From: Symbiobacterium thermophilum IAM 14863 | GTDB taxonomy: Bacteria > Bacillota > Sulfobacillia > Symbiobacteriales > Symbiobacteriaceae | Direction of reading: 5' to 3' | Assembly: GCF_000009905.1 (NCBI RefSeq) | Contig: NC_006177.1 | Location: 1,984,001 to 2,048,000 of the forward strand | DNA length: 64,000 bases | Notes under the pieces: generated by a model | Told to the model about the DNA's origin: nothing | Databases searched by the model: none | The model's input: only the letters and a program-made list of their open reading frames with translations | In this document: positions 1-64,000 of the stretch, piece by piece | How positions within the stretch are numbered: position 1 is the stretch's first letter | Layout: every line of letters starts with the position of its first letter | Translations under genes and position numbers: made by a program

Positions 1-595
1 CCACCGTGGGCTCGACGACGGGCCCGCCCGCCGAGAGCGAGTACGCGGTGGACCCGGTCGGCGTCGCGACGATGACGCCGTCGGCCCGGTAACGGGCTAC
101 CACCGTCTCGCCCACCGAGACCTCCAGGTGCACCATCCGGGCGCGGGGACCCTTGGAGATGACGGCGTCGTTGAGCGCGGGCATGGTCGCCAGGGCAAGC
201 CCGTCCCGGACCACCGTCGCCTCCAGCATCATGCGCTCCTCCAGCAGGTAGCTCCCCGCCAGGACCCGGTCGAGCTCCGCCAGGGCATCGCCGCTCTCCA
301 TGGCGGTGAGGAACCCCAGGTGGCCGGTGTTGATGCCCAGCACCGGCACGCCGTAGGGCGCGACCCGCTGCACCGCCCGGATCAGGGTGCCGTCGCCGCC
401 CAGTACGATCAGCATGTCGACCTCGCCCCAGGCCGGCCCCTCGGGCGCGGCCAGGTCGGGCCTGCCCAGGCGGCCGGCCGCCGCGGGGTGAAGCAGGACG
501 GCGGCACCGCTCGCCTCGAGCCGCTGCAGGATCTCTTCCCCGGTCGTTACGGCCATGGGCTTGTCTTCGTTGATGACGAGGGCGTACTTGGGCAT
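1..595 (-). CDS. nadK: NAD kinase, C-terminus cut by window edge
   Basis: Phosphorylates NAD+ to NADP+ in the cytoplasm using ATP or polyphosphate. The first 198 codons are present. The nucleotide-binding signature GGDGTLIRA is clear near residue 60, followed by GINTGHLGFL and, near the truncated end, VATPTGSTAYSLSAGGP, all hallmarks of the family. The ATG at 595 is preceded by GGGGAGG. About 80-90 residues are missing compared with the usual length of about 285. In Firmicutes nadK commonly follows dxs and tlyA, as here, although two small rightward genes separate it from tlyA. Confidence 0.95.
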   Translation of the reverse strand, partial: MPKYALVINEDKPMAVTTGEEILQRLEASGAAVLLHPAAAGRLGRPDLAAPEGPAWGEVDMLIVLGGDGTLIRAVQRVAPYGVPVLGINTGHLGFLTAMESGDALAELDRVLAGSYLLEERMMLEATVVRDGLALATMPALNDAVISKGPRARMVHLEVSVGETVVARYRADGVIVATPTGSTAYSLSAGGPVVEPTV

Positions 596-780
596 CCCGG
601 CTCGGCCTCCCCGCGGGCAGACATCTTTGAGTAGTATTCGCTTCCTTCCTCATCCTTCCTCTTACCGCCCCGGGCGCCCGGATCCGGGCCGCGCCTTCCC
701 GGCCCCGGTGGCCGTGCGCGGGCCCCCTGCGTACACTGATGCATGGCATCCACCCGCGACTGCCCGAAAGGAGGCTCCCC

Positions 781-1227
781 ATGCAGCGTACATATCCGGC
801 GCCCGCGCCGCTGCCCTGGCCGCCTCCGGTCCTGCCCGCGCCGGGCCCCGCCGCGCTCGGCCCCGCCGGGGTCCAGGGCGGTCGGGGAACCGGGGTTCCG
901 GGGGTCGCCTTCGTGCCCGTGACCGCGGTGGCGCCCCCGGCCCAGCCTGGCGGGCCGCATCCGCTGCCCGCCCTGCCCCCGTGCCCCCTGCCCTGGGGCT
1001 TTCCGAATCCCTTTGCGATCCGCGCCGCCGTGGTGCCGGCGCCGCCCGCGCAGTCAGGCTCTCAGAGCTGGCCGGCCCGGCCCGGAATGGTGACGGTCAC
1101 CGGCCCCGCCGGATACCTGCCCGGCATCGGGTACTTCGACCCGCTGCAGGTCGCGGCCGCCGCGGCGCCCCTGCTGGAGGCCGCTGCACAGACGCCGCCG
1201 GGACCGTACGCGCCCCCGGCGCCGTGA
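781..1227 (+). CDS. Proline/alanine-rich hypothetical protein
   Basis: 148 residues, not recognised. The ATG is chosen because AAAGGAGG sits 5 nt upstream; an in-frame ATG further up has no such signal. The sequence is low in complexity, dominated by P, A and G (PAPAPLPWPPPVLPAP, PLPALPPCPLPWG), and ends in a PPGPYAPPAP tail. There is no signal peptide and no transmembrane helix. It lies head-to-head with nadK and just upstream of a second odd peptide gene (1268). In spore formers such small, biased proteins are often coat or crust components, but that is only a guess. Coding status rests on the strong ribosome binding site. Confidence 0.5.
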   Translation: MQRTYPAPAPLPWPPPVLPAPGPAALGPAGVQGGRGTGVPGVAFVPVTAVAPPAQPGGPHPLPALPPCPLPWGFPNPFAIRAAVVPAPPAQSGSQSWPARPGMVTVTGPAGYLPGIGYFDPLQVAAAAAPLLEAAAQTPPGPYAPPAP

Positions 1228-1267
1228 CCGCCGCCGGGTCGGCCGCATATGCTGGCCCGGGGGGGTT

Positions 1268-1438
1268 ATGATGTTCTACGGCTTTGGCAAACCGTTCTAC
1301 GGCAAGTCCTTCCTCGGCAAACCGTTTGTCGGCAAGCCCTTCTTCGGCAAGGGCTTCCCGGCCACGAAGGCTTCCGGGTTCAACTCGTTCATCCCCAACA
1401 CCACGGTAGCCACGACGCCGTTTCCCGGCGCGATCTGA
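1268..1438 (+). CDS. 56-residue FxGKP-repeat peptide
   Basis: Starts with a double ATG after a run of seven G that can act as a ribosome binding site. The first half is a pentapeptide repeat: FGKP, FYGKS, FLGKP, FVGKP, FFGKG, then a Ser/Thr/Pro tail ending PFPGAI. Aromatic and Gly-Lys repeats of this sort occur in small spore-coat and cell-envelope peptides, but I do not recognise a named family. It lies 40 nt after the proline-rich gene and ends just before a strong hairpin, so the two probably form one short rightward operon inside an otherwise leftward block. Confidence 0.45.
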   Translation: MMFYGFGKPFYGKSFLGKPFVGKPFFGKGFPATKASGFNSFIPNTTVATTPFPGAI

Positions 1439-1448
1439 CCGCCGCGGT

Positions 1449-1483
1449 GAGGCCCTCCCGGCCGGTAACGGCGGGAGGGCCTC
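1449..1483. terminator. Bidirectional hairpin terminator
   Basis: GAGGCCCTCCC and GGGAGGGCCTC form a perfect 11-bp stem around a 13-nt loop. It sits between the convergent genes ending at 1438 (+) and 1497 (-). There is no long T tract on either side, so termination strength is uncertain. Confidence 0.6.
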
Positions 1484-1496
1484 GTCGCGTCTCGGG

Positions 1497-1760
1497 CTAC
1501 TTCGCCCCGGAATCCTGCTGCGCCCCCTGCTGCTGCGCAGGCCGCTCGGGGAACGGCTTGGGCTTGATCGCCTGGGGGCTGAACATCTGGACGTATCCAC
1601 ACCGGGTGCAGCCCAGGAGCACCACCGGCATCGCCGGCCCCGGGAACGGCTGGTTGTTCTCGTTCAGGGGCATCGGCGTCCACTGCCCGGGGAGCTGGAC
1701 GAGCTTCCGGTTGCCGCAGTGTGCGCACTCGACCTCTATCTTGACCTCTGGAGCCTCCAC
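1497..1760 (-). CDS. Small zinc-ribbon-like protein
   Basis: 87 residues. Two CxxC pairs, CAHC near residue 13 and CTRC near residue 51, could hold one zinc. The spacer is proline-rich, and the tail is Pro/Gln-rich and probably disordered. A GGAGG-type site precedes the ATG. It lies 21 nt downstream of tlyA on the same strand and so is likely cotranscribed with it. No named family is recognised and the function is unknown. Confidence 0.7.
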   Translation of the reverse strand: MEAPEVKIEVECAHCGNRKLVQLPGQWTPMPLNENNQPFPGPAMPVVLLGCTRCGYVQMFSPQAIKPKPFPERPAQQQGAQQDSGAK

Positions 1761-1781
1761 GAACGCACCTCCTCCCCCTCA

Positions 1782-2555
1782 TCATTCCCGGTCCGGCACC
1801 GCCGCTCCTTCCCGATGGGCCAAATTCGCCCCCGGCACAAACCAGGCCAAAAACTCCCGGTTCCCCTCCGTGCCCAGGATCGGTGAGTCGATGACCCGCA
1901 CGCAGGCCAGCCCCAGCTCAGCGGCGCGCCGCAGCACCCGGTCCACGGCCAGCCGGTGCTGCGCCGGATCGCGCACGATGCAGCCCTTGCCCACGCCGCC
2001 CGGCCCTACCTCGAACTGCGGCTTGATCAGGGCGACGATCTGCCCGGCGGGTGCGAGCAGCCGCGCCACCGCCGGCAGCACCAACGTCAGCGAGATGAAG
2101 GACACGTCGACGGCCGCCAGCTCCACCGGCTCGGGCAGGGCCGCCACCGACCGGATGTCCGTCTCCTCCATGACCACCACCCGCGGATCCTGCCGCAGGC
2201 TGGGGTGCAGCTGGTCACGCCCCACGTCCACCGCGTAGACCCTCCGGGCCCCCCGCCGCAGCAGGCAGTCGGTGAAGCCCCCCGTGGAGGCACCCACGTC
2301 CAGGCAGACGCGCCCGGCCGGGTCGATGCCGAACTGGTCCAGGGCGCCCTGCAGCTTCAGCCCGCCCCGTCCCACGTAGCCGATGGGATCCCCGGTGACC
2401 TCGATGGCGTCGCCGGGGTCCACCTTGCGGGCCGGTTTGGTGATCACCCGGCCGTTCACCCGGACCATCCCGGCCGCGATGGCCTCCTGCGCCCGCTCCC
2501 GGGAAGGAAAGTGGCCCCGGCTGACCAGGGCCACGTCGAGTCGTTCTCCTGCCAT
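1782..2555 (-). CDS. tlyA: TlyA-type rRNA 2'-O-methyltransferase
   Basis: 257 residues, the normal length. An N-terminal S4 RNA-binding domain (RLDVALVSRGHFPSRERAQ, about residues 5-60) is followed by an FtsJ-like Rossmann fold with the SAM motif CLDVGASTGGFTDCLL near residue 84 and the motifs VDVSFISL and LIKPQFE. Family members methylate ribose positions in 16S/23S rRNA; the name hemolysin A is historical. It lies 6 nt downstream of dxs, as in many Firmicutes. Confidence 0.93.
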   Translation of the reverse strand: MAGERLDVALVSRGHFPSRERAQEAIAAGMVRVNGRVITKPARKVDPGDAIEVTGDPIGYVGRGGLKLQGALDQFGIDPAGRVCLDVGASTGGFTDCLLRRGARRVYAVDVGRDQLHPSLRQDPRVVVMEETDIRSVAALPEPVELAAVDVSFISLTLVLPAVARLLAPAGQIVALIKPQFEVGPGGVGKGCIVRDPAQHRLAVDRVLRRAAELGLACVRVIDSPILGTEGNREFLAWFVPGANLAHREGAAVPDRE

Positions 2556-2561
2556 AGCTCC

Positions 2562-4508
2562 TCAGGTCTCCCCGTTGCCGGCCGCCTTCGCCCCGCTCAG
2601 CCGCCGCACGCTGCGGCTGCGCCGGGCCGGCTGCGCCGCCAGGTCGGAACGCATCCGGAGCAACAGCGCCTCGGCCCGCTGCGCCACGCCCTCCGGCGTG
2701 AGCCCGTAGCGTTCCAGGTACCGGGCCGGCTGGCCGTGATCCACAAACTCATCCGGAATGCCCATCCGCTCCACGCGGGCGTTCACCCCGTGGGCGGCGT
2801 ACAGCTCCAGGACGGCGGAACCGAAGCCCCCGGCAAGGCAGGCCTCCTCCACGGTCACCACCGCGCCCACCTCCCGGCCGGCCCGCAGCAGCAGCTCGGC
2901 GTCCAGGGGCTTGACGAACCGCGGGTTGATGACCATCGCGGAGATGGACTTCTCCGCCAGCAGGCGGGCGGCCTCCTGGCACACCCGGGCCATGGTGCCC
3001 AGGCCGATCAGCGCCACGTCGGCGCCCTCCTGCATCACCTCGCCCCGGCCGATGGGCAGCGGCTGCAGCGTCTCGTCCAGCGGCACCCCCTGCGCCTTGC
3101 CCCGGGGATAGCGCAGCGCCGCCGGGCCGTCGTGGCACAGCGCCGTATAGAGCATGTGCTGCAGCTCGTTTTCGTCCTTGGGCGCCATGACCACCATGTT
3201 GGGGATCGCCCGCAGGTACGCGACATCGAAGACGCCCTGGTGGGTCGCGCCGTCCTCCACCAGCCCACCCCGGTCAATGGCCAGGGTGACCGGCAGGTTC
3301 TGCAGGGCCACGTCGTGGATCACCTGGTCGTAGGCCCGCTGCAGGAAGGTGGAGTACACGGCGAAGACAGGCCGCATCCCGCCCTTGGCCAGGCCGGCCG
3401 CAAAGGTCACCGCGTGCTGCTCTGCGATGCCCACGTCGAAGTACCGGTCGGGGAACTGCCGGGCGAAGCGGCTGAGCCCGGTGCCGGAGGGCATCGCGGC
3501 CGTGATCGCGCACACCCGGGGATCCTCGGCCGCCAGCTTGCACATCACGTTGCCGAAGACCTCGCTGTAGGTCAGGCTGCCGGGCCCGGTCCGGCCGGTG
3601 GCGACGTCGAAGGGGCCGCCGCCGTGGAACTTGTCGGGCAGCTGCTCCGCGTAGGGCACCCCCTTGCCCTTGGTGGTGACCACGTGGACCACCGTCGGCC
3701 CGGGGTAGGCGCGCGCCTGGCGCAGCACGTCCACCAGGGCGCTCACGTTGTGCCCGTCCACGGGCCCCAGGTACGTGAAGCCCAGGTCCTCAAAGAACAT
3801 GTTGTGCACCAGCAGGTGCTTCACGCCCTCCTTCAGCCGGTCCGCCAGCTCCAGCGCCTGGGGGCCGATCAGCGGGATCTGCCGCAGGGCCTCGGCGACG
3901 TCGTGCTTGACCCGCTGGTAGGAGGGGCCGGTCCGGATACGGGCGAGGTAGTTGGAGATGCCGCCCACGTTGGGGGCGATGGACATGGAGTTGTCGTTGA
4001 GCACCACGATCACTTTGGTCTTGTCGTGGCCGGCGTGGTCCAGCGCCTCGTAGGCCATGCCGCCGGTCAGGGCGCCGTCGCCGATCACGGCGACCACCTC
4101 ATAGTCGTCGCCGGCGAGGTCGCGCGCCTTGGCCATGCCCACCGCCGCGGAAATGGAGGTGGAGGCATGGCCCCAGTGGAAGTGGTCATGGACCGACTCG
4201 CGCGGATCGGTGAAGCCGGCAATGCCGCCGAACTGACGCAGGGTATGGAACTGGTGCAGCCGTCCCGTAAGCAGCTTGTGCACGTAGCTCTGGTGCGACA
4301 CGTCCCAGAGGATCTTGTCCCGCGGGCTGTCGAACACGATGTGCAGTGCCAGCGTCAGCTCCACCACGCCCAGGTTGGGGGCGAGGTGACCGCCGTTGGT
4401 CGCCACCGTCTCCAGGATGACGCGCCGGATCTCGGCCGCCAGCTGGGCCAGCTCGGCGGGCGCCAGCCGCTTCAGCTGCTCCGGACCGGTCAGGTCCCGC
4501 AGGTGCAT
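2562..4508 (-). CDS. dxs: 1-deoxy-D-xylulose-5-phosphate synthase
   Basis: Condenses pyruvate and glyceraldehyde-3-phosphate to DXP, the first step of the MEP isoprenoid pathway, with thiamine diphosphate and Mg2+. 648 residues. The ThDP motif runs from [15 protein letters not shown] to LNDNSMS, the N-terminal [14 protein letters not shown] is present, and the transketolase central domain has [17 protein letters not shown]. The ATG at 4508 is chosen because GAAGGAGG lies upstream; the open frame runs further but overlaps oapA. The C-terminal tail ([14 protein letters not shown]) is basic. The gene lies in an operon with ispA, which uses the pathway product. Confidence 0.96.
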
Positions 4509-4510
4509 CG

Positions 4511-5116
4511 CTACGAGTTCCTCCTTCGCCCGTTGCTCCCGGAACGGCCGCCGGTGAAGGAGCGGCCGGTGATGTTCTCCGCCCAGTAGATGATCCGTCC
4601 GGCCGCCATGACGGCCGTCGTCGCATTCTCGATGGCAAACGACTTCCCCGCGGCCTTGCCGCCCACTGTCAGGCCGGAGATGACGCCGATGATGAGCAGC
4701 CCCAGGGCTTCCTCCACCCAACTGGCGCCCTGCATCATCCGCGCCAGCTTCATCGCGACGGTGGCACCGGCCGCGCCTGTGACGGCGCCGGCCACGTCGC
4801 CGACCACATCGTTGCAGAAGTTGGCGACGGCGTCCGCATTGCGCACCAGCCAGATCGCCTGTTTGGCGCCCGGCACCTTCTTGGCCGCCATGGAGTTGAG
4901 CGGCGGCAGCTCGGCGGCGGTGACGCTGGTGCCCAGGATGTCAAAGACGATGTTGACGGCGATCAGCAGCAGGACGATCACGAAGGCGATTATTGCATGT
5001 ACGCGGTGCAGCGCCAGGTTTGAACTCCAGTTGACGACGACGGCCAGCAGAAATGAGAGTAAGCCTACCCGGACGGCGCGGCGCCATCCTGGTATTGGAG
5101 GAGGTTCTTTCGCCAT
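4511..5116 (-). CDS. oapA: OLE-RNA-associated membrane protein (OapA-like)
   Basis: 201 residues. Hydrophobic segments lie at about 17-33, 42-62, 102-125 and 138-155, so it is a small multi-spanning membrane protein; the tail is Arg/Gly-rich. The sequence contains RAVR at 13-16 and DVVGD near 103, which fit the RxxR and DxxxD motifs I recall for the OapA family. It lies immediately between a large structured RNA and dxs, exactly the arrangement known for OLE RNA loci (ispA, ole, oapA, dxs). Family knowledge: OapA binds OLE RNA and brings it to the membrane. The assignment is by context, topology and motifs. The ribosome binding site (AGGAG) is rather distant from the ATG. Confidence 0.8.
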
Positions 5117-5248
5117 GTTTGCCAGACGCTCCTGAAGGACAGACTACGGGTGGTGCACCCCGAAAGGATGCACGCGCCCCCCGATCCGAGTGGTCATTTC
5201 GATACTACCATACCATCTATTGGGCCACAACGCCAGGGGCCCGAAGGG

Positions 5249-5279
5249 AAAAAGGCGGATACCCAAATGGGTACCCGCC
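5249..5279 (-). terminator. Rho-independent terminator after the OLE-type RNA
   Basis: Read leftward, GGCGGGTACCC-ATT-TGGGTATCCGCC forms a long stem followed directly by TTTTT. It would define the 3' end of the structured RNA. It lies before oapA and dxs, so expression of those genes from upstream promoters requires readthrough. Confidence 0.85.
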
Positions 5280-5956
5280 CCCGCGTATACATAAAATTAT
5301 GGGTGGCAGCCTGGCAAGTAAATCTTGTGGCTTAGGTCCAGCAGGATTTCCCCAGGGCCTCCGCAGCGTCGCCGCCACGGCGGTTTCCCTTTATGGCCCA
5401 GCTGCCGTGTCGCCACCGGCAGGGCTGGATTACCACTTAGACCACACTACAATCCTTGCCAGACCTCTTTCGAGCAGCCTAGGAATTTTCTTCGACAACA
5501 CACCTTTTCCTAGCCTCTTTTGCAGGCGTGGTTTCAGCTTCCATCGCCCCCGCCCTCAGCTGGCCGGCGTCCGGCAGGGGTTACCGGGCCATTACGCCCA
5601 CGGTCGCATCCGCCACGCCCACTCAAGGCAGGCTACGCTGCACCCAGCACCTCACCATGTTTCGGTACCGCATGCAGGTCTACACTGCACCGCAGCCGCA
5701 TCGCTCACATTGGCGCGACCGCCGCGCGTGCAGGCCTCCACGGAAGGAGGGTCGGGGCCCGCATGCCGTTGCGGGTCGCCCTCAATCCGGCAGCGTCGGA
5801 CCAGAACGGCCCGGTTCGCTGAATCCCCAGCACCAACCCCCGATTGGGCATCGGCGGCCAGCACCAGAGACGTCATCGAATGTGCCCTTTGCGGATTTTT
5901 AGGCCCGCCTTCGGAAAAGGTAGTACTGACTAGGATACTGCGCCACCCATAATCCG
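5254..5956 (-). ncRNA. ole: OLE RNA (ornate large extremophilic RNA), probable
   Basis: An 885-bp gap between ispA and the oapA-like gene contains no credible protein gene, but it shows a large RNA architecture on the leftward strand. The ends pair over about 650 nt: ATTATGGGTGG...CAG (5953-5938) with CTG-CCACCCATAAT (5310-5296). Inside lie a nested domain closed by CTGGCAAG (5462-5455) and CTTGCCAG (5318-5311), continuing through TGTGG/CCACA and CCAGC/GCTGG, and a further hairpin arm CTAGGAA/TTCCTAG (about 5512-5479). A U-tailed terminator follows. Size (about 600-700 nt), position between ispA and oapA-dxs, and elaborate pairing match OLE RNA of extremophilic Firmicutes. I have no covariance-model score. 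The ispA stop is only about 46 nt upstream, so the RNA is probably processed from an operon transcript. Confidence 0.78.
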
Positions 5957-6001
5957 CGATCATGAGTGACTCGCTTCGTCACCAAACGATGATAGCACCC
6001 G

Positions 6002-6895
6002 TCAGGCGACGCGGTCAACCACAGATTCTGCCAAGGCCCTGAGCACCCAGCCCGCTCCGCCGAAGGGCTCCAGCTCCTCCAGCGCCAGTCGGACGGCCTG
6101 GTAGGCGCGCTCGCGCGCGCCTTCCACGCCGTGCAGGGTGACGTAGGTGGACTTGTCCAGCCGGGCGTCGCGGCCGACGCCCTTCCCCGTCAGGGCGGCG
6201 TCGCCGGTCACGTCCAGCACGTCGTCCCAGATCTGGAAGGCAAGCCCGAAGTGCGTCGCGTAGCGCCCCAGCCGGTCCAGGTCCTCCTCGCCTGCACCGG
6301 CGAGGATGCCGCCCATACGCACGGCGGCGCGGAACAGCGCGCCGGTCTTCAGGGAGTGGATCCGCCTGAGCTGCGGTTCGTCCGCCTGGCGGCCCTCCCA
6401 CGCCAAGTCCTCCACCTGCCCGCCGACCATGCCCTCGGCTCCCGCGGCGTGGGCGAGCTCCGCGGCAGCCCGCACCGCGCGCGCCGGCCCGACGCGCGGG
6501 ACGGCTGCCTGCTCGGCCATCAGCGCGAAGGCCTGGGTGAGCAGCGCGTCCCCCGCGAGCACAGCCATGGCCTCGCCGTAGACCTTGTGGCAGGTGGGAC
6601 GGCCCCGGCGCAGGTCGTCGTCGTCCATGCAGGGCAGGTCGTCGTGGATGAGCGAGTAGGTGTGAATCATCTCCAGGGCGCAGGCGCCGGGCATCACGTC
6701 GGCCGCCTCCAGACCGAAGAGCTCGGACGCGGCAATGGTCAGGATCGGCCGGAGCCGCTTGCCTCCGGCAAGGAGGCTGTACCGCATGGCCTCCACCAGC
6801 CGGGAAGGCGCGTCGAGCCCGGCGGTGTACCGGTCCAGCGCCGCCTCCACCTGCTGCCGCCGCGCGGCCATGTACTGCTGAAACTCGCCCCTCAA
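6002..6895 (-). CDS. ispA: Polyprenyl (farnesyl) diphosphate synthase
   Basis: Head-to-tail condensation of IPP with DMAPP or GPP to make farnesyl (or geranylgeranyl) diphosphate. 297 residues. The first aspartate-rich motif is HDDLPCMDDDD at 84-94, followed by RRGRPTCHKVYGEAMA; the second, WDDVLDV, lies near residue 222. GGKRLRP near 44-50 binds the diphosphate. The residue before the first motif suggests a short-chain product. It follows xseB by 18 nt and precedes the OLE-type RNA, in the common Firmicute order xseA, xseB, ispA, dxs. Confidence 0.95.
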   Translation of the reverse strand: MRGEFQQYMAARRQQVEAALDRYTAGLDAPSRLVEAMRYSLLAGGKRLRPILTIAASELFGLEAADVMPGACALEMIHTYSLIHDDLPCMDDDDLRRGRPTCHKVYGEAMAVLAGDALLTQAFALMAEQAAVPRVGPARAVRAAAELAHAAGAEGMVGGQVEDLAWEGRQADEPQLRRIHSLKTGALFRAAVRMGGILAGAGEEDLDRLGRYATHFGLAFQIWDDVLDVTGDAALTGKGVGRDARLDKSTYVTLHGVEGARERAYQAVRLALEELEPFGGAGWVLRALAESVVDRVA

Positions 6896-6913
6896 ACTCG
6901 TCGTCCCCCTACG

Positions 6914-7138
6914 TCATTCCGGCTCGAAGGGAAGGGTCTCGACCCCGCCGTCGCGCTCCAGCAGCTGCTCGATGCGCGCCTCGGCCCGATCCAGCAGCGC
7001 GGTGCAGTGCCGCGCGAGCGCGACCCCTTCCTGGAAGAGCTCCAGGCCACGCTCCAGCGGCAGATCGCCGCTCTCCAGCTCCCTGACCACCTGCTCCAGC
7101 CGCTGAATGGCCTCCTCGAAGCTGAGCTCCTGCGTCAT
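6914..7138 (-). CDS. xseB: Exodeoxyribonuclease VII small subunit
   Basis: 74 residues, the normal size. The XseB signature LSFEEAIQRLEQVVRELESGDLPLE is recognisable, followed by LELFQEGVALARHC. It partners XseA to degrade single-stranded DNA to oligonucleotides. The start overlaps the xseA stop by 4 nt, implying translational coupling. Confidence 0.95.
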   Translation of the reverse strand: MTQELSFEEAIQRLEQVVRELESGDLPLERGLELFQEGVALARHCTALLDRAEARIEQLLERDGGVETLPFEPE

Positions 7139-8382
7139 CTCGTCCCCTCCCCCGCGTCGCCGCGTATCTCTTCCACCTGACAGCGCACAGATCCTCTATG
7201 GAGGAGCACGTCCAGCCGGTCGCCCACCTGAAGCTGAGCCGCGTCCTTCACCACGCGCCCCTCCTCGGTGCGGGCGATCGCGTAGCCGCGCGCCAGCACC
7301 GCCAGCGGCGACAGCGCCTCCAGGCGGCCGGCCAGACCGCCCAGCTCCCGCCGCCGGGCGGCCAGCAGGCTGCCGCCCAGGTACTCCAGCCGCCGGACCA
7401 GGCCATCCAGCCGCTGCCGGTCCTGCAGGACCCGGCCCTGCGGCCGCTGCAGCACCGGCCGCTCGGTGAGGGCCCGGAGCCGGATGCGCCGCCGCTCCAC
7501 CGACCGGCGGGCGGCGGTGGACAGACGGATCCGCAGCCCGTCCACCACGCCCAGCAGCTCGGAACGGGAGGGCACCACCAGCTCAGCCGCGGCGGACGGC
7601 GTGGGAGCCCGCAGGTCCGCGGCGAAGTCGGCGATGGTGTAGTCGGTCTCGTGGCCCACCGCCGAAACCACGGGCACCGGGCACGCCCGGATCGCCCGGG
7701 CCAGCCGCTCGTCGTTGAACGCCCACAGGTCCTCCAACGACCCGCCGCCCCGGCCGATGATCACCACGTCCACCTCGGGCACCCGGGCAACCAGGCCCAG
7801 CGCCCGGATCAGGCTCTCCGGCGCATCCGGCCCCTGTACCAGGGCGGGGGCCAGCACCAGCCGCATGCCGGGGAACCGGCGGCGGGCGACGGTGATCATG
7901 TCCCGGATGGCCGCCCCGGTGGGGGCGGTCACCAGCCCCACCGCCCGGGGCAGGCTCGGAATCGGCCGCTTCAGCGCCTCGTCGAACAGCCCCTCCGCGG
8001 CGAGCCGGCGCTTCAGCTGCTCGAACTCCAGGTGCAGCGCGCCGAGGCCGTAGGGCTCCATCGCGGCGGCGTAGAGCTGATACACGCCGTCCCGTTCGAA
8101 CACCGTCACGTTCCCCTGCACGATCACCTGCATGCCGTTCTCGGGCCGGAAACGCAGCCGGTTGGCGTACGAGCGGAACATGACGACCTTCACCTGGGCG
8201 ACCTCGTCCTTCAGGGTGAAGTAGATGTGGCCCGAGTGGTGCCACTTGAAGTTGGAGATCTCTCCCTGAACCCAGACCGACCGGAGCAGCGGGTCCTCGT
8301 CCAGAAGGTCCTTCACGTAGCGGGTCAGCTCCCTCACCGTCAGGAGTTGACGCCCGCTCTCCGCCAGAGCGAAGGACTCCAA
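7135..8382 (-). CDS. xseA: Exodeoxyribonuclease VII large subunit
   Basis: 415 residues. An N-terminal OB-fold (about residues 15-105: WVQGEISNFKWHHSGHIYFTLKD) is followed by the catalytic domain with ITVARRRFPG, IIGRGGGSLEDLWAFNDE and VSAVGHETDYTIADFAADLRAPTPSAAAE, then a coiled-coil C-terminal region. Cleaves ssDNA from both ends. Overlaps xseB. Confidence 0.95.
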   Translation of the reverse strand: MESFALAESGRQLLTVRELTRYVKDLLDEDPLLRSVWVQGEISNFKWHHSGHIYFTLKDEVAQVKVVMFRSYANRLRFRPENGMQVIVQGNVTVFERDGVYQLYAAAMEPYGLGALHLEFEQLKRRLAAEGLFDEALKRPIPSLPRAVGLVTAPTGAAIRDMITVARRRFPGMRLVLAPALVQGPDAPESLIRALGLVARVPEVDVVIIGRGGGSLEDLWAFNDERLARAIRACPVPVVSAVGHETDYTIADFAADLRAPTPSAAAELVVPSRSELLGVVDGLRIRLSTAARRSVERRRIRLRALTERPVLQRPQGRVLQDRQRLDGLVRRLEYLGGSLLAARRRELGGLAGRLEALSPLAVLARGYAIARTEEGRVVKDAAQLQVGDRLDVLLHRGSVRCQVEEIRGDAGEGTR

Positions 8383-8452
8383 AGCATCGCCTCCTCATGC
8401 GCCCGGAAGGGGCTGCCTCGCGCACCCGTGAGGCCGTCCGGCGGGGCGCAGC

Positions 8453-9313
8453 CTACCGGCCGGTCTGCATTCTGGCCGCCTTGACCGTGTTCGCCATCAG
8501 CATGGCGATCGTCATTGGCCCCACGCCCCCCGGCACCGGCGTGATGAGGCCGGCGACCTCCTGGACGCTGTCGAAGTCGACGTCGCCCCGGATGCGCTTC
8601 TTGAAGCCGGGAACCGGGTTGATGCCCACGTCGATCACCACGGCGCCGGGCTTGACGTGCTCCGCGGTGATCATCTGCAGCCGGCCCACAGCGGCCACCA
8701 GGATGTCGGCCCGGCGGCAGGTCTCCGCCAGGTCCGGCGTGCGGGAGTGGCAGATGGTCACGGTCGCGTGCCGCTGTAGCAGCAGGGCCGCCATGGGTTT
8801 GCCGACGATGTTGGACCGGCCGACCACCACCGCGTGTTTGCCCTTCGGGTCAACGCCGTAGGCGTCCAGCAACCGCATGACGCCCGCCGGCGTACAGGGC
8901 ACCAGCCCGTCCTGACCGATCCACAGCCGGCCCACATTCTCGGGATGGAAGCCGTCCACGTCCTTCCGCGGGTCGATGAGCCGGATGACGGCGTCCATGT
9001 CCAGCCCTTCCGGCAGCGGCGACTGCACGAGGATGCCGTGGATGGCGGGGTCCCGGTTGAGCTGCATGACCAGGTCCGCCAGCTCCTGCTGGGTGGTCGT
9101 CGCGGGCAGGTGGTAGAGCACCGAGTGCATGCCCAGCTCTTTGGCCGTCCGCTCCTTGTTGGCCGTGTAGACCTTGCTGGCGGGGTCGTCGCCCACCAGC
9201 ACCACCGCCAGCCCCGGCGTGAGGCCCTCCGCCTTCAGGGCGGCCACCTCCCGCGCCACCTCTTCCTGCACCTGAGCCGCGACCTGCTTGCCGTCGATCA
9301 CTCCTGCAGTCAC
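8453..9313 (-). CDS. folD: Bifunctional methylene-THF dehydrogenase/cyclohydrolase
   Basis: Interconverts 5,10-methylene-, methenyl- and 10-formyl-THF using NADP+. 286 residues from a GTG chosen because GGAGG lies 8 nt upstream; a longer reading would run into the neighbouring gene. Signature elements: [19 protein letters not shown] (catalytic Lys), [46 protein letters not shown], and VIDVGIN. It is part of the folD-xseA-xseB-ispA cluster. Confidence 0.95.
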
Positions 9314-9341
9314 GCGATCGCCTCCGTTTCCTCGTCGTCTT

Positions 9342-10313
9342 CTATGACGACACGCCGTGGCACGCCCGTGCGAGCAGGGCCGTGCCGACTGCGTTGTCCG
9401 TGCTGAACCGCGGCTGGGCAAAGGCGAGGCGCGCCCCGACGGCGGGGTGCTCCAGCCGGTGGCGCAGGCGTGCCCGTACGATCTGATTGGCCGCCACGCC
9501 GCCGACGATGAGGACCTCCCGGAGCCCGGTCTCCTCCATCGCGTGCAGCAGCCACTTCTCCACCGTCCGGGCCACCGTGTGCAACACGGCCAGGGCCAGG
9601 TCGGCGGGCGCGGCCTGTCCCACCAGCCGCTGTGCCGCGCTCTCCGGCCCCGAGAACGATACGGTGTACCCCCGCACCGCGGAGGGCAGCCGCACGCGCC
9701 CCGGCTCGCCGGACGCGGCTAGCCGCTCCAGATGCGGTCCGGCCGGGAAGGGCAGCCCCAGGGCCACCCCGACCCGGTCGACGAACTGGCCGGCGTGCAG
9801 GTCCTGGGTGCCGCCCAGCAGCTCCTCGCCGAAGCCGCCGGGCCGCCGGGTCACCCGAATGAGCTCGGTGGTCCCTCCCGACAGGTGCACCGCCAGGAAC
9901 CGGTCACCCCGGGGCGGCGTGTCCGCCGACCAGAGGCCGGCCTGAATGTGCATCTCCTGGTGGGTGGTCGGGTAGAAGGGCACGCCCAGGGCCGACGCGA
10001 GCGCGCGGCCAAACCCCTCCCCGACCCGGAAGGGCGGGAGGTATGATCCCTCCACCGGCCGGGGCTTCACCGAGGCGGCCACCGCCGCCACCGACCGGCC
10101 GTGTCTGCGCAGCACCGGCTCCGCCAGGTCGGGCAGGGCGTTCAGGTGCGCCCACACGGCCTCGTTGGGCGCCACACCCCGTTCGCCTTCCGCCACGGAG
10201 ATCAGGCGGCGCTGATCCTCCAGCAGCCGCCCGTCCTCGTCCACCAGCGCCACGGAACAGGTGTAGTAGCTGGTATCAATCCCGAGAAACAGCCTCGTCT
10301 GCACCGGCAGCAC
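9342..10313 (-). CDS. TsaD/Kae1-like protein (paralogue of the t6A enzyme)
   Basis: 323 residues in the ASKHA fold shared with Tsa[17 protein letters not shown] near the start and [43 protein letters not shown] and [18 protein letters not shown] resemble TsaD. The canonical metal-binding HxxxH segment of TsaD is represented by [11 protein letters not shown] (HQEMH). Firmicutes often carry such a second TsaD-like protein beside nusB/folD; its substrate is not established. The GTG start overlaps nusB by 38 nt, so coupling is likely; a second in-frame GTG three codons later is also possible. Confidence 0.75.
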
Positions 10314-10737
10314 CCTTCATTCCGCGAATGACCGAACCGAGAATTCCGTTGACGAAGCGCGACGAATCCGCGGTGGAGAAGGTCTTGGCGAGCTCCACCG
10401 CCTCGGCGACGGCCACGCTGTCGGGCACGTCCTCGCTGTGTACGATCTCATAGACCGCCATCCGGAGAATCGCCCGGTCCACGGCGGCCATGCGCTCCAC
10501 CCGCCAGCCGCGCGCGTACTGGGCAATCAGCCGGTCGCTCTCCTCCCGGTGCTGCCAGGCGCCCCGGACCAGCCGGCGCGCGAACTCGGCCGACTCCTCC
10601 TCCAGCCGGTCAGGCGCCCAGTCCGGCTCCGTCTCCCGGGTGAGCGCCTGGGCGACCGCAGTGTCGGGGTCGGTCCCGGCAATATCCATCTGAAACAGCG
10701 CCTGAAGGGCCAGTTCCCTCGCCTTTCTCCTGCTCAC
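10276..10737 (-). CDS. nusB: Transcription antitermination factor NusB
   Basis: 153 residues. The N-terminal SRRKARELALQALFQMD and the later RVERMAAVDRAILRMAVYEI and VPDSVAVAEAVELAKTFSTADSSRFVNGILGSV are diagnostic. NusB binds boxA RNA with NusE (S10) in antitermination of rRNA operons. The position between the asp23 group and folD is typical of Firmicutes. Confidence 0.95.
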   Translation of the reverse strand: MSRRKARELALQALFQMDIAGTDPDTAVAQALTRETEPDWAPDRLEEESAEFARRLVRGAWQHREESDRLIAQYARGWRVERMAAVDRAILRMAVYEIVHSEDVPDSVAVAEAVELAKTFSTADSSRFVNGILGSVIRGMKGAAGADEAVSRD

Positions 10738-10758
10738 CTTCCGTCTCCTCCTGCATGG

Positions 10759-10983
10759 TCATCGCCGACGCGGCGGCAGCAGACGCTCGAAGATCTGCAC
10801 CAGCGATTCCGGCCCCTCGTCCATGCGCTTGCCTATCCAGTAACCTATCCCGGTGCAGAACAGAATAAACAGCGCCCACCAACCGAACCAGACCACCAGC
10901 AGGGCGAAGAGGAAGCCACCCAGTCCGCCGATGATCTTGTAGCGATGTTCTGCCGCGACTTCTTTGAGCCATTCCCACTTCAC
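10759..10983 (-). CDS. DUF2273 small membrane protein
   Basis: 74 residues from a GTG. The ATG five codons earlier contains the likely Shine-Dalgarno itself (ATGGAGG), so the later GTG is favoured. The sequence has a hydrophobic hairpin, IIGGLGGFLFALLVVWFGWWALFILFCTGIGYWIG, typical of DUF2273 proteins that sit with AmaP and Asp23. Probably part of the envelope-stress Asp23 complex at the membrane. Confidence 0.75.
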   Translation of the reverse strand: MKWEWLKEVAAEHRYKIIGGLGGFLFALLVVWFGWWALFILFCTGIGYWIGKRMDEGPESLVQIFERLLPPRRR

Positions 10984-10998
10984 CGGATGGCCCTCCAA

Positions 10999-11550
10999 TC
11001 AATCCAGGCGGCGGGTGCGGCTGTCGGTGGCGATGTTCTCAATGTCAATGCGCACCTCGGCCATCTCGACGCCGACCACGCGCCTCACATACTGCCGTAC
11101 GGCGGACTGAATCTCCTCGGATACCTCCGGAATGGACACCTCAGGCGAGACCGTGCCGGTCAGGTGGGCGTGCAGGCCGTCCTCGGCGTGGGTGATGACG
11201 GCCTTCATGTCGCGCACGCCCTTCACGGAGCGCGCGGTCTTCTTGACCAGCGACTCCACGGCCCCCAGGGAGATGTGCACCTCGCCCATGGAGGTCTCGT
11301 AGATCACGGGCCGGCCGCCGCCCTGGCTGGAGAAGGCGAAGACGATCAGCCGGACGGAGACGACGAAGAACGCACTGCCGACCAGCCCCAGAACTACCCG
11401 GCCGCGGCCGGTCAGGAGCAGGTCCTGCAGCCAGATGTGCACGGGAATCCATTCGGGGGCGATCGCCAGCAGGACCATCAATCCCGAGATGATCGCCAGC
11501 GAGAACGTATAGATGGAAAGCACAACCCGGTCGATGATGCCCACGGGCAA
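10999..11550 (-). CDS. amaP: Asp23 membrane anchor AmaP
   Basis: 183 residues. Two N-terminal transmembrane helices (about 9-30 and 51-72) are followed by a cytoplasmic Asp23-like domain (YETSMGEVHISLGAVESLVKKTA to VEMAEVRIDIENI). In Staphylococcus AmaP anchors Asp23 to the membrane. Start is TTG; an in-frame GTG two codons later is an alternative. It lies between the DUF2273 gene and the Asp23 gene, in one operon. Confidence 0.85.
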   Translation of the reverse strand: MPVGIIDRVVLSIYTFSLAIISGLMVLLAIAPEWIPVHIWLQDLLLTGRGRVVLGLVGSAFFVVSVRLIVFAFSSQGGGRPVIYETSMGEVHISLGAVESLVKKTARSVKGVRDMKAVITHAEDGLHAHLTGTVSPEVSIPEVSEEIQSAVRQYVRRVVGVEMAEVRIDIENIATDSRTRRLD

Positions 11551-11557
11551 GCACCCC

Positions 11558-11968
11558 TTACCGAACGCGATAGTCGTCCTCGGGTTCCTTGAAGGACACG
11601 CCCTGGACGTGGATGTTGATCTCTACGCACTCCAGCCCCGTCATGGACTCCACCGCCCGCTTGACGGCCTCCTGCACCTTCGTCGCCACCTCGGGGATGC
11701 GCACGCCGAACTCCACGACGATGTAGAGGTCGATGGCGACCTCCTTCTCGCCGATCTGGACCTTCACGCCCTTGGAAGGGTTCTTCTTGCCGGTCATGCG
11801 CTCGCCGACCTCGGCGGCCAGGCCCCCGCTCATGCCGGCCACTCCGTCCACCTCGAGCGCGGCAATGCCGGCGATGACGCCCACGACGTCGTCCGCGATG
11901 CGGATCGAGGACTCGACCTGCGGCTCGCCTTCCTTCCCTTCCTTCATCGGCTCCTTGTCCGGCGACAT
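11558..11968 (-). CDS. asp23: Asp23/Gls24 family envelope stress protein
   Basis: 136 residues from the ATG preceded by GAGGTG; the open frame extends upstream without a ribosome binding site. Signature IRIADDVVGVIAGIAALEVDGVAGM and VAIDLYIVVEFGVRIPEVATKVQEAVKRAVESMTGL. The protein is abundant and cytoplasmic, tethered to the membrane by AmaP, and linked to cell-envelope stress. A TATACT hexamer at 12003-11998 may be the -10 of its promoter. Confidence 0.9.
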   Translation of the reverse strand: MSPDKEPMKEGKEGEPQVESSIRIADDVVGVIAGIAALEVDGVAGMSGGLAAEVGERMTGKKNPSKGVKVQIGEKEVAIDLYIVVEFGVRIPEVATKVQEAVKRAVESMTGLECVEINIHVQGVSFKEPEDDYRVR

Positions 11969-12194
11969 CCACACCTCGCCTCCGCCGCACATTATGTAGT
12001 ATACCAGTCCGCTGCCATTGGAATACAGCCCCGGCGAACGGCTGGTCACCCGCATGTCTCATAGTAGCACAGTCTGCCAGCGCCTGTCACCGACATGTCG
12101 GACGGCTCCGCCCCTTGCCGCCCGTCCTTGCGCAACCTTTCCCGCTACGTCTTCGTTGTATTTCGCGAAGGACGAAGGCAAGGAAGGTGGGCGT

Positions 12195-13094
12195 ATGGGG
12201 CCGTTTCTTTCCCACCTGGCAAAGGTGTTTCTCCTGGTGGCGCTTCTGGCACAGGCCGGGGCGGTCGCACCGGCGCCGGCCGCAGCGGGTCCGGAACCCT
12301 CCGCGCCGGAGGTCCGCGTCGTTCCTCCGCCGTCCGCACCGAAAGATGCCCCCGCCGACCCGTCCGCGGCGGTCGCACCCGGCGGGCAGGACGGCAGTGC
12401 CCCGGCGGACGCCGAGGCGAAGCCCGCCGGCGGTCCCGGCGAGGAGCCGGCAGGCCAGCCGCCCGCACCGGCCGGGCCCGTCTCCCCGGACCCGCTGATC
12501 CGCCTGCCCACCGAGGCGAAAGAGGTGGTGCTGACCATCGACGACGGCCCCGGCCCGCTCACCGAACGGTTCCTCGCCGTGCTCGAGGCCGAGGAGGTCC
12601 CGGCCGTATTCTTCTGGCTCAGCGGCAGCCGGAGCCTCCCCCTCGCGGCCGAGGTCGTGCGGCAGGGGCACCAGATCGGCACGCACACCGTCTCCCACCC
12701 CCGCCTTCTCCAGCTGCAGCCCGGGGAAGCCGCGGCCCAGATCACCGAGTCCCAGGCCGCGCTGGAAGCGGCGGCGGGCGTGCCGGTGCGCTTCTTCCGC
12801 CCGCCGTACGGCGAGCACGACCGGCAGATCCGGGAGATCGCCGCGGCCCGTGGGATGTCCACGGTCCTCTGGACCGTCGACTCCCGCGACTGGGCGCTGG
12901 CCGACGACCCCGAGCAGATCGTCGCCAACGTCCTGCAGCAGGTGAAGCCCGGGGCGCTCATCCTGATCCACGAACGCGCCCAGACCCTGGCCGTGCTCCC
13001 CGACCTGATCCGGGCGCTGCGGGAGGCAGGCTACACGTTCATCCCGCTCCCGGAGCCGGACCCTCTCCCCCGGGCCGTCGCGTCCGACGGATGA
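12195..13094 (+). CDS. Secreted polysaccharide deacetylase (NodB family)
   Basis: 299 residues from an ATG behind AAGGAAGGTGG. Signal peptide at about 1-30 (VFLLVALLAQAGAVAPAPAAA), then a Pro/Ala-rich linker to about residue 100, then the NodB domain: TIDDGP at 114-119 (catalytic Asp plus metal Asp; usual form TFDDGP), HTVSHP (metal His pair), RPPYGEHD, and LIHE near the end. Such enzymes N-deacetylate peptidoglycan or chitin-like sugars and often act on the spore cortex. The 3' end overlaps the convergent gene at 13031 by 64 nt. Confidence 0.88.
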   Translation: MGPFLSHLAKVFLLVALLAQAGAVAPAPAAAGPEPSAPEVRVVPPPSAPKDAPADPSAAVAPGGQDGSAPADAEAKPAGGPGEEPAGQPPAPAGPVSPDPLIRLPTEAKEVVLTIDDGPGPLTERFLAVLEAEEVPAVFFWLSGSRSLPLAAEVVRQGHQIGTHTVSHPRLLQLQPGEAAAQITESQAALEAAAGVPVRFFRPPYGEHDRQIREIAAARGMSTVLWTVDSRDWALADDPEQIVANVLQQVKPGALILIHERAQTLAVLPDLIRALREAGYTFIPLPEPDPLPRAVASDG

Positions 13095-13900
13095 GGCGCC
13101 GCCCCCCCTCCGCCCGCCGCGTCCGGCTCCGGCTCCAGTGCCCGGAACGTCAGGGTGCGCAGGGCCATGGGGTAGGTGGCGCCGATCCGCCGGCAGAGCG
13201 GCAGCACCAGCCCCTCGAACGCCTCGCCCAGCCGGCGGGCGGCCCGGCGCTGCGCCGGGCACTCCAGCGGGCTGCTCAGGAACTCCCGCACCGGCTCCAG
13301 AGCGCGCGCCATCCCGGGGACCTCGTCTGCGCCCTCCCAGCCCCGGCCGCTGGGCCCGGGCTGAAGCGCAAGCCGGTACAGATCGATCATGCGGCCGCCG
13401 CAGGCGAAGAGCCAGTGGTGCGCGGTGAGGGCCCGCCCGGCCCGGATCGCCCGGGCGGCCCGGTACAGGTCGCGCCAGAAGGCCGCCGCCACCGCGGCCA
13501 CGTCCGTCTGCGCCTGGCCGGCGGCCCCGCCGGGCGAGGGCGATGCGCCTTCCTGCGCGCCTTCCCGGACCCGGGACGGCGCCCGGCGGTCGAACACGCC
13601 CTGAAGCCCCTCCTCCGCGAAATCGGCCGACGGGCCGTGGAAGCAGAGACGCCACTCCGTGCCGTCCGGGGTGATCAGGGTCCAGCCGTGGGACTCCGGT
13701 CCGCTGTAAACCAGCTCCGCCAGCGAGGCCGCCCAGGCGTCCGCCGCCTGCGCGAAGGAGCCCTCCACCGCCAGGTGGAGGGTGATTTCCTGCACCTCGC
13801 CGGTGCGGGGCGCGGTCAGGCCGCGGTCCACGTAGACGGCCAGCACGCGGGGCTCCTGGCGGAGCCGGTCCACAAGCTGTTGCAGAAACGAAGGGCTCAT
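13031..13900 (-). CDS. Hypothetical protein, weakly nucleotidyltransferase-like
   Basis: 289 residues; ATG with GGGAGG 7 nt upstream. The N-terminal 100 residues (VDRLRQEPRVLAVYVDRG, then VYSGPESHGWTLITPDGTEWRLCFHG) and the helical middle (FWRDLYRAARAIRAGRALTAHHWLFACGGRMIDLYRLAL) resemble the overall plan of nucleotidyltransferases with a substrate-binding helical domain, but the GSxxRG and DxD motifs are not seen. The C-terminal tail is Gly/Ser-rich and runs antiparallel through the deacetylase 3' end. Function unknown. Confidence 0.65.
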   Translation of the reverse strand: MSPSFLQQLVDRLRQEPRVLAVYVDRGLTAPRTGEVQEITLHLAVEGSFAQAADAWAASLAELVYSGPESHGWTLITPDGTEWRLCFHGPSADFAEEGLQGVFDRRAPSRVREGAQEGASPSPGGAAGQAQTDVAAVAAAFWRDLYRAARAIRAGRALTAHHWLFACGGRMIDLYRLALQPGPSGRGWEGADEVPGMARALEPVREFLSSPLECPAQRRAARRLGEAFEGLVLPLCRRIGATYPMALRTLTFRALEPEPDAAGGGGAAPHPSDATARGRGSGSGSGMNV

Positions 13901-14007
13901 ACGTTTCCTCCCGTGCGCGCGGGGCGGCGCCGCATCCCGGCGGCGGTGCCCCTCACCATTCGCACCTATTCTAGAACGAAACCCGGACCGCGGCCAATGG
14001 GCATCCG

Positions 14008-14610
14008 TCAGTCGTCCCGGGCCATCACCGTGATCGCCGTGGCCCGCACCCCCGTGGTGCGGCTCACGGTGTCGATGATCTGCGCCACCTGCTGCTGCGA
14101 GAGGCTGCGGGCCTTCACCACCACCTGCGCCGACCCGTCGGTCAGGTGCACGATCACGTCGGTGAAGCCCCGGGCCCTCACCAGCGCCTCGGCCTGGCTC
14201 TCCAGGGCGGCCCGGCGGCCCAGTTCCAGGTACTGCGCGGCGGCCTCCTGCCGCACCTCCGCCGAGGCGCCCTCCGCAACCATCACCTCGCGCAGCCGGT
14301 CGCCCAGCGCGCCCCGGGTCCGCTCCCGCTCGATCCGGTATTCGGCGAAGTAATCCGTCCCCTCGGCCCCCTCCGCCAGGACCTCCTCGTCCGGCCGGAC
14401 CAGGGCTTCCTCGGCCTCCTCCGGCTCCGGGCCGACCACCGGCGCCGGGCCGTCCGCCAACACCGGCCCGCGGGAAGGGGCCTGGGCGGCGCGCCACTCG
14501 CCGAACCGGCTCACCACGTACCACACCAGGGACGCGACCACCAGCACGTACAGTGCGAACCTGAGCAGGTCCGAACCCCGCTTGACCACGAACACCGCGC
14601 TACCTCCCAT
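14008..14610 (-). CDS. spoIIIAH: Stage III sporulation protein AH
   Basis: 200 residues. Single N-terminal transmembrane segment (about 16-35), an acidic linker, and a C-terminal YscJ/FliF-like ring-building domain (about 85-195: EAAAQYLELGRRAALESQAEALVRARGFTDVIVHLTDGSAQVVV). SpoIIIAH in the mother-cell membrane pairs with forespore SpoIIQ to form the feeding-tube channel. Start overlaps spoIIIAG by 11 nt. Confidence 0.93.
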   Translation of the reverse strand: MGGSAVFVVKRGSDLLRFALYVLVVASLVWYVVSRFGEWRAAQAPSRGPVLADGPAPVVGPEPEEAEEALVRPDEEVLAEGAEGTDYFAEYRIERERTRGALGDRLREVMVAEGASAEVRQEAAAQYLELGRRAALESQAEALVRARGFTDVIVHLTDGSAQVVVKARSLSQQQVAQIIDTVSRTTGVRATAITVMARDD

Positions 14611-15232
14611 CTGCGGGCACCACCTGAATCCGGTTGGCGGGAACGTTGAGGGCCACCATGGCCGCGTCCAGGAGCCGCGCCCGGATGCGCACGTCCCGGG
14701 CGCCCTCGGCCACGATCAGCACCCCGGCGATCTCCGGCGCGCTGGTCTGGGCGATCACGGGCTGCTCGGAAGAACCGCTCCGGGTGAACACGTGATCCTC
14801 CCGGGTGTTGATGGATTCGATCCGGCGGGTGGAGCTGTCCGCCGCCTCCTCCGTGGTGGTGGACTGGTCCACCGTGGTGTTCTTCACCACCTGGATCGCC
14901 GGCCCGGCCGCCAGGGTGACCATGACCCTCACCCGGCCCGCCCCCTCGATCTGCCCCAGCATCTCCTCCAACTCCGCGGCCTTCTGCCGCTCCAGGCGGG
15001 TCAGCTCATCCTCGGCGCCCACCGGCCCCACCAGCGAGGCCCCGGGGGCGGGATCCAGGGGCGGGCTGTCCGCGTCGATCCCGAACAGCTCGTCCGACTG
15101 GAGCATCAGGATGCCGATGAACAGCAGCACCGCGATCAAGGGCACCAGCTTCGCCTGCTCCTTCGAGAGCCCGAGCCCCAGCCAGCTCCACGGGCTGCCG
15201 GGGCCGTTCCCCGGCGCCTTCCGCTCACCCAT
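14600..15232 (-). CDS. spoIIIAG: Stage III sporulation protein AG
   Basis: 210 residues. One transmembrane helix near residues 27-45 (LVPLIAVLLFIGILML), then a ring-building domain with LEEMLGQIEGAGRVRVMVTL, TRRIESINTREDH and PEIAGVLIVAEGARDVRIRARLLDAAMVALNVPANRIQV. It forms the large mother-cell ring of the SpoIIIA-SpoIIQ channel. Confidence 0.93.
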   Translation of the reverse strand: MGERKAPGNGPGSPWSWLGLGLSKEQAKLVPLIAVLLFIGILMLQSDELFGIDADSPPLDPAPGASLVGPVGAEDELTRLERQKAAELEEMLGQIEGAGRVRVMVTLAAGPAIQVVKNTTVDQSTTTEEAADSSTRRIESINTREDHVFTRSGSSEQPVIAQTSAPEIAGVLIVAEGARDVRIRARLLDAAMVALNVPANRIQVVPADGR

Positions 15233-15236
15233 GCCA

Positions 15237-15887
15237 CTACCTCCCCGCCGCGTCCACGCTCTCGATCCAAACGGTCACCTGGCTTGCGTCGGTCAGACCC
15301 AGCTGTTCGGCCACCTGCCGCCGAACCGTTTCCGCCAGGGGCGTCTCCGCGGGCGTCGGCGCCCGTGCCCGGGTGCCCGCCCCGCCTCCGGCCGCCTGCT
15401 CCTCCCCGCCGATCCGGACCGGCGCCACGGGGCGCACCTGGCCGAAGCGGGAACCGAGCACCACGGTCACCGTCACCCGCTCGAGGCTCACGGTCTCCAG
15501 CCGGGGCCCACCGGCCAGCTCCACCGCCGCGGCCGCCTCGGCCACCCCCTCCACCGAACGGGCCGCCTCCTCGGCCGCGCGCCGGATCCGGTCCTGCAGC
15601 TCCTCCAGCAGCAAGGCTTGCGTGCGCGCCTGGAAGCGCTCGGCCTGCCGGGCAATCTCGGACACGCTGGGCAACGAGGTCGTGGGCTCCAACCAGGGCT
15701 CCGGGTCGACGGCGACCTGTCCGCCCAAGAGGCCCAGGATCGGCCGCACGATTCCCAGCATGATCACCAGCCCCATGGCCAGCCGTACGAAGCGCTTCAT
15801 CCCGCCCATGGGCAGGAGCATCTCCAGAAGCGAGGCCAGCACCACCAGCACCACCAGGCCCCGCACCCACTCCGTCAGCGCGGCCAT
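15237..15887 (-). CDS. spoIIIAF: Stage III sporulation protein AF
   Basis: 216 residues. Two N-terminal transmembrane helices (about 8-27 and 32-55), with the recognisable start LTEWVRGLVVLVVLASLLEMLLPMGGMKRFVRLAMGLVIML, then a soluble C-terminal domain with a ring-building fold. Lies 4 nt from spoIIIAG and spoIIIAE, in one operon. Confidence 0.92.
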   Translation of the reverse strand: MAALTEWVRGLVVLVVLASLLEMLLPMGGMKRFVRLAMGLVIMLGIVRPILGLLGGQVAVDPEPWLEPTTSLPSVSEIARQAERFQARTQALLLEELQDRIRRAAEEAARSVEGVAEAAAAVELAGGPRLETVSLERVTVTVVLGSRFGQVRPVAPVRIGGEEQAAGGGAGTRARAPTPAETPLAETVRRQVAEQLGLTDASQVTVWIESVDAAGR

Positions 15888-15891
15888 GGCC

Positions 15892-17079
15892 TCACCTCAC
15901 CATCACGGCCACGTTGGCCGAACCCACGATGACCACCACCGAGATGAAGAACATCAGGGCGACCATGCCCACCGCCGCGAAGAGCATGTACAGCGACTTG
16001 GCCATGGTGGTCAGCATCCGGGCGATCTCGCCGGCCCCGGCGGGCTGGACCAGGGCTCCGGCCACCTGGTAGACCCAGGAGATGCTCAGGATCTTCAGCA
16101 GGGGAAAGGCGACGATGAAGAAGATGGCCGTGGCCCCGAGCATGCCCAGCGCGTTCTTCAGCAGCAGCGAGGAGCCGACGATCAGGTCGGTGGCGTCCGC
16201 CAGGGTCTTGCCGATGACGGGGACGAACGACCCCGTGACAAACTTGGCCGCCTTCACCGAGAGGCCGTCGGCCACCGCCCCCGCAGCGCCCTTGACCGCC
16301 ACGGTGCCCAGGAAGACCGTCCCGGTCGCGCCCAGGGTCACCGTGGCGCCCTGGCGCAGCAGATGGGCCAGGTTGGAGAGCCGGTACTTCTCATGCAGCC
16401 CCGAGACGATGTCCAGCACCGCCGCCAGGAAGGCCAGGGGAAAGACCACGTTCACCATGACGGTGCTCGTCACGTTGAGCATGGTCACCATCAGCGGCTG
16501 GAAGATCGCCGCCGTGGCGGCCCCGCCCAGGGCGATGAGCACGGTGAGCAGGGTCGGGAGCACGGCCAGCATGAACGCATTCAGGCTCTCCATCACCTGG
16601 CGGGCGGCGCCGACGGCCAGGCCGAACCCGGTGATCGCCAGCCCCACCAGCACCAGGTAGATGACCCAGTAGGCGACGGAGCCGGCGGCGTCCGCGCCCA
16701 TCGCGGACTGCATCTGCCCCAGCACGGCCGCGGTGATCGCGAGCACCACCAGCTTCATGAGCAGGTCGGCGTTGGCCAGCACCTCGCGGACCAGGTACCG
16801 GAGCAGCCCCTGGAGGATGGCCCCGGCCGACAGAGACGGGGAGTCCTCGCCGCTGGACAGCCGCAGGAAGTCGCCGAGGGTGATCTGGGGCCCGTATCCT
16901 TCCCAGGTCCGGTTCACCTCGTCCAGGAAGCGTTCGATGGCGCTCGTGTCCAGCGCCGCCGCCTGCTCCCACAGCAGCCCGCCGGGCGCCGCCGGCCCCT
17001 CGGCTGACGCCGGGAGGGCCGTCAGCGCCACTGCGAGCAGGAGCAGGACCCACCACCACGTGCGCTTCACGCTCCGCAC
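15892..17079 (-). CDS. spoIIIAE: Stage III sporulation protein AE
   Basis: 395 residues. Cleavable signal peptide (WWWVLLLLAVALTALPASA, about 9-27), then a polytopic membrane region with about seven hydrophobic stretches; motifs GSFVPVIGKTLADATDLIVGSSLLLKNALG and LSNLAHLLRQGATVTLG are typical. Largest membrane component of the channel complex; required for late forespore gene expression. Confidence 0.94.
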   Translation of the reverse strand: MRSVKRTWWWVLLLLAVALTALPASAEGPAAPGGLLWEQAAALDTSAIERFLDEVNRTWEGYGPQITLGDFLRLSSGEDSPSLSAGAILQGLLRYLVREVLANADLLMKLVVLAITAAVLGQMQSAMGADAAGSVAYWVIYLVLVGLAITGFGLAVGAARQVMESLNAFMLAVLPTLLTVLIALGGAATAAIFQPLMVTMLNVTSTVMVNVVFPLAFLAAVLDIVSGLHEKYRLSNLAHLLRQGATVTLGATGTVFLGTVAVKGAAGAVADGLSVKAAKFVTGSFVPVIGKTLADATDLIVGSSLLLKNALGMLGATAIFFIVAFPLLKILSISWVYQVAGALVQPAGAGEIARMLTTMAKSLYMLFAAVGMVALMFFISVVVIVGSANVAVMVR

Positions 17080-17081
17080 CC

Positions 17082-17468
17082 CTACCCCAGCAAGTTCAGG
17101 ATGGCGTCGAGCACCCCGAGGATGATCGGCACCGCCAGCAGCATGATGATGATTTTGCCCGCCATCTCCACCTTGGTGGCGACGGCCTTCTCCCCCGCAT
17201 CCGACAGCACCTGGGCGCCGAAGTCGGTGATGTACGCGATCCCGATAATCTTCAGGACCGTGTCGATGTGCGCCTGTTCCAGCGACGCCCGGGCGGCCAG
17301 GGACTGGATCACCTCCACCACCCGGAGCACCTTGGCCATCATCAGCGCAAAGAGCATGACGCCGGCTGCGATCGAAAGCTGCATGGCCAGCTCCGGCCGG
17401 TGCTGCCGGAGCACGCTGATCAGCATGCCCGCCAGCAGGCCGAGACCGACGATCTGCACGATCTCCAC
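17082..17468 (-). CDS. spoIIIAD: Stage III sporulation protein AD
   Basis: 128 residues from GTG at 17468, preceded by GGGGGGAAGGG. The frame stays open upstream through spoIIIAC, but that part is an out-of-frame reading of its neighbour. Four hydrophobic helices; the sequence GAQVLSDAGEKAVATKVEMAGKIIIML is characteristic. Membrane component of the SpoIIIA complex. Confidence 0.93.
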   Translation of the reverse strand: MEIVQIVGLGLLAGMLISVLRQHRPELAMQLSIAAGVMLFALMMAKVLRVVEVIQSLAARASLEQAHIDTVLKIIGIAYITDFGAQVLSDAGEKAVATKVEMAGKIIIMLLAVPIILGVLDAILNLLG

Positions 17469-17506
17469 GGGCCCTTCCCCCCGTCCGCGGGCACCCGCCC
17501 TGTCCG

Positions 17507-17713
17507 TCAGTACATGCCGAAGGTGGCCTTCACCAAGTTGAAGAACCTGCCGAGCAGCGTCACCACCATCATGAGCACCACCAGCACGCCCACCAGCGTC
17601 ACCATCTGGCCCTGCTCGTCCTTGCCGGCCTGTTTCAGCACGGTGGCCATGACCGCCACGATGATGCCGACCCCGGCGATGCGGAACAAGAGCTGCACGT
17701 CCACCCGGCTCAC
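17507..17713 (-). CDS. spoIIIAC: Stage III sporulation protein AC
   Basis: 68 residues, two transmembrane helices (about 7-26 and 38-58) joined by the conserved loop KQAGKDEQGQM. Small membrane component of the channel complex. Confidence 0.94.
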   Translation of the reverse strand: MSRVDVQLLFRIAGVGIIVAVMATVLKQAGKDEQGQMVTLVGVLVVLMMVVTLLGRFFNLVKATFGMY

Positions 17714-17720
17714 CCTCCAC

Positions 17721-18242
17721 CTAGATCAGAATCAGCACCAGGGCCAGGCCCGAAAGAACCCCGACGTACCGGTACATCTTCTCGTACCGCCGCCGCTCGT
17801 CCGTCGCCTCGGCCTCCGCCGCGGCCAGCCTTTCCAGGGCCAGCCGCAGGTGGCGCACCTGGTCCCGGCGGTCCGACGCCCCCAGCACGGGGACCAGGGC
17901 GGCCAGGATCTCCTGGTCCGCCGGCGTCAGGCAGGTCGCCCCCCGCCGCTCCTCCAGGGCCGCAGCCAGCGCCTCCCCGGGGGTAATGCCCCCGCCGCCC
18001 TCCAGCCGATCCGCGGCGTCCGCCAGGACCGCCCCGGCCACCGGCCCCGACGCCCTGGCCGCGCTGCGCAGGGCGTCCGGCATCGGGGTGGCGCCGTACT
18101 CCACCTCGGTGACCAGCACCGCCAGGCCGTTCTGAAAGCCCCGGAGCTCCGCCGGCCGGCGGGCATACCGGGCGGCGATCTGGAAGCCGATCCACGACGG
18201 CGCCAGCACGGTGAGGGCCGCGCCGAGCAGCTTCAGCGTCAT
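17721..18242 (-). CDS. spoIIIAB: Stage III sporulation protein AB
   Basis: 173 residues; start ATG overlaps the spoIIIAA stop in an ATGA arrangement. N-terminal and C-terminal hydrophobic helices flank a soluble helical domain with GFQNGLAVLVTEVEYGATPMPDAL, a GspF-like pattern. Partner of the SpoIIIAA ATPase. Confidence 0.93.
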   Translation of the reverse strand: MTLKLLGAALTVLAPSWIGFQIAARYARRPAELRGFQNGLAVLVTEVEYGATPMPDALRSAARASGPVAGAVLADAADRLEGGGGITPGEALAAALEERRGATCLTPADQEILAALVPVLGASDRRDQVRHLRLALERLAAAEAEATDERRRYEKMYRYVGVLSGLALVLILI

Positions 18243-19201
18243 GCCACCACCTCCCGCGCCAGGTCCAGGACCGCCTCCACGGTGCCGGGCCCGCGGCTGC
18301 GGCCGAGGACCACCGCCCGCTCGAAAGCGCCCGCCCTGAGCAGTTCCGCCAGGGCCGGCCGGCGGCGCACGTCCGACAGGCCCGCCCCGTGCGCCGTGGC
18401 CAGGACGGCAACCCCGGCGTGCAGGGCCTCCATCACCGCCACCGCATCCTCCGGCCGGCCGATCTCGTCGGCGGCGACCACCTGCGGCGAGAGGGCCCGG
18501 ATCATGAGCATCAACCCCTCGGCCTTGGGGCAGCCGTCCAGCACGTCGGTGCGGGGCCCCACGTCCCGCTGGGGAACGCCGCACACGCATCCGGCGACCT
18601 CCGACCGCTCGTCCACCAGCCCCACCTTGAGCCCCCGAAGCCCCAGGCGCGGCACGCCGGTGGAGAGCTGGCGCACCAGGTCCCGGAGCAGGGTCGTCTT
18701 GCCGGCCTGGGGCGGTGAGACCAACAGCGTCGAGAGAAAGCGTCCGCCCCGCACCAGGTGGGGCAGCAGGCCGTCGGCGGCCCCGGGCACCTCCCGGGCG
18801 ATGCGGACGTTCAGACTGGCCACCTGCTTCAGCGTGCGGATGCGGCACGCCTCAGTCACCGCCCGCCCGCAGAGGCCGACCCGGTGGCCCCCTTCCAGGG
18901 TCAGGAAACCGCCCCGCACCTCCTCCTCCCAGGCGTAGACCGACCCCTTGGCCATGAGCTGGAAGGTGCGCTGCAGGTCGTCGCCGTCCGGACGGACCGC
19001 CCGGGCGGGATCGGCCGTCAGCCGGCCGTCAGGGGTCACGAAGGCGTCGCCGCCGGGGTAGACCAGGTGCAGCGGCCGCCCCTGGCGGATGCGGATCTCC
19101 TCCGGCGGCGCGGGCAAGAGCGGGACGGCCCTGCGCAGCAGGTCCGCGAGGCGCGGGGCGACATGGGCCAGGATCTCCCTCTCGAACTCCTCCGGCACCA
19201 C
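18239..19201 (-). CDS. spoIIIAA: Stage III sporulation protein AA, secretion-type ATPase
   Basis: 320 residues. P-loop SPPQAGKTTLLRDLVRQLS near residue 160, then DERSEVAG and VVAADEIGRPED (Walker B region), as in type II/IV secretion ATPases. Believed to power assembly or transport by the SpoIIIA-SpoIIQ channel. First gene of the eight-gene operon. Start is a GTG-GTG pair behind AGGAGG. Confidence 0.95.
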   Translation of the reverse strand: MVPEEFEREILAHVAPRLADLLRRAVPLLPAPPEEIRIRQGRPLHLVYPGGDAFVTPDGRLTADPARAVRPDGDDLQRTFQLMAKGSVYAWEEEVRGGFLTLEGGHRVGLCGRAVTEACRIRTLKQVASLNVRIAREVPGAADGLLPHLVRGGRFLSTLLVSPPQAGKTTLLRDLVRQLSTGVPRLGLRGLKVGLVDERSEVAGCVCGVPQRDVGPRTDVLDGCPKAEGLMLMIRALSPQVVAADEIGRPEDAVAVMEALHAGVAVLATAHGAGLSDVRRRPALAELLRAGAFERAVVLGRSRGPGTVEAVLDLAREVVA

Positions 19202-19226
19202 CGCTCGTCCCCCCCTCCTGCTGAGA

Positions 19227-19255
19227 GATGCTATGCGGGCCTGTCCCCCATTATG
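19227..19255 (-). promoter_or_regulatory. Candidate sigma-E promoter of spoIIIA
   Basis: Read leftward, TCATAAT (19255-19249), 14 nt, CATAGCAT (19234-19227), about 26 nt before the spoIIIAA start. This matches the mother-cell sigma-E pattern (TCATATT, 14 nt, CATACAAT) well, and sigma-E is the known regulator of spoIIIA in Bacillus. Confidence 0.65.
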
Positions 19256-19332
19256 AGGACTGCCGTCCGCGCGGCGGGGCCGCCCGCCCGGGCTCCGGTC
19301 CGGGCAGCGGCCCCGCGTGATCGGTTGGCGCC

Positions 19333-19725
19333 TCAGTCGTCGACCTCGTCGGCCTCCATGGTACAGCCGCAGACCGGGCAGGTGACCTCCAGGTCCTCGT
19401 CGTCCACCTCCCCGGCCTGGGCGCCGATGGGTTCGCCGCAGCGGGAGCAGGTCAGCACGGTGACGTCGTCCGCGTCGTCGGGGATGAACACGATCTCGTT
19501 TTCGTTGTACACCTCGTCCTCCACGCTGGAGAGGTCGTCATCCATCTCGTCCACGTACTCGGCCAGGTCCCCCTGGAACTCGGTGATCTCCTCGATCTCC
19601 TCGGCGATGTCGCCAAGCACGTCGAGGACGCCCGCCAGCACGCGGCCGTGCGCGCTGTCGACGTCGATGGCGAGCCCCTCCGCGAGGCCCTGCAGATACG
19701 CGACGCGGGAACGAAGGTCGGTCAT
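19333..19725 (-). CDS. CD1247-type zinc-ribbon protein
   Basis: 130 residues. N-terminal helical domain (LRSRVAYLQGLAEGLAID) followed by a very acidic segment (DEMDDDLSSVEDEVYNEN) and a C-terminal zinc ribbon with CSRC and CPVC pairs. This architecture is widespread in Clostridia between efp and spoIIIA. Function not established; the cysteines suggest one zinc. Likely cotranscription with spoIIIA is interrupted by the sigma-E promoter. Confidence 0.85.
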   Translation of the reverse strand: MTDLRSRVAYLQGLAEGLAIDVDSAHGRVLAGVLDVLGDIAEEIEEITEFQGDLAEYVDEMDDDLSSVEDEVYNENEIVFIPDDADDVTVLTCSRCGEPIGAQAGEVDDEDLEVTCPVCGCTMEADEVDD

Positions 19726-19787
19726 GGCAGCACTCCTCCTTCCTCGGGCAGTCCCGCGCGATAGTCTGCCCGGGTTGACCGGAAAAC

Positions 19788-19818
19788 AAATCGGGGTGCG
19801 CGCTGCGCACCCCGATTT
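19788..19818 (-). terminator. Terminator after efp
   Basis: Perfect 14-bp stem AAATCGGGGTGCGC / GCGCACCCCGATTT with a 3-nt loop, followed leftward by GTTTTCC. It separates efp from the CD1247-like gene. Confidence 0.85.
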
Positions 19819-19832
19819 TCATTGCATGGCGA

Positions 19833-20390
19833 TCAGGCCCGGGACAGATACTCGCCCGTCCGGGTGTCGACCTTGATGACGTCGCCGGTGTTGACGAAGA
19901 GCGGCACCTGCACGACGTAACCGGTCTCCAGCTTGGCGGGCTTGTAGGTGCCGGTGGCGGTGTCGCCCTTGAAGCCAGGCTCCGTCTCGACGACCTTCAG
20001 CTCCACCGTGTTGGGCAGGTCCACGCCGATGACCTGGCCCTTCCAGCTGGCGATCTGCACCGTCATGTTCTCCAGCAGGAAGTTGGGCGCGTTGCCCACC
20101 TGCTCCTCGGTGAGCTCGATTTGCTCGAAGGTCTCGTTGTTCATGAAGACCCAGACGCCCTGGTCCGCATACAGGAACTGATACTCCCGGCGGTCCACGT
20201 TCGCCTGCTCCACCTTCTCGCCGGCGCGGAAGGTCGTTTCGATGGTCGCCCCCGTCAGGATGTTCTTCAGCTTGGTCCGCACAAACGCGGCGCCCTTGCC
20301 GGGCTTCACATGCAGGAACTCGATCACCTGGTAGACGGTGCCGTCCATTTCGATGGTCATGCCGTTCCGCAGATCGTTAACCGAAATCAC
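19833..20390 (-). CDS. efp: Elongation factor P
   Basis: 185 residues, three OB-like domains. The KOW-like N-terminus ([42 protein letters not shown]) has the modification loop lysine region PGKGAA, and the C-terminus has the signature [25 protein letters not shown]. Relieves ribosome stalling at polyproline. The neighbouring genome encodes Pro-rich proteins, for example 781-1227. Usual partner of pepQ. Confidence 0.96.
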
Positions 20391-20459
20391 TGTACAGTCC
20401 CCTCCGCTCCACGCTTCACGCCAGAATTTCTACGCCCCGGGGGCGAACAGAAACCAATC

Positions 20460-21533
20460 CTACAGAATGAGAAGCTCCTTCGGCGAGTGGGTGAACGACT
20501 CAGCCCCCGACTCGGTGACCAGCAGCATGTCCTCGATCCGGACGCCACCCCAGCCTGGCAGGTAGATGCCCGGCTCCACCGTGACCACCATGCCGGGACG
20601 GAGCACCACGTCACCGCCCCGCTGGCTGACCCGCGGCCCCTCGTGGATGTACCGCCCGACGCCGTGTCCCGTGCCGTGACCGAAGTATTCGCGGTAGCCC
20701 TTCTCGGCGATGTACGACCGGCAGACGTCGTCCAGCTCCCTGCCGGTGATGCCGGGGCGGCAGGCCGCCACACCCCGCTTCTGTGCCTCCAGCACGATGC
20801 CGTAGATCTCCCGCTGCTTGTCCGTAGGTTCCCCAAGCATGACGGTGCGGGTCATGTCGGAACAGTAGCCCTGGTACACGGCGCCGAAGTCGAAGGTGAT
20901 CAGGTCGCCGACCTCGATCGCCTTGTCGCTGGCCACGCCGTGGGGCAGGGAAGAGCGGGCGCCGGAGGCGACGATGGTCTCAAACGCCACACCCTCCGCT
21001 CCCAGCTTCTTCATGCGGTACTCCAGTTCCGTGGCCAGATCCCGCTCGATAACGCCGGGCTTGATGAGCGGCAGGATCTGGGCGAAGGCCTCGTCGGCGA
21101 TCTCGGCCGCCCGGCGCATCAGGGCGATCTCCGTCTCGTCCTTGATCATGCGCAGCTCTTCGACCAGCCCGGAAACCGAGGTCCACTGGCACCCGGCCAG
21201 AAACTGCTGGTAAGTCTGGTGTTCGTCCACCGTAAGGAAATCGCCCTCGAAGCCGATCCGCTTCACGCCCCACTCCTCTACCAACCGGGTCAGGACCGCC
21301 TGGTTGGCGCTCTCCGCCTTGATCACCTCGAACTCCGGGGCCTGCGCCGCCGCCTGTTCGACGTAGCGGAAGTCGGTGACCAGGGCCGCCCGGTCGGCCG
21401 TGATCAGCAGCAGGCCGGCGCTGCCGGTGAAGCCGCTGAGGTAGGCCCGGTTGTGGGGCTTGGCGATCAGAACGGCGTCGAGACCCCGTTCTTCGAGTCG
21501 CGCCCTGAGGCGCGCCAGGCGCGCTTGGGACAT
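20460..21533 (-). CDS. pepQ: Xaa-Pro aminopeptidase/dipeptidase (M24B)
   Basis: 357 residues. Creatinase N-terminal domain (about 1-130) then a pita-bread domain with metal ligands in [19 protein letters not shown] (two Asp), [17 protein letters not shown] (His) and [13 protein letters not shown] (Glu). Cleaves peptides with proline at position 2. Lies 3 nt from aroQ and about 70 nt upstream of efp, the standard Firmicute order. Confidence 0.93.
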
Positions 21534-21536
21534 GCG

Positions 21537-21995
21537 TCAGTTCCTCCTTTGTGCGCGGTCGCCCTGCAGCAGGTGCGCGAGGGCCCGCAGCCCGAGACGG
21601 TATGACTCGGCTCCGAACCCTGCGATGGTGCCTGCGGCCACCGGGGCGATGACCGAGCGGTGGCGGAACGGCTCGCGCTGGTAGATGTTGGAGAGGTGCA
21701 CCTCGACCACGGGCAGGCCCACCGCGGCGACGGCGTCCCGAATCGCCAGGGAATAGTGGGTGTACGCCCCCGGGTTCAGGAGGATGCCGTCGAAGCGGCC
21801 CCGGGCGTCGTGGATGGCGTCGATGATGGCGCCCTCGTGGTTGGACTGAAACGACTCCACCTCAACCCCCAGTTCACCGGCTAGCTCCGAGAGCATGGCG
21901 TCGATCTCTGACAGGGTGGTGGAGCCGTAGACCTCGGGCTCGCGCGTGCCCAGCAGGTTGAGGTTCGGGCCATGGATGACCAGGATGCGTACCAT
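21537..21995 (-). CDS. aroQ: Type II 3-dehydroquinate dehydratase
   Basis: Third step of the shikimate pathway, 3-dehydroquinate to 3-dehydroshikimate. 152 residues from the ATG preceded by [28 protein letters not shown] holds the catalytic Tyr; [17 protein letters not shown] and [19 protein letters not shown] are diagnostic. The chain is slightly long at the C-terminus (QGDRAQRRN). Confidence 0.95.
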
Positions 21996-22091
21996 GGGCC
22001 GGGCCTCCTCTCCAACGAAACCTGCATTATCGTACCAAAATCTTGCTCCGGCGCGCAAGAGGCGCCGCTGCGCGGGGCCTGTCAAGCCAAA

Positions 22092-23669
22092 GTGGGTACG
22101 TCTCACTTCCAAAAGTGTTCTGTATAAATCTGGTTCTTGAACGGACGCTGACTACCGTTCTCGTTTTTTACCTGGTCACCAGACCCGCAAACCCCCTGAA
22201 CGTCTTGGAGTATCCTCCGCTGTTGTTGCGACCGGCGTTCAGGATCGGCATGCGTGCATGCCGGGCAGCATCGACTCCCCGGCCTACGGTCTCACGAACC
22301 CGATGGCGGACTTTCTCCGCAGCCGCGTTCACAGATTCAAGCCCCAACGCACGCTCAACGTACTGTACGGCCCCCCGTAAAGCGCCGCGATAATATGCTG
22401 CCATCACCTGCAGCATTGCCATCAGGCCACTTTCCGACCAGCTCCGCCCCACCTTCCGCAGCCGTGCCGAATACCGCTCCACCGCCCCTTCCGCGGCGCC
22501 CACGCCGCGTAACCCCTCAACGTTGACGCCCCGCTCTTGCAGCCGAATACGGTAATCTCGAATTGACTCCGGCATCGTCCTGAGGTCGGCCAGCAGCCGG
22601 CGCATCTTCCCACGACGATCCGTGTCGGTCTCGGCTTTATGCGCTTCATCCAGCACCGCCAGCAACCGTCCAGCATCGTTTGCTTCAAGTGCAGCGTGTG
22701 CCTGCTCTAAGCGCTGGGGCCGGTGGCGCAGCACATGGTTTAACTCCCGCTTCAGGTGGAACCGATCGATCTGGTACAGCGCCTTGGGAAACCACGTCAC
22801 GCCCTCCCGGATCCACAACGCCCGGTCCCCGTTGATGATCACCCAGGTCTCGCTTAGGTCGTACTCGCTCTCCAGAAGCTCGCTCAACTGCTCCCAGCTA
22901 TCCCTGCCCGGTTCGGGCACGAAATCGCGCCGGTTCACCAGGCTGTACTCCTTACTACCTGGGCCTCGCTGGATCCAACCCTCATGAATCACAAACAGCC
23001 GGACTTCTGCCTTCTTGCCACGCTGACGAGCTGGCCAGAACCCGTCTGCCTCGATGAACAAGACCCGCACACGTCGGGTACCGGCCAACGTCATCTGCTG
23101 CTGTTTTTCCGCCGCTGCAAGCGCCCTTCCGGTCTGCAGGTTCCACTGCCGAATCGCTTCATGGCTGACAAACACCTGGCAATCCCGCCGCTCCAGCTCT
23201 GCCGCAGCACCCCGGTACGATCCAGCTGTCACAGACGCTTCAACCGCATCTGCCCTTACCGAGTCACTCACCCGCTGCCGTTTCGCTATTCCCAACACCT
23301 CATCCAGCAGGAACACGAAACGCTCTTCCTCGCGGTCCCAGTAGTAGCGGCGCTGGAACGTGATCGGCCCGAACTTGGTGACGACGCTTCGGGACCGCAT
23401 TTCCTTGTACACATACCGACTCGGGTCTCGGCTCTCGTACAGCGCCGTGTCAATCGCAGAGAGCGCCTCGACCAAAGCCTCGCGGAAGCAGTCGAGTGTC
23501 TGTTGCCAAGCCAAACGTTCAATCTCCTGAAAGGAGAAATCCACCGCAGCACGAATTTGCTCCATGACGAGAGATGACCCTCCTCGTGTTGGTATTGGCC
23601 AATCTCAACACTTTGGAAGGGCACATCTCTCGTCCTGCTATTTCAGGAGAAAAAATGTGTTGTACCCAC
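22092..23669. mobile_element. ISLre2-type insertion sequence
   Basis: About 1.58 kb. Begins GTGGGTAC (22092) and ends with its inverse GTACCCAC (23662-23669); beyond these eight bases the ends match only partly. It contains one full-length transposase gene. The flanks (CAAGCCAAA on the left, GAAAACTTT on the right) show no clear target duplication, so the ends could be off by a few bases or the duplication has decayed. It lies between aroQ and a rhomboid gene and breaks no visible gene. Confidence 0.75.
22168..23565 (-). CDS. ISLre2 family transposase (UPF0236)
   Basis: 465 residues, full length. Family features: VTKFGPITFQRRYYWDREEERFVFLLDEVLGI, RVLFIEADGFWPARQRGKKAEVRLFVIHEGW, WVIINGDRALWIREGVTWFPKALYQIDRFHLKREL, and the C-terminal SWSESGLMAMLQVM. 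The acidic residues in EADG and NGD and the Glu in WSESG are good DDE candidates. No frameshift, so probably active. Slightly lower GC than its neighbours. Confidence 0.9.
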   Translation of the reverse strand: MEQIRAAVDFSFQEIERLAWQQTLDCFREALVEALSAIDTALYESRDPSRYVYKEMRSRSVVTKFGPITFQRRYYWDREEERFVFLLDEVLGIAKRQRVSDSVRADAVEASVTAGSYRGAAAELERRDCQVFVSHEAIRQWNLQTGRALAAAEKQQQMTLAGTRRVRVLFIEADGFWPARQRGKKAEVRLFVIHEGWIQRGPGSKEYSLVNRRDFVPEPGRDSWEQLSELLESEYDLSETWVIINGDRALWIREGVTWFPKALYQIDRFHLKRELNHVLRHRPQRLEQAHAALEANDAGRLLAVLDEAHKAETDTDRRGKMRRLLADLRTMPESIRDYRIRLQERGVNVEGLRGVGAAEGAVERYSARLRKVGRSWSESGLMAMLQVMAAYYRGALRGAVQYVERALGLESVNAAAEKVRHRVRETVGRGVDAARHARMPILNAGRNNSGGYSKTFRGFAGLVTR

Positions 23670-23709
23670 GAAAACTTTACTCACACCGCTGCGCGCCTCC
23701 GTCCGTCTC

Positions 23710-24906
23710 CTACGGCAACAGCGTCGACACGTGCTTCAGGGGCAGGACGCCCGCCACCACCAGGCCGACCAGCACGCCCAGGGCCGGGGCGGCCAACTGC
23801 CGCCAGCCGCCGCGCTCGCCCGGAACCCCGGCCACGAACGCCGCCAGCAGTCCGCCCAGGAGGCCGCCGATGTGCGCGTAGTTGTCCACCCGCCCGTACA
23901 CGAAGCCGAATAGCAGGTTGATGGCCACCGGAGCCAGCAGCCCCTGCCAGTCGACGCGCCGGTTGCGGACGGTGGTGGCGAAGTAGATCAGCGCGCCCAT
24001 CAGCCCCAGGATCGCGCCCGACGCCCCGACGCTGATCACCAGGCCGGGACGCACGGCGACCGAGGCCACCCCGCCGATCACGCCGGCCACGAAGTAGATG
24101 AACAGCATCCGCGCGGAGCCGTAGATCAGCTCGCAGTAACGGCCCACCTGCCAGAAGGCCCACATGTTGAACGCCAGGTGCATCGCGCCGCCGTGGAGGA
24201 ACAGGTGGCTCACCAGCCGCCACTGCTGCGTCCGCTCGGCCAGCGTGAGCAGGCTGTAGTTCGCGCCCCAGATCACCAGGGACAGGGTGTCCGGCCCGCT
24301 GATCAGGTTCAGCAGCCCGCCGCCCATCCACACCGTCCAGAGGTAGTAGGCCACGGTCAGGGCCAGGATCAGCCGTGTCGCGGGAAACCGGTCCAGCCCC
24401 GGCCAGGGGCGCCGGGCCTCGTACCGCGGGCGGACCTCCACGAACCGCCGCTCGGGCGTCTCGGGCACATCGGTGAGGATGCGGGCCACGGCCTCATCCA
24501 CCGGAGGGAACCCGGTGTGCTGGTCCAGCAGCCCCACCGCCAGATCCGCCGACCAGGGGATCACGCCCCACCGTTCCCCGGGGTCCCGCTCCTCCAGCGC
24601 GGCGATCGCCTCCGCCTCCTCCTCGCCCACCGTACGGTCGAAGGGGAACAGCAGGATCATGTGCCAGACCTCGTCGCCGCGCGCCTCCCGCACCCACGCC
24701 CCGCAGGCTTGGGCCAGGGACTCCCGCTCCTGCGGGTCGCTCGGGTTCAGCTCTGCGGCCAGCGCGAGCAGCAGCCTCCCCCACTCCTCCTGCCGGGAGA
24801 CCAGCAGCGCCAGACGTCCCTGCAGCTCCGGCGGCACGGCCTGCACCTCGAAGCCCCTGTCCGCCAGCTGGCTGCCGACCGATTCCACATATGCCGAGTA
24901 GTTCAC
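23710..24906 (-). CDS. Rhomboid family intramembrane serine protease
   Basis: 398 residues. A soluble N-terminal domain of about 170 residues (acidic, no signature) precedes six or seven transmembrane helices. Catalytic Ser297 in GASGAILG and His345 in NYAHIGG; WRLVSHLFLHGGAMHLAFNMWAFW holds the L1 loop and the HxxxN motif. Cleaves transmembrane substrates. The large cytosolic N-terminal extension resembles that of Bacillus GluP (YqgP). The gene ends 41 nt from the insertion sequence. Confidence 0.92.
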   Translation of the reverse strand: MNYSAYVESVGSQLADRGFEVQAVPPELQGRLALLVSRQEEWGRLLLALAAELNPSDPQERESLAQACGAWVREARGDEVWHMILLFPFDRTVGEEEAEAIAALEERDPGERWGVIPWSADLAVGLLDQHTGFPPVDEAVARILTDVPETPERRFVEVRPRYEARRPWPGLDRFPATRLILALTVAYYLWTVWMGGGLLNLISGPDTLSLVIWGANYSLLTLAERTQQWRLVSHLFLHGGAMHLAFNMWAFWQVGRYCELIYGSARMLFIYFVAGVIGGVASVAVRPGLVISVGASGAILGLMGALIYFATTVRNRRVDWQGLLAPVAINLLFGFVYGRVDNYAHIGGLLGGLLAAFVAGVPGERGGWRQLAAPALGVLVGLVVAGVLPLKHVSTLLP

Positions 24907-25126
24907 GGCCCACCTCCGATACGGCCGACGGCGCGAGCGCCATCGCCCGGAAAGCTGTCCTTATCGAATTCACCGCCTGCCACGGGCTTACCTTTCCCCG
25001 GCGGCAGATTCGCCCGACCGGGTGGCCCCGCCTGCCCGGCCCGGCGCCTCCCGCCCCTGAGGCCCGCCGGATCACGCCGAATCCCGTCCCGCCGAATCCG
25101 ACCGGGCGCTCAACAAGCGCTGCGGT

Positions 25127-25750
25127 CTATACCGTGCGCTCCGCCCGCGATCCGCCGCGCACGATCAGGACGCCGCTGATCACCATGTAGAGGGCCACCG
25201 CGGCGGAACCGCCCAGGTCGACGTAGCGCGCCGCCGGGGAGGCGGGCGCCAGGGCCAGGGTGGCCAGCGCGGCTGTCACGCAGCCGTCCACCAGGGTCTT
25301 CGCGCGGTAGAGCCGGCTCTGCGCCGCCAGGATGGCGCTGGGCTCACGCCGGTCCAGGGTGCGGTACCGGAACCAGAACCAGCCGTTGGTCGTCACGCCC
25401 AGGCCGGCGATGACCAGCCCCGGGATGACGTTGCCCTTCTCCGCGCCGCCGCTGAACAGCGCCAGCACCAGCATGGCCGCGCCCGAGAGACACATGGCCC
25501 CGCCGACGAACCCGTTGGCGGTTCGCTCCAGCCGCCGGCGGCGCGCGGAGTCCGGCTCGCCGCCGCGGCGCAGGACGCGGTAGACGGCCCAGGAGACCAC
25601 GATGGCCGCGAGCTCCGCCGTACGGCGGATGAAGTCCGCCAACTGGGTGGAGGAACGGCCGATCAGGAGCCCGGCCCCGACGACGATGGGGCCGGGAGAA
25701 CTGAGCAGGACCGAGAACGGGAGGGTGCGCTCCCCGCTCTGCCCCTTCAC
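25127..25750 (-). CDS. Membrane protein, CDF-transporter-like
   Basis: 207 residues with about five hydrophobic segments, SSTQLADFIRRTAELAAIVVSWAVYRVLRR between the first two. The layout recalls the transmembrane part of cation diffusion facilitators, but typical metal-site residues are not obvious and the C-terminal cytosolic domain is absent. Lies 3 nt downstream of the dolichol-kinase-like gene, so cotranscribed. Function unknown. Confidence 0.6.
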   Translation of the reverse strand: MKGQSGERTLPFSVLLSSPGPIVVGAGLLIGRSSTQLADFIRRTAELAAIVVSWAVYRVLRRGGEPDSARRRRLERTANGFVGGAMCLSGAAMLVLALFSGGAEKGNVIPGLVIAGLGVTTNGWFWFRYRTLDRREPSAILAAQSRLYRAKTLVDGCVTAALATLALAPASPAARYVDLGGSAAVALYMVISGVLIVRGGSRAERTV

Positions 25751-25753
25751 CCC

Positions 25754-26464
25754 TCACACCCCCAGTGCCCGCACCAGCGGAATCAGCACCGCGGCCGCCG
25801 CAAACGGGCAGGTGATGGTGTCCATGCCGTCCCGGGTGCAGAGTTCCACGGCAGCGGAAACGGCGGCCGTCACCGCGGCGATGGGCGCCGAAACCCGCCA
25901 GTTCCCGGCGCTGTGGACCAGGAGGACGGCCAGCACCGACAGGAACGACACCAGGAACATGGCCAGCGTCCCCTCGACGCTCTTGCGCCCCTCCACGAGT
26001 CTTCCCTCAATAAAATGCGACCCGAAACGCTTGCCCACCAGCGCGGCTGCGGCGTCGCCCAGGCCCCAGGCCATCACCGAGGCTGTCACGAGGTACCGCT
26101 CGCCGAGCCAGCCCCAGCCCACGGCGGCCAGGGTCGCGTACATGGCAAAGACAACGACCAGGCTGCGCTTGATCTCACCGGCCTTGCGCTCGGTGAGCAG
26201 CTGCGAGTAACCCGGCAACCGTTCCGCGGCCGCGAGCGCCGGGTAGACTGCCGCCACGAACAGGACCGCGGCGAGGGCCGAGGCCGTCCACGTCCCGAAG
26301 CCGTACAGGAAAACGAACAGGGAACCCAGGAGGATCAGATGCAGGGTCTTGCGGAACACCTCCGCCGGTACCCGGACGAACCGGCGCAGGGCCAGCGCCC
26401 CGATCACGCAGAGGCCGTAGTAGACCACGAGTTTGCCGAAGCCCGCAACAAGGTCAGTGAGCAT
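25754..26464 (-). CDS. Phosphatidate cytidylyltransferase/dolichol-kinase-like membrane protein
   Basis: 236 residues from the ATG preceded by GGAGG; the frame is open further upstream without support. About seven transmembrane helices. RRFVRVPAEVFRKTLHLILLG, GLGDAAAALVGKRFG and GRKSVEGTLAMFLVSF match the CTP-dependent kinase family (phytol, dolichol and diacylglycerol kinases). Likely phosphorylates an isoprenoid alcohol or lipid. Followed by the CDF-like gene. Confidence 0.8.
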   Translation of the reverse strand: MLTDLVAGFGKLVVYYGLCVIGALALRRFVRVPAEVFRKTLHLILLGSLFVFLYGFGTWTASALAAVLFVAAVYPALAAAERLPGYSQLLTERKAGEIKRSLVVVFAMYATLAAVGWGWLGERYLVTASVMAWGLGDAAAALVGKRFGSHFIEGRLVEGRKSVEGTLAMFLVSFLSVLAVLLVHSAGNWRVSAPIAAVTAAVSAAVELCTRDGMDTITCPFAAAAVLIPLVRALGV

Positions 26465-26897
26465 GTCGTATCCTCCGTTGGTCCCGCAGGGTATGTCCGG
26501 CTCCGGAGTAGAGACAGAGGCGACGCGCTTCACGGGTGGTTGGACACCCATCGCCGCGCGCCCCGGCGGTCAGGAAAGCTTCACGCCTGCTTTGTCGATA
26601 CAACTCATCATTTGAGGTTAAACCAACTTGCCGGGTTGCTGCAACACCCCACAAGGCGGCGATCCATGAAAAAAGCCCCCTTGCCCGGGGCGCTCAGCGG
26701 ATCCCAGGCGAAGGGGAGCGTCCGTGGACCATGTCGCCTGTCCCTGTCCTGTGTCTCACGGCCCGCGCCGCTGGGCAGCAGGCGATCGTCGCGCATGGGC
26801 GAATGAGTTTTCTGACCGGACGGGCGGGGGGGATGGTACTGCGCCCCCTCCCCGCCTGCCGGCGCGCTGACTCGACACCTGCGGGAGGGATGGCTGC
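26465..26897. other. 433-bp intergenic stretch
   Basis: Lies between the divergent genes at 26464 and 26898. Read leftward, TTGGTT and TTGTAT with 17 nt between them (about 26630-26600) might be a weak promoter for the kinase-like gene; TTGTCGA (26595 region) resembles part of a Spo0A box. A short terminator (see 26669-26691) faces left. No credible gene; the open frames here are not codon-biased like their neighbours. Confidence 0.4.
26669..26691 (-). terminator. Leftward terminator upstream of the kinase-like gene
   Basis: Read leftward, GCCCC-GGGCAAG-GGGGC followed by TTTTTT. There is no annotated leftward gene upstream, so it may stop antisense transcription from the DUF5694-like gene or be an attenuator. 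Confidence 0.45.
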
Positions 26898-27638
26898 TTG
26901 GTGCAGGAGCGTGCACAGGTCATGGTCCTGGGCACTTTCCACATGGAAAACCCGAACCTGGATTACGTCAAGACCGGCTACGGGGACGTGCTCAGCGAGC
27001 CGTACCAGCAGCAGATTCAGGAAGTGGTGGCCCGGCTGCTCCGCTACCGCCCGACGCACGTGGCGGTGGAAGCTCCACCTGACGCGGCGCCCGCGCTGCA
27101 GGAGCGCTACGACCAGTACCGTGCCGGGGGGTACACGCTGGGCCGGAACGAGATCGATCAGCTGGGCTTTCGCACGGCCGCGGCGATGGGCCATTCCCGC
27201 ATCTTCGGCATCGACTACCGGCTGGACTTGGATTTCAGCGCCGTCCTGGACGAGGCTGGGAAGCTGGGGTTGACGGGCTTCCTGAACGCGTTTGAGCGCA
27301 TGACCAGGAGCGTGGCAGAAGCGCAGGAGAGGGCCGAGGCCGACGGCGGCGTCCTGGGGCTGTTGCGCTACCTCAACTCCCCGGACCACGATGCCATGCA
27401 CGGGGTCTATCTGCAGATCGCCGCGGTGGGGGCGGGGGCTTCGTACGTCGGGGCCCGCCTGGTCGCCGACTGGTACCGACGGAACCTGTTCATGTTCAGC
27501 CACATCGCCGACCTGGCCCGGCAGCCCGAAGACGGGATCCTGGTGCTGGTCGGCGCCGGGCATCGCCCCCTGCTCAGGCAGTTCATCACGGAATCCCCCG
27601 ACCTCGAATACGTAGACCCCCTGCCCTATCTCACCTGA
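26898..27638 (+). CDS. DUF5694 (TraB-like) protein
   Basis: 246 residues. Start TTG or the adjacent GTG (26901), behind GGGAGGG. VMVLGTFHMENPNLDYVK near the N-terminus, RPTHVAVEAPPDAAPALQERYDQYRAG, NEIDQLGFRTAAAMGH, and the C-terminal GILVLVGAGHRPLLRQFI match the DUF5694/TraB-like fold related to erythromycin esterase-type hydrolases (GTFH and VGAGH motifs). No signal peptide; substrate unknown. Isolated gene between two non-coding regions. Confidence 0.75.
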   Translation: MVQERAQVMVLGTFHMENPNLDYVKTGYGDVLSEPYQQQIQEVVARLLRYRPTHVAVEAPPDAAPALQERYDQYRAGGYTLGRNEIDQLGFRTAAAMGHSRIFGIDYRLDLDFSAVLDEAGKLGLTGFLNAFERMTRSVAEAQERAEADGGVLGLLRYLNSPDHDAMHGVYLQIAAVGAGASYVGARLVADWYRRNLFMFSHIADLARQPEDGILVLVGAGHRPLLRQFITESPDLEYVDPLPYLT

Positions 27639-27679
27639 TGCCCTTCTCTCTGCAGGCCTGCCCTTCCCCCGGACCTGCG

Positions 27680-28205
27680 GGAGATCTTGACTTTGCTCGT
27701 GGGCCAGGTGAAAGTTCGTCGGAGTTCCCCGGCGGTCCGCCTGCGGATTCCCCCTGGCGGCTTCAACAGGTCACGTCGCGAGCCACACTTGCGACAGACG
27801 TGCACTTCGTCCGCGGGCCAAGTGAAAGTTCGTCGTACTTCCCCTGCGGCCCGCCCGCGGATTTCCCCCTCGCGGCTTCAACAAGTCCCGTGGCGAGCCA
27901 CACCTACGACCAACTTGCACTTCGCCCACAGGCCAAGTGAAAGTTCGTCGTACTTCCCCTGCGGCCCGCCCGCCGATCCCCCCTGGCGGCTTCAACACGT
28001 CACGTAGCGAGCCACACCTGCGACCAACTTACACTTCGCCCGTGGGCCAAGTGAAAGTTCGTCGTACTTCCCCGGCTGCCCGAATGGCATTCACCTCTTG
28101 ACGGGCTCGTCCTACTTCCATCGTTGGGGCTCCTGTGGGTTGACCTCTCGTGGCTTCAACGAGTCCAACGTTGGGTCACACCTACGACAGATCTACGCTT
28201 GCCCC
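27680..28205. repeat. 114-bp tandem array with palindromic core
   Basis: GTGAAAGTTCGTCG starts at 27708, 27822, 27937 and 28051, giving periods of 114, 115 and 114. A diverged fifth unit follows to about 28205, and a partial unit precedes the first. Each unit carries a 44-nt imperfect palindrome, for example CGACCAACTTACACTT (28021) facing AAGTGAAAGTTCGTCG (28049-28064) around CGCCC/GGGC, plus a conserved GGCTTCAACA segment and GCGAGCCACAC. Reading frames shift between units, so it is not a protein repeat. Lies between the DUF5694-like gene and kbl. Confidence 0.85.
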
Positions 28206-28276
28206 CCGGCCAACGAAAAGAGCCCGCGGCCAAACTTGGCATGGGCCAACGGGAAGGCAGGGGGCCCGGCAGACGC

Positions 28277-28324
28277 ACACGCGCAACCAGGGCGCTGCTG
28301 AGGCGGCGCCCTGGTTGCGCGTGT
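28277..28324 (-). terminator. 19-bp perfect hairpin after kbl
   Basis: ACACGCGCAACCAGGGCGC (28277-28295) and its exact inverse (28306-28324) flank a 10-nt loop. It lies 46 nt past the kbl stop and is the likely terminator of the tdh-kbl operon, although it lacks a T run; it may also be a dispersed repeat. Confidence 0.55.
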
Positions 28325-28370
28325 CCCGGGATCAGGCTAAGCGCCAGAAAACCACGACCAGCATCCCGGA

Positions 28371-29555
28371 CTAGATGAGCCCGAGCTCCCGGCCCACCTT
28401 CGCGAAGGCAGCCAGGGCCTCGTCCAGGTCCTCCTTCGTGTGAGCGGCGGTGACGATGGTCCGGACCCGGGCCTTGCCCCGCGGCACCGTCGGGAAGGCG
28501 ATGCCCTGGGCGAAAACGCCCTCCTCCAGCAGCCGGTCGGACAGCTGCATCGCCTTGACCTCGTCGCCCACGATCACCGGGGTGATCGGCGTCTCCGACT
28601 TCCCGGTGTCGAAGCCCAACTCGGTAAGCCGCTCCTTGAAGTAGCGGGTGTTCTCCCACAGCCGGTCGATCCGCTCCGGCTCCTGCTCCATGATCTCGAT
28701 GGCCTTCAGGCAGGCCGCCGCCACTCCCGGCGGATGGGACGTGGAGAAGAGGAACGGCCGGCCCTTGTGCCAGAGCAGTTCGATCAGGGCGCGCGGCCCG
28801 GCCACGTAGCCGCCCAGCACGCCCACGGCCTTCGACAGCGTGCCCACCTGCACCGTCACCCGGCCGTCCAGGCCGAAGTGGTTGACGGAGCCGCGGCCGT
28901 TCTTGCCCAGCACGCCGGAGGAGTGGGCGTCGTCCACGTAGGTCATGCAGCCGTGCTTCTCGGCCAGCTCCACGATGTCCGGCAGCGGGGCGATGTCGCC
29001 GTCCATGGAGAACACGCCGTCGGTGATGATCAGCCGGCGCCGGTACTGCCCGTCGGTCTCCTTCAGCACGCGGGCCAGGTCGTCCATGTCGGCGTGCTTG
29101 TAGCGGTGGATCTTCGCCTTGGACAGCCTGCACCCGTCGATGATGGACGCGTGGTTCAGCTCGTCGGAGATCACGGCGTCGCCCTCGCCCACCAGAACCG
29201 GGATCACGCCGGAGTTGCAGGTGAACCCCGACTGGAAGACCACGGCGGCCTCCACGTGCTTGAACTCGGCCAGCTTCTGCTCGAGCTGGTTGTGGATCGT
29301 CATGGTGCCGATGATGGTCCGGACCGCGCCGGACCCGGCGCCGTACGCCTCAGTGGCCTCGATCATCGCCTGCTTCAGGCGGGGGTCGTCGGCCAGGCCG
29401 AGGTAGTTGTTGCTGGAGAGGTTGATGACCTCCCGCCCGTCGATGATGGACCGGGGGCGCTGGGGCGACTGCAGCTCCTTCAGGGGCCGGTAGAGCCCGG
29501 CCTGCTTCAGGCCGTTGAGCTCTTCCACGAGAAAGTCCGTCAGAGCCATCCGCAT
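28371..29555 (-). CDS. kbl: 2-amino-3-ketobutyrate CoA ligase (glycine C-acetyltransferase)
   Basis: 394 residues, PLP enzyme of the alpha-oxoamine synthase family. [30 protein letters not shown], the PLP Asp in [12 protein letters not shown], and the Schiff-base Lys in [17 protein letters not shown]. Splits 2-amino-3-oxobutyrate, the product of Tdh, into glycine and acetyl-CoA. Downstream of tdh in one operon: threonine catabolism. BioF is a close relative, but the tdh partner decides. Confidence 0.94.
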
Positions 29556-29574
29556 TGACCTCCTCTGCGGGAAA

Positions 29575-30630
29575 TCACGCCTTCAGGTCAGGCACCAGCA
29601 CTATCTTGCCGCTCTGGCCGGAACCCATGAGCTCCATGGCGGCGTCGATCTGCTCCAGCGGCATCCGGTGCGTCACCAGCGGCCGCAGCCGCTCCGCCAG
29701 CCCGGCCCGGTAGAGGGAACGCACCTGATACCAGGTCTGCCACATCCGGCGGCCGGTGATGCCCTGCAGCACCAGGCCCCGCATGATCACGTCCGCTGCC
29801 AGGTCCAGCTCCAGCGGCCGGCCGGGCAGACCGAGGAGCGAGATGCGGGCGCCGTTGCGGGCGGCCTTCAGCCCCTGCCGGATGGCGGTGGGGTTACCCG
29901 ACATCTCCAGCACCACGTCGGCGCCGTAGCCGCGGGTGTAGCTGCGCACCACCTCGACCGGATCCTGCTTCGTGGGGTTGATGAGCACGTCGGCCCCCAG
30001 CTGGCCCGCCAGCTGCAGCCGGTATTCGTTGATGTCCATCGCCATCACGATCTCCGCGCCGGCCATCTTGGCCACGGGGACCGACATGATGCCGATGGGG
30101 CCGCAGCCGGTGATCAGCACGGACCGGGCGGTGAGGTCGCCGTTCAGGGCCGTGTGGACCGCGTTGCCCAGCGGCTCCTGAATCGACTGCAGCTCAAAGG
30201 GGATGTCCTTGTCGTTCACCCAGATGTTCTGCTCCGGCACCGCGACGTACTCGGCGAAGGCGCCGTCCGTGTCCACCCCCAGGATCTTCGTGTTCTCGCA
30301 GAGGTGGTACTCCCCCATGTGGCAGCGGGGACAGCGGTTGCAAACAATGTGCGTTTCGGCAGAGACGTAGTCGCCCACCTTGCATGCGGTGACCTCGCGG
30401 CCGACGGCCACCACCTCACCGGCCAGCTCGTGCCCAATGGTGAGCGGCGGCTTCACCCGGCCCGCGGACCACGGATCCCAGGTGTAGATGTGGTAGTCCG
30501 TGCCGCAGATCGAGGCCGCCCGGACCTTCACCAGGACGTCGCGGGGGCCGATGGTCGGGATCGGAACCTCCTGCAGTGTCGCGCCAGGACCAGCTTCCAG
30601 TTTTCGCAAAGCACGCATCGTTTCTGCCAC
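29575..30630 (-). CDS. tdh: L-threonine 3-dehydrogenase
   Basis: 351 residues from GTG at 30630 (AAGGTGG 6 nt upstream); the ATG four codons later is the start by family alignment but lacks a site. Catalytic zinc ligands in [10 protein letters not shown] and GHELAGEV, structural-zinc cysteines in [15 protein letters not shown], Rossmann motif GCGPIGIM, and the NAD-selecting [16 protein letters not shown]. Oxidises L-threonine to 2-amino-3-oxobutyrate, handed to Kbl. Confidence 0.94.
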
Positions 30631-30893
30631 GGCTGCCCACCTTCTTTTGCCCCGCGGGCATGGATGCCGCAGGGAGGTTTGATGGCTACCCCTCACTACT
30701 GTATATCACTTGCGCGAGCAGTCGCAAGGGTACGCGGGATCGGCGCGCCGCACGCTCCCGCCACACGCAGAAGACCTTCATTTTCAAAGAGGTAGAAGGA
30801 ACCACAGGTCTCATGATCCAATTCTGTCCACTCTGATAGTATCTATAGACGCGAAATGTCTAGCTATTTATGTTAGGTATGGAGGGCTCCGCT

Positions 30894-32570
30894 ATGGGTC
30901 TGCGAGACCGGCTTCAGCGCTATGAGCAGGCGACCAACCGGACCGTCACCCTCATCCTGTGGATCTGCCTGGCGCTGGTGGTGGCCACCATGCTGCCCCT
31001 CGCCGGGCGGACGGGGCTCCCCCGGGGACCGTTCCTCGGCTGGGCCCTGGGCGCGGCCGTCCTGCACACCGCCGCGACCGTACTGGTTCACGCCGGGTGG
31101 GCGCCGCGCGGGCAGAAGTTCGTGCTGATCGGCCTGCTCGCCGCGGTGCTGATCGGCATCGCCTTCCTGGTGCCCGGTTCCAACCAGCACATCGGGATCT
31201 GGTTCCTGCTGCCGACGCTCGCCGGCCTTTACGTCGAGCGCTGGGTCTCCGTCGTCGGCACGCTCCTGGCCCTGGCGGGCTGGGGCGCCGTCCTGCTGTT
31301 CCACCCGCCGGACGTGCCGCCTTCGATCACGCTTGGCCGCATCGGCCTCGTGGGCGGCGTCATGCTGGCCCTCGTCGGCATGGGCATCTACGCGATCGCC
31401 TGGCGCAGCCGGCAGCTGCTCGAAGCGCTCGCCGAGGCCGCCGCCCAGGAGGACGTCCTGCATCGGCTCGACGCCGTGGTCGCCGGGGCGCGCCGGACCA
31501 CCCGGGAGGTGTCGGCCGCGGTGGCCGATCTGGCCCGGGCGGGCGAGGACGTGCGCACGGAGATCGAGGTGCGGCTGCGCCCCACGGTTCTGCGGCTCAC
31601 CCAGGCCAGCGGGGACGCGCGGTCCGCAGCCGCGGAGAGCCACGACGCCCTCGTGGAGCTCACCCGCAGCGTCTCCGCCGTGTCCGAGGGGGCGCGCACG
31701 CAGGCCGCGCACACCGACCGCGCCCTCGCGCTGAGCCGGAGCATGAGCGAGGTGGCGGACGCAATCACCGCCCTGGCCGGGGAGGTGGCGGCGCAGGCCG
31801 AGCAGGCGCGCCGGGCAGTGGACGATGGCCGCCGGTCGGTGGAACGCGCCGCGGAGGGCACGGCCCGCCTCGCCCAGGCCACGGCGGAGGCCGCCGACGC
31901 CATGGTGCAGCTGGCGGGCTACTCGGCGCAGATCGGCCAGGTGGTCACGACCATCGAACAGTTTGCGGGCCAGACCCGCATGCTGGCGCTGAACGCCGCG
32001 ATCGAGGCCGCGCGCGCCGGCGCCGCGGGCCGGGGGTTCGCCGTGGTAGCCGACGAGGTGGGCAAGCTGGCCGCGCAGTCCAGCCAGGCGGCGGCCGAGA
32101 TCGGCCGGCTGATCGGCCGGGTCCAGTCCGGGATCGCGGCGGCGCAGTCCGTCATGTCCGGCGCCCGGGAACTGGCCGCCGAGGGCCTCGCCCTCTCGGC
32201 TTCCACCGGCAAGAGCCTGGCGGAGCTTCAGGCCGCGGTGGGCCTCACCGCCGACCGGATGGCCGCCATCACGGCGCAGACGGCCCACCTGTCCGACCAC
32301 AGCCACCAGCTGGCCGAGGCCCTGGACCAGCTCACCGCCATCGCGCACGAGAACTCCGCAGCGGCGGAGCAGATGGCCGCCACGGCGGAGCAACTCGCCG
32401 CAGGTGCGCGCGTCGCGGCGGAGACCGCGTCCACCAGCGCTGCGGTGGCCGACGAGGTGGCCCGGGCGGCCGATGCCCTGTCCGACCTCACGGCCATATC
32501 CAGCGCCGGCGTGGAGCGGCTCCGCCGCGCGGCTCACGATCTGTCCGCGGCCATCTCCAATAATCGGTAG
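30894..32570 (+). CDS. Methyl-accepting chemotaxis-type signal transducer
   Basis: 558 residues. ATG at 30894 is preferred because GGAGG 8 nt upstream lies inside the longer reading. Five to six N-terminal transmembrane helices (about 20-175) with short loops, no large extracellular ligand domain and no evident HAMP domain, then a long coiled-coil cytoplasmic domain. The signalling tip is [38 protein letters not shown] near residue 360-400. It should couple to CheA/CheW and may sense membrane state or a small hydrophobic ligand. Stands alone between tdh and an SDR gene. Confidence 0.88.
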
Positions 32571-32598
32571 GCGCGGCTCACCGGGCGCCCACGATCCG

Positions 32599-33441
32599 CT
32601 ACTCGCCCCGGGACAGGGCGTAGCGCATGCCCGCGATGGCCCCGCCGTCCACCAGCAGGTCCGTCCCGGTGATGAACGAGGCAGCGGGGCTGACCAGGAA
32701 CTCGACCGCGGCGGCGATGTCGTCCGGCGTGCCGATGCGCCCGGTGCCTGAGGCGGCGATCATCGCGCGAATCATGTCCCCGGACGGGCCGCTGAGCTCC
32801 TCCTGTCCCATGGGCGTCGAGATGATGCCCGGGCTCACCGAGACGACCCGCGCGCCCTTGCGCCCCCACGCCAGGGACGCCCACTGCACCCGCAACTGGT
32901 TCGCCCGCTTGGCAATACTGTAGGCGGCGCCCCGGTCCAGCTTCTGCGGGTCGAGCACCGGAAGCGAGGCCAGCTGGTCGGTGGGCGTGGCGGCCAGGGC
33001 CCGCTCCACCTCCGGCGGCAGGGTGGCCATGGCCCCGGCCATGCTCGCGATGCACACGGCGACGCTCTGCGGCCCCGCGAGCCGGAGGAACTCGTCCAGC
33101 ACCAGCGCTGTGCCGACCACGTCCACGGCGATCACCCGCTCGGGCGGCGCCTGGACCGGCGAGACGCCGGCGGTGTGGACCAGAATCCGGAACGTGCCCA
33201 GCGTCTCGGCCGTGTCGGCCAGGCTCTTCACCGCGGCCGGATCCGACACGTCGGTCTGCTGGGCGTGCACGTCGAAGCCCTCGCCCTCAAGCTGTTTGAC
33301 GGCCTGCTGCAGCACGGTCTCCGAGTAGTCGGCCAGCAGCACCCGCCGGCCGGGCCCCAGACGGCGCGCAATGGCGACGCCCATGCCTCCCGCGCCGGTG
33401 ATGACCACGACCTCGCGCGCTGGCGTGCCCATCCCGTTCAT
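32599..33441 (-). CDS. Short-chain dehydrogenase/reductase
   Basis: 280 residues; of two close ATGs the second (33441) has GGGGAGG at the right spacing. NAD(P) motif VVITGAGGMGVAIARRLG, DVSDPAAV, the catalytic S in IASMAGAM, Y and K in YSIAKRANQLRVQWAS, and C-terminal FITGTDLLVDGG. A segment between Ser and Tyr (PEVERALAATPTDQLASLPVLDPQKLDRGA) is longer than usual, as in hydroxysteroid-type SDRs. Substrate unknown. Confidence 0.88.
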   Translation of the reverse strand: MNGMGTPAREVVVITGAGGMGVAIARRLGPGRRVLLADYSETVLQQAVKQLEGEGFDVHAQQTDVSDPAAVKSLADTAETLGTFRILVHTAGVSPVQAPPERVIAVDVVGTALVLDEFLRLAGPQSVAVCIASMAGAMATLPPEVERALAATPTDQLASLPVLDPQKLDRGAAYSIAKRANQLRVQWASLAWGRKGARVVSVSPGIISTPMGQEELSGPSGDMIRAMIAASGTGRIGTPDDIAAAVEFLVSPAASFITGTDLLVDGGAIAGMRYALSRGE

Positions 33442-33709
33442 GTGCATTCCTCCCCTTTCGTACACACCAGGATTCCCTCCACACCGCGGGCACAACCCAC
33501 GACGGCATGACTGGTTCCTTGCTTCCAATTCTACCATATAGATATTTCGGGTCAACAAAATAACTCGCATGCGCTGAAAGCGTCATGCACCGGCCGGGCC
33601 AACAGGGACCCATCAGGTAGACCCCGAACATCTATGACTGGGACGTTCAACGGCTGCGTGCTTCGCGTCCCGCACCCGCCACCTGCGCAGCGAGAGGTGA
33701 GATTCTGCC

Positions 33710-34207
33710 ATGCACACGCCCGAACAGCACCTGGAGCCCAAGCCCGCCCGCCTGAGCGCCTGCGAGATGACGGAGATCGTCATGCCCAACGACGCCAACC
33801 CGCTGGGCATCATGCTCGGCGGGCGGCTGCTGCACATCATGGACATCGCCGCGACCATCGCCGCGATGCGCCACGCCGGCCATCCCTGCGTCACCACCTC
33901 CTTCGACTCGGTCGACTTCCACACGCCCATCCACATCGGCGAGGTCTGCATCGTGAGGGCGCGGGTGACCTGGACCGGCCGCACCTCGCTGGAAGTGGGC
34001 ATCGACGTCTTCGCGGAATCGCCCATCAAGGGCGAGCGGCGTCACACGACGTCGGCGTTTGCGACCTTCGTCGCCCTGGACCAGGAGACCGGCCGGCCGA
34101 CGCGGGTGCCGCCGCTGCTCCTCGAAACCGACGAGGACCGGCGTTGCTTCGCCGAAGGCGAACAGCGGCGGCAGCTGAGGCTGGCGCGCCGGCACGCCAG
34201 GGGTTGA
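33710..34207 (+). CDS. Hotdog-fold acyl-CoA thioesterase
   Basis: 165 residues. MPNDANPLGIMLGGRLLHIMDIAATIAAMRHA and SFDSVDFHTPIHIGEVCIVRARVTWTGRTSLEVGIDV match the YciA/BACH cytosolic acyl-CoA hydrolases, the Asp and Asn in NDANPLG being expected in the active site. Hydrolyses acyl-CoA to fatty acid and CoA. Single domain; ribosome binding site GAGAGGTGAG. Confidence 0.9.
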   Translation: MHTPEQHLEPKPARLSACEMTEIVMPNDANPLGIMLGGRLLHIMDIAATIAAMRHAGHPCVTTSFDSVDFHTPIHIGEVCIVRARVTWTGRTSLEVGIDVFAESPIKGERRHTTSAFATFVALDQETGRPTRVPPLLLETDEDRRCFAEGEQRRQLRLARRHARG

Positions 34208-34271
34208 CAGTCGGCTTCTGTCACCTTGCGGGGCATACTCATGAAAGCACAACCCCGCGGAGGTGACGCGC

Positions 34272-34898
34272 GTGGCCAGGCCGATCCTGCTCTTTGACCT
34301 GGACGGCGTCTGCTGCAACCTGATGAAGAAGTGGCTGGCCGTGTACAACCGGGACTACCACGACAACCTGCGCCCCGAAGACATCACCTCGTGGGACTGG
34401 GAGACATTCGTCAAGCCGGAGTGCGGCAAGCGGATCTACCATTACCTGAACCGCCCCGGCTTCTTCGCCGACCTGGAGCCCATCGAGGGCTGCGTGGAGT
34501 CGCTGGGGCGGCTCGCGGCGATCTGCGAGCTGGTGGTGGTCACCGCCAGCCCCCGGCAGGCCGCAGGGGACAAGATCGCCTGGGTACGCCGGCACCTGCC
34601 CATGGTGCCCAAAGGCAACATCGTCATCACCCACCGCAAGGACCTGGTGCGCGGCGACTTCATGTTCGACGACGCGCCCAAGAACCTGCGCAACCACCCC
34701 GCCATCCGCATCCTGATGGACTATCCGTACAACCGTCATTTTCACGATTGCTACCGCGTACATTCCTGGGCGGAGGCGGAGCAGTTGATCCACAGCCTCG
34801 TCGCCCGGCAGCAGGGTCGGAGCCGCCATCCGTCGGCCCAGTGGGCCATGCAGCCGGACCACGGAGACGCTTCGGGCGGCGACTCGTCCACTGTGTAA
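34272..34898 (+). CDS. 5'-nucleotidase, deoxy (NT5C/HAD type)
   Basis: 208 residues from GTG at 34272, 5 nt after a perfect GGAGGTGA. HAD motif I LLFDLDGVCCNL (nucleophile Asp), the cap with DITSWDWETFV, motif II VVVTASP, and motif IV in GDFMFDDAPKNL. Dephosphorylates deoxynucleoside monophosphates in related enzymes (Bacillus YorS/YqfW type). The C-terminal tail is low in complexity. Confidence 0.85.
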   Translation: MARPILLFDLDGVCCNLMKKWLAVYNRDYHDNLRPEDITSWDWETFVKPECGKRIYHYLNRPGFFADLEPIEGCVESLGRLAAICELVVVTASPRQAAGDKIAWVRRHLPMVPKGNIVITHRKDLVRGDFMFDDAPKNLRNHPAIRILMDYPYNRHFHDCYRVHSWAEAEQLIHSLVARQQGRSRHPSAQWAMQPDHGDASGGDSSTV

Positions 34899-34989
34899 AA
34901 CTGCTACCACTCCAACTTCATAACACGCAAACGAAAGCGCCCCCGGGTTCGTCTAAGGAATATCAAAGCTCGAAACCGGAGGCTGTCCG

Positions 34990-36261
34990 ATGCGCAAGCC
35001 GTTCTTTTCCGCAGTTGTCCAGTCCGTCCTGCTTGCCTCGCTGTTCGTCACTGCCTGCAACCTCCCTTCCGGCGGGGGCGCCACGCCGCCCGGACCGTCG
35101 GGTCAGGTGCCCGTCGGGAACATCACCGGCCCCGGCGGACAGGATCCCGGCGGAACCACCGACCCCGGGGCCGACGATCCCGGCACCGCCGCCCCGGGCG
35201 GTGCGACGGACCCGGGAGCGTCCGCGGACCCCGGCGGATCCGGGAACGCACAAGCGCCGGAGAACGGCCCGCAGCCCGGTGACGGACCCGCCAGGCCCGC
35301 CCGCGAGATGCCGGACCCGGTCCGGGGGCTGCACCTCTCGGGCTGGTACGCCGGCTCGCCCGACCTGGTCTGGCCGCTCCTGGACTGGGCGAAGGAGGCC
35401 GGGATCAACACGATCGTGCTCGACCTGAAGGCCGAAGACGGGTACCTGTCCTGGGAGTCCGACCTCCCGCTCGCCCAGGAGATCGGAGCCAACATGCGCA
35501 AGATCGCCGACCTCCCCGCGTTCGTCGCCGAGGCCCACGAGCGGGGCTTCTGGGTGGCCGGCCGGATCGTGGTCATGAACGACCAGTGGCTTTACAAGGC
35601 CCGGCCCGAGTGGGCGATCCCCGGCTTTGACGGCGGCGCCTACTCCTTCATGGACCCGGCCAACGAGAACGTGTGGAAGTACAACGTCGACGTCGCCAAG
35701 GAGGCGATCGCCGCCGGCGTCGACGAGATCCAGTTCGACTACATCCGCTACTCCGAGCACCTCCGGGAAGGGTACAACGGCAAGGACACCACGGCGGAGC
35801 AGCGGACCAAGCCCATCAACGACTTCCTGCGGTACGCGATGGCCGAGCTGAAGCCGCTGGGGGTCGTGGTCGGTGCGGACGTGTTCGGCCTGACCACCTC
35901 GGTGGCCGAGGGCGACGACATGGAGATCGGCCAGGATTACCGGCAGATCGCCGAGATCGTCGACTACATCGCCCCCATGGTCTACCCCTCCCACTACGCG
36001 CCTTACACCTACGGCCTGGACAATCCCAACGCCCACCCGTACGAGACGGTGTACAACTCGATGAAGAAGGCGCTGGAGCGGACCGAGGGGCTGCCCATCG
36101 AGAAGCACCGGCCCTGGATCCAGGACTTCTCCCTGGGCGGCATCACCTACGGCGCCGCCGAGGTGATGGCGCAGGTGCAGGCGTTGAAGGACCTCGGCAT
36201 TGAGTCGTTCATGCTGTGGGATCCATCCAACAAGTACAGCCGGGACGTCTCGTTCAACTGA
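34990..36261 (+). CDS. Glycoside-hydrolase-like lipoprotein (DUF4015)
   Basis: 423 residues. Lipoprotein signal with lipobox LFVTAC at about 19-24, then a Gly/Pro/Asp-rich linker to about residue 105, then a TIM-barrel domain starting RGLHLSGWYAGSPDLVWPLLDWAKEAGINTIVLDLKAEDG. VDEIQFDYIRYSEH (likely catalytic Asp), VVGADVFGLTTS and YIAPMVYPSHY are typical of the putative glycosyl hydrolase DUF4015 family. Extracellular, membrane-anchored; polysaccharide substrate unknown. Confidence 0.9.
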   Translation: MRKPFFSAVVQSVLLASLFVTACNLPSGGGATPPGPSGQVPVGNITGPGGQDPGGTTDPGADDPGTAAPGGATDPGASADPGGSGNAQAPENGPQPGDGPARPAREMPDPVRGLHLSGWYAGSPDLVWPLLDWAKEAGINTIVLDLKAEDGYLSWESDLPLAQEIGANMRKIADLPAFVAEAHERGFWVAGRIVVMNDQWLYKARPEWAIPGFDGGAYSFMDPANENVWKYNVDVAKEAIAAGVDEIQFDYIRYSEHLREGYNGKDTTAEQRTKPINDFLRYAMAELKPLGVVVGADVFGLTTSVAEGDDMEIGQDYRQIAEIVDYIAPMVYPSHYAPYTYGLDNPNAHPYETVYNSMKKALERTEGLPIEKHRPWIQDFSLGGITYGAAEVMAQVQALKDLGIESFMLWDPSNKYSRDVSFN

Positions 36262-36309
36262 TCCAACGGACGTCCGGGCGCGGAACTCCCGTTGCGCCCG
36301 GTGCGCGCC

Positions 36310-36341
36310 GGAGCCACCCCCCACTGCCGGAGGGTGGCTCC
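36310..36341 (+). terminator. Terminator after the DUF4015 gene
   Basis: GGAGCCACCC / GGGTGGCTCC, 10-bp stem with a 12-nt loop, followed by TTCGTCTT. It can also serve the convergent znuB end. Confidence 0.75.
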
Positions 36342-36354
36342 TTCGTCTTCCCCG

Positions 36355-37164
36355 CTATTCCAGGCGGCGCAGCCGCTTGTAGGCCAGGATCACGAGCAGG
36401 ATGGCCACCGCCGTGAAGACCACCGTGCCGCCCGGCGCCAGGTCCAGGAAGTAGGCCAGGGTGAGCCCCGCCAGCACCGAGGCGACCCCGAAGGCGACGG
36501 AGAGCGCCAGCGCCCCCCGGAACGAGCGGGCCACCTGCAGGGCGGCCCCCACCGGGACCACCATCAGGGAGGAGACCAGGAGCGCCCCCACCACCCGCAT
36601 GGTGACCGCGACGGTCAGCGCGACCAGCACGTAAAACGCCACGTTGATGCCCCGGATCGGCAGGCCGCCCACCCGGGCGTACTCCTCGTCGAAGGTCGTG
36701 GCCAGCAGTTCCTTGTAGAGGAGCAGCAGGCAGAGCAGCACCGCGGCGCCCAGCGCGGCGATGACGCGCACGTCGGTGGGGCTCACCGTCACGATCGAGC
36801 CGAACAGGTAGGCCATGATCTCCCCGGTGCCGCCCGAGGCCAGCGAGAGCAGGATGACCGCCAGGGCCAGGGCGCCGGCGAGCACGATGGCCACCGCCAT
36901 CTCGCTGTACCGGCGGTACGACTGGCGCAGCCAGTCCATGCCCAGCGAGGCGGCCACGGCGAAGAGGAGGCCGGTGGCCACGGGGTAGGTGTGAGCCAGC
37001 ATGCCCGCCGCCACGCCGGCGAGGGTCACGTGCGACAGCGCATCGCCGTAGAGCGCGAGTCGGCGCAGCACCAGGAAGAGGCCGATGGACGGGGCGACGA
37101 CGGCCACCACCAGCCCCGCGATCAGGGCCCGCTGCATGAAGGCCAGCGACAGCATCTCGCTCAC
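36355..37164 (-). CDS. znuB: Zinc ABC transporter permease
   Basis: 269 residues from GTG at 37164, overlapping the znuC stop in a GTGA arrangement. About eight transmembrane helices; FLVLRRLALYGDALSHVTLAGVAAG and RVVGALLVSSLMVVPVGAALQ are signatures of the ABC-3 (Zn/Mn) permease family. Zinc specificity is inferred from the adjacent Zur-type regulator and the His-rich binding protein. Confidence 0.93.
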   Translation of the reverse strand: MSEMLSLAFMQRALIAGLVVAVVAPSIGLFLVLRRLALYGDALSHVTLAGVAAGMLAHTYPVATGLLFAVAASLGMDWLRQSYRRYSEMAVAIVLAGALALAVILLSLASGGTGEIMAYLFGSIVTVSPTDVRVIAALGAAVLLCLLLLYKELLATTFDEEYARVGGLPIRGINVAFYVLVALTVAVTMRVVGALLVSSLMVVPVGAALQVARSFRGALALSVAFGVASVLAGLTLAYFLDLAPGGTVVFTAVAILLVILAYKRLRRLE

Positions 37165-37940
37165 GGGCCGTCTCCCTCCCCGCGGTGGTGGTGATGGTGG
37201 ATGCGCAGGACATCGTGACCGTAGAGTTCGCACAGCTGCTCCTCGGTGCCGAAGTCCGCCGGCGAGCCGTGGTAGAACAGCCGGCGGTTCAGGCAGGCCA
37301 GGGCCGAGACCTCGTGGGTGATCGCGCCGATGTCGTGGGAGACGAGGATCACCGTCAGCCCCATCTCCTCCCGCAGGCGGCGGATCAGCCGGTAGAACTG
37401 CCCCTCCGCGGAGGCGTCAACACCCACCGTGGGCTCGTCCAGGATCAGAAGCTCCGGCCGGCTGACCAGGGCCCGGGCGATGAACACCCGCTGCTGCTGC
37501 CCACCCGAGAGCCGGCCCACCAGCCGGTCCTTGTACGGGAGGAGCCCGACCCGGTCCAGGGCTTGGCGCACGGCCAGCCGGTCCGACGCCGTGAACCGCC
37601 GGAAGAGGCCGCGCCGGGCCGTCAGGCCTGTGCTGACCACCTCCTCCACCGTGGCGGGAAAGGCGGAGTTGAAGGAGGCGGCCTTCTGGGCGACGTAGCC
37701 CACCCGCCAGCGCTCCCGGAACTGCTGTACGGGCGTGCCGAAGAGGCGGATTTCGCCCTGCGTGAGGGGCAGCAGCCCGAGGATCAGGCGGAGCAGGGTG
37801 GTCTTGCCGGAACCGTTGGGGCCGATCAGCCCCAGGTACTCCCCGCGCCCCACCGTCAGGCTGACACGGTCCAGCACCAGATCCTTACCGTAACCGAAGC
37901 TGACGTTCCGCACCTCGATGACCGGACTCGTCGCAACCAT
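37161..37940 (-). CDS. znuC: Zinc ABC transporter ATP-binding protein
   Basis: 259 residues. Walker [11 protein letters not shown]-loop VAQ, signature [15 protein letters not shown], Walker [13 protein letters not shown], switch His in VSHD. The ATG shares one base with the znuA stop (TGATG). The C-terminus ends in a run of five His near residue 250, a possible metal-responsive tail. Energises ZnuB. Confidence 0.93.
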
Positions 37941-38947
37941 CACCGGCACCCCAGTGCAATGCGCAGGTTGGCGAGGTTCTCCCGCATGACCGACAGGTAG
38001 TCCTCCCCGGCGGCGACCTGCTCCGGCGTCAGCCCCTCGAAGGGGTTGAGCACCAGCGTCTCGGCGCCGATCTCGTCCGCCACCACGCGGGCGACCCTGT
38101 CGCTCACCAGCGTCTCGAAGAAGATGTACCGGACATCCTGCTCCCGGGCCGCGTCCACGACCGCCTTCAGGGCCCGCGGGGTCGGTTCGGCGTCCGGGGC
38201 CAGCCCCATGATGGCCCGCTGTTCCAGGCCGTAGCGGCGGGCCAGGTAGCCGAAGGCGGCGTGGGTGGTGAAGAAGGTCCGCCGCTCGCACTGGGCGAGA
38301 CCTGCGGCATACTCCCGGTCCAGCGCCTCCAGCTCCTTCAGGTACGCCGCAGCGCTTGTGCGGTACACGTCCGCGTTGCCCGGGTCGGCGGCGGCCAGCC
38401 CGTCGCGGATCCGCTCCACGATGTGGGCGGCGCCGGTCGGATCCAGCCAGATGTGGGGATCCAGGCCACCGTGATGGTGGCCCTCGTCCGCCCCCTCCTG
38501 GTGATCCCCGTGCAGGCCTTCATCGTGGTCGTCGTGCGCGCTTTCGTCACCGTGGCTCGGGTTCCCCCCCAGAAGGGCGAACCCGGCGCTGGTCTCCACG
38601 GCGATCAGGTCGCGGTTGTCCAGCGAGGCGAGCGCCTTGTCGATCCAGTGCTCGAAGCCCGCGCCCGCGTACAGGAAGACCTGTGCGCCGTTCAGGGTGC
38701 GGATGTCACCCACCGACGGTTCCCAGTCGTGGGGCTCGGTGCCCGGCGGGACCAGGTTGACCAGTTCGATCCGGTCTCCGCCCACCGCCCGCGCAAACTC
38801 GTATATCGGATAGATGCTGGCGACCACCCGCAGCCTTCCGTCCTCCGCGAAGCCGGAGGCCCCCCTGCGGGCGCCGTCGGCCGTCGCACAGCCCGCCAGC
38901 AACAGCAGCGCCGTGACCGCTGCCACGAACCCTCTCAGTCGGCGCAT
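37940..38947 (-). CDS. znuA: Zinc-binding lipoprotein
   Basis: 335 residues. Lipobox LLLLAGC near residue 20. Cluster A-I features: VVASIYPIYEFARAVGG, a ligand His in PGTEPHDWEPS, a charged His-rich loop (HDDHDEGLHGDHQEGADEGHHH) before GLDPHIWLDP, then TTHAAFGYLARRYGLEQ. The His-rich loop is typical of zinc rather than manganese binders. First structural gene after zur. Confidence 0.93.
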   Translation of the reverse strand: MRRLRGFVAAVTALLLLAGCATADGARRGASGFAEDGRLRVVASIYPIYEFARAVGGDRIELVNLVPPGTEPHDWEPSVGDIRTLNGAQVFLYAGAGFEHWIDKALASLDNRDLIAVETSAGFALLGGNPSHGDESAHDDHDEGLHGDHQEGADEGHHHGGLDPHIWLDPTGAAHIVERIRDGLAAADPGNADVYRTSAAAYLKELEALDREYAAGLAQCERRTFFTTHAAFGYLARRYGLEQRAIMGLAPDAEPTPRALKAVVDAAREQDVRYIFFETLVSDRVARVVADEIGAETLVLNPFEGLTPEQVAAGEDYLSVMRENLANLRIALGCR

Positions 38948-39004
38948 CCTCGTGCAGCCCTCCTCCAGCGATGAATACCGGATCTTCTGCGCCCCCACTG
39001 CGGC

Positions 39005-39034
39005 ATTCTGCACTTGGCCCTGGCTTGCCGTCAA
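39005..39034 (-). promoter_or_regulatory. znuA promoter
   Basis: Read leftward, TTGACG (39034-39029), 18 nt, CAGAAT (39010-39005), about 58 nt before znuA. Its -35 overlaps the operator-like sequence at 39031-39049. Confidence 0.5.
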
Positions 39035-39049
39035 GTAGGAATTTTATTG
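39031..39049. promoter_or_regulatory. Zur operator candidate at znuA
   Basis: TCAAGTAGGAATTTTATTG. Its inverse, CAATAAAATTCCTACTTGA, is nearly identical to the site upstream of zur (39501-39519): 17 of 19 positions match. It also encodes the last codons of zur. Confidence 0.6.
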
Positions 39050-39477
39050 TCTGCACCCGGTGCGCATGCGGGACAGTAGCCGAACAGCTCGATGCGGTGG
39101 GCGGAGATGATGAAGCCGTGCTGCTCCAGCGCCACCGCCTCCAGCTCCTTGATGGGGCAGTGCGCCAGGGGGATCTCCGCCCCGCACTCCAAACACACCA
39201 GGCTGTGGTTGTGGAGCTCCCGGTTCAGCGAGTACTGCGCCGTCCGCCCTGTCAGCTTCACCTCGGAAACCACGTTCAGCCGGGCCATCAACCGCAGGTT
39301 CCGGTAAATGGTGTCCAGGCCGATCTCGGGATAGGTCTGCCGCACCTGCTGGTAGATCTCATCGGCGGTCAGCGCGCCCTCGCCCGCGCTCAGGAGGACC
39401 TCGACGATGAGCCGCCGCTGGGGCGTCAGCTTGCAGCCCATGTCCTTCAGTCGCTGCAGAACCTGCTCCACCTGCAT
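39031..39477 (-). CDS. zur: Fur-family regulator, probably Zur
   Basis: 148 residues. Winged-helix N-terminus (LKDMGCKLTPQRRLIVEVLL, EIGLDTIYRNLRLM), the metal-sensing HNHSLVCLEC, and the C-terminal CPAC that completes the structural zinc site. The last four residues are encoded within the operator of znuA. Zinc-bound Zur would repress its own gene and znuACB; specificity is inferred from the linked transporter. Confidence 0.9.
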   Translation of the reverse strand: MQVEQVLQRLKDMGCKLTPQRRLIVEVLLSAGEGALTADEIYQQVRQTYPEIGLDTIYRNLRLMARLNVVSEVKLTGRTAQYSLNRELHNHSLVCLECGAEIPLAHCPIKELEAVALEQHGFIISAHRIELFGYCPACAPGADNKIPT

Positions 39478-39500
39478 GGGGCACCCTCCCTGCTCCGAAC

Positions 39501-39519
39501 CAGTAAAATTCCTATTTGA
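39501..39519. promoter_or_regulatory. Zur operator candidate at zur
   Basis: CAGTAAAATTCCTATTTGA lies just downstream of the -10 of the zur promoter, so a bound repressor would block initiation. It repeats, in the opposite orientation, at 39031-39049. Confidence 0.6.
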
Positions 39520-39547
39520 GTTTAGCCGCCCGCACCGCCCCTGTCAA
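39519..39547 (-). promoter_or_regulatory. zur promoter
   Basis: Read leftward, consensus TTGACA (39547-39542), 17 nt, TAAACT (39524-39519), ending about 42 nt before the zur start; the clearest sigma-A promoter in the window. Confidence 0.75.
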
Positions 39548-39595
39548 CACGAAGACCAGGGCCAGCGCCCTGGTCCGCCATGTGCGCCAAGTTGT

Positions 39596-41059
39596 TCAGT
39601 CGCCCAGCACGTTGGTGCCCAGCACCAGGTCGATGTCATCGGCGGCGGTCGGGTCCGGGGCCATCCGGATCACGACGCCGGGAATCACGCTCTCCAGGCG
39701 CTGCCGCACGCTTTCCTCGTCCAGCTCCGGGTCGCGCACCAGTGCCATCGTCACGGAGAGCACCGCCTGGCTCTCGTGGACCCGCACCCGCATTCCGGCG
39801 GCCTCCAGGCCGGCCACGTAATCCCACGCAGCCCCCTGGCCCGTGGCGTCCACCACGTAGACCGAGGCCCAGGCACCGGCCGTCTCGTCGGCGGTCCCGT
39901 CCGGGCCTTCCGCGGCGTCGCCGCCCAGGCCGTCACCGGTCGGATCCGCCACGGTCTCCCCGCTTTCCCCGTCGCTGTTGGCGGCCTCCTCCTCGGCCCG
40001 GGCGGCTGCGGCCGCCTGAGAGCGGGCCACCTCCCGCTGCAGCACGGACTGGTACTCCTGGTTGTCGGCCTGCGCCCGGGCGAGGAAGTCCTCGCCGGGC
40101 GGCTCGCCCACCAGGAGCTCGTAGGCCGTGGACCGCAGCTTCACCAGATCGGCGCCGAAGTAGAAGACGCCGTCGATCCAGTACTCGTCCGCCTCGATGG
40201 TGCCCGTGACCGGGGACTTGGTCAGGGCCTGGCGCCCGGTGGTGGCCAGCTTCAGCATCTCCCCCACCGTCATGTCGGTGCCGATGGTGTGGTACAGGGC
40301 CGGGATCAGCTGGCCGGCCCGGGCGAACAGGGCCGGGGACGCCGCCTTCTTCATGGCGGCCTGGATGATCTCCTGCTGGCGCCGCATGCGGCCCACGTCG
40401 CCCTGGGAGTCCGACCGGAACCGGGCGTACTTCAGCGCGGTGAGGCCGTCCATCACCTGCGGCCCGGCCTGAATGTCGATCACCAGCCCCTCCGGGCCGA
40501 AGCGCCGGTCTGCGGGATCGACGTAGTAGAGCGGCTCGGGCGGGTTCACCTCCACGCCGCCCAGGGCGTCGATGACCTCAACGAACCCGTCGAAGGAGAT
40601 GGAAACCCAATGGTCGATGTCCATGCCCAACAACCGCTCCACCGTCTCCACCGACAGGGTGGGGCCTCCGAAGGCGTAGGCGTGGTTGATCTTGTCGTAC
40701 CCGCGGCCGGGGATGTACGTCCAGAGGTCACGGGGAATGGAGAGCATGGCGACCCGCTGTTCACGGGGGTTGTACGAGACGACCATCAGCGAGTCCGATC
40801 GGCCCCACTCTCCCTCCATGCTGTCCACGCCCATCACGAGGAAGGTCTGCAGCTCCGGCAGCGTGTGCAGCGGGGGCTGTTCCTCCGCCGAGCCGTCCGG
40901 GTTCGTGGGATTGGACCTGCCCGGATCGGCGGTCGCCGGCGAGTCAAACGGTCGGTGAAGCGCCACGGCGCGGACTGCGGCTGCGAGGGCGAGAAGAAGC
41001 ACCAGAGGGATCACCCAGTGCCACCGCTTGCGTGTGGACTTCTTTGATGTTGAGCGCAC
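39596..41059 (-). CDS. LytR-CpsA-Psr (LCP) family protein with LytR_C domain
   Basis: 487 residues from GTG behind GAGGAGGG. One N-terminal transmembrane helix (about 13-32), then the LCP core: LVMGVDSMEGEWGRSDSLMVVSYNP, LSIPRDLWTYIPGRGYDKINHAYAFGG, and RFRSDSQGDVGRMRRQQEII, with the Arg/Asp residues that bind the polyprenyl pyrophosphate. An acidic linker leads to a C-terminal LytR_C domain (about 395-487, VYVVDATGQGAAWDYVAGLEAAGM). Transfers undecaprenyl-linked glycopolymers to peptidoglycan. TATAGT upstream (about 41100) may be its -10. Confidence 0.92.
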   Translation of the reverse strand: MRSTSKKSTRKRWHWVIPLVLLLALAAAVRAVALHRPFDSPATADPGRSNPTNPDGSAEEQPPLHTLPELQTFLVMGVDSMEGEWGRSDSLMVVSYNPREQRVAMLSIPRDLWTYIPGRGYDKINHAYAFGGPTLSVETVERLLGMDIDHWVSISFDGFVEVIDALGGVEVNPPEPLYYVDPADRRFGPEGLVIDIQAGPQVMDGLTALKYARFRSDSQGDVGRMRRQQEIIQAAMKKAASPALFARAGQLIPALYHTIGTDMTVGEMLKLATTGRQALTKSPVTGTIEADEYWIDGVFYFGADLVKLRSTAYELLVGEPPGEDFLARAQADNQEYQSVLQREVARSQAAAAARAEEEAANSDGESGETVADPTGDGLGGDAAEGPDGTADETAGAWASVYVVDATGQGAAWDYVAGLEAAGMRVRVHESQAVLSVTMALVRDPELDEESVRQRLESVIPGVVIRMAPDPTAADDIDLVLGTNVLGD

Positions 41060-41227
41060 GGGCCACCCTCCTCGTTGCGGAGTTTACCTGTCTTACTATA
41101 GCAGAGAAAAGAACGTTATCGGATAGGGATCTTCATGAGGGACCTACCGTAGTTTGACGTGCCTGTCGCCGGTTGGGTTTCTGCGCGCGGGTGGCCGCCC
41201 CCTGCCGTAGGGGGGCGGCCACCGGTG

Positions 41228-41458
41228 TCAGCGCCCGCCTGTCAGGGCCGCCGGTCGGTCGCCAGCGACCGCGTCCGCCGGCGAGGCTGCGATCGGCCGC
41301 CTGGCCACGGCGCCCGCCGGCGAGGTCGCGATCGGCCGCCTGGCCACGGCGCCCGCCGGCGAGGTCGCGATCGGCCGCCTGGCCACGGCGCCCGCCGGCG
41401 AGGTCGCGATCGGTCGCCTGGCCACTGCGCCTGCCGGCCCGGGCGGACGTTCAGTCAT
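41228..41458 (-). CDS. Possible 76-residue repeat peptide coupled to the SEC-C gene
   Basis: ATG overlaps the stop of the SEC-C gene (ATGACTGA). The translation is four imperfect copies of PAGAVARRPIATS. The underlying 39-bp DNA repeat is open in several frames, so coding cannot be shown; only the coupled start favours it. No recognised domain. Confidence 0.25.
   Translation of the reverse strand: MTERPPGPAGAVARRPIATSPAGAVARRPIATSPAGAVARRPIATSPAGAVARRPIAASPADAVAGDRPAALTGGR
41272..41443. repeat. 39-bp tandem repeat, about four copies
   Basis: Units beginning CGCCCGCCGGCGAGG start at about 41272, 41311, 41350 and 41389, with a partial fifth. The unit contains GCGATCGGCCGCCTGGCCACGG; the second and third copies are identical, indicating recent expansion. 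The remaining part of this intergenic stretch (41060-41270) holds the LCP promoter region and GC-rich sequence without a gene. Confidence 0.85.
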
Positions 41459-41927
41459 CGGCGCCCTGCGCCTGTTGAGCGGGCGGGGATTCGAGTTCGG
41501 TGCCGTTGAGGTAAAGCAGCCGGCCGTCCTCCCGCTTGAACTCCGACCGTTCGGTGAACGAGTCCTCGGGCCGTCCGGGAATGCGGAACCACGCCGTCAG
41601 CGTGCCGCGGGAGATCCCGTTCTCGTCCTCCGACTCCGTCTGGTGGATGACCAGCCGGGTGAAATCCACTTTGGAGCAATAGAGCAGCGTCTCCCGCTTG
41701 AACTGGGCCTCGGTCTTGCCCGCCCGTGCCGGGTTGTCGGGATGGGTCGTGCGCCAGAGGTAGTCGACGTCGCCGATGGCATAGGCCGTGAAGCGGCTCC
41801 GGATCAAGCTCTCCACGGTGTCCGGGTACTGGATTCGGGCATGGTAGAGGCCACAGCAGGTCTTATACTTCCTGCCGCTGCCGCAGGGGCAGGAGTCGTT
41901 CCGTCCGACTTTCTGCAACAGGTCCAC
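41451..41927 (-). CDS. SEC-C motif protein, YchJ-like
   Basis: 158 residues. N-terminal SEC-C zinc motif GRNDSCPCGSGRKYKTCC (about 8-25), then the YchJ-type NTF2-like domain: LIRSRFTAYAIGDVDYLWRTTHP and FTRLVIHQTESEDENG. Function of the family is unknown; the SEC-C zinc motif often mediates protein or ribosome contacts. Lies downstream of dnaE2 by 78 nt. Confidence 0.88.
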   Translation of the reverse strand: MDLLQKVGRNDSCPCGSGRKYKTCCGLYHARIQYPDTVESLIRSRFTAYAIGDVDYLWRTTHPDNPARAGKTEAQFKRETLLYCSKVDFTRLVIHQTESEDENGISRGTLTAWFRIPGRPEDSFTERSEFKREDGRLLYLNGTELESPPAQQAQGADD

Positions 41928-42005
41928 CTCACAGTTACTGTTGACGAGTGCCTATGGAGCCGGGCGCGCACGCGCACCCGCACGTATTCCAGTATAGTAT
42001 GTCCG

Positions 42006-45000
42006 TCAAGTATCCAGCAGCCGTAATCTGTTGACTGTGATAGAGACGTGCCCGCCCCGGCGGTCGACGCGGCCCAGGGCGGCCAGCGGCGGCCGCGGGT
42101 CGGTGAAGATCAGATGGCCGTAGCGCTGGTAGACGTCTTCAAAGATCGTGAGGTCGATCAGCCCCGTCTCGTCCTCCAGGGACAGGAAGACGACGATCTT
42201 GCCCGACCGGGTCGGCGGCCGGTGCGGGCAGACGGGCAGCCCGGCCACCTTCACCAGCTCCCCCGCCCGGCGCTGCCGCACCTCCTGCGCGGTGAGGTAC
42301 CCCTCCCGGGCCAGCCGCTCCCGCACGAAGCGCATGAAGTGGGTCCGCACCATCAGGCCCGTGAGCTCGTACTCCTTCAGGTAGCGCTCGGCGGCGCCGA
42401 AGTCGGCGATCGCAGGTGTCCCCTGCGGCGACGCGGCCTCCAGCGCTTCCGCCGCCTGCGCGCCCAGCCCGGGCGCATCGCCGTCCAGCAGGCCGGCCTG
42501 CCCCGCCCCACGCTCCTGCCGGATCCTTTCCGCCTCCAGCAGGTGCGCCACCTGCCAGAGCGCCGCCCGCCGGTTGGAGTGCAGCCGATCGAAGGCGCCG
42601 GCCAGCACCAGCGCCTCCAGCGGCCCGCGCGGCACCGCACCCCCGGTCCGTCGCACCAGGTCAGCCAGCGACCGGAACTCGCCCCCGTCCCGGGCCGCCA
42701 GGATCGCTGCGGCCGCCGGCTCCCCCACCCCCTTCACGGCCCGGAGCCCGATGCGGATCGCCTTGCCTGTCGCCGGGTATTCGGGGGCAAAGGGCTCCAT
42801 CCCCCAGAAGGCCTCCCAGGCCTCCCGGCTCCACTCCTCCACGGTGAAGGCTTCCTCCGACCGGTTGATGTCCACCGGCAGCAGGCCGACGCCGCGCCGG
42901 CGGGCCTCCACCGCCAGCGTGTTGATGGGGTAGTAGCCCATCGGCTGTGCCGACATGAGCGCGGCGAAGTACTCGGCCGGGTAGTGGCGCACCAGATAGG
43001 CGGTCTTGTAGGCCGTGTTGGCAAACGCCGCGGCGTGGGCCTCGCAGAAGCCGTACGAGGCGTAGCCCTGGATGTAGGAGAAGATGGTGTCGGCCACCGC
43101 CGGATCCACCCCGGCCGCGGCCGCTTTCTGCCGGAAGAGCCGGCCGATGGCCTCCATGTCCTCCCGGTTGCGGGCGTGGGTCATCACCCGGCGCAGCTGG
43201 TCCGCCTCGCCGGGGGTGAAGCCCGCCACCGCGGTGGCGATCTCGATCACCTGCTCCTGGAAGAGCACCACGCCGTAGGTCTTCTCCAGGATCGGCTTCA
43301 GCTTGGGATGCAGGTAGGTGACCTCCTCCTTCCCGTGGCGGCGGGCCAGGAACGGCTCCACCATGTTCCCCTTGATGGGCCCGGGGCGGATGATGGCCAC
43401 CGAGGCGACGATGTCCTCGAACCGGTCCGGCTTCAGCCGGGCCTGCAGCGCCCGCTGCGCCGGCGACTCCAGCTGGAAGACGCCGATGGATTCGCCCACG
43501 CCCAGCATCTCATAAGTGGCCGCGTCGCCGTGGGGGATCTGCTCGTAGTCGATATCGCCGATGGCCCGCACCGCGTCGTCGACGGCGGTGAAGGTGCGCA
43601 GGGAGAGCAGGTCCAGCTTCACCAGCCCCAGGTCCTCCACGTACTCCTTGTCGAACTGGCAGACCACCTGGCCCTTCGCCGCCATCTGCAGCGGCGTCAC
43701 CTCCAGGAGCGGCCGGCGGGAGATCACCAGCCCGCCCAGGTGGGTGCCGATGAAGCGGGGGAAGCGGGCAACCCGCTCCGCCGCCTGCACCAGCTGCTCG
43801 AACTTGTGCCAGGGAATGCCTGACTGGCGCAGCTCGGGGTAGCGGGCCATGACGGTGAGGATCTCGTCGGCCCCGGCGTGCCAGGGAATGCGCTTGGCCA
43901 GGTAGTCCAGATCCGCCTCCTGAAAGCCCATCGCCTTGCCCAGGTCCCGCACCGCCGAGCGGGCCTGGAAGGTGTTGTAGGTGCAGACCGAGGCCACGTG
44001 GTCGGCGCCGTACTTGCGGTAGACGTAGGCCGCCACCTCGTCCCGCCGGCGGGCGTCGAAGTCGATGTCGATGTCGGGCTTCTGCGCCCGCTCCAGCGAC
44101 ATGAAGCGCTCGAACAGCAGGCCGCGCTCGATCGCGTCCACGTCGGTGATGAAGAGGCAGTAGGCCACCGCCGAGTCGGCGGCCGAGCCCCGCCCGGCGC
44201 AGCGGATCCCCCGCTCCCGGGCGAAGCGGACCACGTCCCAGACCAGCAGGAAGTAGTCCTCGTACCCCAGCCGGGTGATGATGGTCAGCTCGTGCTCCAG
44301 CCGGCGGCGGATCCGCTCGGTGATGCGCCCGTAGCGGCGGGCCGCCCCGTCGTAGACCAGGTGGGTGAGGTAGGCGGCGGGGTGCGAGCCGTCGGGGGTC
44401 TGAAACTCCGGGTGGAGCCGGGCGTCCAGGTCCAGCACCGGTCGGCACCGCTCGGCGATGGCGAGGGTGTTCTTCACCGCCTCCGGAAACTCCCGGAAGC
44501 GCTCGATCATGACCTCCGGCGGCTTCAGGTAGCGCTGGTCGTTGAGCGGCCGCTCCGGGTGGGGCTGGTCGATGCGGGTGAGGGTGCGCACGCAGGTGAG
44601 CAGGTCGTGCACGAAAAACTCCTCGCGCGTGCGGTGGTGCACGTTGGACGTGACCACCAGCGGCAGACCCAGCGCCTCGCCCAGGTCCCGCAGGGCGCGG
44701 TTCAATGCCTGTTCGCCGGGCAGCCGCTCGTCGTGCAGCTCCAGGTAGAAGCGTCCGGGGAACCAGGCCGCGTAGCGCCGGGCCGCGGCCTCCGCCTCGG
44801 CCAGCCGCCCCCGCAGGATCAGGGAGGGAATCTCGCCCCGCCGGCAGCCCGAGAGCGCGATCAGCCCGTCGGTGTCGTGGCTGAGGGCCGACAGGGGACA
44901 CGCCGGCTGCAGCCGGTCGTGGCCCGGGGCCAGGGCGAACATCGCCCCCGGCGTCGCGCGGGGCTCCTGCCCGAGATGGGCGGCGGTGATCAGCCGGTTC

Positions 45001-45263
45001 AGGTTGGCGTAGCCCTTGGGCCCGGTGGCCAGCAGCGTGAGGTGGTAGCCGCCCTCCAGGGTGAGCTCTGCCCCCTGAATCGGCTGGATGCCGGCCTCCT
45101 GTGCCTTGCGCTGGAAGCGCACCGCTCCCGACACGTTGTTGTGGTCGGTGAGGGCCAGGGCCGGCATCCCGTGCAGGGCCGCCTCCGCGATCAGGTCATC
45201 CAGCCGGGAGGCGCCGTCGAGGAACGAAAACGGCGAGTGCACGTGCAGGTGGACGAAGCTCAT
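42006..45263 (-). CDS. dnaE2: Error-prone DNA polymerase III alpha subunit (DnaE2/ImuC)
   Basis: 1085 residues. PHP domain with HLHVHSPFSFLDGAS; C-family catalytic motifs GRGSAADSAVAYCLFITDVD, PDIDIDFDARRRDEV (two catalytic Asp) and LVKLDLLSLRTF (third Asp); then the HhH and a short OB domain ending in HVSITVNRLRLLDT. It lacks the C-terminal clamp-binding extension of the replicative enzyme, and its length and company with an ImuB-like gene identify it as the mutasome translesion polymerase. Synthesises across lesions after SOS induction. Separated from its partner genes by a repeat array. Confidence 0.93.
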   Translation of the reverse strand: MSFVHLHVHSPFSFLDGASRLDDLIAEAALHGMPALALTDHNNVSGAVRFQRKAQEAGIQPIQGAELTLEGGYHLTLLATGPKGYANLNRLITAAHLGQEPRATPGAMFALAPGHDRLQPACPLSALSHDTDGLIALSGCRRGEIPSLILRGRLAEAEAAARRYAAWFPGRFYLELHDERLPGEQALNRALRDLGEALGLPLVVTSNVHHRTREEFFVHDLLTCVRTLTRIDQPHPERPLNDQRYLKPPEVMIERFREFPEAVKNTLAIAERCRPVLDLDARLHPEFQTPDGSHPAAYLTHLVYDGAARRYGRITERIRRRLEHELTIITRLGYEDYFLLVWDVVRFARERGIRCAGRGSAADSAVAYCLFITDVDAIERGLLFERFMSLERAQKPDIDIDFDARRRDEVAAYVYRKYGADHVASVCTYNTFQARSAVRDLGKAMGFQEADLDYLAKRIPWHAGADEILTVMARYPELRQSGIPWHKFEQLVQAAERVARFPRFIGTHLGGLVISRRPLLEVTPLQMAAKGQVVCQFDKEYVEDLGLVKLDLLSLRTFTAVDDAVRAIGDIDYEQIPHGDAATYEMLGVGESIGVFQLESPAQRALQARLKPDRFEDIVASVAIIRPGPIKGNMVEPFLARRHGKEEVTYLHPKLKPILEKTYGVVLFQEQVIEIATAVAGFTPGEADQLRRVMTHARNREDMEAIGRLFRQKAAAAGVDPAVADTIFSYIQGYASYGFCEAHAAAFANTAYKTAYLVRHYPAEYFAALMSAQPMGYYPINTLAVEARRRGVGLLPVDINRSEEAFTVEEWSREAWEAFWGMEPFAPEYPATGKAIRIGLRAVKGVGEPAAAAILAARDGGEFRSLADLVRRTGGAVPRGPLEALVLAGAFDRLHSNRRAALWQVAHLLEAERIRQERGAGQAGLLDGDAPGLGAQAAEALEAASPQGTPAIADFGAAERYLKEYELTGLMVRTHFMRFVRERLAREGYLTAQEVRQRRAGELVKVAGLPVCPHRPPTRSGKIVVFLSLEDETGLIDLTIFEDVYQRYGHLIFTDPRPPLAALGRVDRRGGHVSITVNRLRLLDT

Positions 45264-45360
45264 GAGCGGCGCCTCCCTTCAAAGTCGTATTCCCCGGCCG
45301 CAGGGTCCGTGCCCCGGGACTCCCCCGGATGACCTGGTGCGCGGATCCCCTGTGTTCCCA

Positions 45361-46020
45361 CCGTCACGCGCAAAACCTGAACCGCCTCCCCGAGTCCGGG
45401 TGCAGATTCTGCGCGTGCCTCCCCTTCTGCCCCGGCGCTCCCGCGCAAAACCTGAACCGCCCACCCGAGCCCGGGTGCAGATTTTGCGCGTGCCTCCCCT
45501 TCTGCCCCGGCGCTCCCGCGCAAAACCTGAACCGCCTCCCCGAGCCCGGGTGCAAATTTTGCGCGTGTCCCCCCTTCTGCCCCGGCGCTCCCGCGCAAAA
45601 CCTGAACCGCCTCCCCGAGCCCGGGTGCAGATTTTGCGCGTGTCCCCCCCTCTGCCCCGGCGCTCCCGCGCAAAACCTGAACCGCCTCCCCGAGCCCGGG
45701 TGCAGATTTTGCGCGTGTCCCCCCTCTGCCCCGGCGCTCCCGCGCAAAACCTGAACCGCCCACCCGAACCCGGGTGCAGATTCTGCGCGTGTCCCCCCCT
45801 CTGCCCCGGCGCTCCCGCGCAAAACCTGAACCGCCTCCCCGAGCCCGGGTGCAAATTTTGCGCGTGTCCCCCCCTCTGCCCCGGCGCTCCCGCGCAAAAC
45901 CTGAACCGCCCACCCGAGCCCGGGTGCAGATTCTGCGCGTGTCCCCCTTCTGCCCCGGTGCTCCCGCGCAAAACCTGAACCGCCTCCCCGAGCCCGGGTG
46001 CAGATTCTGCGCGCCGACCC
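45361..46020. repeat. 75-bp tandem array, nine copies
   Basis: GCGCAAAACCTGAACC starts at 45368, 45443, 45518, 45593, 45668, 45742, 45817, 45892 and 45966, a period of 74-75 bp. Each unit contains a palindrome: GCGCAAAA at one end and TTTTGCGC (or TTCTGCGC) about 40 nt later, with inner CTG/CAG and ACC/GGT pairs, then CCCCTCTGCCCCGGCGCTCC. Because 75 is divisible by three, long open frames run through both strands; these are artefacts of the repeat. It fills the gap between the DUF6504-like gene and dnaE2 in the mutasome cluster. The remaining flank (46021-46200) has no gene. Confidence 0.9.
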
Positions 46021-46200
46021 ATGTTCCACCGCGGATCACCCTTCTACTGGGATTGAAATGGTGGAGCGGGATGCGCCTTCGCCCGCACTGCCCGGAGCGC
46101 CCCGATTCAACCGCCGGAATGCGACGTTCCCGCAGAGCGCCCTGAAACCGCTGGGCCAATCATCCCCCAATGACGCCGTACCCCCCTTCCGGGGGGCGCT

Positions 46201-46449
46201 TCAGTCGTATGCCTTATAGAGCAGCCAGCGCTGCTCCCGGGGGATGAAGTTCAGTTCGAAGACGCCGCCGCTCTCGGTCTCCACCCGGTAGGCAATCAGC
46301 TCGGGCTCCTGCTCCCACCAGCGGCCGGTCTCCATCCAGGTGTCCAGCACCGCGCAGACCCGCTCCCGCCCGCCGGCGAAGCGGAAGGCGGCTGGCCGCC
46401 CGTCGGGGCCGGTCGTCACGTCCACCGGCCGGTTGAGGATGCGCGACAC
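46201..46449 (-). CDS. DUF6504 protein of the mutasome cluster
   Basis: 82 residues. NRPVDVTTGPDGRPAAFRFAGGRERVCAVLDTWMETGRWWEQEPELIAYRVETESGGVFELNF is the DUF6504 pattern that accompanies ImuB-like genes in Gram-positive bacteria. Lies 6 nt downstream of the ImuB-like gene. Role unknown; probably an accessory to translesion synthesis. Confidence 0.8.
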   Translation of the reverse strand: MSRILNRPVDVTTGPDGRPAAFRFAGGRERVCAVLDTWMETGRWWEQEPELIAYRVETESGGVFELNFIPREQRWLLYKAYD

Positions 46450-46455
46450 GGTCCA

Positions 46456-48075
46456 TCACGCCTTTCGGGACCAGCGGTAGGGGTCGGCGTACTGGAGCAT
46501 CTGCTCACGCCAGGAGGTCGGGGTATGCATCCCCAGGCCGATCACCCGCGCCGGGAAGCGCTGGTGCAGCAGGGACAGCGCCCCCTCGATCCGCTCCCGC
46601 CGCTCCCGGAGCAGCCGGTCGTCCCACAGCTCCATCTGCCGCCAGTCGACGGGGCCGATCAGCCCCACCTCGGCGGTGACCGCCGCCACCTCCACCGACT
46701 CCCTGAGGCCGTCCAGCAACTGGGTGAGCAGGGCGTGCAGCCCCTGCTGGATCGGGTAGGCGGTGTGCCGCAGCCGGGGCAAAGTCCGCTCGGCGTGCAG
46801 CACCCGGCCGTCGGCCAGCTCCAGGATCAGCCCAACCTGTTGGCAGCCCTCGCCCCGCCGGTCCAGCTGGGCGGCCAGCAGGGCGGCCGAGCGGCTCAGT
46901 TCCCGCTCCAGCGGATCCCGGTCCCGCACGCCGCCCAGCTCCGACCGCCGCGCCAGCCGTCGGGGCGGCCAGGCGGGCTTCACCGGCTCCGGATCGATGC
47001 CCCGGCTCCAACGGGAGATCTGCCGCCCCTGCAGCCCCAGTTGCCGCGCCCATTCGTCCTCGCTCACCCGCGCCGCCTCGCCGATGCGTGTGATCCCCAA
47101 CTGCTGCAGCCGGCGCTGCACCTCGGGCGGAAGCGGCAGGAAGGTGACGGGCAGCGGGGCGAGAAAGCGGGCCTCGGCGCCGGGGGAAACGATGGCGATC
47201 CGCACGGCCGGGCCTTCCAGCCGGCGCACGCCAGCGCGCCGGCCGGCATCCTCCCGGCCGCCTTCCGGCCGTCCGATGGCAAGTCCGCCCGCGTGCCGGC
47301 TGCCTATCCCCCCGCCGCCCGCCTGACGGGGGGCGATCACCTGCGCGCCCTCCAGCCGCTGCGGGGCCGTGCCGGGCCGCCACTCCAGGAACTCCGCCCG
47401 CAGGGCCCGTGCCGCCGCACGGGCGACCACGCGGGAGGAACCGGCGCCTGCGAAGGCGGCGAAGCCAAAGGACGCGGCCGCCTCCGCCAGCGCCTTCAAC
47501 TCCGCCTGCAGCCGCCGGTCCGCCGCCTGCCTCCGGCCGCCTTCCGCGCCCTGCGCCCGGCCGCCCGGAGCCCATCCACCCGGAGCCCATCCACCCGGAG
47601 CCCATCCGCCCGGAGCCCATCCGCCCGGAGCCCGGCCGCCCGGAGCCCGACCGCCCGGAGCCCATCCGCCCGGAGCCCATCCGCCTGGAGCCCATCCGCC
47701 TGGAGCCCATCCACCCGGAGCCCATCCGCCCGGCAGGCCGTCCGGATCGTCGGGCAGGGGCAGCCCCAAAAGCGCCTGGTGCGGCTCCACCGGCTCGACG
47801 TAGGGCGTGTGGGCGAGGCAGCGGTCCCAGAAGGCACGGGCCCGGGCGGTGGCGTCCACATCCGCCCACTCCACCACGGTTGCCCCCGGGACGTCGCACA
47901 GCACCTGGCGGGCGGGGCTGCCCAGCCGCAGCCCCGCCGCAAAAGCCTCGCGGCAGCCGTCGAAGACCCGCCCCCCGCGCAGGACCACGACCGGACGTTC
48001 GGCCTCTGCCAGCCCCGCCTCCCGGGCGGCCGCGGCGTAGAGGCCCTGAATCTCCACCCAGCAGATCCATCGCAT
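46456..48075 (-). CDS. imuB: ImuB-like Y-family polymerase homologue, catalytically degenerate
   Basis: 539 residues; ATG behind GGAGGG. Y-family layout: palm start ICWVEIQGLYAAAAREAGL (catalytic Asp replaced by Glu), and YVEPVEPHQALLGLP where active enzymes have SIDE, so the second acidic pair is lost. Then 12 copies of APGGW/APGGR (residues 115-174), the thumb with VQRRLQQLGITRIGEAARV and QGRQISRWSRGIDPEPVKP, and a little-finger-like C-terminus. ImuB acts as a clamp-linked bridge between ImuC and the fork. A LexA box lies upstream. No ImuA/RecA-like gene is seen here. Confidence 0.85.
   Translation of the reverse strand: MRWICWVEIQGLYAAAAREAGLAEAERPVVVLRGGRVFDGCREAFAAGLRLGSPARQVLCDVPGATVVEWADVDATARARAFWDRCLAHTPYVEPVEPHQALLGLPLPDDPDGLPGGWAPGGWAPGGWAPGGWAPGGWAPGGRAPGGRAPGGWAPGGWAPGGWAPGGWAPGGRAQGAEGGRRQAADRRLQAELKALAEAAASFGFAAFAGAGSSRVVARAAARALRAEFLEWRPGTAPQRLEGAQVIAPRQAGGGGIGSRHAGGLAIGRPEGGREDAGRRAGVRRLEGPAVRIAIVSPGAEARFLAPLPVTFLPLPPEVQRRLQQLGITRIGEAARVSEDEWARQLGLQGRQISRWSRGIDPEPVKPAWPPRRLARRSELGGVRDRDPLERELSRSAALLAAQLDRRGEGCQQVGLILELADGRVLHAERTLPRLRHTAYPIQQGLHALLTQLLDGLRESVEVAAVTAEVGLIGPVDWRQMELWDDRLLRERRERIEGALSLLHQRFPARVIGLGMHTPTSWREQMLQYADPYRWSRKA
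47554..47733 (-). repeat. 15-bp x12 repeat encoding APGGW
   Basis: Twelve copies of a 15-bp unit (CGGAGCCCATCCACC and variants on the + strand) encode APGGW with three APGGR. It sits in frame inside the ImuB-like gene, right after the strand that would carry the catalytic acid pair. Copy-number changes would keep the frame. Confidence 0.95.
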
Positions 48076-48386
48076 GCCGATCCCTCCGCCGCTTTACGGG
48101 TTGCTCATTCCGGCTGCCGAGAAAATCGAACGTATAATCTCCAAACACCTGTTCGTGACGTACATCTATTCTAGTTGCTGCTGTCGGGGAAGTCAAGGGG
48201 GCTGGCGTGTGACGCGAAAAGCCAATTGACGCCATCCCCCGCCGGCGCGATACTCCTGTGGGGTTGAAGAAAACTGCCGCAAATTTCCAGACGTCGCCAC
48301 CTGGTTCTCCAACCCCCGGGCGCCCGCCGCCCCGCGCGGCCGGGTCCATGCCCGGGTCTGCCGCAGATCAAGGAGGCCCATCGAAG
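48076..48386. other. Divergent intergenic region of imuB and the glycosyltransferase
   Basis: 311 bp. The AT-rich left part holds the LexA box (48142-48155) and TATACG-like -10 bases for imuB. The right part (48240-48386) carries the ribosome binding site of the glycosyltransferase; nothing else is recognised. Confidence 0.5.
48142..48155. promoter_or_regulatory. LexA (DinR) box upstream of imuB
   Basis: CAAACACCTGTTCG, inverse CGAACAGGTGTTTG, fits the Gram-positive consensus CGAACRNRYGTTYG at every defined position. It lies 67 nt upstream of the imuB start, so the mutasome genes should be induced by DNA damage. Confidence 0.8.
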
Positions 48387-50306
48387 ATGAGTACCGCTCA
48401 GTGGCTCTACATCGCCTTCACCCTGGTCTACACCGGCCTGTTCCTGTTCTTCACCCGCATCCTCTACCTCCGCCACTACGCCAACCGCCACTACTACGGC
48501 AAGCGGCCGCCGCGGCTCTCCCTGCAGCACCTCGCCCGACTCGCCGCATCCAGGGGCCGCGACCTGCCTTACTTCTCGATCTTCATCCCGGCCCGCAACG
48601 AGGCAGACGTCATCGCCCGCACCATCGACCACATGGGCCGGCTCCACTACTCCCCCGACCACTACGAAATCCTCGTCGTGACCGACGAAAAAGAGGCGAT
48701 GGCCGCGCGGAAGACCCGCGCAGCCATTGCCGATCGCTTGATCCGCCTGCTTACGGACGGCGGCGAATGGGACGGGACGGAGCAGGAGGAGGCGACCCTG
48801 CTGGCCCTCCTCGCCCGCCTTGCCCTGGACGAGGCGGATCTGGACGCCCTGCATCCGCTCACGCTGCAGGAGCAGGCCGCGTGCCTGTTCGAAACCGCCC
48901 GCGCCCTGCTCTGCGCCCGGGGCAAGGCCGATCCCCAGCAGATCCGGCAGATCCTGCGCCGCACAGCCCCTCGTCTGCAGGAGCGGCAGATCGACCGGCT
49001 CTGCCCCGCCCTCCTCGCCCTGGCGCTGCCGGTCATCGAGCTGCTGCTCCGGCTGCAGCGGAAGGACGGGTCCGCGCTCGTCCACCAGCTGCTCGCCTGC
49101 GCGACCGGCGCCCAGCAGCCCCTCACGCAGGAGGTGCTGGCCAACCTGACCTACACCCTGGAGCAGCGCATGGCCGAGCTCCTGTGTCACGCGTCCGCCG
49201 CCGAGCTGCGCCGGCGCCTCGCAGACGCCTTCCGAATCGCTCTGCCGACCACCCAGGAGATCGTGGAGCGCAAGCGGCTGGAGTTCGCCGCCCACCGGAA
49301 CCTGCCCGCCCTGCGGCACGTGCAGGTTCCCTACGACTTCGACGGCCGGCTGGGCGGCGAGTGCACGGGCCACGAGGTCCCCTCGACCAAGGGGCGCGCC
49401 CTCAACTGGGCCTTCCCGTTCGCCGACCCGCGCAGCGAGATGTGGGCGTTCTACGACGCCGAATCCCGCCCGGACCCCGACGTGCTCCGCTACGTCGCCT
49501 GGCGCCGCCTGACCGCCGGGGACCAGTTCCAGATCGCCCAGGGCCCGGTCTACCAGATCCGCAACTTCTGGCAGACCGGCCCCATCTCCAAGGTCGCGGG
49601 GATCTTCCAGGCCATCGCCCACGAGTGGATGATGCCGTGGCAACTCCGGGAGATCCCCTTCATCGGCGGCACCAACATCTTCGCCACCCGGGAGCTGATC
49701 CTGCGGATCGGCGGCTTCGACCCCGCCGTCCTGACCGAGGACATGGACCTGGGCGCCCGGGCCTGGCTGCAGGGCGACACCTGGCCCGAGTTCCTCCCCT
49801 ACGCCTCCTCCGAGCAGACCCCGCCTACCTACCGGGGGTTCTTCCGCCAGCGGCTGCGGTGGGGCTCGGGCTACCTCCAGGTCTGCGAGAAGATCAAGGC
49901 CGATTCCACCGCGCCGGCGGAGAAGCGGCACTACCTGCTGCGGATCTACTGGTGGCGGGGGCCGGTCGCCTGGACGCTGTGCCAGCTGCTCGCCCTGCTG
50001 CCGCTGGTCGCCATGGCGCTGGGGCTGACCGGCCACCTGGACGCACGCGCGGTGCCGGACTGGGTCCACACCGTCCTCTCGTCCTACTCCGTCTTCTACC
50101 TGGCCTTCGCGCTGTTCTGCCTGCTGCACTACCGCCGGTTCATGGACCCCGCGCCCCGCAAGGTCCAGACCGCCGGCTTCGCCCAGATCTTCCTGCTGCC
50201 GATCTCCGCCTTCTTCCTGCCCCTGCCCTACTCGGCCTCCCTGCTGCTGAAGCTGCTGCACAGGGCCCCCACCACCTGGGTGAAGACGCCCCGGACCCGG
50301 GAGTGA
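48387..50306 (+). CDS. Membrane glycosyltransferase, GT2, with large insertion
   Basis: 639 residues; ATG behind AGGAGG. N-terminal transmembrane helix (about 5-25), then GT2 start YFSIFIPARNEADVIARTIDHM and ILVVTDE. Residues about 105-300 are an insertion of leucine- and arginine-rich helices with no counterpart in ordinary GT2. The fold resumes at VPYDFDGRLG, then STKGRALNWAF, AFYDAESRPDPDVL (DxD-like), LTEDMDLGARAWLQG and QRLRWGSGYLQ (Q/RxxRW), ending with three to four transmembrane helices. Processive-type beta-glycosyltransferase; product unknown. Confidence 0.85.
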   Translation: MSTAQWLYIAFTLVYTGLFLFFTRILYLRHYANRHYYGKRPPRLSLQHLARLAASRGRDLPYFSIFIPARNEADVIARTIDHMGRLHYSPDHYEILVVTDEKEAMAARKTRAAIADRLIRLLTDGGEWDGTEQEEATLLALLARLALDEADLDALHPLTLQEQAACLFETARALLCARGKADPQQIRQILRRTAPRLQERQIDRLCPALLALALPVIELLLRLQRKDGSALVHQLLACATGAQQPLTQEVLANLTYTLEQRMAELLCHASAAELRRRLADAFRIALPTTQEIVERKRLEFAAHRNLPALRHVQVPYDFDGRLGGECTGHEVPSTKGRALNWAFPFADPRSEMWAFYDAESRPDPDVLRYVAWRRLTAGDQFQIAQGPVYQIRNFWQTGPISKVAGIFQAIAHEWMMPWQLREIPFIGGTNIFATRELILRIGGFDPAVLTEDMDLGARAWLQGDTWPEFLPYASSEQTPPTYRGFFRQRLRWGSGYLQVCEKIKADSTAPAEKRHYLLRIYWWRGPVAWTLCQLLALLPLVAMALGLTGHLDARAVPDWVHTVLSSYSVFYLAFALFCLLHYRRFMDPAPRKVQTAGFAQIFLLPISAFFLPLPYSASLLLKLLHRAPTTWVKTPRTRE

Positions 50307-50468
50307 GCAAAAAGCCCTCACCTGCCCGGATGGCCGCAACCGTCGCCGCGCCTCCCCGGTCTAAAGTGGTACGTCGGACTCGTGCGACAATCCCCGACGC
50401 CTTCCGGGGGATGCGCGGGCCGCGGAGGCTCGGCCGTCCCGCGCCATCACAGAGTGGGGGGCTCCAAC

Positions 50469-50954
50469 ATGGCATCGTTTGACAGCAGGACCTTTCGTGA
50501 CACCCTCGGCCAGTTTCTGACCGGCGTGACCGTCGTCACCGCGGCCGCGCCGGACGGGACGCCCTTGGGGCTCACGGTGAACTCCTTCACCTCGGTTTCC
50601 CTGGACCCGCCGCTGGTCCTGTTCTGCATCGACAAGAGCGCCGGCTGCTACGAGGGGGTCGTGAACGCGCAGGGCTACGCCGTCCACATCCTGGGCGGCG
50701 ACCAGGTGGACCTGGCCAACCGGTTCGCCACCAAGGGCACCGACCGCTTCGCCGGGCTCAACTACACCCGGGGCTTCTACGGGGCGCCCATCCTGCCCGG
50801 CGCCATGGCCCTCCTGGAGTGCCGCACGGTGCAGCGGGTGGACGGCGGCGACCACACCATCCTCATCGGGCAGGTGGAGCGGCTGAACCCCGGCAGCCGC
50901 ACCCGCAAGCCGCTGGGCTACTTCCGCGGGCGGTACACGGCCATCGCGGACTAA
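50469..50954 (+). CDS. Flavin reductase domain protein
   Basis: 161 residues from the ATG preceded by GTGGGGGG. FRDTLGQFLTGVTVVTAAAPDGTPLGLTVNSFTSVSLDPPLVLFCIDKSAG is the FMN-binding flavin-reductase-like domain; later HILGGDQVDLANRFA and LNYTRG. Uses NAD(P)H to reduce FMN or FAD for a monooxygenase partner, but none is adjacent. 3' end overlaps the convergent rluA-type gene by 4 nt. Confidence 0.9.
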   Translation: MASFDSRTFRDTLGQFLTGVTVVTAAAPDGTPLGLTVNSFTSVSLDPPLVLFCIDKSAGCYEGVVNAQGYAVHILGGDQVDLANRFATKGTDRFAGLNYTRGFYGAPILPGAMALLECRTVQRVDGGDHTILIGQVERLNPGSRTRKPLGYFRGRYTAIAD

Positions 50955-51934
50955 CACGCTCCTGAGCCGTTCGGGGCGGTGCGGTCCAGCCGCGCCACCA
51001 GGTCCTCCAGGTCCGCGGGCAGCGGCGCCGTGAACCGCACCGGCTCGCGCGTCACGGGGTGGACGAACGCGAGGGTGGCCGCGTGCAGCGCCTGGCGCTG
51101 GATGAGCGTCCGGCTTCCGCCGTAGAGCTCATCGCCCAGCAGCGGGTGGCCGAGGTAGGCCATGTGTACCCGGATCTGGTGGGTCCGCCCCGTCTCCAGC
51201 CGGAGTTCCAGCATCGTGGCCGCGGGCCAGCGGCGCAGCACCCGCCAGTGGGTGACGGCCGGCTGGCCCGCGGCCGTCCAGTCCTCCCGCAGCGCCCGGC
51301 CCTGCGCGGCCGCCTCCGCCAGCAGCCGCTCCTGCTCGGGCGTGCGGGGTCCTTCCGCCACCTCCCGGGCGACGGGATGGCCCCAGACCCGCCGGATCGG
51401 CCGGTCCACGGTGCCCGCGTCAGCCGCCACGGCGCCCTCGACCACCGCGACGTACCGCCGCTCCAGCTTCTGCCGCTCCAGCTCCCGGGCCAGCAGCCCC
51501 GCGACGGCGGGATCCTTGGCAAAGAGCACCAGGCCCGAGGTCTCCCGGTCGATGCGCTGCACCGGCCGGGCCACGGGATCGGAGCCGGAACGGAGCAGGT
51601 GATGGGCCACCGCGTTGGCCAGGGTGCCGGAGACGTAGTCCCGCACCGGGTGGACCACCATGCCGGCGGGCTTGTCCACCACCAGCAGCCAGGGGTCCTC
51701 GTACACCACCTGAATCGGGATCGGCTCGGGCTCGACGCGCCCTTCCTGCGCCACCCGGACCTCCACCACCTCGCCGCCGGCGAGGACGAGGCTGGTGCGG
51801 GCGGGCCGCCCGTCCACCAGGATGCCGCCGCTGGTCTTCGCCCTCCGCACCACGGTACGGGAGAGCTTCAGCCGGTCGAACAGGTACTGGCTCAGGCGCA
51901 GCCCCCTGGCCGAGGGGTCCACCACGAACCGCAT
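50951..51934 (-). CDS. RluA-family 23S rRNA pseudouridine synthase
   Basis: 327 residues from the ATG behind GGAGGTG. N-terminal S4-like domain (RLSQYLFDRLKLSRTVVRRAKTSGGILVDG), catalytic motif RPVQRIDRETSGLVLFAKD with the essential Asp, then LETGRTHQIRVHMAYLGHPLLGDELYGG. An insertion of about 40 residues (REVAEGPRTPEQERLLAEAAAQG) interrupts the usual fold. Resembles RluD/YlyB. Isomerises uridines in 23S rRNA; site unknown. Confidence 0.92.
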   Translation of the reverse strand: MRFVVDPSARGLRLSQYLFDRLKLSRTVVRRAKTSGGILVDGRPARTSLVLAGGEVVEVRVAQEGRVEPEPIPIQVVYEDPWLLVVDKPAGMVVHPVRDYVSGTLANAVAHHLLRSGSDPVARPVQRIDRETSGLVLFAKDPAVAGLLARELERQKLERRYVAVVEGAVAADAGTVDRPIRRVWGHPVAREVAEGPRTPEQERLLAEAAAQGRALREDWTAAGQPAVTHWRVLRRWPAATMLELRLETGRTHQIRVHMAYLGHPLLGDELYGGSRTLIQRQALHAATLAFVHPVTREPVRFTAPLPADLEDLVARLDRTAPNGSGAC

Positions 51935-52055
51935 GCGCGCACCTCCGCAGTGACGATTTTCCGCCGCTCCCGCCCGCCCCCGACAGGGAGCGGGCAGGGC
52001 GGTGTCCAATTCTTTACCTTGCGACAAGGCCGACGTCCAAAGGGGGCTGGTTCCG

Positions 52056-52673
52056 GTGATCGTTCGCAACGTGATGACCGAGGATGTGACCACGGTTTCG
52101 CCGGACGACACGCTTCAGCAGGCCTACGAGATCATCCAGACCAAGAACTACGACTGTCTGCCGGTCACGGCGAATCGGCGGGTGGTGGGCATCATCCAGC
52201 TCACCGACATCTACGAGGCCTGCATGCGCGACGGCCGCCAGGCGGCGCTGCCCCGGCCGGTGAAGGAGTTCATGGTGCCCGATCCGGTGACGGTGCGCCC
52301 CGACGACCTGGTGGAGACGGCCGCCAAGCTGATGTTCAAGCGGGACATCCCCCTGCTGCCGGTCGTCCACGGCGAGCGGCTGGTCGGCGTGATCCACGAG
52401 CACGACATCTTCCGCGCGTTCGCGCACCTGCTGGGGGTAGACTCCGGGACCATCCGGCTCACCCTGGTGGTGCCGGACCGGGTCGGCCAGCTGGCGCGCA
52501 TCGCCGAGCTCATCCGCGATGCCGGGGTGGCCATCCGGAACGTGGCCACCTTCCGTTCGTCGGTGCTGGACCAGTATCAGATCATCATCCGGGTGGAGAC
52601 GGAGGCGTCCCGCCCGCTCATCGACCTGCTGGAGCGGCACGGGTACAAGGTGCTGCACGTGCTGGAAGACTGA
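52056..52673 (+). CDS. CBS-CBS-ACT protein (AcuB-like)
   Basis: 205 residues from GTG at 52056, with GGGGG 9 nt upstream; a longer start at 52002 is possible. Two CBS domains (VRNVMTEDVTTVSPDDTLQQAYEII and VKEFMVPDPVTVRPDDLVETAAKLM) are followed by an ACT-like domain (LTLVVPDRVGQLARIAELIRDAGVAIRNVATFRS). This order is that of AcuB, linked to acetoin use or acetyl-CoA synthetase control in Bacillus, but no acuA or acuC lies nearby. Likely an adenylate- or amino-acid-sensing regulator. Confidence 0.82.
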   Translation: MIVRNVMTEDVTTVSPDDTLQQAYEIIQTKNYDCLPVTANRRVVGIIQLTDIYEACMRDGRQAALPRPVKEFMVPDPVTVRPDDLVETAAKLMFKRDIPLLPVVHGERLVGVIHEHDIFRAFAHLLGVDSGTIRLTLVVPDRVGQLARIAELIRDAGVAIRNVATFRSSVLDQYQIIIRVETEASRPLIDLLERHGYKVLHVLED

Positions 52674-52762
52674 GCTCCCAGCAATCTCCATTCGCCGGGG
52701 CGGCGTGGTCGCCCGGCTTCCGGGGGATACCTAGAATATCCCGCTGAAAAGGAGGCCGGGCG

Positions 52763-53713
52763 ATGCGCCGCTTCTTCGCGGGCGCGCTTCTCGGATGGAT
52801 TCTCTCCCTCTGCGCCCTGGCCCTGGGGTGGCGGTGGTTCGCCGCCCAGCACCCCCCCGGCACGCCCGCCCCCGGCGGATCCGCCGGGGCGGACTCCGTG
52901 CAGCTGGGACTGGTGCCTGAGGGGCAGGCCGAAGAGCCGGAAGGAACAGCGCCCGCCTATGTGCTGGTACTCGGGGTGGACGAGCGGCCCGGCGATCCGG
53001 GCCGATCCGACACGATGCTGCTCGTGCGGGTGGGCGGCGGACCCCTGCGGGTGCTGTCGCTGCCGCGGGACACCCGCGTGACGTTGGAGGGCGTCGGGGA
53101 GGCCAAGCTCAACGCCGCCTACGCCTGGGGCGGGCCCGAACTGGCCACCCGGACGGTGTCCGAGCTCCTGGGCCTGCCCGTAGAGCACTATGTAAAGGTC
53201 AACCTGGCCGGCTTCCGCCGGCTGGTGGACCTGATCGGCGGCGTACCGATGCACATCGAGGCGCCGATGCGCTACGTGGACCCCGACGACGGCCTGGTCA
53301 TTGACCTCCGACCGGGCCATCAGGTGCTGGACGGGGCCCGGGCCGAGCAGTACGTGCGGTTCCGCAACGACGCCGCCGGCGACGACCTGAGCCGCATCCG
53401 GCGGCAGCAGCAGTTCCTGCGGGCGGCCGCGCGGCGGGCCCTGCAGCCCGCCAATCTGCCGAAGTTGCCCGCCCTGCTGCGGACCGCCGCCCGGTACGTG
53501 GACACCAACCTGCCCCTGACCGAGCAGATCCGGCTGGCCACGATCGCGATTCGCACCTACCACGAAGGCACGCTGGTGACGGAGACCCTGCCCGGATATG
53601 CGGCGTACGTGGGCCCGGTCTCCTACTTCCTGCCGGACACCCAGGAGATTCAGCGGCTGCGGGAGGCCTGGCTGCCGCCGCACGCTATGGACAATGCAGG
53701 CGCCTCACGGTAA
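52763..53713 (+). CDS. LytR-CpsA-Psr (LCP) family protein, short form
   Basis: 316 residues behind AAAAGGAGG. One N-terminal transmembrane helix (about 5-25). LCP core: YVLVLGVDERPGDPGRSDTMLLVRV, LSLPRDTRVTLEGVGEAKLNAAYAWGG, and VRFRNDAAGDDLSRIRRQQQF. Unlike the gene at 39.6 kb there is no LytR_C domain. Attaches glycopolymers to peptidoglycan. Confidence 0.92.
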   Translation: MRRFFAGALLGWILSLCALALGWRWFAAQHPPGTPAPGGSAGADSVQLGLVPEGQAEEPEGTAPAYVLVLGVDERPGDPGRSDTMLLVRVGGGPLRVLSLPRDTRVTLEGVGEAKLNAAYAWGGPELATRTVSELLGLPVEHYVKVNLAGFRRLVDLIGGVPMHIEAPMRYVDPDDGLVIDLRPGHQVLDGARAEQYVRFRNDAAGDDLSRIRRQQQFLRAAARRALQPANLPKLPALLRTAARYVDTNLPLTEQIRLATIAIRTYHEGTLVTETLPGYAAYVGPVSYFLPDTQEIQRLREAWLPPHAMDNAGASR

Positions 53714-53751
53714 AGTAGACCTCGAGTCCTTCCTAAAGGAGATATGCGGCC

Positions 53752-53967
53752 TTGGGCAATCTGGGATTTACGGAGATCCTCGTCATCATGATCGTGGCAC
53801 TGGTGGTTTTCGGGCCCAACAAGCTTCCCGAGCTGGGCCGCAGCATGGGCCAGGCGATCCGCGAATTCAGGAAGGCGACCCAGTCCATCACCACCGAGGT
53901 GACCCGGGTCGCCTCCGATGAGGTTCGAGAGAAGATCGACAAGGCGAAGTCGCCTGCGGATCGCTAG
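53752..53967 (+). CDS. tatA: Twin-arginine translocase subunit TatA
   Basis: 71 residues from TTG behind AAAGGAGAT. FTEILVIMIVALVVFGPNKLPELGRSMGQAIREFRKAT: one transmembrane helix, the FGPxKLPELGR hinge and an amphipathic helix, all typical. Forms the Tat pore. No tatC is adjacent. 3' end overlaps the convergent neighbour by 4 nt. Confidence 0.93.
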   Translation: MGNLGFTEILVIMIVALVVFGPNKLPELGRSMGQAIREFRKATQSITTEVTRVASDEVREKIDKAKSPADR

Positions 53968-54377
53968 CGCGCCGGCCAGTTCTCCTCCCCGATCAGGTCC
54001 ACCCGGTCCGCGCCCGCCCGGCGCATCTCGCCGGCGATCGCGACCGCCTCATCGGGGTCGTCGGCGCGGGCCACGACCAGGGTGCGGCCCCGGCGGACCT
54101 GGTCGCCCCAGCGGCGGAACACCGGAGCGCGGCTGCCCGCCAGGTCCAGGCCGGGGTCCGAACCGGCGTCCAGGCCAACCTCCATGCCGACGTCGGCAAA
54201 GGCGGCCAGCAGCCACGCGTCGGTGTCGCTGATCCGGGCGCCGCTCATGGCGCCCAGGTCAGCCTCGCCGATCACGTTCAGCCTGTCCGCGTCCAACGCG
54301 AATGCGTCCCGCAGGTGGGCCGCCGCCAGGTCGGCGTCGCCGCTGTGCCGGAACAGGCCCACCACCGTCTTGCCCAT
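53964..54377 (-). CDS. Hypothetical protein, stress-protein-like
   Basis: 137 residues. TVVGLFRHSGDADLAAAHLRDAFALDADRLNVIGEAD and the C-terminal GRTLVVARADDPDEAVAIAGEMRRAGADRVDLI resemble the general stress protein 17M-like fold in bacteria, in which a small alpha-beta domain holds a glycine-rich loop. No membrane segment. Assignment is weak. Confidence 0.6.
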   Translation of the reverse strand: MGKTVVGLFRHSGDADLAAAHLRDAFALDADRLNVIGEADLGAMSGARISDTDAWLLAAFADVGMEVGLDAGSDPGLDLAGSRAPVFRRWGDQVRRGRTLVVARADDPDEAVAIAGEMRRAGADRVDLIGEENWPAR

Positions 54378-54461
54378 GCCATCGCCTCCTCGGCCCTAGT
54401 GTGGCCGGGGAGCGGGCGCGTTCATGCCCCGTCGGGCGGAAAGGCGGCCCAGGCGTGCGCC

Positions 54462-54863
54462 TCAGCGGCCCTCCTGCCGGCCGGCGACGGGCGGGGCCTG
54501 CACGGGCCCGGGCGGCCGTCCGGACGACTCGCCGCCATCGTGGCGGGGGAACAGCGGCACCAGGAGGAGCAGCCCCGTCACCGCCTCGCCGGCGGCCCAG
54601 AACAGGGGCAGACCGGCGTGATCCATCGCGCTCAGGACGACCCCCAGGAGGCCGGCGGGGAGCAGGAACCACCCGGCGCGCAGCCGCGGCCAGTTGCCCG
54701 CCGCCACACCGCCCAGCACCCAACCGGCCGCGCCGATGCCCGAGAAGCAGGCGCCGAGCACGCCGAACCCGAGCCAGCCGGGGGCGATGCGCGGCAGGAC
54801 GGCCAGTCCCAGCGAGCCCACCGCGAGCAGCAAGGCGGCGATGGTGTAGAGCAGCCTGCGCAC
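54462..54863 (-). CDS. Small membrane protein, four helices
   Basis: 133 residues from a GTG placed 6 nt after AAGGAGGG (an ATG overlapping the site is less likely). Four hydrophobic stretches at about 5-25, 30-50, 55-80 and 85-105, then a Pro-rich cytosolic tail. No family recognised. Same strand as the upstream-lying stress-like gene, 84 nt apart. Confidence 0.6.
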   Translation of the reverse strand: MRRLLYTIAALLLAVGSLGLAVLPRIAPGWLGFGVLGACFSGIGAAGWVLGGVAAGNWPRLRAGWFLLPAGLLGVVLSAMDHAGLPLFWAAGEAVTGLLLLVPLFPRHDGGESSGRPPGPVQAPPVAGRQEGR

Positions 54864-54989
54864 CGCCATCCCTCCTTCCGGCAACCCGAAAGCCGTTCCC
54901 CGCTGCACTCACTCACCATGATACAATAGGTCAGTTATTTGAGAAAAGGTGGGCGGCATCGTCCGCCCAAGGAGGGCAACGCAGCACCC

Positions 54990-55721
54990 GTGACGAACAA
55001 CCTCGAACACAGCTTCTGGCCCCGTGCCCTGGGCGCGCCGCTGGTGCTCCTGACCGACTTCGACTTCACGATCTCGCTGGTAGACGTCGGCGACCTGATC
55101 TGCGGCACCCTGGCGCCCTACCCCGCCGACGTCCTCGCCCGCTACGCCCGCGGCGAGGCCGGTTCCCGGGATCTCTGGCTCGCCTCCTTCGCCCACGTGG
55201 ACCGGGACGAGGCGGTCGCCCTGGCCGATCGGGTGGACATCGACCCCGGCTTCCGGGACCTCGTCGCCTGGGCCGAACGGGAAGGCATTCCCCTGGCCGT
55301 GGTGAGCGACGGCTTCACCCTCTACATCGAGCACATCCTGGGCCGTGAGGGTCTCGGCCACCTGCCGGTGTTCGCCAACCGGTACGTCGAGCGCGGCCGG
55401 CTGGAGTGGCCCAACGGCAATCCGGCCTGCCCCCTGTGCGGCTGCTGCAAGGCAGCCGTGGCCCGCCGGCTGAAGGCGTCCGGCTCCCGGGTGATCTATT
55501 TCGGCGACGGCTCCAGCGACGTCTACGGCGCCAGCTTCGCCGACTGGGTCTTCGCCAAGAGCACTCTGGCCCGGTTCCTGGAGCAGAACCGCTCGCCGTA
55601 CTTCCCGTTCACGGGGTTCGCGGACGCCCTCGACGTGCTGCGGCAGAACCTGGACCGGTTCCGCGACGGCACCATGCAGCCGCGCAGCACCCTGCGCCCG
55701 CACCCCCGCTGCCGGTTCTGA
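54990..55721 (+). CDS. HAD phosphatase, MtnX-like
   Basis: 243 residues from GTG at 54990, although AAGGAGG is 14 nt away and a TTG at 54939 is possible. HAD motif I VLLTDFDFTISLVDVGDLI; motif II LAVVSDGFTLYI; a cysteine cluster PACPLCGCCKAA in the cap, which may hold a metal; motif IV YFGDGSSDVYGASFADWVFAK. Closest to MtnX and SerB-like phosphatases; the methionine-salvage role is not supported by neighbours. TACAAT near 54922 may be its -10. Confidence 0.78.
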   Translation: MTNNLEHSFWPRALGAPLVLLTDFDFTISLVDVGDLICGTLAPYPADVLARYARGEAGSRDLWLASFAHVDRDEAVALADRVDIDPGFRDLVAWAEREGIPLAVVSDGFTLYIEHILGREGLGHLPVFANRYVERGRLEWPNGNPACPLCGCCKAAVARRLKASGSRVIYFGDGSSDVYGASFADWVFAKSTLARFLEQNRSPYFPFTGFADALDVLRQNLDRFRDGTMQPRSTLRPHPRCRF

Positions 55722-55727
55722 CGGCGC

Positions 55728-56207
55728 TCACGAGTCCCCCTCCGTCCCCTTCTCCACCGGCTCCACCCGGCCCAGGAGCGCCAGCTCCGGGCCGATCAGC
55801 AGCACCTGCACCGAGAGCTGGTAGGTGATCCCGTCGATCTCCAACAGCCGGCCGTGGTAACGGCCGTAGAGGATGACCGGGGAAACGTTCTCCAGCTGGC
55901 GGCCGACCTGTTCGGCCGCCAGTTCCTTTTGGATGCGCCGGGCCGCCTCCAGCGCCACCCGCTCGTCCGGCCCCTCGATCTCCGCCCGCACCCGCGCGAC
56001 CTGGCAGACGACGGGCCTTCGCCGCTCCGCCTGCTCCAGCCTGGCCACCTCCGCCTCCAGGGTCTCCACCCGGGCGAGGCAGAAGTCCCGCTCCAGCCGG
56101 AGCCGCTGCACCGTCGGCCCGGCCATGACGGGCAGCAGCCAGATCGCCACGGCAAAGCCCATCGCGAACGAGGCCAGCAGGGGCAGCGCACGCTGCCACC
56201 GGCTCAC
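55728..56207 (-). CDS. ytrI: YtrI-like sporulation protein
   Basis: 159 residues. N-terminal transmembrane helix (about 9-30), then a coiled coil (RLRLERDFCLARVETLEAEVARLEQAE) and a soluble domain (EIDGITYQLSVQVLLIGPELALLG). The pairing with a YtrH-type gene, ATGA overlap included, suggests the sporulation protein YtrI. Family knowledge: both proteins are made in the mother cell and affect sporulation in Bacillus. Confidence 0.68.
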   Translation of the reverse strand: MSRWQRALPLLASFAMGFAVAIWLLPVMAGPTVQRLRLERDFCLARVETLEAEVARLEQAERRRPVVCQVARVRAEIEGPDERVALEAARRIQKELAAEQVGRQLENVSPVILYGRYHGRLLEIDGITYQLSVQVLLIGPELALLGRVEPVEKGTEGDS

Positions 56208-56533
56208 AGCCGCCGCCCCGCCACGGTCTGGATAAGGAAGTAGGCCACGTTGGCGCCGGCCATGGCGACCACCAGGGCCACCACCTGCCGGACCAGGGCG
56301 CGGCCCTGCCCGAACAGGAGCCCCTGCTCCAGGGTGCGGAGCGGCTCGAAGGAGCCGCTCACGGCCACCAGGATGCCCCAGAGCCGCAGGTCTTCTGACA
56401 GGTAGCGGAGCCGGTCGAGCGGGTGGCCGCCGGACAGCAGCGATGCGGCGGCGCCCGAGAGCGAGCCGCCCAGGGTCACGCCCAGGGCGATCAGGAAGTT
56501 GGAGAGCAGCTTGGCCGCAAAGCCGTCATCCAT
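56204..56533 (-). CDS. ytrH: YtrH-type sporulation membrane protein
   Basis: 109 residues. FAAKLLSNFLIALGVTLGGSLSGAAASLLSGGHPLDRLRYLSEDLRLWGILVAVSGSFEPLRTLEQGLL is typical of the YtrH family, with three hydrophobic helices. Followed by ytrI with a 4-nt overlap. Sporulation role inferred from the family. Confidence 0.85.
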   Translation of the reverse strand: MDDGFAAKLLSNFLIALGVTLGGSLSGAAASLLSGGHPLDRLRYLSEDLRLWGILVAVSGSFEPLRTLEQGLLFGQGRALVRQVVALVVAMAGANVAYFLIQTVAGRRL

Positions 56534-56639
56534 CGTCCCATCCCCCTCTGGGGGGAGAGTACGCCCCGGGGGACGAGTCCAGAACCAGGAGGCGTGCGGC
56601 GCCCGCCGGCTCGTCCACCCGGTTGGACGACACCGGGCC

Positions 56640-57623
56640 CTACCGATCCTTCACGGGACATGACCAGGCTCGCGCGGCCGGCAGCCCGCCCATGCTGGCC
56701 GCGTGGCGCACGGCGTTCAGCACCGCCCGCTCCACCGCCAGGGCGGCGGCGACGCCGGCGGTCGTCACGTCCACCTCCGGCCCGCCGGTAGCCAGGCAGA
56801 AGAGCGTGTCGCCGTCGAACATGGTATGGATCGGGGAGATGGTGCGGGCGAGGCCGTCGTGGGCCATGCGGGCCACCTTGTTGGCGCCCTCCTTGGAGAG
56901 GCTGCCGCCCACCGCCACCACGCCGATGGTGGTGTTCTCCGCAAGGGGTCTGCCGGCCGCGCCCTGCAGCAGCAACGCCGTGGTGTCCAGGTATGTGCCG
57001 TCCTCCCCCCGGGGTCCGGCCAGAATCCGGCCGGTCGCGGGGTCGCGCACGTCGCCGAACGCGTTCACCGCCACGATGGCCCCGACTGCGACGGCGCCCA
57101 CCTTCACACAGGCGGTGCCGATGCCGCTCTTGACAGCGCGATCCATCCCCAGGGCCTTGCCCACCGTGCACCCGGCCCCGGCCCCTATGCAGCCCTGCTC
57201 CACCGGGCCGTCGGTGGCCGCCTCGCAGGCGGCGTAACCCATCGCCTCGTCCGGGCGCACCTGGGCCGAGCCGACACCCAGGTCGTAGAGCACGGCCGCC
57301 GGCACGATCGGCACGGTGGCGTAACCCGTCGGCAGGCCGATCCCCCGCTCCTCCAGCCAGCGCATCGCCCCGTGGGCCGCCGCCAGCCCGAAGGCGCTCC
57401 CGCCGCAGAGCAGCACGGCGTGGGCCTGCTGCACCAGGTTGCAGGGCCGGCACAGGTCGGTCTCCCGGGTCCCCGGCGCCGAACCCTCCACGGCCACCCC
57501 CACCACGGCGCCATCCGGCGCCAGCACGGCCGTCACTCCGGTCAGCGCCTGCAGATCGTGGGCATGTCCCACCCGGATGCCCGGCACGTCGGTGATGCCG
57601 CTCAGCCAAACCGGATCCGTCAT
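56640..57623 (-). CDS. P1 family peptidase (DmpA/NylC-like)
   Basis: 327 residues; ATG at 57623 is chosen for spacing from AAAGGA. GITDVPGIRVGHAHD, GGSAFGLAAAHGAMRWLEERG, GCIGAGAGCTVGK, and the self-cleavage site ENTTIGVVAVGGSLSKEGANKVARMAHDGLARTI, where the Thr after Asn becomes the nucleophile. An Ntn hydrolase that cleaves amide bonds, including aminopeptidase or oligoamide substrates. Stands alone, followed by an ECF gene in the same direction upstream. Confidence 0.9.
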   Translation of the reverse strand: MTDPVWLSGITDVPGIRVGHAHDLQALTGVTAVLAPDGAVVGVAVEGSAPGTRETDLCRPCNLVQQAHAVLLCGGSAFGLAAAHGAMRWLEERGIGLPTGYATVPIVPAAVLYDLGVGSAQVRPDEAMGYAACEAATDGPVEQGCIGAGAGCTVGKALGMDRAVKSGIGTACVKVGAVAVGAIVAVNAFGDVRDPATGRILAGPRGEDGTYLDTTALLLQGAAGRPLAENTTIGVVAVGGSLSKEGANKVARMAHDGLARTISPIHTMFDGDTLFCLATGGPEVDVTTAGVAAALAVERAVLNAVRHAASMGGLPAARAWSCPVKDR

Positions 57624-57654
57624 GGGCAGCACGTCCTTTCCGCGATGTTCGAAA

Positions 57655-57680
57655 GGCCGCCCTCCCCGCGGAGGGCGGCC
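57655..57680 (-). terminator. Terminator after the ECF S component
   Basis: GGCCGCCCTCC / GGAGGGCGGCC with a 4-nt loop, followed leftward by TTTCG. It ends transcription before the P1 peptidase gene. Confidence 0.75.
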
Positions 57681-57692
57681 GCCATAAGCGCT

Positions 57693-58244
57693 CTAGGAGT
57701 TCTGACCGGAAGGCCGGTAAGCGACCCGGATATAGCCCGCCCGGTGCAGGGCCAGACCCACCGTCACAACGGCAAAGGTGCCCACCAGCAGCTCCAGCGG
57801 GGCGTGGGTGACGGCCACCGTCCAGACCACCTCGGGTGGCCAGTATCCCCGGAGCAGGATCATGCCCAGCACCAACCCCGTGTTGGTGAGGGTGCCCACC
57901 ACGCCGGCGGCGGCCAGGGCCAGGGTCAGGTTCCGGCGGCGGAGGGCGGCGAATGCGTACGCCGCGAACACGCCGATGAACAGACGGGGCAGGATCGAGA
58001 CCAGCGGATCAGCGAAGGCCGGGTTGGTCGCCCGCAGGAACGAGGTGAGGCCGAAGATCAGGCCGACGAACAGGCCCACGGCGGGACCTTCGGCGACGGC
58101 GGCCAGCACGACCGGGATCTGCATGATCGTGACCGCCTGACCGGTGGGGAACGGGATGAACCCGAGCCCCGGAACCAAACCCAGCGCAGCGGAGACGGCG
58201 CCGAGCAAGCCGGCCACCGCCATCTTACGGACCGACATATTCAT
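57693..58244 (-). CDS. ECF transporter substrate-binding (S) component
   Basis: 183 residues from the ATG after GGAGAGGG. Six hydrophobic helices; VRKMAVAGLLGAVSAALGLVPGLGFIPFPTGQAVTIMQIPVVLAAVAEGPAVGLFVGLIFGLTSFL is the typical S-component N-terminus with the AxxxA-type interface. It binds a vitamin or precursor and docks on EcfAAT; ligand not predictable. No riboswitch seen in the 76 nt upstream. Confidence 0.8.
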   Translation of the reverse strand: MNMSVRKMAVAGLLGAVSAALGLVPGLGFIPFPTGQAVTIMQIPVVLAAVAEGPAVGLFVGLIFGLTSFLRATNPAFADPLVSILPRLFIGVFAAYAFAALRRRNLTLALAAAGVVGTLTNTGLVLGMILLRGYWPPEVVWTVAVTHAPLELLVGTFAVVTVGLALHRAGYIRVAYRPSGQNS

Positions 58245-58319
58245 GGTGCATCCCTCTCCCTTAGAAGTGGTGACGCCCATATGGGTTTGGTAACAGTATA
58301 AACACTCTTCCACCGGTTG

Positions 58320-58976
58320 TCACGGGGCCATCGCGCGCGAAAGCCCCTGCTCGACCCAGGTAACCATGTCGGCCAGCTCCTCCGGCGAGATCGCGTGGCC
58401 CATCGGGTACGTGCAGGCCGTCAGGTCGGCCCCGGCCGCCCGCAGCCGCTTCTGCCCCTCCAGGGCGAGTTCGTAGGGGATGGCCGGATCTCGCTCCCCG
58501 TGGCCCCAGAAGATCCGGGTGCCCCTGACGCTGACCGGGGTCACGGCCGCGTCCGGATGCACCGGCAGGAAACCGCTGAAGTTGATGACCATGGGCACGG
58601 CGCCGGGGTGCATCAGGGCGTACCCCAGGCTCATCACGCCGCCCTGGGAGAAGCCGCCCAGGATCACCGGACCGGGCCTCACCGGCAGCCGGGCCGGCAG
58701 CTCGGCCAGGAACTCGGCCAGGGCCCGCTGGCTCTCCCGGAACGACTCGGGCTCGGGGATCCCCCGTTCCTGCAGCCGGTACCACGCCCAGCCCGGGCCG
58801 TAACCCCACGGGGCCGCGGGGAAGGGCGCCTCCGGCGTGACCACTAACGCGGAGGCCGGCAGGTACGGCTGCAGCCCCATGAGGTCGCCCTTGTAGCTGC
58901 CGCGCCCGTGCAGGAGCACGAAGAGCGGCGCGCCGTCCCGGGCGTCGGACGGAACGTACTGGTCGTAACGCAGCAC
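58320..58976 (-). CDS. Carboxylesterase/phospholipase, MhqD-like
   Basis: 218 residues. Alpha/beta hydrolase: FVLLHGRGSYKGDLMGLQPYL, nucleophile Ser in LGGFSQGGVMSLGYAL, Asp in GHGERDPAIPYE and His in PMGHAISPEELADM. Downstream of a ring-cleaving dioxygenase, as MhqD sits with MhqO in Bacillus, so likely part of quinone or aromatic detoxification. Confidence 0.88.
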   Translation of the reverse strand: MLRYDQYVPSDARDGAPLFVLLHGRGSYKGDLMGLQPYLPASALVVTPEAPFPAAPWGYGPGWAWYRLQERGIPEPESFRESQRALAEFLAELPARLPVRPGPVILGGFSQGGVMSLGYALMHPGAVPMVINFSGFLPVHPDAAVTPVSVRGTRIFWGHGERDPAIPYELALEGQKRLRAAGADLTACTYPMGHAISPEELADMVTWVEQGLSRAMAP

Positions 58977-59002
58977 AGCCTCGCCTCCCTAGTCAATGGG
59001 CT

Positions 59003-59941
59003 TCAGTTTGGCCTCGATCTCCGCCCGCCGCGGCTCCAGGAAGGGCGGAAGCGCCAGCTTCTCGCCCAGGACTCCGGTGGCTCGTCGATGGCAAAGCCCG
59101 GGCCGTCGGTGGCGATCTCGAAGAGGATCCCGCCCGGCTCCCGGAAGTAGAGCGACCTGAACCAGAACCGGTCCACCGGGCCGCTGTTGCGGACGCCCAG
59201 CTGGTTCAGCCGCCGGAGCCAGGCCTGGTACTCCCGCTCGTTGGGGGTGCGGAAGGCCACGTGGTGGACCCCCCCTGCCCCGGCCTGCGCGGCCGGCAGG
59301 TCCGGCTGCGCCAGCACGTGCAGCTCGGCCGCCGGCCCGCCCTCGCCGAAGGCGAACACGTGCAGGACGTGCCGCCCGTCCTCGGGCGAGGGCAGGTCCC
59401 GCACCCGCCGCATGCCCAGCACCTGGATCAGCACGGCGGCGGTGGGGCCCGGGTCGGGCACGCTGAGCACCACCGGCCCCAGGCCGCGGAGCTGATACTC
59501 GGGAGGCACCGGGCTCCGCCCCCAGATCACCGGGTCCGGCCCCTGCCCGCCGTCGTCCACCAGGGCCAGCCGCTGCCCTTCCGGATCCTCGAAGGGCAGG
59601 GTCGGGCGCCCGGCCCAGTCCATGACCTCCCCCACGGCGAGGCCGGCGTCGGCCAGCCGCCGCTGCCACCAGGAAAGCGCTTCAGCGCCGGCGACCCGGA
59701 ACATGGTGCGCACGATCGATCGGGTGCCGCGCCGCTCCGGAGGAATGTCCCAGTCAAAGAACGTGATATCGGTGCCGGGACTCCCGGCGCCGTCGGTGTA
59801 GTACAGGTGGTAGGCCCGCACGTCGTCCTGGTTGACGGTGCGCTTGGCCAGCCGGAGGCCCAACACCTCCGTGTAGAACCGCCGGTTCTCCCGGATGTGG
59901 GCGGTCATCGCCGTGAGGTGGTGAAAACCGGTAAGCTGCAT
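59003..59941 (-). CDS. Ring-cleaving dioxygenase (MhqO-like), 3' frameshift
   Basis: ATG behind GAGGAGGGG. Two glyoxalase/VOC domains: FHHLTAMTAHIRENRRFYTEVLGLRLAKRTVNQDD and a second starting GLGPVVLSVPDPGPTAAVLIQVLG, with metal ligands in H8, GAGGVHHVAF and FEIATDGPGFAIDEPPES. After EPPES the frame reads WARSWRFRPSW and stops at 59003. A frame shifted by one base instead gives LGEKLALPPFLEPRRAEIEAKLKPID, the expected family C-terminus, ending at 58989. One base appears lost near 59069-59074. Genuine mutation or sequencing error cannot be told apart here. Confidence 0.85.
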   Translation of the reverse strand: MQLTGFHHLTAMTAHIRENRRFYTEVLGLRLAKRTVNQDDVRAYHLYYTDGAGSPGTDITFFDWDIPPERRGTRSIVRTMFRVAGAEALSWWQRRLADAGLAVGEVMDWAGRPTLPFEDPEGQRLALVDDGGQGPDPVIWGRSPVPPEYQLRGLGPVVLSVPDPGPTAAVLIQVLGMRRVRDLPSPEDGRHVLHVFAFGEGGPAAELHVLAQPDLPAAQAGAGGVHHVAFRTPNEREYQAWLRRLNQLGVRNSGPVDRFWFRSLYFREPGGILFEIATDGPGFAIDEPPESWARSWRFRPSWSRGGRRSRPN

Positions 59942-60325
59942 CCCGACCCCTCCTCGGCTCGGGCAACTTTCATATCTATGACGTTTAGATTGGCGTAAGG
60001 GAGACGCCCAGGCGCCGTGCAGGGGTGTCCGCGAGCCTGGACAGCCTGCCGGAGGACCGCGGCACGGCGGTCGCGCGAGGTCATCCAGTACGGCACGATC
60101 TCTTCTGTGGTACCCCTCAGCCGCGATCCGAATACGTACAACGGCCAGCCGCTGGCCTGCATCTTCGTCGCCTCGCAGAGGGACCAGGCGGTCACGAAGA
60201 CGGAGTACGGCTCGGAGAGTTTTTCTCGACCGGTCTGCTCCGAGGATTCCCGCAGGGTGCCGCACCAGAGCCAGCGAAAGGATCTGCATCGCCCACCTCA
60301 GATCTCCGAAGGAGGAACCTTGCAA
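59942..60325. other. Divergent region of mhqO-like and methyltransferase genes
   Basis: 384 bp. Contains the operator-like inverted repeat at 59974-59990 and the Shine-Dalgarno of both genes. The middle (60020-60300) is moderately GC-rich with no gene supported by codon pattern; no riboswitch signature was recognised. Confidence 0.5.
59974..59990. promoter_or_regulatory. Inverted-repeat operator candidate of the mhqO-like gene
   Basis: ATCTA, 7 nt, TAGAT, centred about 41 nt upstream of the start. MarR-type MhqR regulates these genes in Bacillus through a palindrome with ATCT/AGAT arms, so a related regulator is plausible; no such regulator gene is in the window. Confidence 0.4.
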
Positions 60326-60970
60326 ATGCCACGCACCCCCGAAGAGGGCCGCGCCCTGTTCGACCGCTGGGCGCGCACCTACGATCTGGATCTGGCGGGA
60401 CAGGACGGTCCTAAGGCAGGCCCGCTGGTCGGCTACGCCGAAACCCTGCGGATCGCCGCCGAACAGGTGCCCGTCGCCCCGGGGATGTCGGTGCTGGACG
60501 TGGGCATCGGGACCGGCGCCTTCGCCGCCCGCTTCCGCGGGCGCGGCGTCCGCGTCTCTGGGGTGGATCCGTCGCCCGCCATGCTCGACGCCTGCCGGGG
60601 GAAGCACCCCGGCTTCACCCTGCGGGTCGGGGATTTCAACGCCATTCCCTTCGACTCGGGCGAGTTCGACATGGTCATCTCCAGCTTCGCCTTCCACGAG
60701 GTCCCGCCCGGGGGCCGTCTCGCGGCATGCAGGGAGCTGGCTCGGGTGCTGAAACCCGGCGGGGCGCTCTGCCTGGTGGACATCCTGTTCGCCTCCCCGG
60801 CGGCGCTGGCCGCGGCCAGGGAGGCCATCGGCGAGCGCTGGGACGACGAGGAGGACTACCCGCTGGTCGGCGACCTGGACCAACTGCTCCACGAGGCCGG
60901 CATCGGCGGTTCCCGGTGGCGGCAGACAGCCCCCTGCCACTGGATGGTGCTCGCCCGCAAGCCTGCGTGA
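60326..60970 (+). CDS. Class I SAM-dependent methyltransferase
   Basis: 214 residues; ATG behind GAAGGAGG (a TTG two codons earlier is an alternative). SAM motif I VLDVGIGTGAFAARF, VSGVDPSPAMLDACR, FDMVISSFAFHEVPPGGRLAACRELARVLKPGG. Belongs to the UbiE/YrrT-like group. Substrate unknown. Confidence 0.88.
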   Translation: MPRTPEEGRALFDRWARTYDLDLAGQDGPKAGPLVGYAETLRIAAEQVPVAPGMSVLDVGIGTGAFAARFRGRGVRVSGVDPSPAMLDACRGKHPGFTLRVGDFNAIPFDSGEFDMVISSFAFHEVPPGGRLAACRELARVLKPGGALCLVDILFASPAALAAAREAIGERWDDEEDYPLVGDLDQLLHEAGIGGSRWRQTAPCHWMVLARKPA

Positions 60971-61035
60971 TCCCTGCATGTGGCCGTAACCGGCGCCGGT
61001 TGCCCCGTTGTACCGGGCAGGAGGTGATCAGCGCG

Positions 61036-61380
61036 ATGAACCGGCGACACCGCGTTCACCCGCGGATCCTGCCCTGGCTCCTGATCGCCGCGCTGCTCGT
61101 CAGCGGCTGCAGCGCCGGAGGGCCCGACCCCTCCGCGGCTGCGCCCACGGACCGGACCGAAAACCCGGGACAGACGGCTGATCCCCAGATGCCGGAGGAT
61201 CCGGCCGGGCCTGACAGCGCTGCGGACGACCCGCCCGTGGCCGGCGCCGTCCCGGCGGACCTGGACGGGGACGGCGCGCCGGAGTGGATCCGGGGCCTCA
61301 CCGATACGTGGACCGCCGACCCCGTGGAGATCTACGACGCGCAGGGTGAAAAGCTCCTCACCTGGGAGACCTTCGGATAG
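61036..61380 (+). CDS. Lipoprotein, N-terminal part before in-frame amber
   Basis: 114 codons, ATG behind a perfect AGGAGGTGATC. Lipoprotein signal with lipobox LLVSGC near residue 20, a Pro/Asp linker, then VPADLDGDGAPEWIRG, a pattern typical of VCBS/FG-GAP-like calcium loops, up to KLLTWETFG. The TAG at 61378-61380 stops it; the same frame continues without interruption (ERKVSLHSLPGQPR) into the next entry. Probably one 348-codon gene with a nonsense mutation. Confidence 0.7.
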   Translation: MNRRHRVHPRILPWLLIAALLVSGCSAGGPDPSAAAPTDRTENPGQTADPQMPEDPAGPDSAADDPPVAGAVPADLDGDGAPEWIRGLTDTWTADPVEIYDAQGEKLLTWETFG

Positions 61381-61425
61381 GAGCGGAAGGTCTCGCTGCA
61401 CAGCCTGCCTGGCCAGCCCCGCGCC

Positions 61426-62079
61426 GTGCTGCTGGAGTGGCGCCGGTTTGAGGACGGCCAGACTGCCGTAGGCATCCAGGCCTTCGTCCGGCGGTCGGGC
61501 ACCTTCGCCCACGACCGGCTCTACGGCTGGGGGTTGAAGCACGCGGAGACCACCCCGGCGCACCGCGCGTCCTTCACCGAGGACGGGGCCCTCCTGGTGG
61601 AGTGGGACATGGGCGACCCGGCGCGCCACACCCGGATCCGCCGGTACGCGCTGAACCTGGAGCAGGGCAGCGTGGCCATCGTGGAGGAGCGGTTTGTGCC
61701 GGAGGGCAGCGACCTGGTGTACCCCGAGGCTCCGGAGGCGGTGCTGCACGCCGCGCAGATCGCGGCGGCGTACCGGCTGGAGGATGAGCTGCCCCGGTAC
61801 TTCGCCTCGACCGACGTGGCCGGAGCCTTCCTGGAAGCCATCCCCCCGTGGCCCTACGAGGTGACGGGCGTTGAGCTGGCCAGCGTCACCGCATTCGACG
61901 AGTACTGCGTGCCGACGACCGAACCGGCGCAGCCCGACGCCGACGGCAAGGCGCCGTTCGTGGTGTGGTTGGCCGGTCAGATCAACCTGATCGTGAAAGT
62001 GGGCACCGTGTGGTTTGAAACCGACGACGCCGGACGAACCATCATCCGGGACTTCCGGCTGGACGAAGGGTGTGCGTGA
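61426..62079 (+). CDS. Lipoprotein, C-terminal part after in-frame amber
   Basis: Same frame as the preceding entry. It could restart at GTG 61426, but no Shine-Dalgarno is seen, so the segment is probably not made unless the amber codon is read through. Beta-rich sequence (LLEWRRFEDGQTAVGIQAFV, YEVTGVELASVTAFDEYCV) with no named domain. As a unit the two parts form a secreted protein of about 347 residues. Confidence 0.65.
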   Translation: MLLEWRRFEDGQTAVGIQAFVRRSGTFAHDRLYGWGLKHAETTPAHRASFTEDGALLVEWDMGDPARHTRIRRYALNLEQGSVAIVEERFVPEGSDLVYPEAPEAVLHAAQIAAAYRLEDELPRYFASTDVAGAFLEAIPPWPYEVTGVELASVTAFDEYCVPTTEPAQPDADGKAPFVVWLAGQINLIVKVGTVWFETDDAGRTIIRDFRLDEGCA

Positions 62080-62085
62080 TGCGAC

Positions 62086-62541
62086 ATGTTGAACCATGGG
62101 ATCGGGTTCTCCCTGGAAAGGCTGCGCCTGCGGCCCGCCGCGTTCTGGGCGGCCGGAGCCGCGAGCGCCGGCCTGTTCGTCGACTGGCTGCTGCGGGTCG
62201 AATCCTTTTCCCCGCTGGATGAGAACAGCGGGAAGGCCCTGCTCGGGCTGACGTTTCTGGCGGCCGGCCTCTTCGGTTGGGCCGTGCTCATCGCCATCGG
62301 CGAGTGGGCGCTGCGGCAGCGGATCCGCTCGCCCTGGGCCCCGCTGGCCTGGGGTGCTCTGCTCACCCTCCTCACGATCGGCTGGTTCCCGCCGGGTGCG
62401 ATGCTTGGCTCCCTCTATGTGGGGACGCTGCTCGCGGACCGGCTGGGGGCGACGCGAAGGGTGCCGTGGCCGGTGGTCTGGCCGTTCTGGCTGGCGGGGT
62501 CTCTGGGCATCACGTTCGCCATTCTGCGCTTCTTCGTTTGA
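62086..62541 (+). CDS. Small membrane protein, four helices
   Basis: 151 residues, start ATG 62086 with a weak site. Hydrophobic segments at about 18-35, 50-73, 84-108 and 130-150. No family recognised. Lies 6 nt after the split lipoprotein and so may share its transcript; it is followed by a hairpin at 62577-62602. Confidence 0.6.
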   Translation: MLNHGIGFSLERLRLRPAAFWAAGAASAGLFVDWLLRVESFSPLDENSGKALLGLTFLAAGLFGWAVLIAIGEWALRQRIRSPWAPLAWGALLTLLTIGWFPPGAMLGSLYVGTLLADRLGATRRVPWPVVWPFWLAGSLGITFAILRFFV

Positions 62542-62576
62542 TCCGCACCGGCCGGCAGCGCCTGAGAGGGCAAGAA

Positions 62577-62602
62577 GAGGAGCACGCTCAGGCGCGCTCC
62601 TC
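62577..62602 (+). terminator. Hairpin after the membrane protein gene
   Basis: GAGGAGC-ACGCTCAGGC-GCGCTCCTC forms a 7-9 bp stem; no strong T run. It lies between convergent genes. Confidence 0.5.
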
Positions 62603-62784
62603 TACGCCAGCGGTACGCTGTTTTGCCGAGTACCCTTCTTCCGCGGCGACCTTATCACCACAGTAACCACATACGTAGGATCGCGCCCCTACGTTCTGAA
62701 GATTTGTCCAGTATCCACCCTTCAGTTGATCCACGACCGCTGACATTTAAGTCTTCCCCCTACGTCGTTGGTCCAAGGATGGCT

Positions 62785-64000
62785 CTAGGCCGTGGCCCAC
62801 TCCTGCGACAGCACCTCCGCCTGCTTCAGCACCAGGTTCGTCGCCGCCTCCTGCCGGTCCGGCGGGTACTTATACCGTCGGAGCAGCGTGCGCACCATGA
62901 CCCTCAACCGGGCCCGCACCGTCTCGCGGCGCGCCCAGTCCACGGTCACCGACTTACGCAGCCGCTCCGTGAGCTCGACAGCCATCTTCTTCAGCACCTC
63001 GTCGCCCAGCTCCCGCACGGCCGACTCGTTGCTGGCCAGGGCGTCGTAGAAGGCGAGCTCATCCTCGTTCAGCCCGAGCTGCTCGCCCCGCCGCGCCTCC
63101 TCCTGGAAGCGCCTGGCCATGGCGATGAGCTCCTCGATCACCTGCGCCGTCTCGATGGTGCGGTTCCGGTAGCGGGTGAGCGCCTGCTGGAGCAGGTCCG
63201 AGAACCTCGCCGACTGGACCACGTTGGTCTCGAAGCGCGCCTTGATCTCGTTCTTGATCAGGCGCTGCAGCAGCTCGACGGCGAGGTTGCGCTCCTTCAT
63301 CCGGCGCACCTCGTCGAGGAACTCCTCCGAGAGGATGGAAATGTCGGGCTTGCTGAGCCCCGCCGCGGCGAAGATGTCCACCACCTCGTCGGAGACCACC
63401 GCCTGGGCGATGATCTGCCGCAGGGCCGCCTCCTTGCGCTCATCCGCCACCTTCCGGTCGGTTTCCGCGCGCTTGGAGAGCGCCGCCTTGACCGCCTGGA
63501 AGAAGGCCAGCTCGTCCCGGTAGGCCAGGGCGCCCTCCAGGGTGCAGCAGAGGGCGAAGGCCCTGGAGGCGGCCACCACGTGGTCGGCGAAGCGCTTCTG
63601 TCCGTCCTCCAGCCCCAGGATGTGGTTGGCCACCTTGGGCAGAAGCGCCATGGCCTCGGTGCGGAAGGCCGAGTAGTCGCAGCCGTGGAGCATCGCCCTA
63701 AGCACATCCATCTTCTCGCGCAGGATGTCCAGGGCCCGCTCCGCATCGATGGCCGGCTCGCCCCGGCCCCGCGCGGCGGTGTACTCCCGCAGCGCCTGTT
63801 TCAGCTCGTGCGAGATGCCGATGTAGTCCACCACCAGCCCGCCGGGCTTGTCCCTGAAGACCCGGTTGACCCGGGCGATGGCCTGCATCAGGTTGTGGCC
63901 CCGCATCGGCTTGTCGATGTACATCGTGTGCAGGCAGGGGGCGTCGAAGCCCGTGAGCCACATGTCCCGCACGATGACGATCTTGAACGGGTCGTTGGGG
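62785..64000 (-). CDS. hsdR: Type I restriction enzyme R subunit, C-terminal part
   Basis: 405 codons, open to the window edge, so the N-terminal nuclease and most of the helicase lie outside. The visible start includes the end of the helicase domain: [55 protein letters not shown] (motifs V-VI, with the Q..R..R pattern). The rest is the long helical C-terminal region that contacts HsdM/HsdS. ATP-dependent translocation and DNA cleavage of unmodified DNA. The hsdM and hsdS genes are not in the window. Confidence 0.93.

Follow-up and report, generated by a model that had tools for sequence, protein, structure and literature searches.

OLE is a giant bacterial RNA that is seated in the membrane together with its partner proteins. 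Among conserved bacterial RNAs without a known biochemical function it ranks with the largest, and it possibly traverses the membrane.

Several described features of OLE provide the context for the locus reported here. Helix P3 has been proposed as a membrane-spanning stem (PMC12265935), and the binding site of the partner protein OapC has been placed at two different k-turns: k-turn 1a, formed by J4a/5 with J5/6 (PMC9723947), and k-turn 1b, formed by J4a/5 with J6/7 (PMC12286853). The two are mutually exclusive, and PMC12054373 keeps both. A likeness to CNNM proteins has been published for the H. halodurans OapA; the MpfA family usually anticorrelates with OLE and tends to replace it, and OapC and OapB occur also in species without OLE (PMC11332333). 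Two departures from the consensus, OLE variants 1 and 2, were described by Fernando and Breaker 2024 (PMC11332333).

The ole locus of Symbiobacterium thermophilum

The Rfam OLE model (RF01071) covers the whole gap between ispA and oapA in the window, by which we mean the entire 64-kb stretch of S. thermophilum DNA that was analysed. The match lies at 5962-5287 on the minus strand, spans model positions 1-616 of 616, and scores 456.5 bits (E 8.4e-131), far above the gathering score of 50. The first-pass annotation had proposed a large structured RNA on the minus strand, probably OLE, between ispA and an OapA-like gene in an isoprenoid operon, and had named a search with this model as the check; the search upholds the proposal, as do the folding energy of 5990-5245 (-365 kcal/mol, z = -7.8 against dinucleotide shuffles) and the positions of ispA upstream and of oapA and dxs downstream. 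Of its bounds, 5249 is the end of the terminator U run, and 5956 lies a few nucleotides short of the Rfam 5' end at 5962. OLE is the sole Rfam match at the gathering score within the window, and there is a single copy in the 3,566,135-bp genome. The features of the locus are:

6002-6895, minus strand: ispA, farnesyl diphosphate synthase (NF045485, 353 bits, cut-off 275)
5989-6018, minus strand: promoter-like site of ole, overlapping the last ispA codons
5287-5962, minus strand: OLE RNA (ole), full-length RF01071 match
5249-5279, minus strand: intrinsic terminator, recognised from sequence, fold and a script
4511-5116, minus strand: oapA, encoding the 201-aa membrane protein OapA (profile match)
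2562-4505, minus strand: dxs, 1-deoxy-D-xylulose-5-phosphate synthase (TIGR00204, 839 bits)

The minus-strand order is asp23-like, nusB, folD, xseA, xseB, ispA, ole, oapA, dxs and tlyA, with argR just beyond the left edge of the window, and this neighbourhood resembles the ole clusters of PMC12265935. OLE was found in 56 of the 61 genomes searched (S. thermophilum and its relatives), and an OapA-related ORF lies directly downstream in 110 of 120 OLE loci. One class relative (L063, G018:C206:8089-8506) has a partial match near a contig end, to model positions 279-595 with a weak match to 191-277, and represents either a truncated assembly or a reduced OLE. In all likelihood the S. thermophilum RNA is one of the 2,822 matches of PMC11332333; in our literature search, which covered sources other than survey supplements, we found no mention of OLE in Symbiobacterium and no description of the J5/6 insertion presented below.

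Long mechanical open reading frames overlap ole (299 aa on the plus strand and 103 aa on the minus strand), and the region could on that account be read as protein-coding. This reading has next to no probability, since the frames do not stay open in other genomes of the Symbiobacteriaceae, the substitutions by phase (14/19/18 and 26/23/26) show no codon periodicity, and such ORFs are frequent in GC-rich DNA; on the first two of these grounds we reject a protein-coding origin of ole. A phage origin was likewise rejected, there being no match in phages.

The promoter-like site consists of a -35 sequence TTGACC (6018-6013, in the last ispA codons), an 18-nt gap and an extended -10 sequence TG-C-TATCAT (5994-5989), with a predicted transcript start near 5983. 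The arrangement TTGACC-18-TATGAT with the TG is kept in three Symbiobacteriaceae relatives, and for 80 of 116 OLEs a comparable site is found no more than 110 nt upstream, where shuffles would lead one to expect 16.7. The -10 of these sites mostly ends 20-30 nt ahead of the GUAU anchor, which would put the start at P1 or slightly ahead of it. An own promoter has been reported for H. halodurans ole (PMC9723947), so that the sites seen across OLEs generalise a known fact.

Between ole and oapA is the strong terminator remarked on in the first pass, an 11-bp hairpin (5279-5254) followed by U5 (5253-5249), which a separate script scores at -21 kcal/mol. A generic terminator scanner made no call for the hairpin at 5279-5249, probably because the scanner lengthens the stem with G-U pairs that reach into the U run. 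The terminator is kept in both other Symbiobacterium genomes. Its presence, together with the position upstream of oapA, would suit a cis-acting leader or attenuator that controls oapA only and yields no free RNA. We consider such a leader very improbable: a comparable terminator occurs in only 14 of 120 OLE loci and is thus not a feature of the class, while the RNA has a closed P1, its own promoter-like site and covariation throughout, and in H. halodurans OLE exists as a separate RNA of high abundance (PMC9723947). In the preferred reading, of ole as a gene for a free RNA, an own promoter overlapping the end of ispA would drive its transcription, perhaps with read-through from the isoprenoid operon as a second source, and the transcript would end at the terminator ahead of oapA. 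The ole-oapA spacer includes a block at 5140-5215, GGTATGGTAGTATCG, that is conserved among the Symbiobacterium genomes and is possibly a separate oapA promoter following the terminator.

The protein encoded downstream of ole is OapA itself rather than merely OapA-like: it matches a profile built from 68 other OLE-adjacent Bacillota proteins at 4.9e-64 and has the DxxxD motif, of which D103 and D107 are invariant across 59 OapA proteins. Its AlphaFold2 model (pLDDT 88) superimposes on the CNNM transmembrane domain of MtCorB with Z 13.4 and rmsd 2.4 over 129 residues, the next unrelated row having Z 8.6, and OapA is thus predicted to have a CNNM-like membrane fold. Only the fold comparison found this relative; phmmer against PDB sequences gave no match, and the Pfam CNNM score of 21.7 bits is below the 28.4-bit cut-off. 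An OapB gene is present, with a match to PDB 7k9b ('OLE-associated protein B') at 3.3e-11; it has no Pfam match at 0.001, and its identification came from gene position and the PDB search. The OapC gene product matches the YbxF/L7Ae-like entries 3v7e and 4lck at about 1.6e-17 and YlxQ (3v7q) at only 0.005, and so is nearer to YbxF than to its paralogue YlxQ. Genes for bS21 and ArgR are also found in the genome. The presence of OapC and OapB genes is no proof of binding, since both occur without OLE (PMC11332333). A full MpfA-like protein with CNNM, CBS and CorC domains (L043:850-2208, genome about 1074849-1076207) coexists with OLE and OapA, in contrast to the anticorrelation usual for this family.

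Elsewhere in the window there are three tandem arrays. That at 45367-46013 has about 8.7 copies of a 75-bp unit (94% match), each unit beginning with GCGCAAAACCTG and containing CAGATTTTGCGC, which form an inverted repeat within every unit. A 15-bp unit, CCGCCCGGAGCCCAT, whose length is a multiple of three, is repeated 11.5 times at 47561-47733 among long ORFs, and a 114-bp unit is present in 3.5 copies (86% match) at 27686-28082.

Conserved structure of the RNA

Covariation was assessed in 120 distinct OLE sequences, with slid strands as the control. The elements referred to here, located by covariation (helices P1 and P3/P3.1) or by alignment of the 120 OLEs (the remainder), are:

5942-5953, minus strand: P1 5' strand, AUUAUGGGUGGC
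5296-5307, minus strand: P1 3' strand, GCCACCCAUAAU
5913-5928, minus strand: P3/P3.1 5' strand, 88% paired against 41-48% slid
5496-5510, minus strand: P3/P3.1 3' strand
5845-5849, minus strand: L5.1 loop GCCCA, kissing partner of L6.1
5764-5769, minus strand: L6.1 loop ACGGCA
5562-5565, minus strand: L9.3 GGCC palindrome, the symmetric dimer kissing loop
5360-5381, minus strand: P13 hairpin with a CGGCGAC loop

P1 is a 12-bp helix joining 5953-5942 with 5307-5296, and its strands, about 650 nt apart, are the paired ends that the first-pass annotation had noticed. Pairing is found in 81% of its cells, compared with 44% when slid, and 11 of its 12 pairs have two-sided changes. Two-sided, compensatory changes are likewise seen in P2, P3, P3.1 and most Rfam helices; the distal tip of P9 and part of P12/P13 align poorly (46-76% paired). 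P3 has 15 bp in S. thermophilum and 13-16 bp in most OLEs, and its 5' strand measures 18-20 nt in 119 of the 120, while the lengths of P7, P8 and P9 vary widely. As judged from the alignment, the constant length of P3 agrees with the proposal that it spans the membrane (PMC12265935), without proving it.

The S. thermophilum sequence appears to carry all of the known dimer contacts. L4 is an A-rich loop (CCUAAAAAU), the GCC of L5.1 and the GGC of L6.1 are complementary in 120/120 OLEs, and the GGCC of L9.3 is found here as in most OLEs. The P13 loop, in the region described in the literature as binding OapB, follows the pattern GG(C/U)(G/A)AC in no fewer than 111 of 120 OLEs, and the CGGCGAC loop of S. 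thermophilum would provide this OapB-binding feature. The 3' strand of P6 (5744-5750, minus strand) reads CCUCCUU, the usual 16S anti-Shine-Dalgarno core. CCUCCU is present within P6 in just three of the 120 OLEs (S. thermophilum, L044 and L100), so the published bS21 anti-Shine-Dalgarno mimic is not general among OLEs and was rejected as a feature of the class.

The J5/6 hairpin and the site of OapC

An insertion at J5/6 is the only unusual part of an otherwise textbook OLE locus. The three strands concerned are:

5873-5878, minus strand: J4a/5 k-turn strand CGAUGA, common to 1a and 1b (alignment, 120 OLEs)
5791-5821, minus strand: inserted J5/6 hairpin, displacing the AAGG of k-turn 1a (Rfam model, MAFFT)
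5736-5739, minus strand: J6/7 k-turn 1b strand GGAG (alignment, 120 OLEs)

The inserted hairpin is present in five of the 120 OLEs, all from the Symbiobacteriaceae (S. thermophilum and four other family genomes, G001-G004, of which G001 and G002 are of the same genus), and is 30-33 nt long across the family. It sits exactly at the UU/AAGG border after P5 and substitutes for the AAGG, a placement given identically and independently by the Rfam model and by MAFFT. In each of the five carriers the insertion folds into a hairpin, with the stem preserved through compensatory changes (CAGC/GCUG, CGGC/GCCG and CGGUC/GACCG). We sought a k-turn inside it and rejected the idea; the internal loops have no tandem G-A pair, and the hairpin is therefore unlike a replacement k-turn site.

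A family-specific insertion might be taken as a sign that the locus is a remnant of OLE that has decayed and lost its function, as might the MpfA-like CNNM/CBS/CorC protein in the genome, a member of the family that tends to replace OLE (PMC11332333). Such decay is extremely improbable, as the conserved blocks, dimer loops, P13 loop and k-turn 1b motif are all intact, as is oapA, and the RNA is 77-92% identical to those of family members, in which the inserted stem itself is maintained by compensation. The identity of the RNA, the conservation of its structure, the gene order, the partner genes and the J5/6 insertion were computed directly here, and we conclude with high confidence that the locus is intact and encodes an OLE ribonucleoprotein of the ordinary kind.

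The motif of k-turn 1b is intact in 117 of the 120 OLEs, including that of S. thermophilum (CGAUGA and GGAG), and that of k-turn 1a is present in 87 in its strict form and 106 in a relaxed form. K-turn 1a is thus a proposed state and not a defining feature of the OLE class; its residues (J4a/5 with the AAGG of J5/6) are absent from S. thermophilum, which has the hairpin instead. In one OLE (L013), the single such case, a C-G to G-C swap between J4a/5 and J6/7 compensates 1b and breaks 1a. OapC is encoded in every tested genome without the 1a residues (G003, G004, G007, G022, G042 and G057). Because 1b is so widely kept, J5/6 is replaced and OapC is retained, the sequence comparison favours k-turn 1b as the site generally used by OapC; 1a would be optional, or confined to OLEs of the H. 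halodurans type.

Alternatively, OapC could still bind at k-turn 1a in the Symbiobacteriaceae, the hairpin being tolerated inside the junction or melted. This would fit the H. halodurans probing with OapC and bS21 (PMC9723947, PMC12054373), and the genus Symbiobacterium has a CAG after P5 (L001, L018 and L022) that could nominally supply the A and G of 1a, yet these are paired within the inserted hairpin. In L026 and L044 the corresponding sequence is CGG, in which the needed A is lost and the hairpin pairing kept; opposite A90 all five Symbiobacteriaceae OLEs have a C, and AAGG has been lost in several other lineages too. We therefore regard binding at 1a as unlikely. A plausible scenario, towards which we lean, is that the Symbiobacteriaceae OLE is a natural k-turn 1a deletion in which OapC (with bS21) acts through 1b alone, and that 1a is not a required state; OapC would most likely sit at J4a/5 with J6/7, since a hairpin takes the place of the J5/6 that 1a requires.

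By analogy with H. halodurans, the RNA closed by P1 would bind the membrane protein OapA together with bS21, OapB (through P13) and OapC (through a k-turn), and the resulting membrane-bound ribonucleoprotein would serve stress and Mg2+ homeostasis. It is on these grounds that we infer transcription, protein binding, a membrane location and a stress function for the S. thermophilum RNA. Taken as a whole, the locus is very probably a complete and functional ole gene with its own promoter, whose product forms a membrane ribonucleoprotein with OapC most likely at k-turn 1b. The expectation in the first pass of a variant useful for structure work has proved sound: the precise position of the insertion, in J5/6 of a GC-rich OLE, sets apart the two k-turn models left open by PMC12054373. 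The insertion is a useful natural test and not a new kind of system; a further use of this OLE may be as a stable RNA with which cryo-EM could resolve the unseen domain 2.

Comparison with described OLE systems

The S. thermophilum OLE shares with those of H. halodurans and C. acetobutylicum the whole consensus, the architecture, the dimer loops, k-turn 1b and the P13 loop, as well as the ole-oapA order and, probably, an own promoter. It differs in its length (676 nt against about 600), in the 31-nt J5/6 hairpin that stands in place of AAGG, and in the 7-nt anti-Shine-Dalgarno-like match CCUCCUU in P6, which most OLEs do not have. The S. thermophilum OapA has the DxxxD motif of OapA proteins and, like their distant relatives among CNNM-domain proteins such as MtCorB and MpfA, a CNNM-like fold of the membrane domain; it has no CBS or CorC domains. 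With OLE variants 1 and 2 (PMC11332333) the Symbiobacteriaceae OLE has in common that lineage-specific changes are set upon a conserved core; however, those variants reflect losses (of P7-P9 and of the end of P13), whereas the Symbiobacteriaceae OLE represents a gain in J5/6.

Follow-up and report, generated by a model that had tools for sequence, protein, structure and literature searches.

The window considered here is the whole 64,000-nt stretch that was analysed, part of the 3,566,135-base genome of Symbiobacterium thermophilum IAM 14863 (hereafter G000). Between two convergent genes, one encoding a DUF5694 protein and the other a 394-aa ORF that we take, from its sequence, to be kbl, the window carries an intergenic tandem array of palindromic cores (Table 1). 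The original prediction described a 114-bp array with 44-nt palindromic cores at this place, made up of at least four units and a diverged fifth. The array is real: TRF reports a tandem repeat at 27686-28082 (period 114, 3.5 copies, score 575), a covariance model of the core (R1) places successive cores 114, 115 and 114 bp apart, and TRF arrays with a period of at least 60 appeared in none of 100 two-base-block shuffles of the region. The unit count was right too, with four full cores followed by a diverged left half-core. The core length needs correcting to 48 nt, and strong palindromes are confined to three cores: the match to the complement over the 22 outer positions of cores 2 to 4 is reached by at most 4.5e-4 of all window 48-mers, whereas that of core 1 is unexceptional, being equalled by 3.8% of them. 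The probe proposed for finding further copies, AAGTGAAAGTTCGTCG, occurs three times in the window, every time inside this array.

Table 1. Features of the kbl-side locus and of related loci (window coordinates unless a contig is given).
Feature	Coordinates	Strand	Remarks
Flanking gene, DUF5694 (PF18950)	26898..27638	+	Pfam E 2.3e-44
Orphan family-A array	27676..28213	+	intergenic, between two convergent genes
Core 1	27676..27723	+	most diverged full core; R1 47.5 bits; palindromicity 11/22
Core 2	27790..27837	+	R1 64.2 bits; palindromicity 15/22
Core 3	27905..27952	+	R1 67 bits on +, 50.3 bits on -; palindromicity 19/22
Core 4	28019..28066	+	R1 64.5 bits; palindromicity 18/22
Diverged left half-core closing the array	28183..28213	+	read from the sequence; starts 164 bp past core 4; end set by eye
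Flanking gene kbl (presumed)	28371..29555	-	394-aa ORF
75-bp array, orphan of clade C6a nuclease	45367..46013	+	blastn to C6a nuclease-linked array E 8.8e-70, 65% identity
Nuclease A gene	G000:C1:3136477-3137502		1.12 Mb from kbl array; sister family-A array upstream

Two ORFs of 100 and 106 aa cross the array and show no sign of being genes. The array has no blastn match in phage or plasmid collections, and viral contigs contain no exact match to the core pattern of its family. An Rfam search of 26000-30000 at E values up to 10 returned two sub-threshold matches, of which the one over the array, mir-8791, is taken as chance (19.9 bits vs a gathering score of 85). A hairpin with 22-nt arms (95% complementary) and a 4-nt loop lies between the array and kbl at 28277-28324 and is perhaps a terminator. 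Elsewhere in the window we note a UPF0236 protein, presumably of a transposase-like family, at 22168-23565 on the minus strand (PF06782, E 4.5e-167), and two short-period tandem arrays, of 39 bp (41271-41438) and 15 bp (47561-47733), which are possibly coding repeats.

A dispersed family of palindromic cores

The original prediction also supposed a repeat family with conserved palindromes, and here it was borne out. Model R1 finds 28 cores of this family, which we call family A, in five G000 arrays at about 1.060, 1.556, 2.012 (the window array), 2.602 and 3.135 Mb, along with a single core at genome position 1588843 and a divergent five-core array with a period of 204 bp at 971607-972472. All five arrays are intergenic, lie on the plus strand by model score and have no neighbour in common among the ORFs picked. 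A same-genus metagenome-assembled genome (MAG), G065, carries family-A cores on 21 contigs, one of which (C16) was left out of the fetched set, while R1 returns none in the third genus member, G042, or in 98 other genomes of the class. The family is thereby found in two of 101 genomes of the class (E 0.1, stricter filters) and two of eight of the order.

Spacing is regular, 39 of 41 core-to-core intervals in 14 arrays measuring 114-117 bp and the other two 150 bp (the 164-bp interval in the window and the 204-bp intervals of locus L078 lie outside these 41). Units inside an array are 88-89% identical (54 pairs) and cores of different arrays 71%, so that arrays appear to evolve in concert, with the core as the better conserved part. 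Spacers are 89% identical inside arrays (the same 54 pairs) and 53% identical between them, which rules out a CRISPR array. Helical phasing, 115 bp being about 11 turns, was considered and set aside because other families have other periods.

Is the palindrome itself maintained? With each array represented by a single core (24 of 26 loci; L070 and L075, with 49-nt cores, were dropped from this alignment, A3), 84% of pair cells pair, compared with at most 42% when slid, and double-sided changes occupy 15 cells vs 9.2 +/- 2.3 in shuffles, with 8 of 500 shuffles reaching 15. In G000 alone, covariation does not exceed that in shuffles. What we find is therefore not a repeat unique to one locus and devoid of shared structure, the outcome that the original prediction named as telling against it: the family occupies many loci, and pairing over the arrays of two species lends modest support to a conserved palindrome, a pattern that would look the same for DNA and for RNA recognition. 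Aligned cores share a half-site of approximately TGCGRCnGATTTYCACTT on either side of a weakly conserved centre, and their ACTT..AAGT boxes are invariant in G000.

Nuclease genes beside the arrays

Downstream of one family-A array of G000 (locus L015), and of the corresponding array in G065 (L059), is a gene encoding a protein of about 340 aa with two winged-helix (wHTH) regions and a nuclease-like C-terminus, nuclease A; a homologue with 37% identity is encoded downstream of the divergent 204-bp array. A profile of these proteins (A4) identifies seven homologous loci in G000, seven in G065 and six in G042 (seven rows, two of which are one gene), plus 21 match rows outside the genus, in G082, G090 and G074. 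A direct-repeat array (at least 50 bp, period at least 40) is present within 1 kb upstream of 16 of the 20 nuclease homologues of the three same-genus genomes, as against 8 of 241 ordinary ORFs of at least 150 aa in a 400-kb G000 sample (Fisher 2e-16), where 20 of 400 1-kb tiles contain one. These 20 copies include orthologues and are not independent; G000 by itself gives 5/7 vs the same 8/241 (Fisher 3e-6). The 16 positives include two with short-unit repeats that have no recognised palindrome (L153 and L159), without which 14/20 retain an upstream array (Fisher 2e-13), and one gene with an internal stop (L165); upstream sequence was limited to 942, 395 and 796 bp for L161, L163 and L164. At L015 a DDE transposase gene intervenes and the array lies 1.3 kb upstream, making it a 17th copy with an array, while L154, L158 and L169 have none within 1 kb upstream. 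TRF gives much the same picture. Downstream of the same genes an array is seen in 5 of 19 cases. We regard the association between arrays and nuclease genes as well supported.

Of 13 upstream arrays, eight (L059, L156, L157, L160, L162, L163, L165 and L167) have a best inverted repeat that exceeds every one of 20 shuffles; L078, L155, L166, L168 and L153 fall short of this. Among loci of other genera, 3 of the 17 examined (from the 21 rows found; two have only about 100 bp of upstream sequence) have an upstream array. Homologues in other Bacillota MAGs (L210, L230 and L231) have 168-265-bp arrays lying 252-1603 bp upstream, so that the link may reach past the genus.

Comparison of matching loci shows that array and gene are gained or lost together. 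In G042, the flanks of the array plus nuclease A module align end to end without a gap, 1.9 kb (L059:2953-4847) being missing; the limits of this segment are alignment boundaries and not proven insertion points. In G082 the module is likewise missing, with about 0.8 kb of other sequence in its place. Two of the five G000 arrays keep their place in G065 (L015 = L059, L016 = L060), so that any movement is slow. The kbl array is missing beside kbl in both G065 and G042, the L014 array at its matching place in G065 and the L016 array in G042; the flanks of L013 have no match in G065. No target duplications or insertion intermediates were seen. Downstream of kbl in G065, where G000 carries its family-A array, there are degenerate short CTCACCGCTCACAGCC-like tandem repeats (L118:2150-2330). 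At L015:343-845, on the far side of the gene preceding the family-A array, lies a 59-bp-period array (8.5 copies) that matches none of the other arrays.

The original prediction had named TnpA-REP (RAYT) as the enzyme to look for, and on this point it was mistaken. The Y1 transposase domain (PF01797) has no match in G000, in a search that was positive in 5 of 14 control genomes, and the partner is the unrelated two-wHTH nuclease. Dispersed intergenic palindromes, and units that can also be read as elements of about 107 bp with terminal inverted repeats of about 20 bp, might still suggest a REP/RAYT or MITE family mobilised by an ordinary transposase, in which case the link to nucleases would simply follow from the genomes being rich in arrays. 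The background counts speak against this: in the random 400-kb G000 sample there are just five arrays, three of which are orphans of nuclease families, so that the odds of chance linkage are small. With the Y1 transposase absent and the core unlike REP, we reject REP/RAYT membership and hold this whole explanation to be very improbable. REPs are described as 20-40-nt palindromes in high copy (PMC3733652), with over 100 per genome (PMC2817692); here the core has 48 nt, and the G000 total is limited to the cores listed above, tens where REPs number hundreds. Of the REP end tags GTAG and CGTC, the latter lies close to, but not at, the 3' end in most G000 cores; most G065 cores have CGCC or another variant in its place.

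A second alternative is that the arrays act as RNA, tandem hairpins being transcribed and restraining the downstream nuclease in the manner of a type III toxin-antitoxin system. Such a system would indeed place tandem hairpins just ahead of a nuclease gene, as seen here, and yet most observations point the other way. In the L015 and L078 proteins, the two scanned, Pfam finds HTH families only and no toxin of the ToxN/CptN/TenpN type; over the arrays of 12 loci Rfam gives no gathering-level match; the arrays of clade C2 seem, by eye, to be opposite in orientation to their gene (L078, L164); orphan arrays are distant from any nuclease found; and units of 75-250 bp exceed type III repeats in size. 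We consider this explanation most improbable. The three gathering-level Rfam matches in these 12 loci, all outside arrays, are riboswitches: SAM in L058, and a molybdenum/tungsten cofactor (Moco) riboswitch next to the nuclease-A locus in both genomes (L015:9-144 and L059:1581-1710, both on the minus strand).

Nuclease fold and the matching of cores to clades

What kind of enzyme is this? We modelled a homologue from G065 (L207; pLDDT 93.3, pTM 0.85, and pLDDT 93.2 for the nuclease domain alone). The second wHTH of the model resembles plasmid initiators, presumably of the RepA_N/RepE families (4pql, 4pt7 and 5kbj; Z 10.7, 10.4 and 9.3 over 84 residues, rmsd 2.1-2.2), and domains 1-2 together align with RepE54 (Z 8.3, 143 residues, rmsd 4.2), so that the second wHTH is predicted to have the plasmid-initiator wHTH fold. 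The nuclease domain is closest to I-Bth0305I, at the top of the list (Z 7.9, 93 residues, rmsd 2.9), followed by Vsr (Z 7.6, 105 residues, rmsd 3.5) and, lower down, TnsA of Tn7 (Z 6.4, 108 residues, rmsd 3.8), values just below 8, the level where the tool warns of common arrangements. A Foldseek search of the PDB with the whole model brings up nothing below 0.001, and with the nuclease domain nothing below 0.5. We nevertheless keep the assignment to the Vsr/EDxHD branch of PD-(D/E)XK, because the top enzymes belong to one superfamily and PHROGs agrees, with matches to homing endonuclease families (E 1e-10); judged by modelled fold and conserved catalytic residues, the domain would belong there. 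The residues D, E, QH and D..K are present in 19 of the 20 genus copies, L169 having HH for QH. The first nuclease helix has E in clade C6 and in almost every member outside the genus, and Q in clades A (that of nuclease A) and C2-C5. Viral relatives occur at 44 loci and match the C-terminal half of the query only.

If these proteins recognise the cores, related nucleases might be expected to accompany related arrays, and where arrays can be compared they do mostly group by nuclease clade. We compared 26 arrays by blastn (18 nuclease-linked or family-A and 8 others), using clades from a tree of 28 of the 37 proteins, nine partial or broken ones, including the genus copy L169, being left out. 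Every match below 1e-9 joins arrays of a single family: A; C5 (L155, L162 and orphans L190 and L202); C6a (L156 and, as orphans, L191 and the 75-bp array of the window); and C6b (L157, L163). The nuclease-linked pairs L015-L059, L155-L162 and L157-L163 each come from one nuclease clade, and the four orphan arrays outside family A group with C5 or C6a. Arrays of the related nucleases L153-L160 and L166-L167 have no blastn match to each other. The L156 array matches that of L163 weakly. Between families there are five low-scoring matches (E 1.7e-5 to 0.008), to be compared with 1-6 per run at 0.01 for shuffled arrays. Proteins of the nuclease-A clade come from G000 and G065 only, and the same two genomes alone have family-A cores.

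This grouping also accounts for the likeness that the original prediction saw between the kbl array and the 75-bp array of the window: each turns out to be an orphan of its own family, the two families being of one kind of system. Matches to the 75-bp family turn up at ten genomic positions (E 1e-6 or better), including one upstream of its C6a nuclease gene at G000:2928459. Related nucleases of three species share a syntenic locus (L156, L163, L167) and yet have differing cores there, from which we infer that cores change fast. In clade C6 the wHTH part is 36-61% alike and the nuclease part 62-77%; in clade C2 the figures are about 80% and 71-76%, a pattern that would follow from site choice residing in the wHTH part. 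Accessory genes also show matches across clades, many of which reflect that one syntenic locus. A 126-bp array at L188:3100-3864 (6.1 copies), from the random G000 sample, shows an inverted repeat by eye, matches none of the nuclease-linked arrays and is possibly a further family.

Initiator-like wHTH domains raise the question of whether the arrays are iteron-like origins: degenerate integrated replicons, initiator-nuclease fusions, or relics or decoys of an anti-plasmid nuclease. The likeness of the second wHTH to plasmid initiators and the alignment with RepE54 are what one would expect in that case. Replicon genes are absent among the array neighbours looked at, however, the window array is unmatched in phage and plasmid collections, and the units are far longer than iterons. 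The arrays and nuclease genes of G000 are all on its single contig. A precedent for the anti-plasmid variant is Odn of phage ICP1, described as an origin-directed nuclease with a RepA-like, replication-initiator-like DNA-binding domain that cuts only with semi-palindromic tandem iterons (PMC8263062). Our proteins likewise join a nuclease to an initiator-like domain, but Odn is phage-borne, has a nuclease compared with GIY-YIG enzymes and cuts a parasite's origin (PMC8263062), whereas here sites and gene are chromosomal and together. An initiator-derived function is a rival that carries weight, even if the specific proposal of iteron-like origins strikes us as scarcely probable. For S. thermophilum, the literature describes a protein of another family, in which a wHTH module is joined to a GIY-YIG nuclease (PMC1564403), and a member of COG5482 (PMC1189080).

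How the arrays may spread, and what they may be

The other rival with weight is pure regulation. The two-wHTH proteins could be autoregulators or chromosome organisers and the arrays clusters of operators, spread by slippage and recombination without any nuclease action. Much would fit: an operator-like position, the array ending 86-403 bp before the start codon used in 13 of the 16 positives (L153, 424; L164, 598; L159, 628); the wHTH and initiator folds; the invariant boxes; and a fairly even spacing of the five family-A arrays, which lie 0.46-0.59 Mb apart save for a single gap of 1.49 Mb (P 0.0025, the statistic having been chosen once the data were known). Against this, the nuclease motif is conserved in all clades, and an operator-binding protein would have no need of it. 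Moreover, the orphan family-A arrays share no neighbour among the genes looked at. On balance, we find it unlikely that regulation is the whole story.

In our view the kbl array is probably an orphan set of predicted binding sites for nuclease A, left by a REPtron-like, nuclease-driven spread. Acting as a dimer, nuclease A would place two wHTH domains on each palindrome half of about 22 bp, and its nuclease domains would face the weakly conserved centre of the core. The enzyme would probably also control its own expression by binding ahead of its gene. Repair called in by nicks or cuts at the cores would add, remove and homogenise units and might occasionally seed a new array elsewhere, in the way that REP sequences may spread with RAYTs, here with an unrelated enzyme.

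REPtrons offer the nearest analogy: an enzyme gene stands beside its own palindromic repeats, which are also scattered and clustered, and one genome may hold several families with repeat-specific enzymes (PMC2817692, PMC3733652). In our case, too, an enzyme gene lies directly beside candidate cognate repeats, with orphan copies elsewhere, the repeats being taken as cognate from the way the sequences group. There are also differences. The enzyme is a two-wHTH Vsr/EDxHD-like nuclease instead of a Y1 transposase, and its cores form fixed-period tandem arrays upstream instead of single REPs flanking the gene. EDxHD homing endonucleases such as I-Bth0305I, and Vsr, provide the best solved matches to the nuclease domain, but the gene here is free-standing, has an initiator-like wHTH pair and comes with tandem arrays, and it was not seen in an intron, intein or target gene. 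Joint absence of the 1.9-kb array and gene from G042 would suit a homing pattern, yet R1 gives no core in that genome at all. TnsA of Tn7 shares the lower-ranked fold match and has a different domain order.

More tentatively, these systems may form a new class: free-standing nucleases that combine an initiator-like wHTH pair with a Vsr/EDxHD domain, present in a single genus as several parallel families, every family having a palindromic core of its own, and building, homogenising and scattering arrays of their own sites. We found nothing on these arrays or on the array-nuclease link in open-licence papers, searched by titles and abstract openings, and the enzyme-and-array families of the genus look like an undescribed repeat-spreading or self-controlling system. 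For two non-coding arrays of the window, anonymous until now, the analysis provides a defined family each and a partner protein open to test. The spread of palindromic repeats is best known from REP and RAYT; if the proposed working is true, the combination of an enzyme with scattered palindromes would seem to have evolved more than once, and the genus would offer naturally diverged pairs of protein and site from which to learn how wHTH nucleases choose long palindromic targets.
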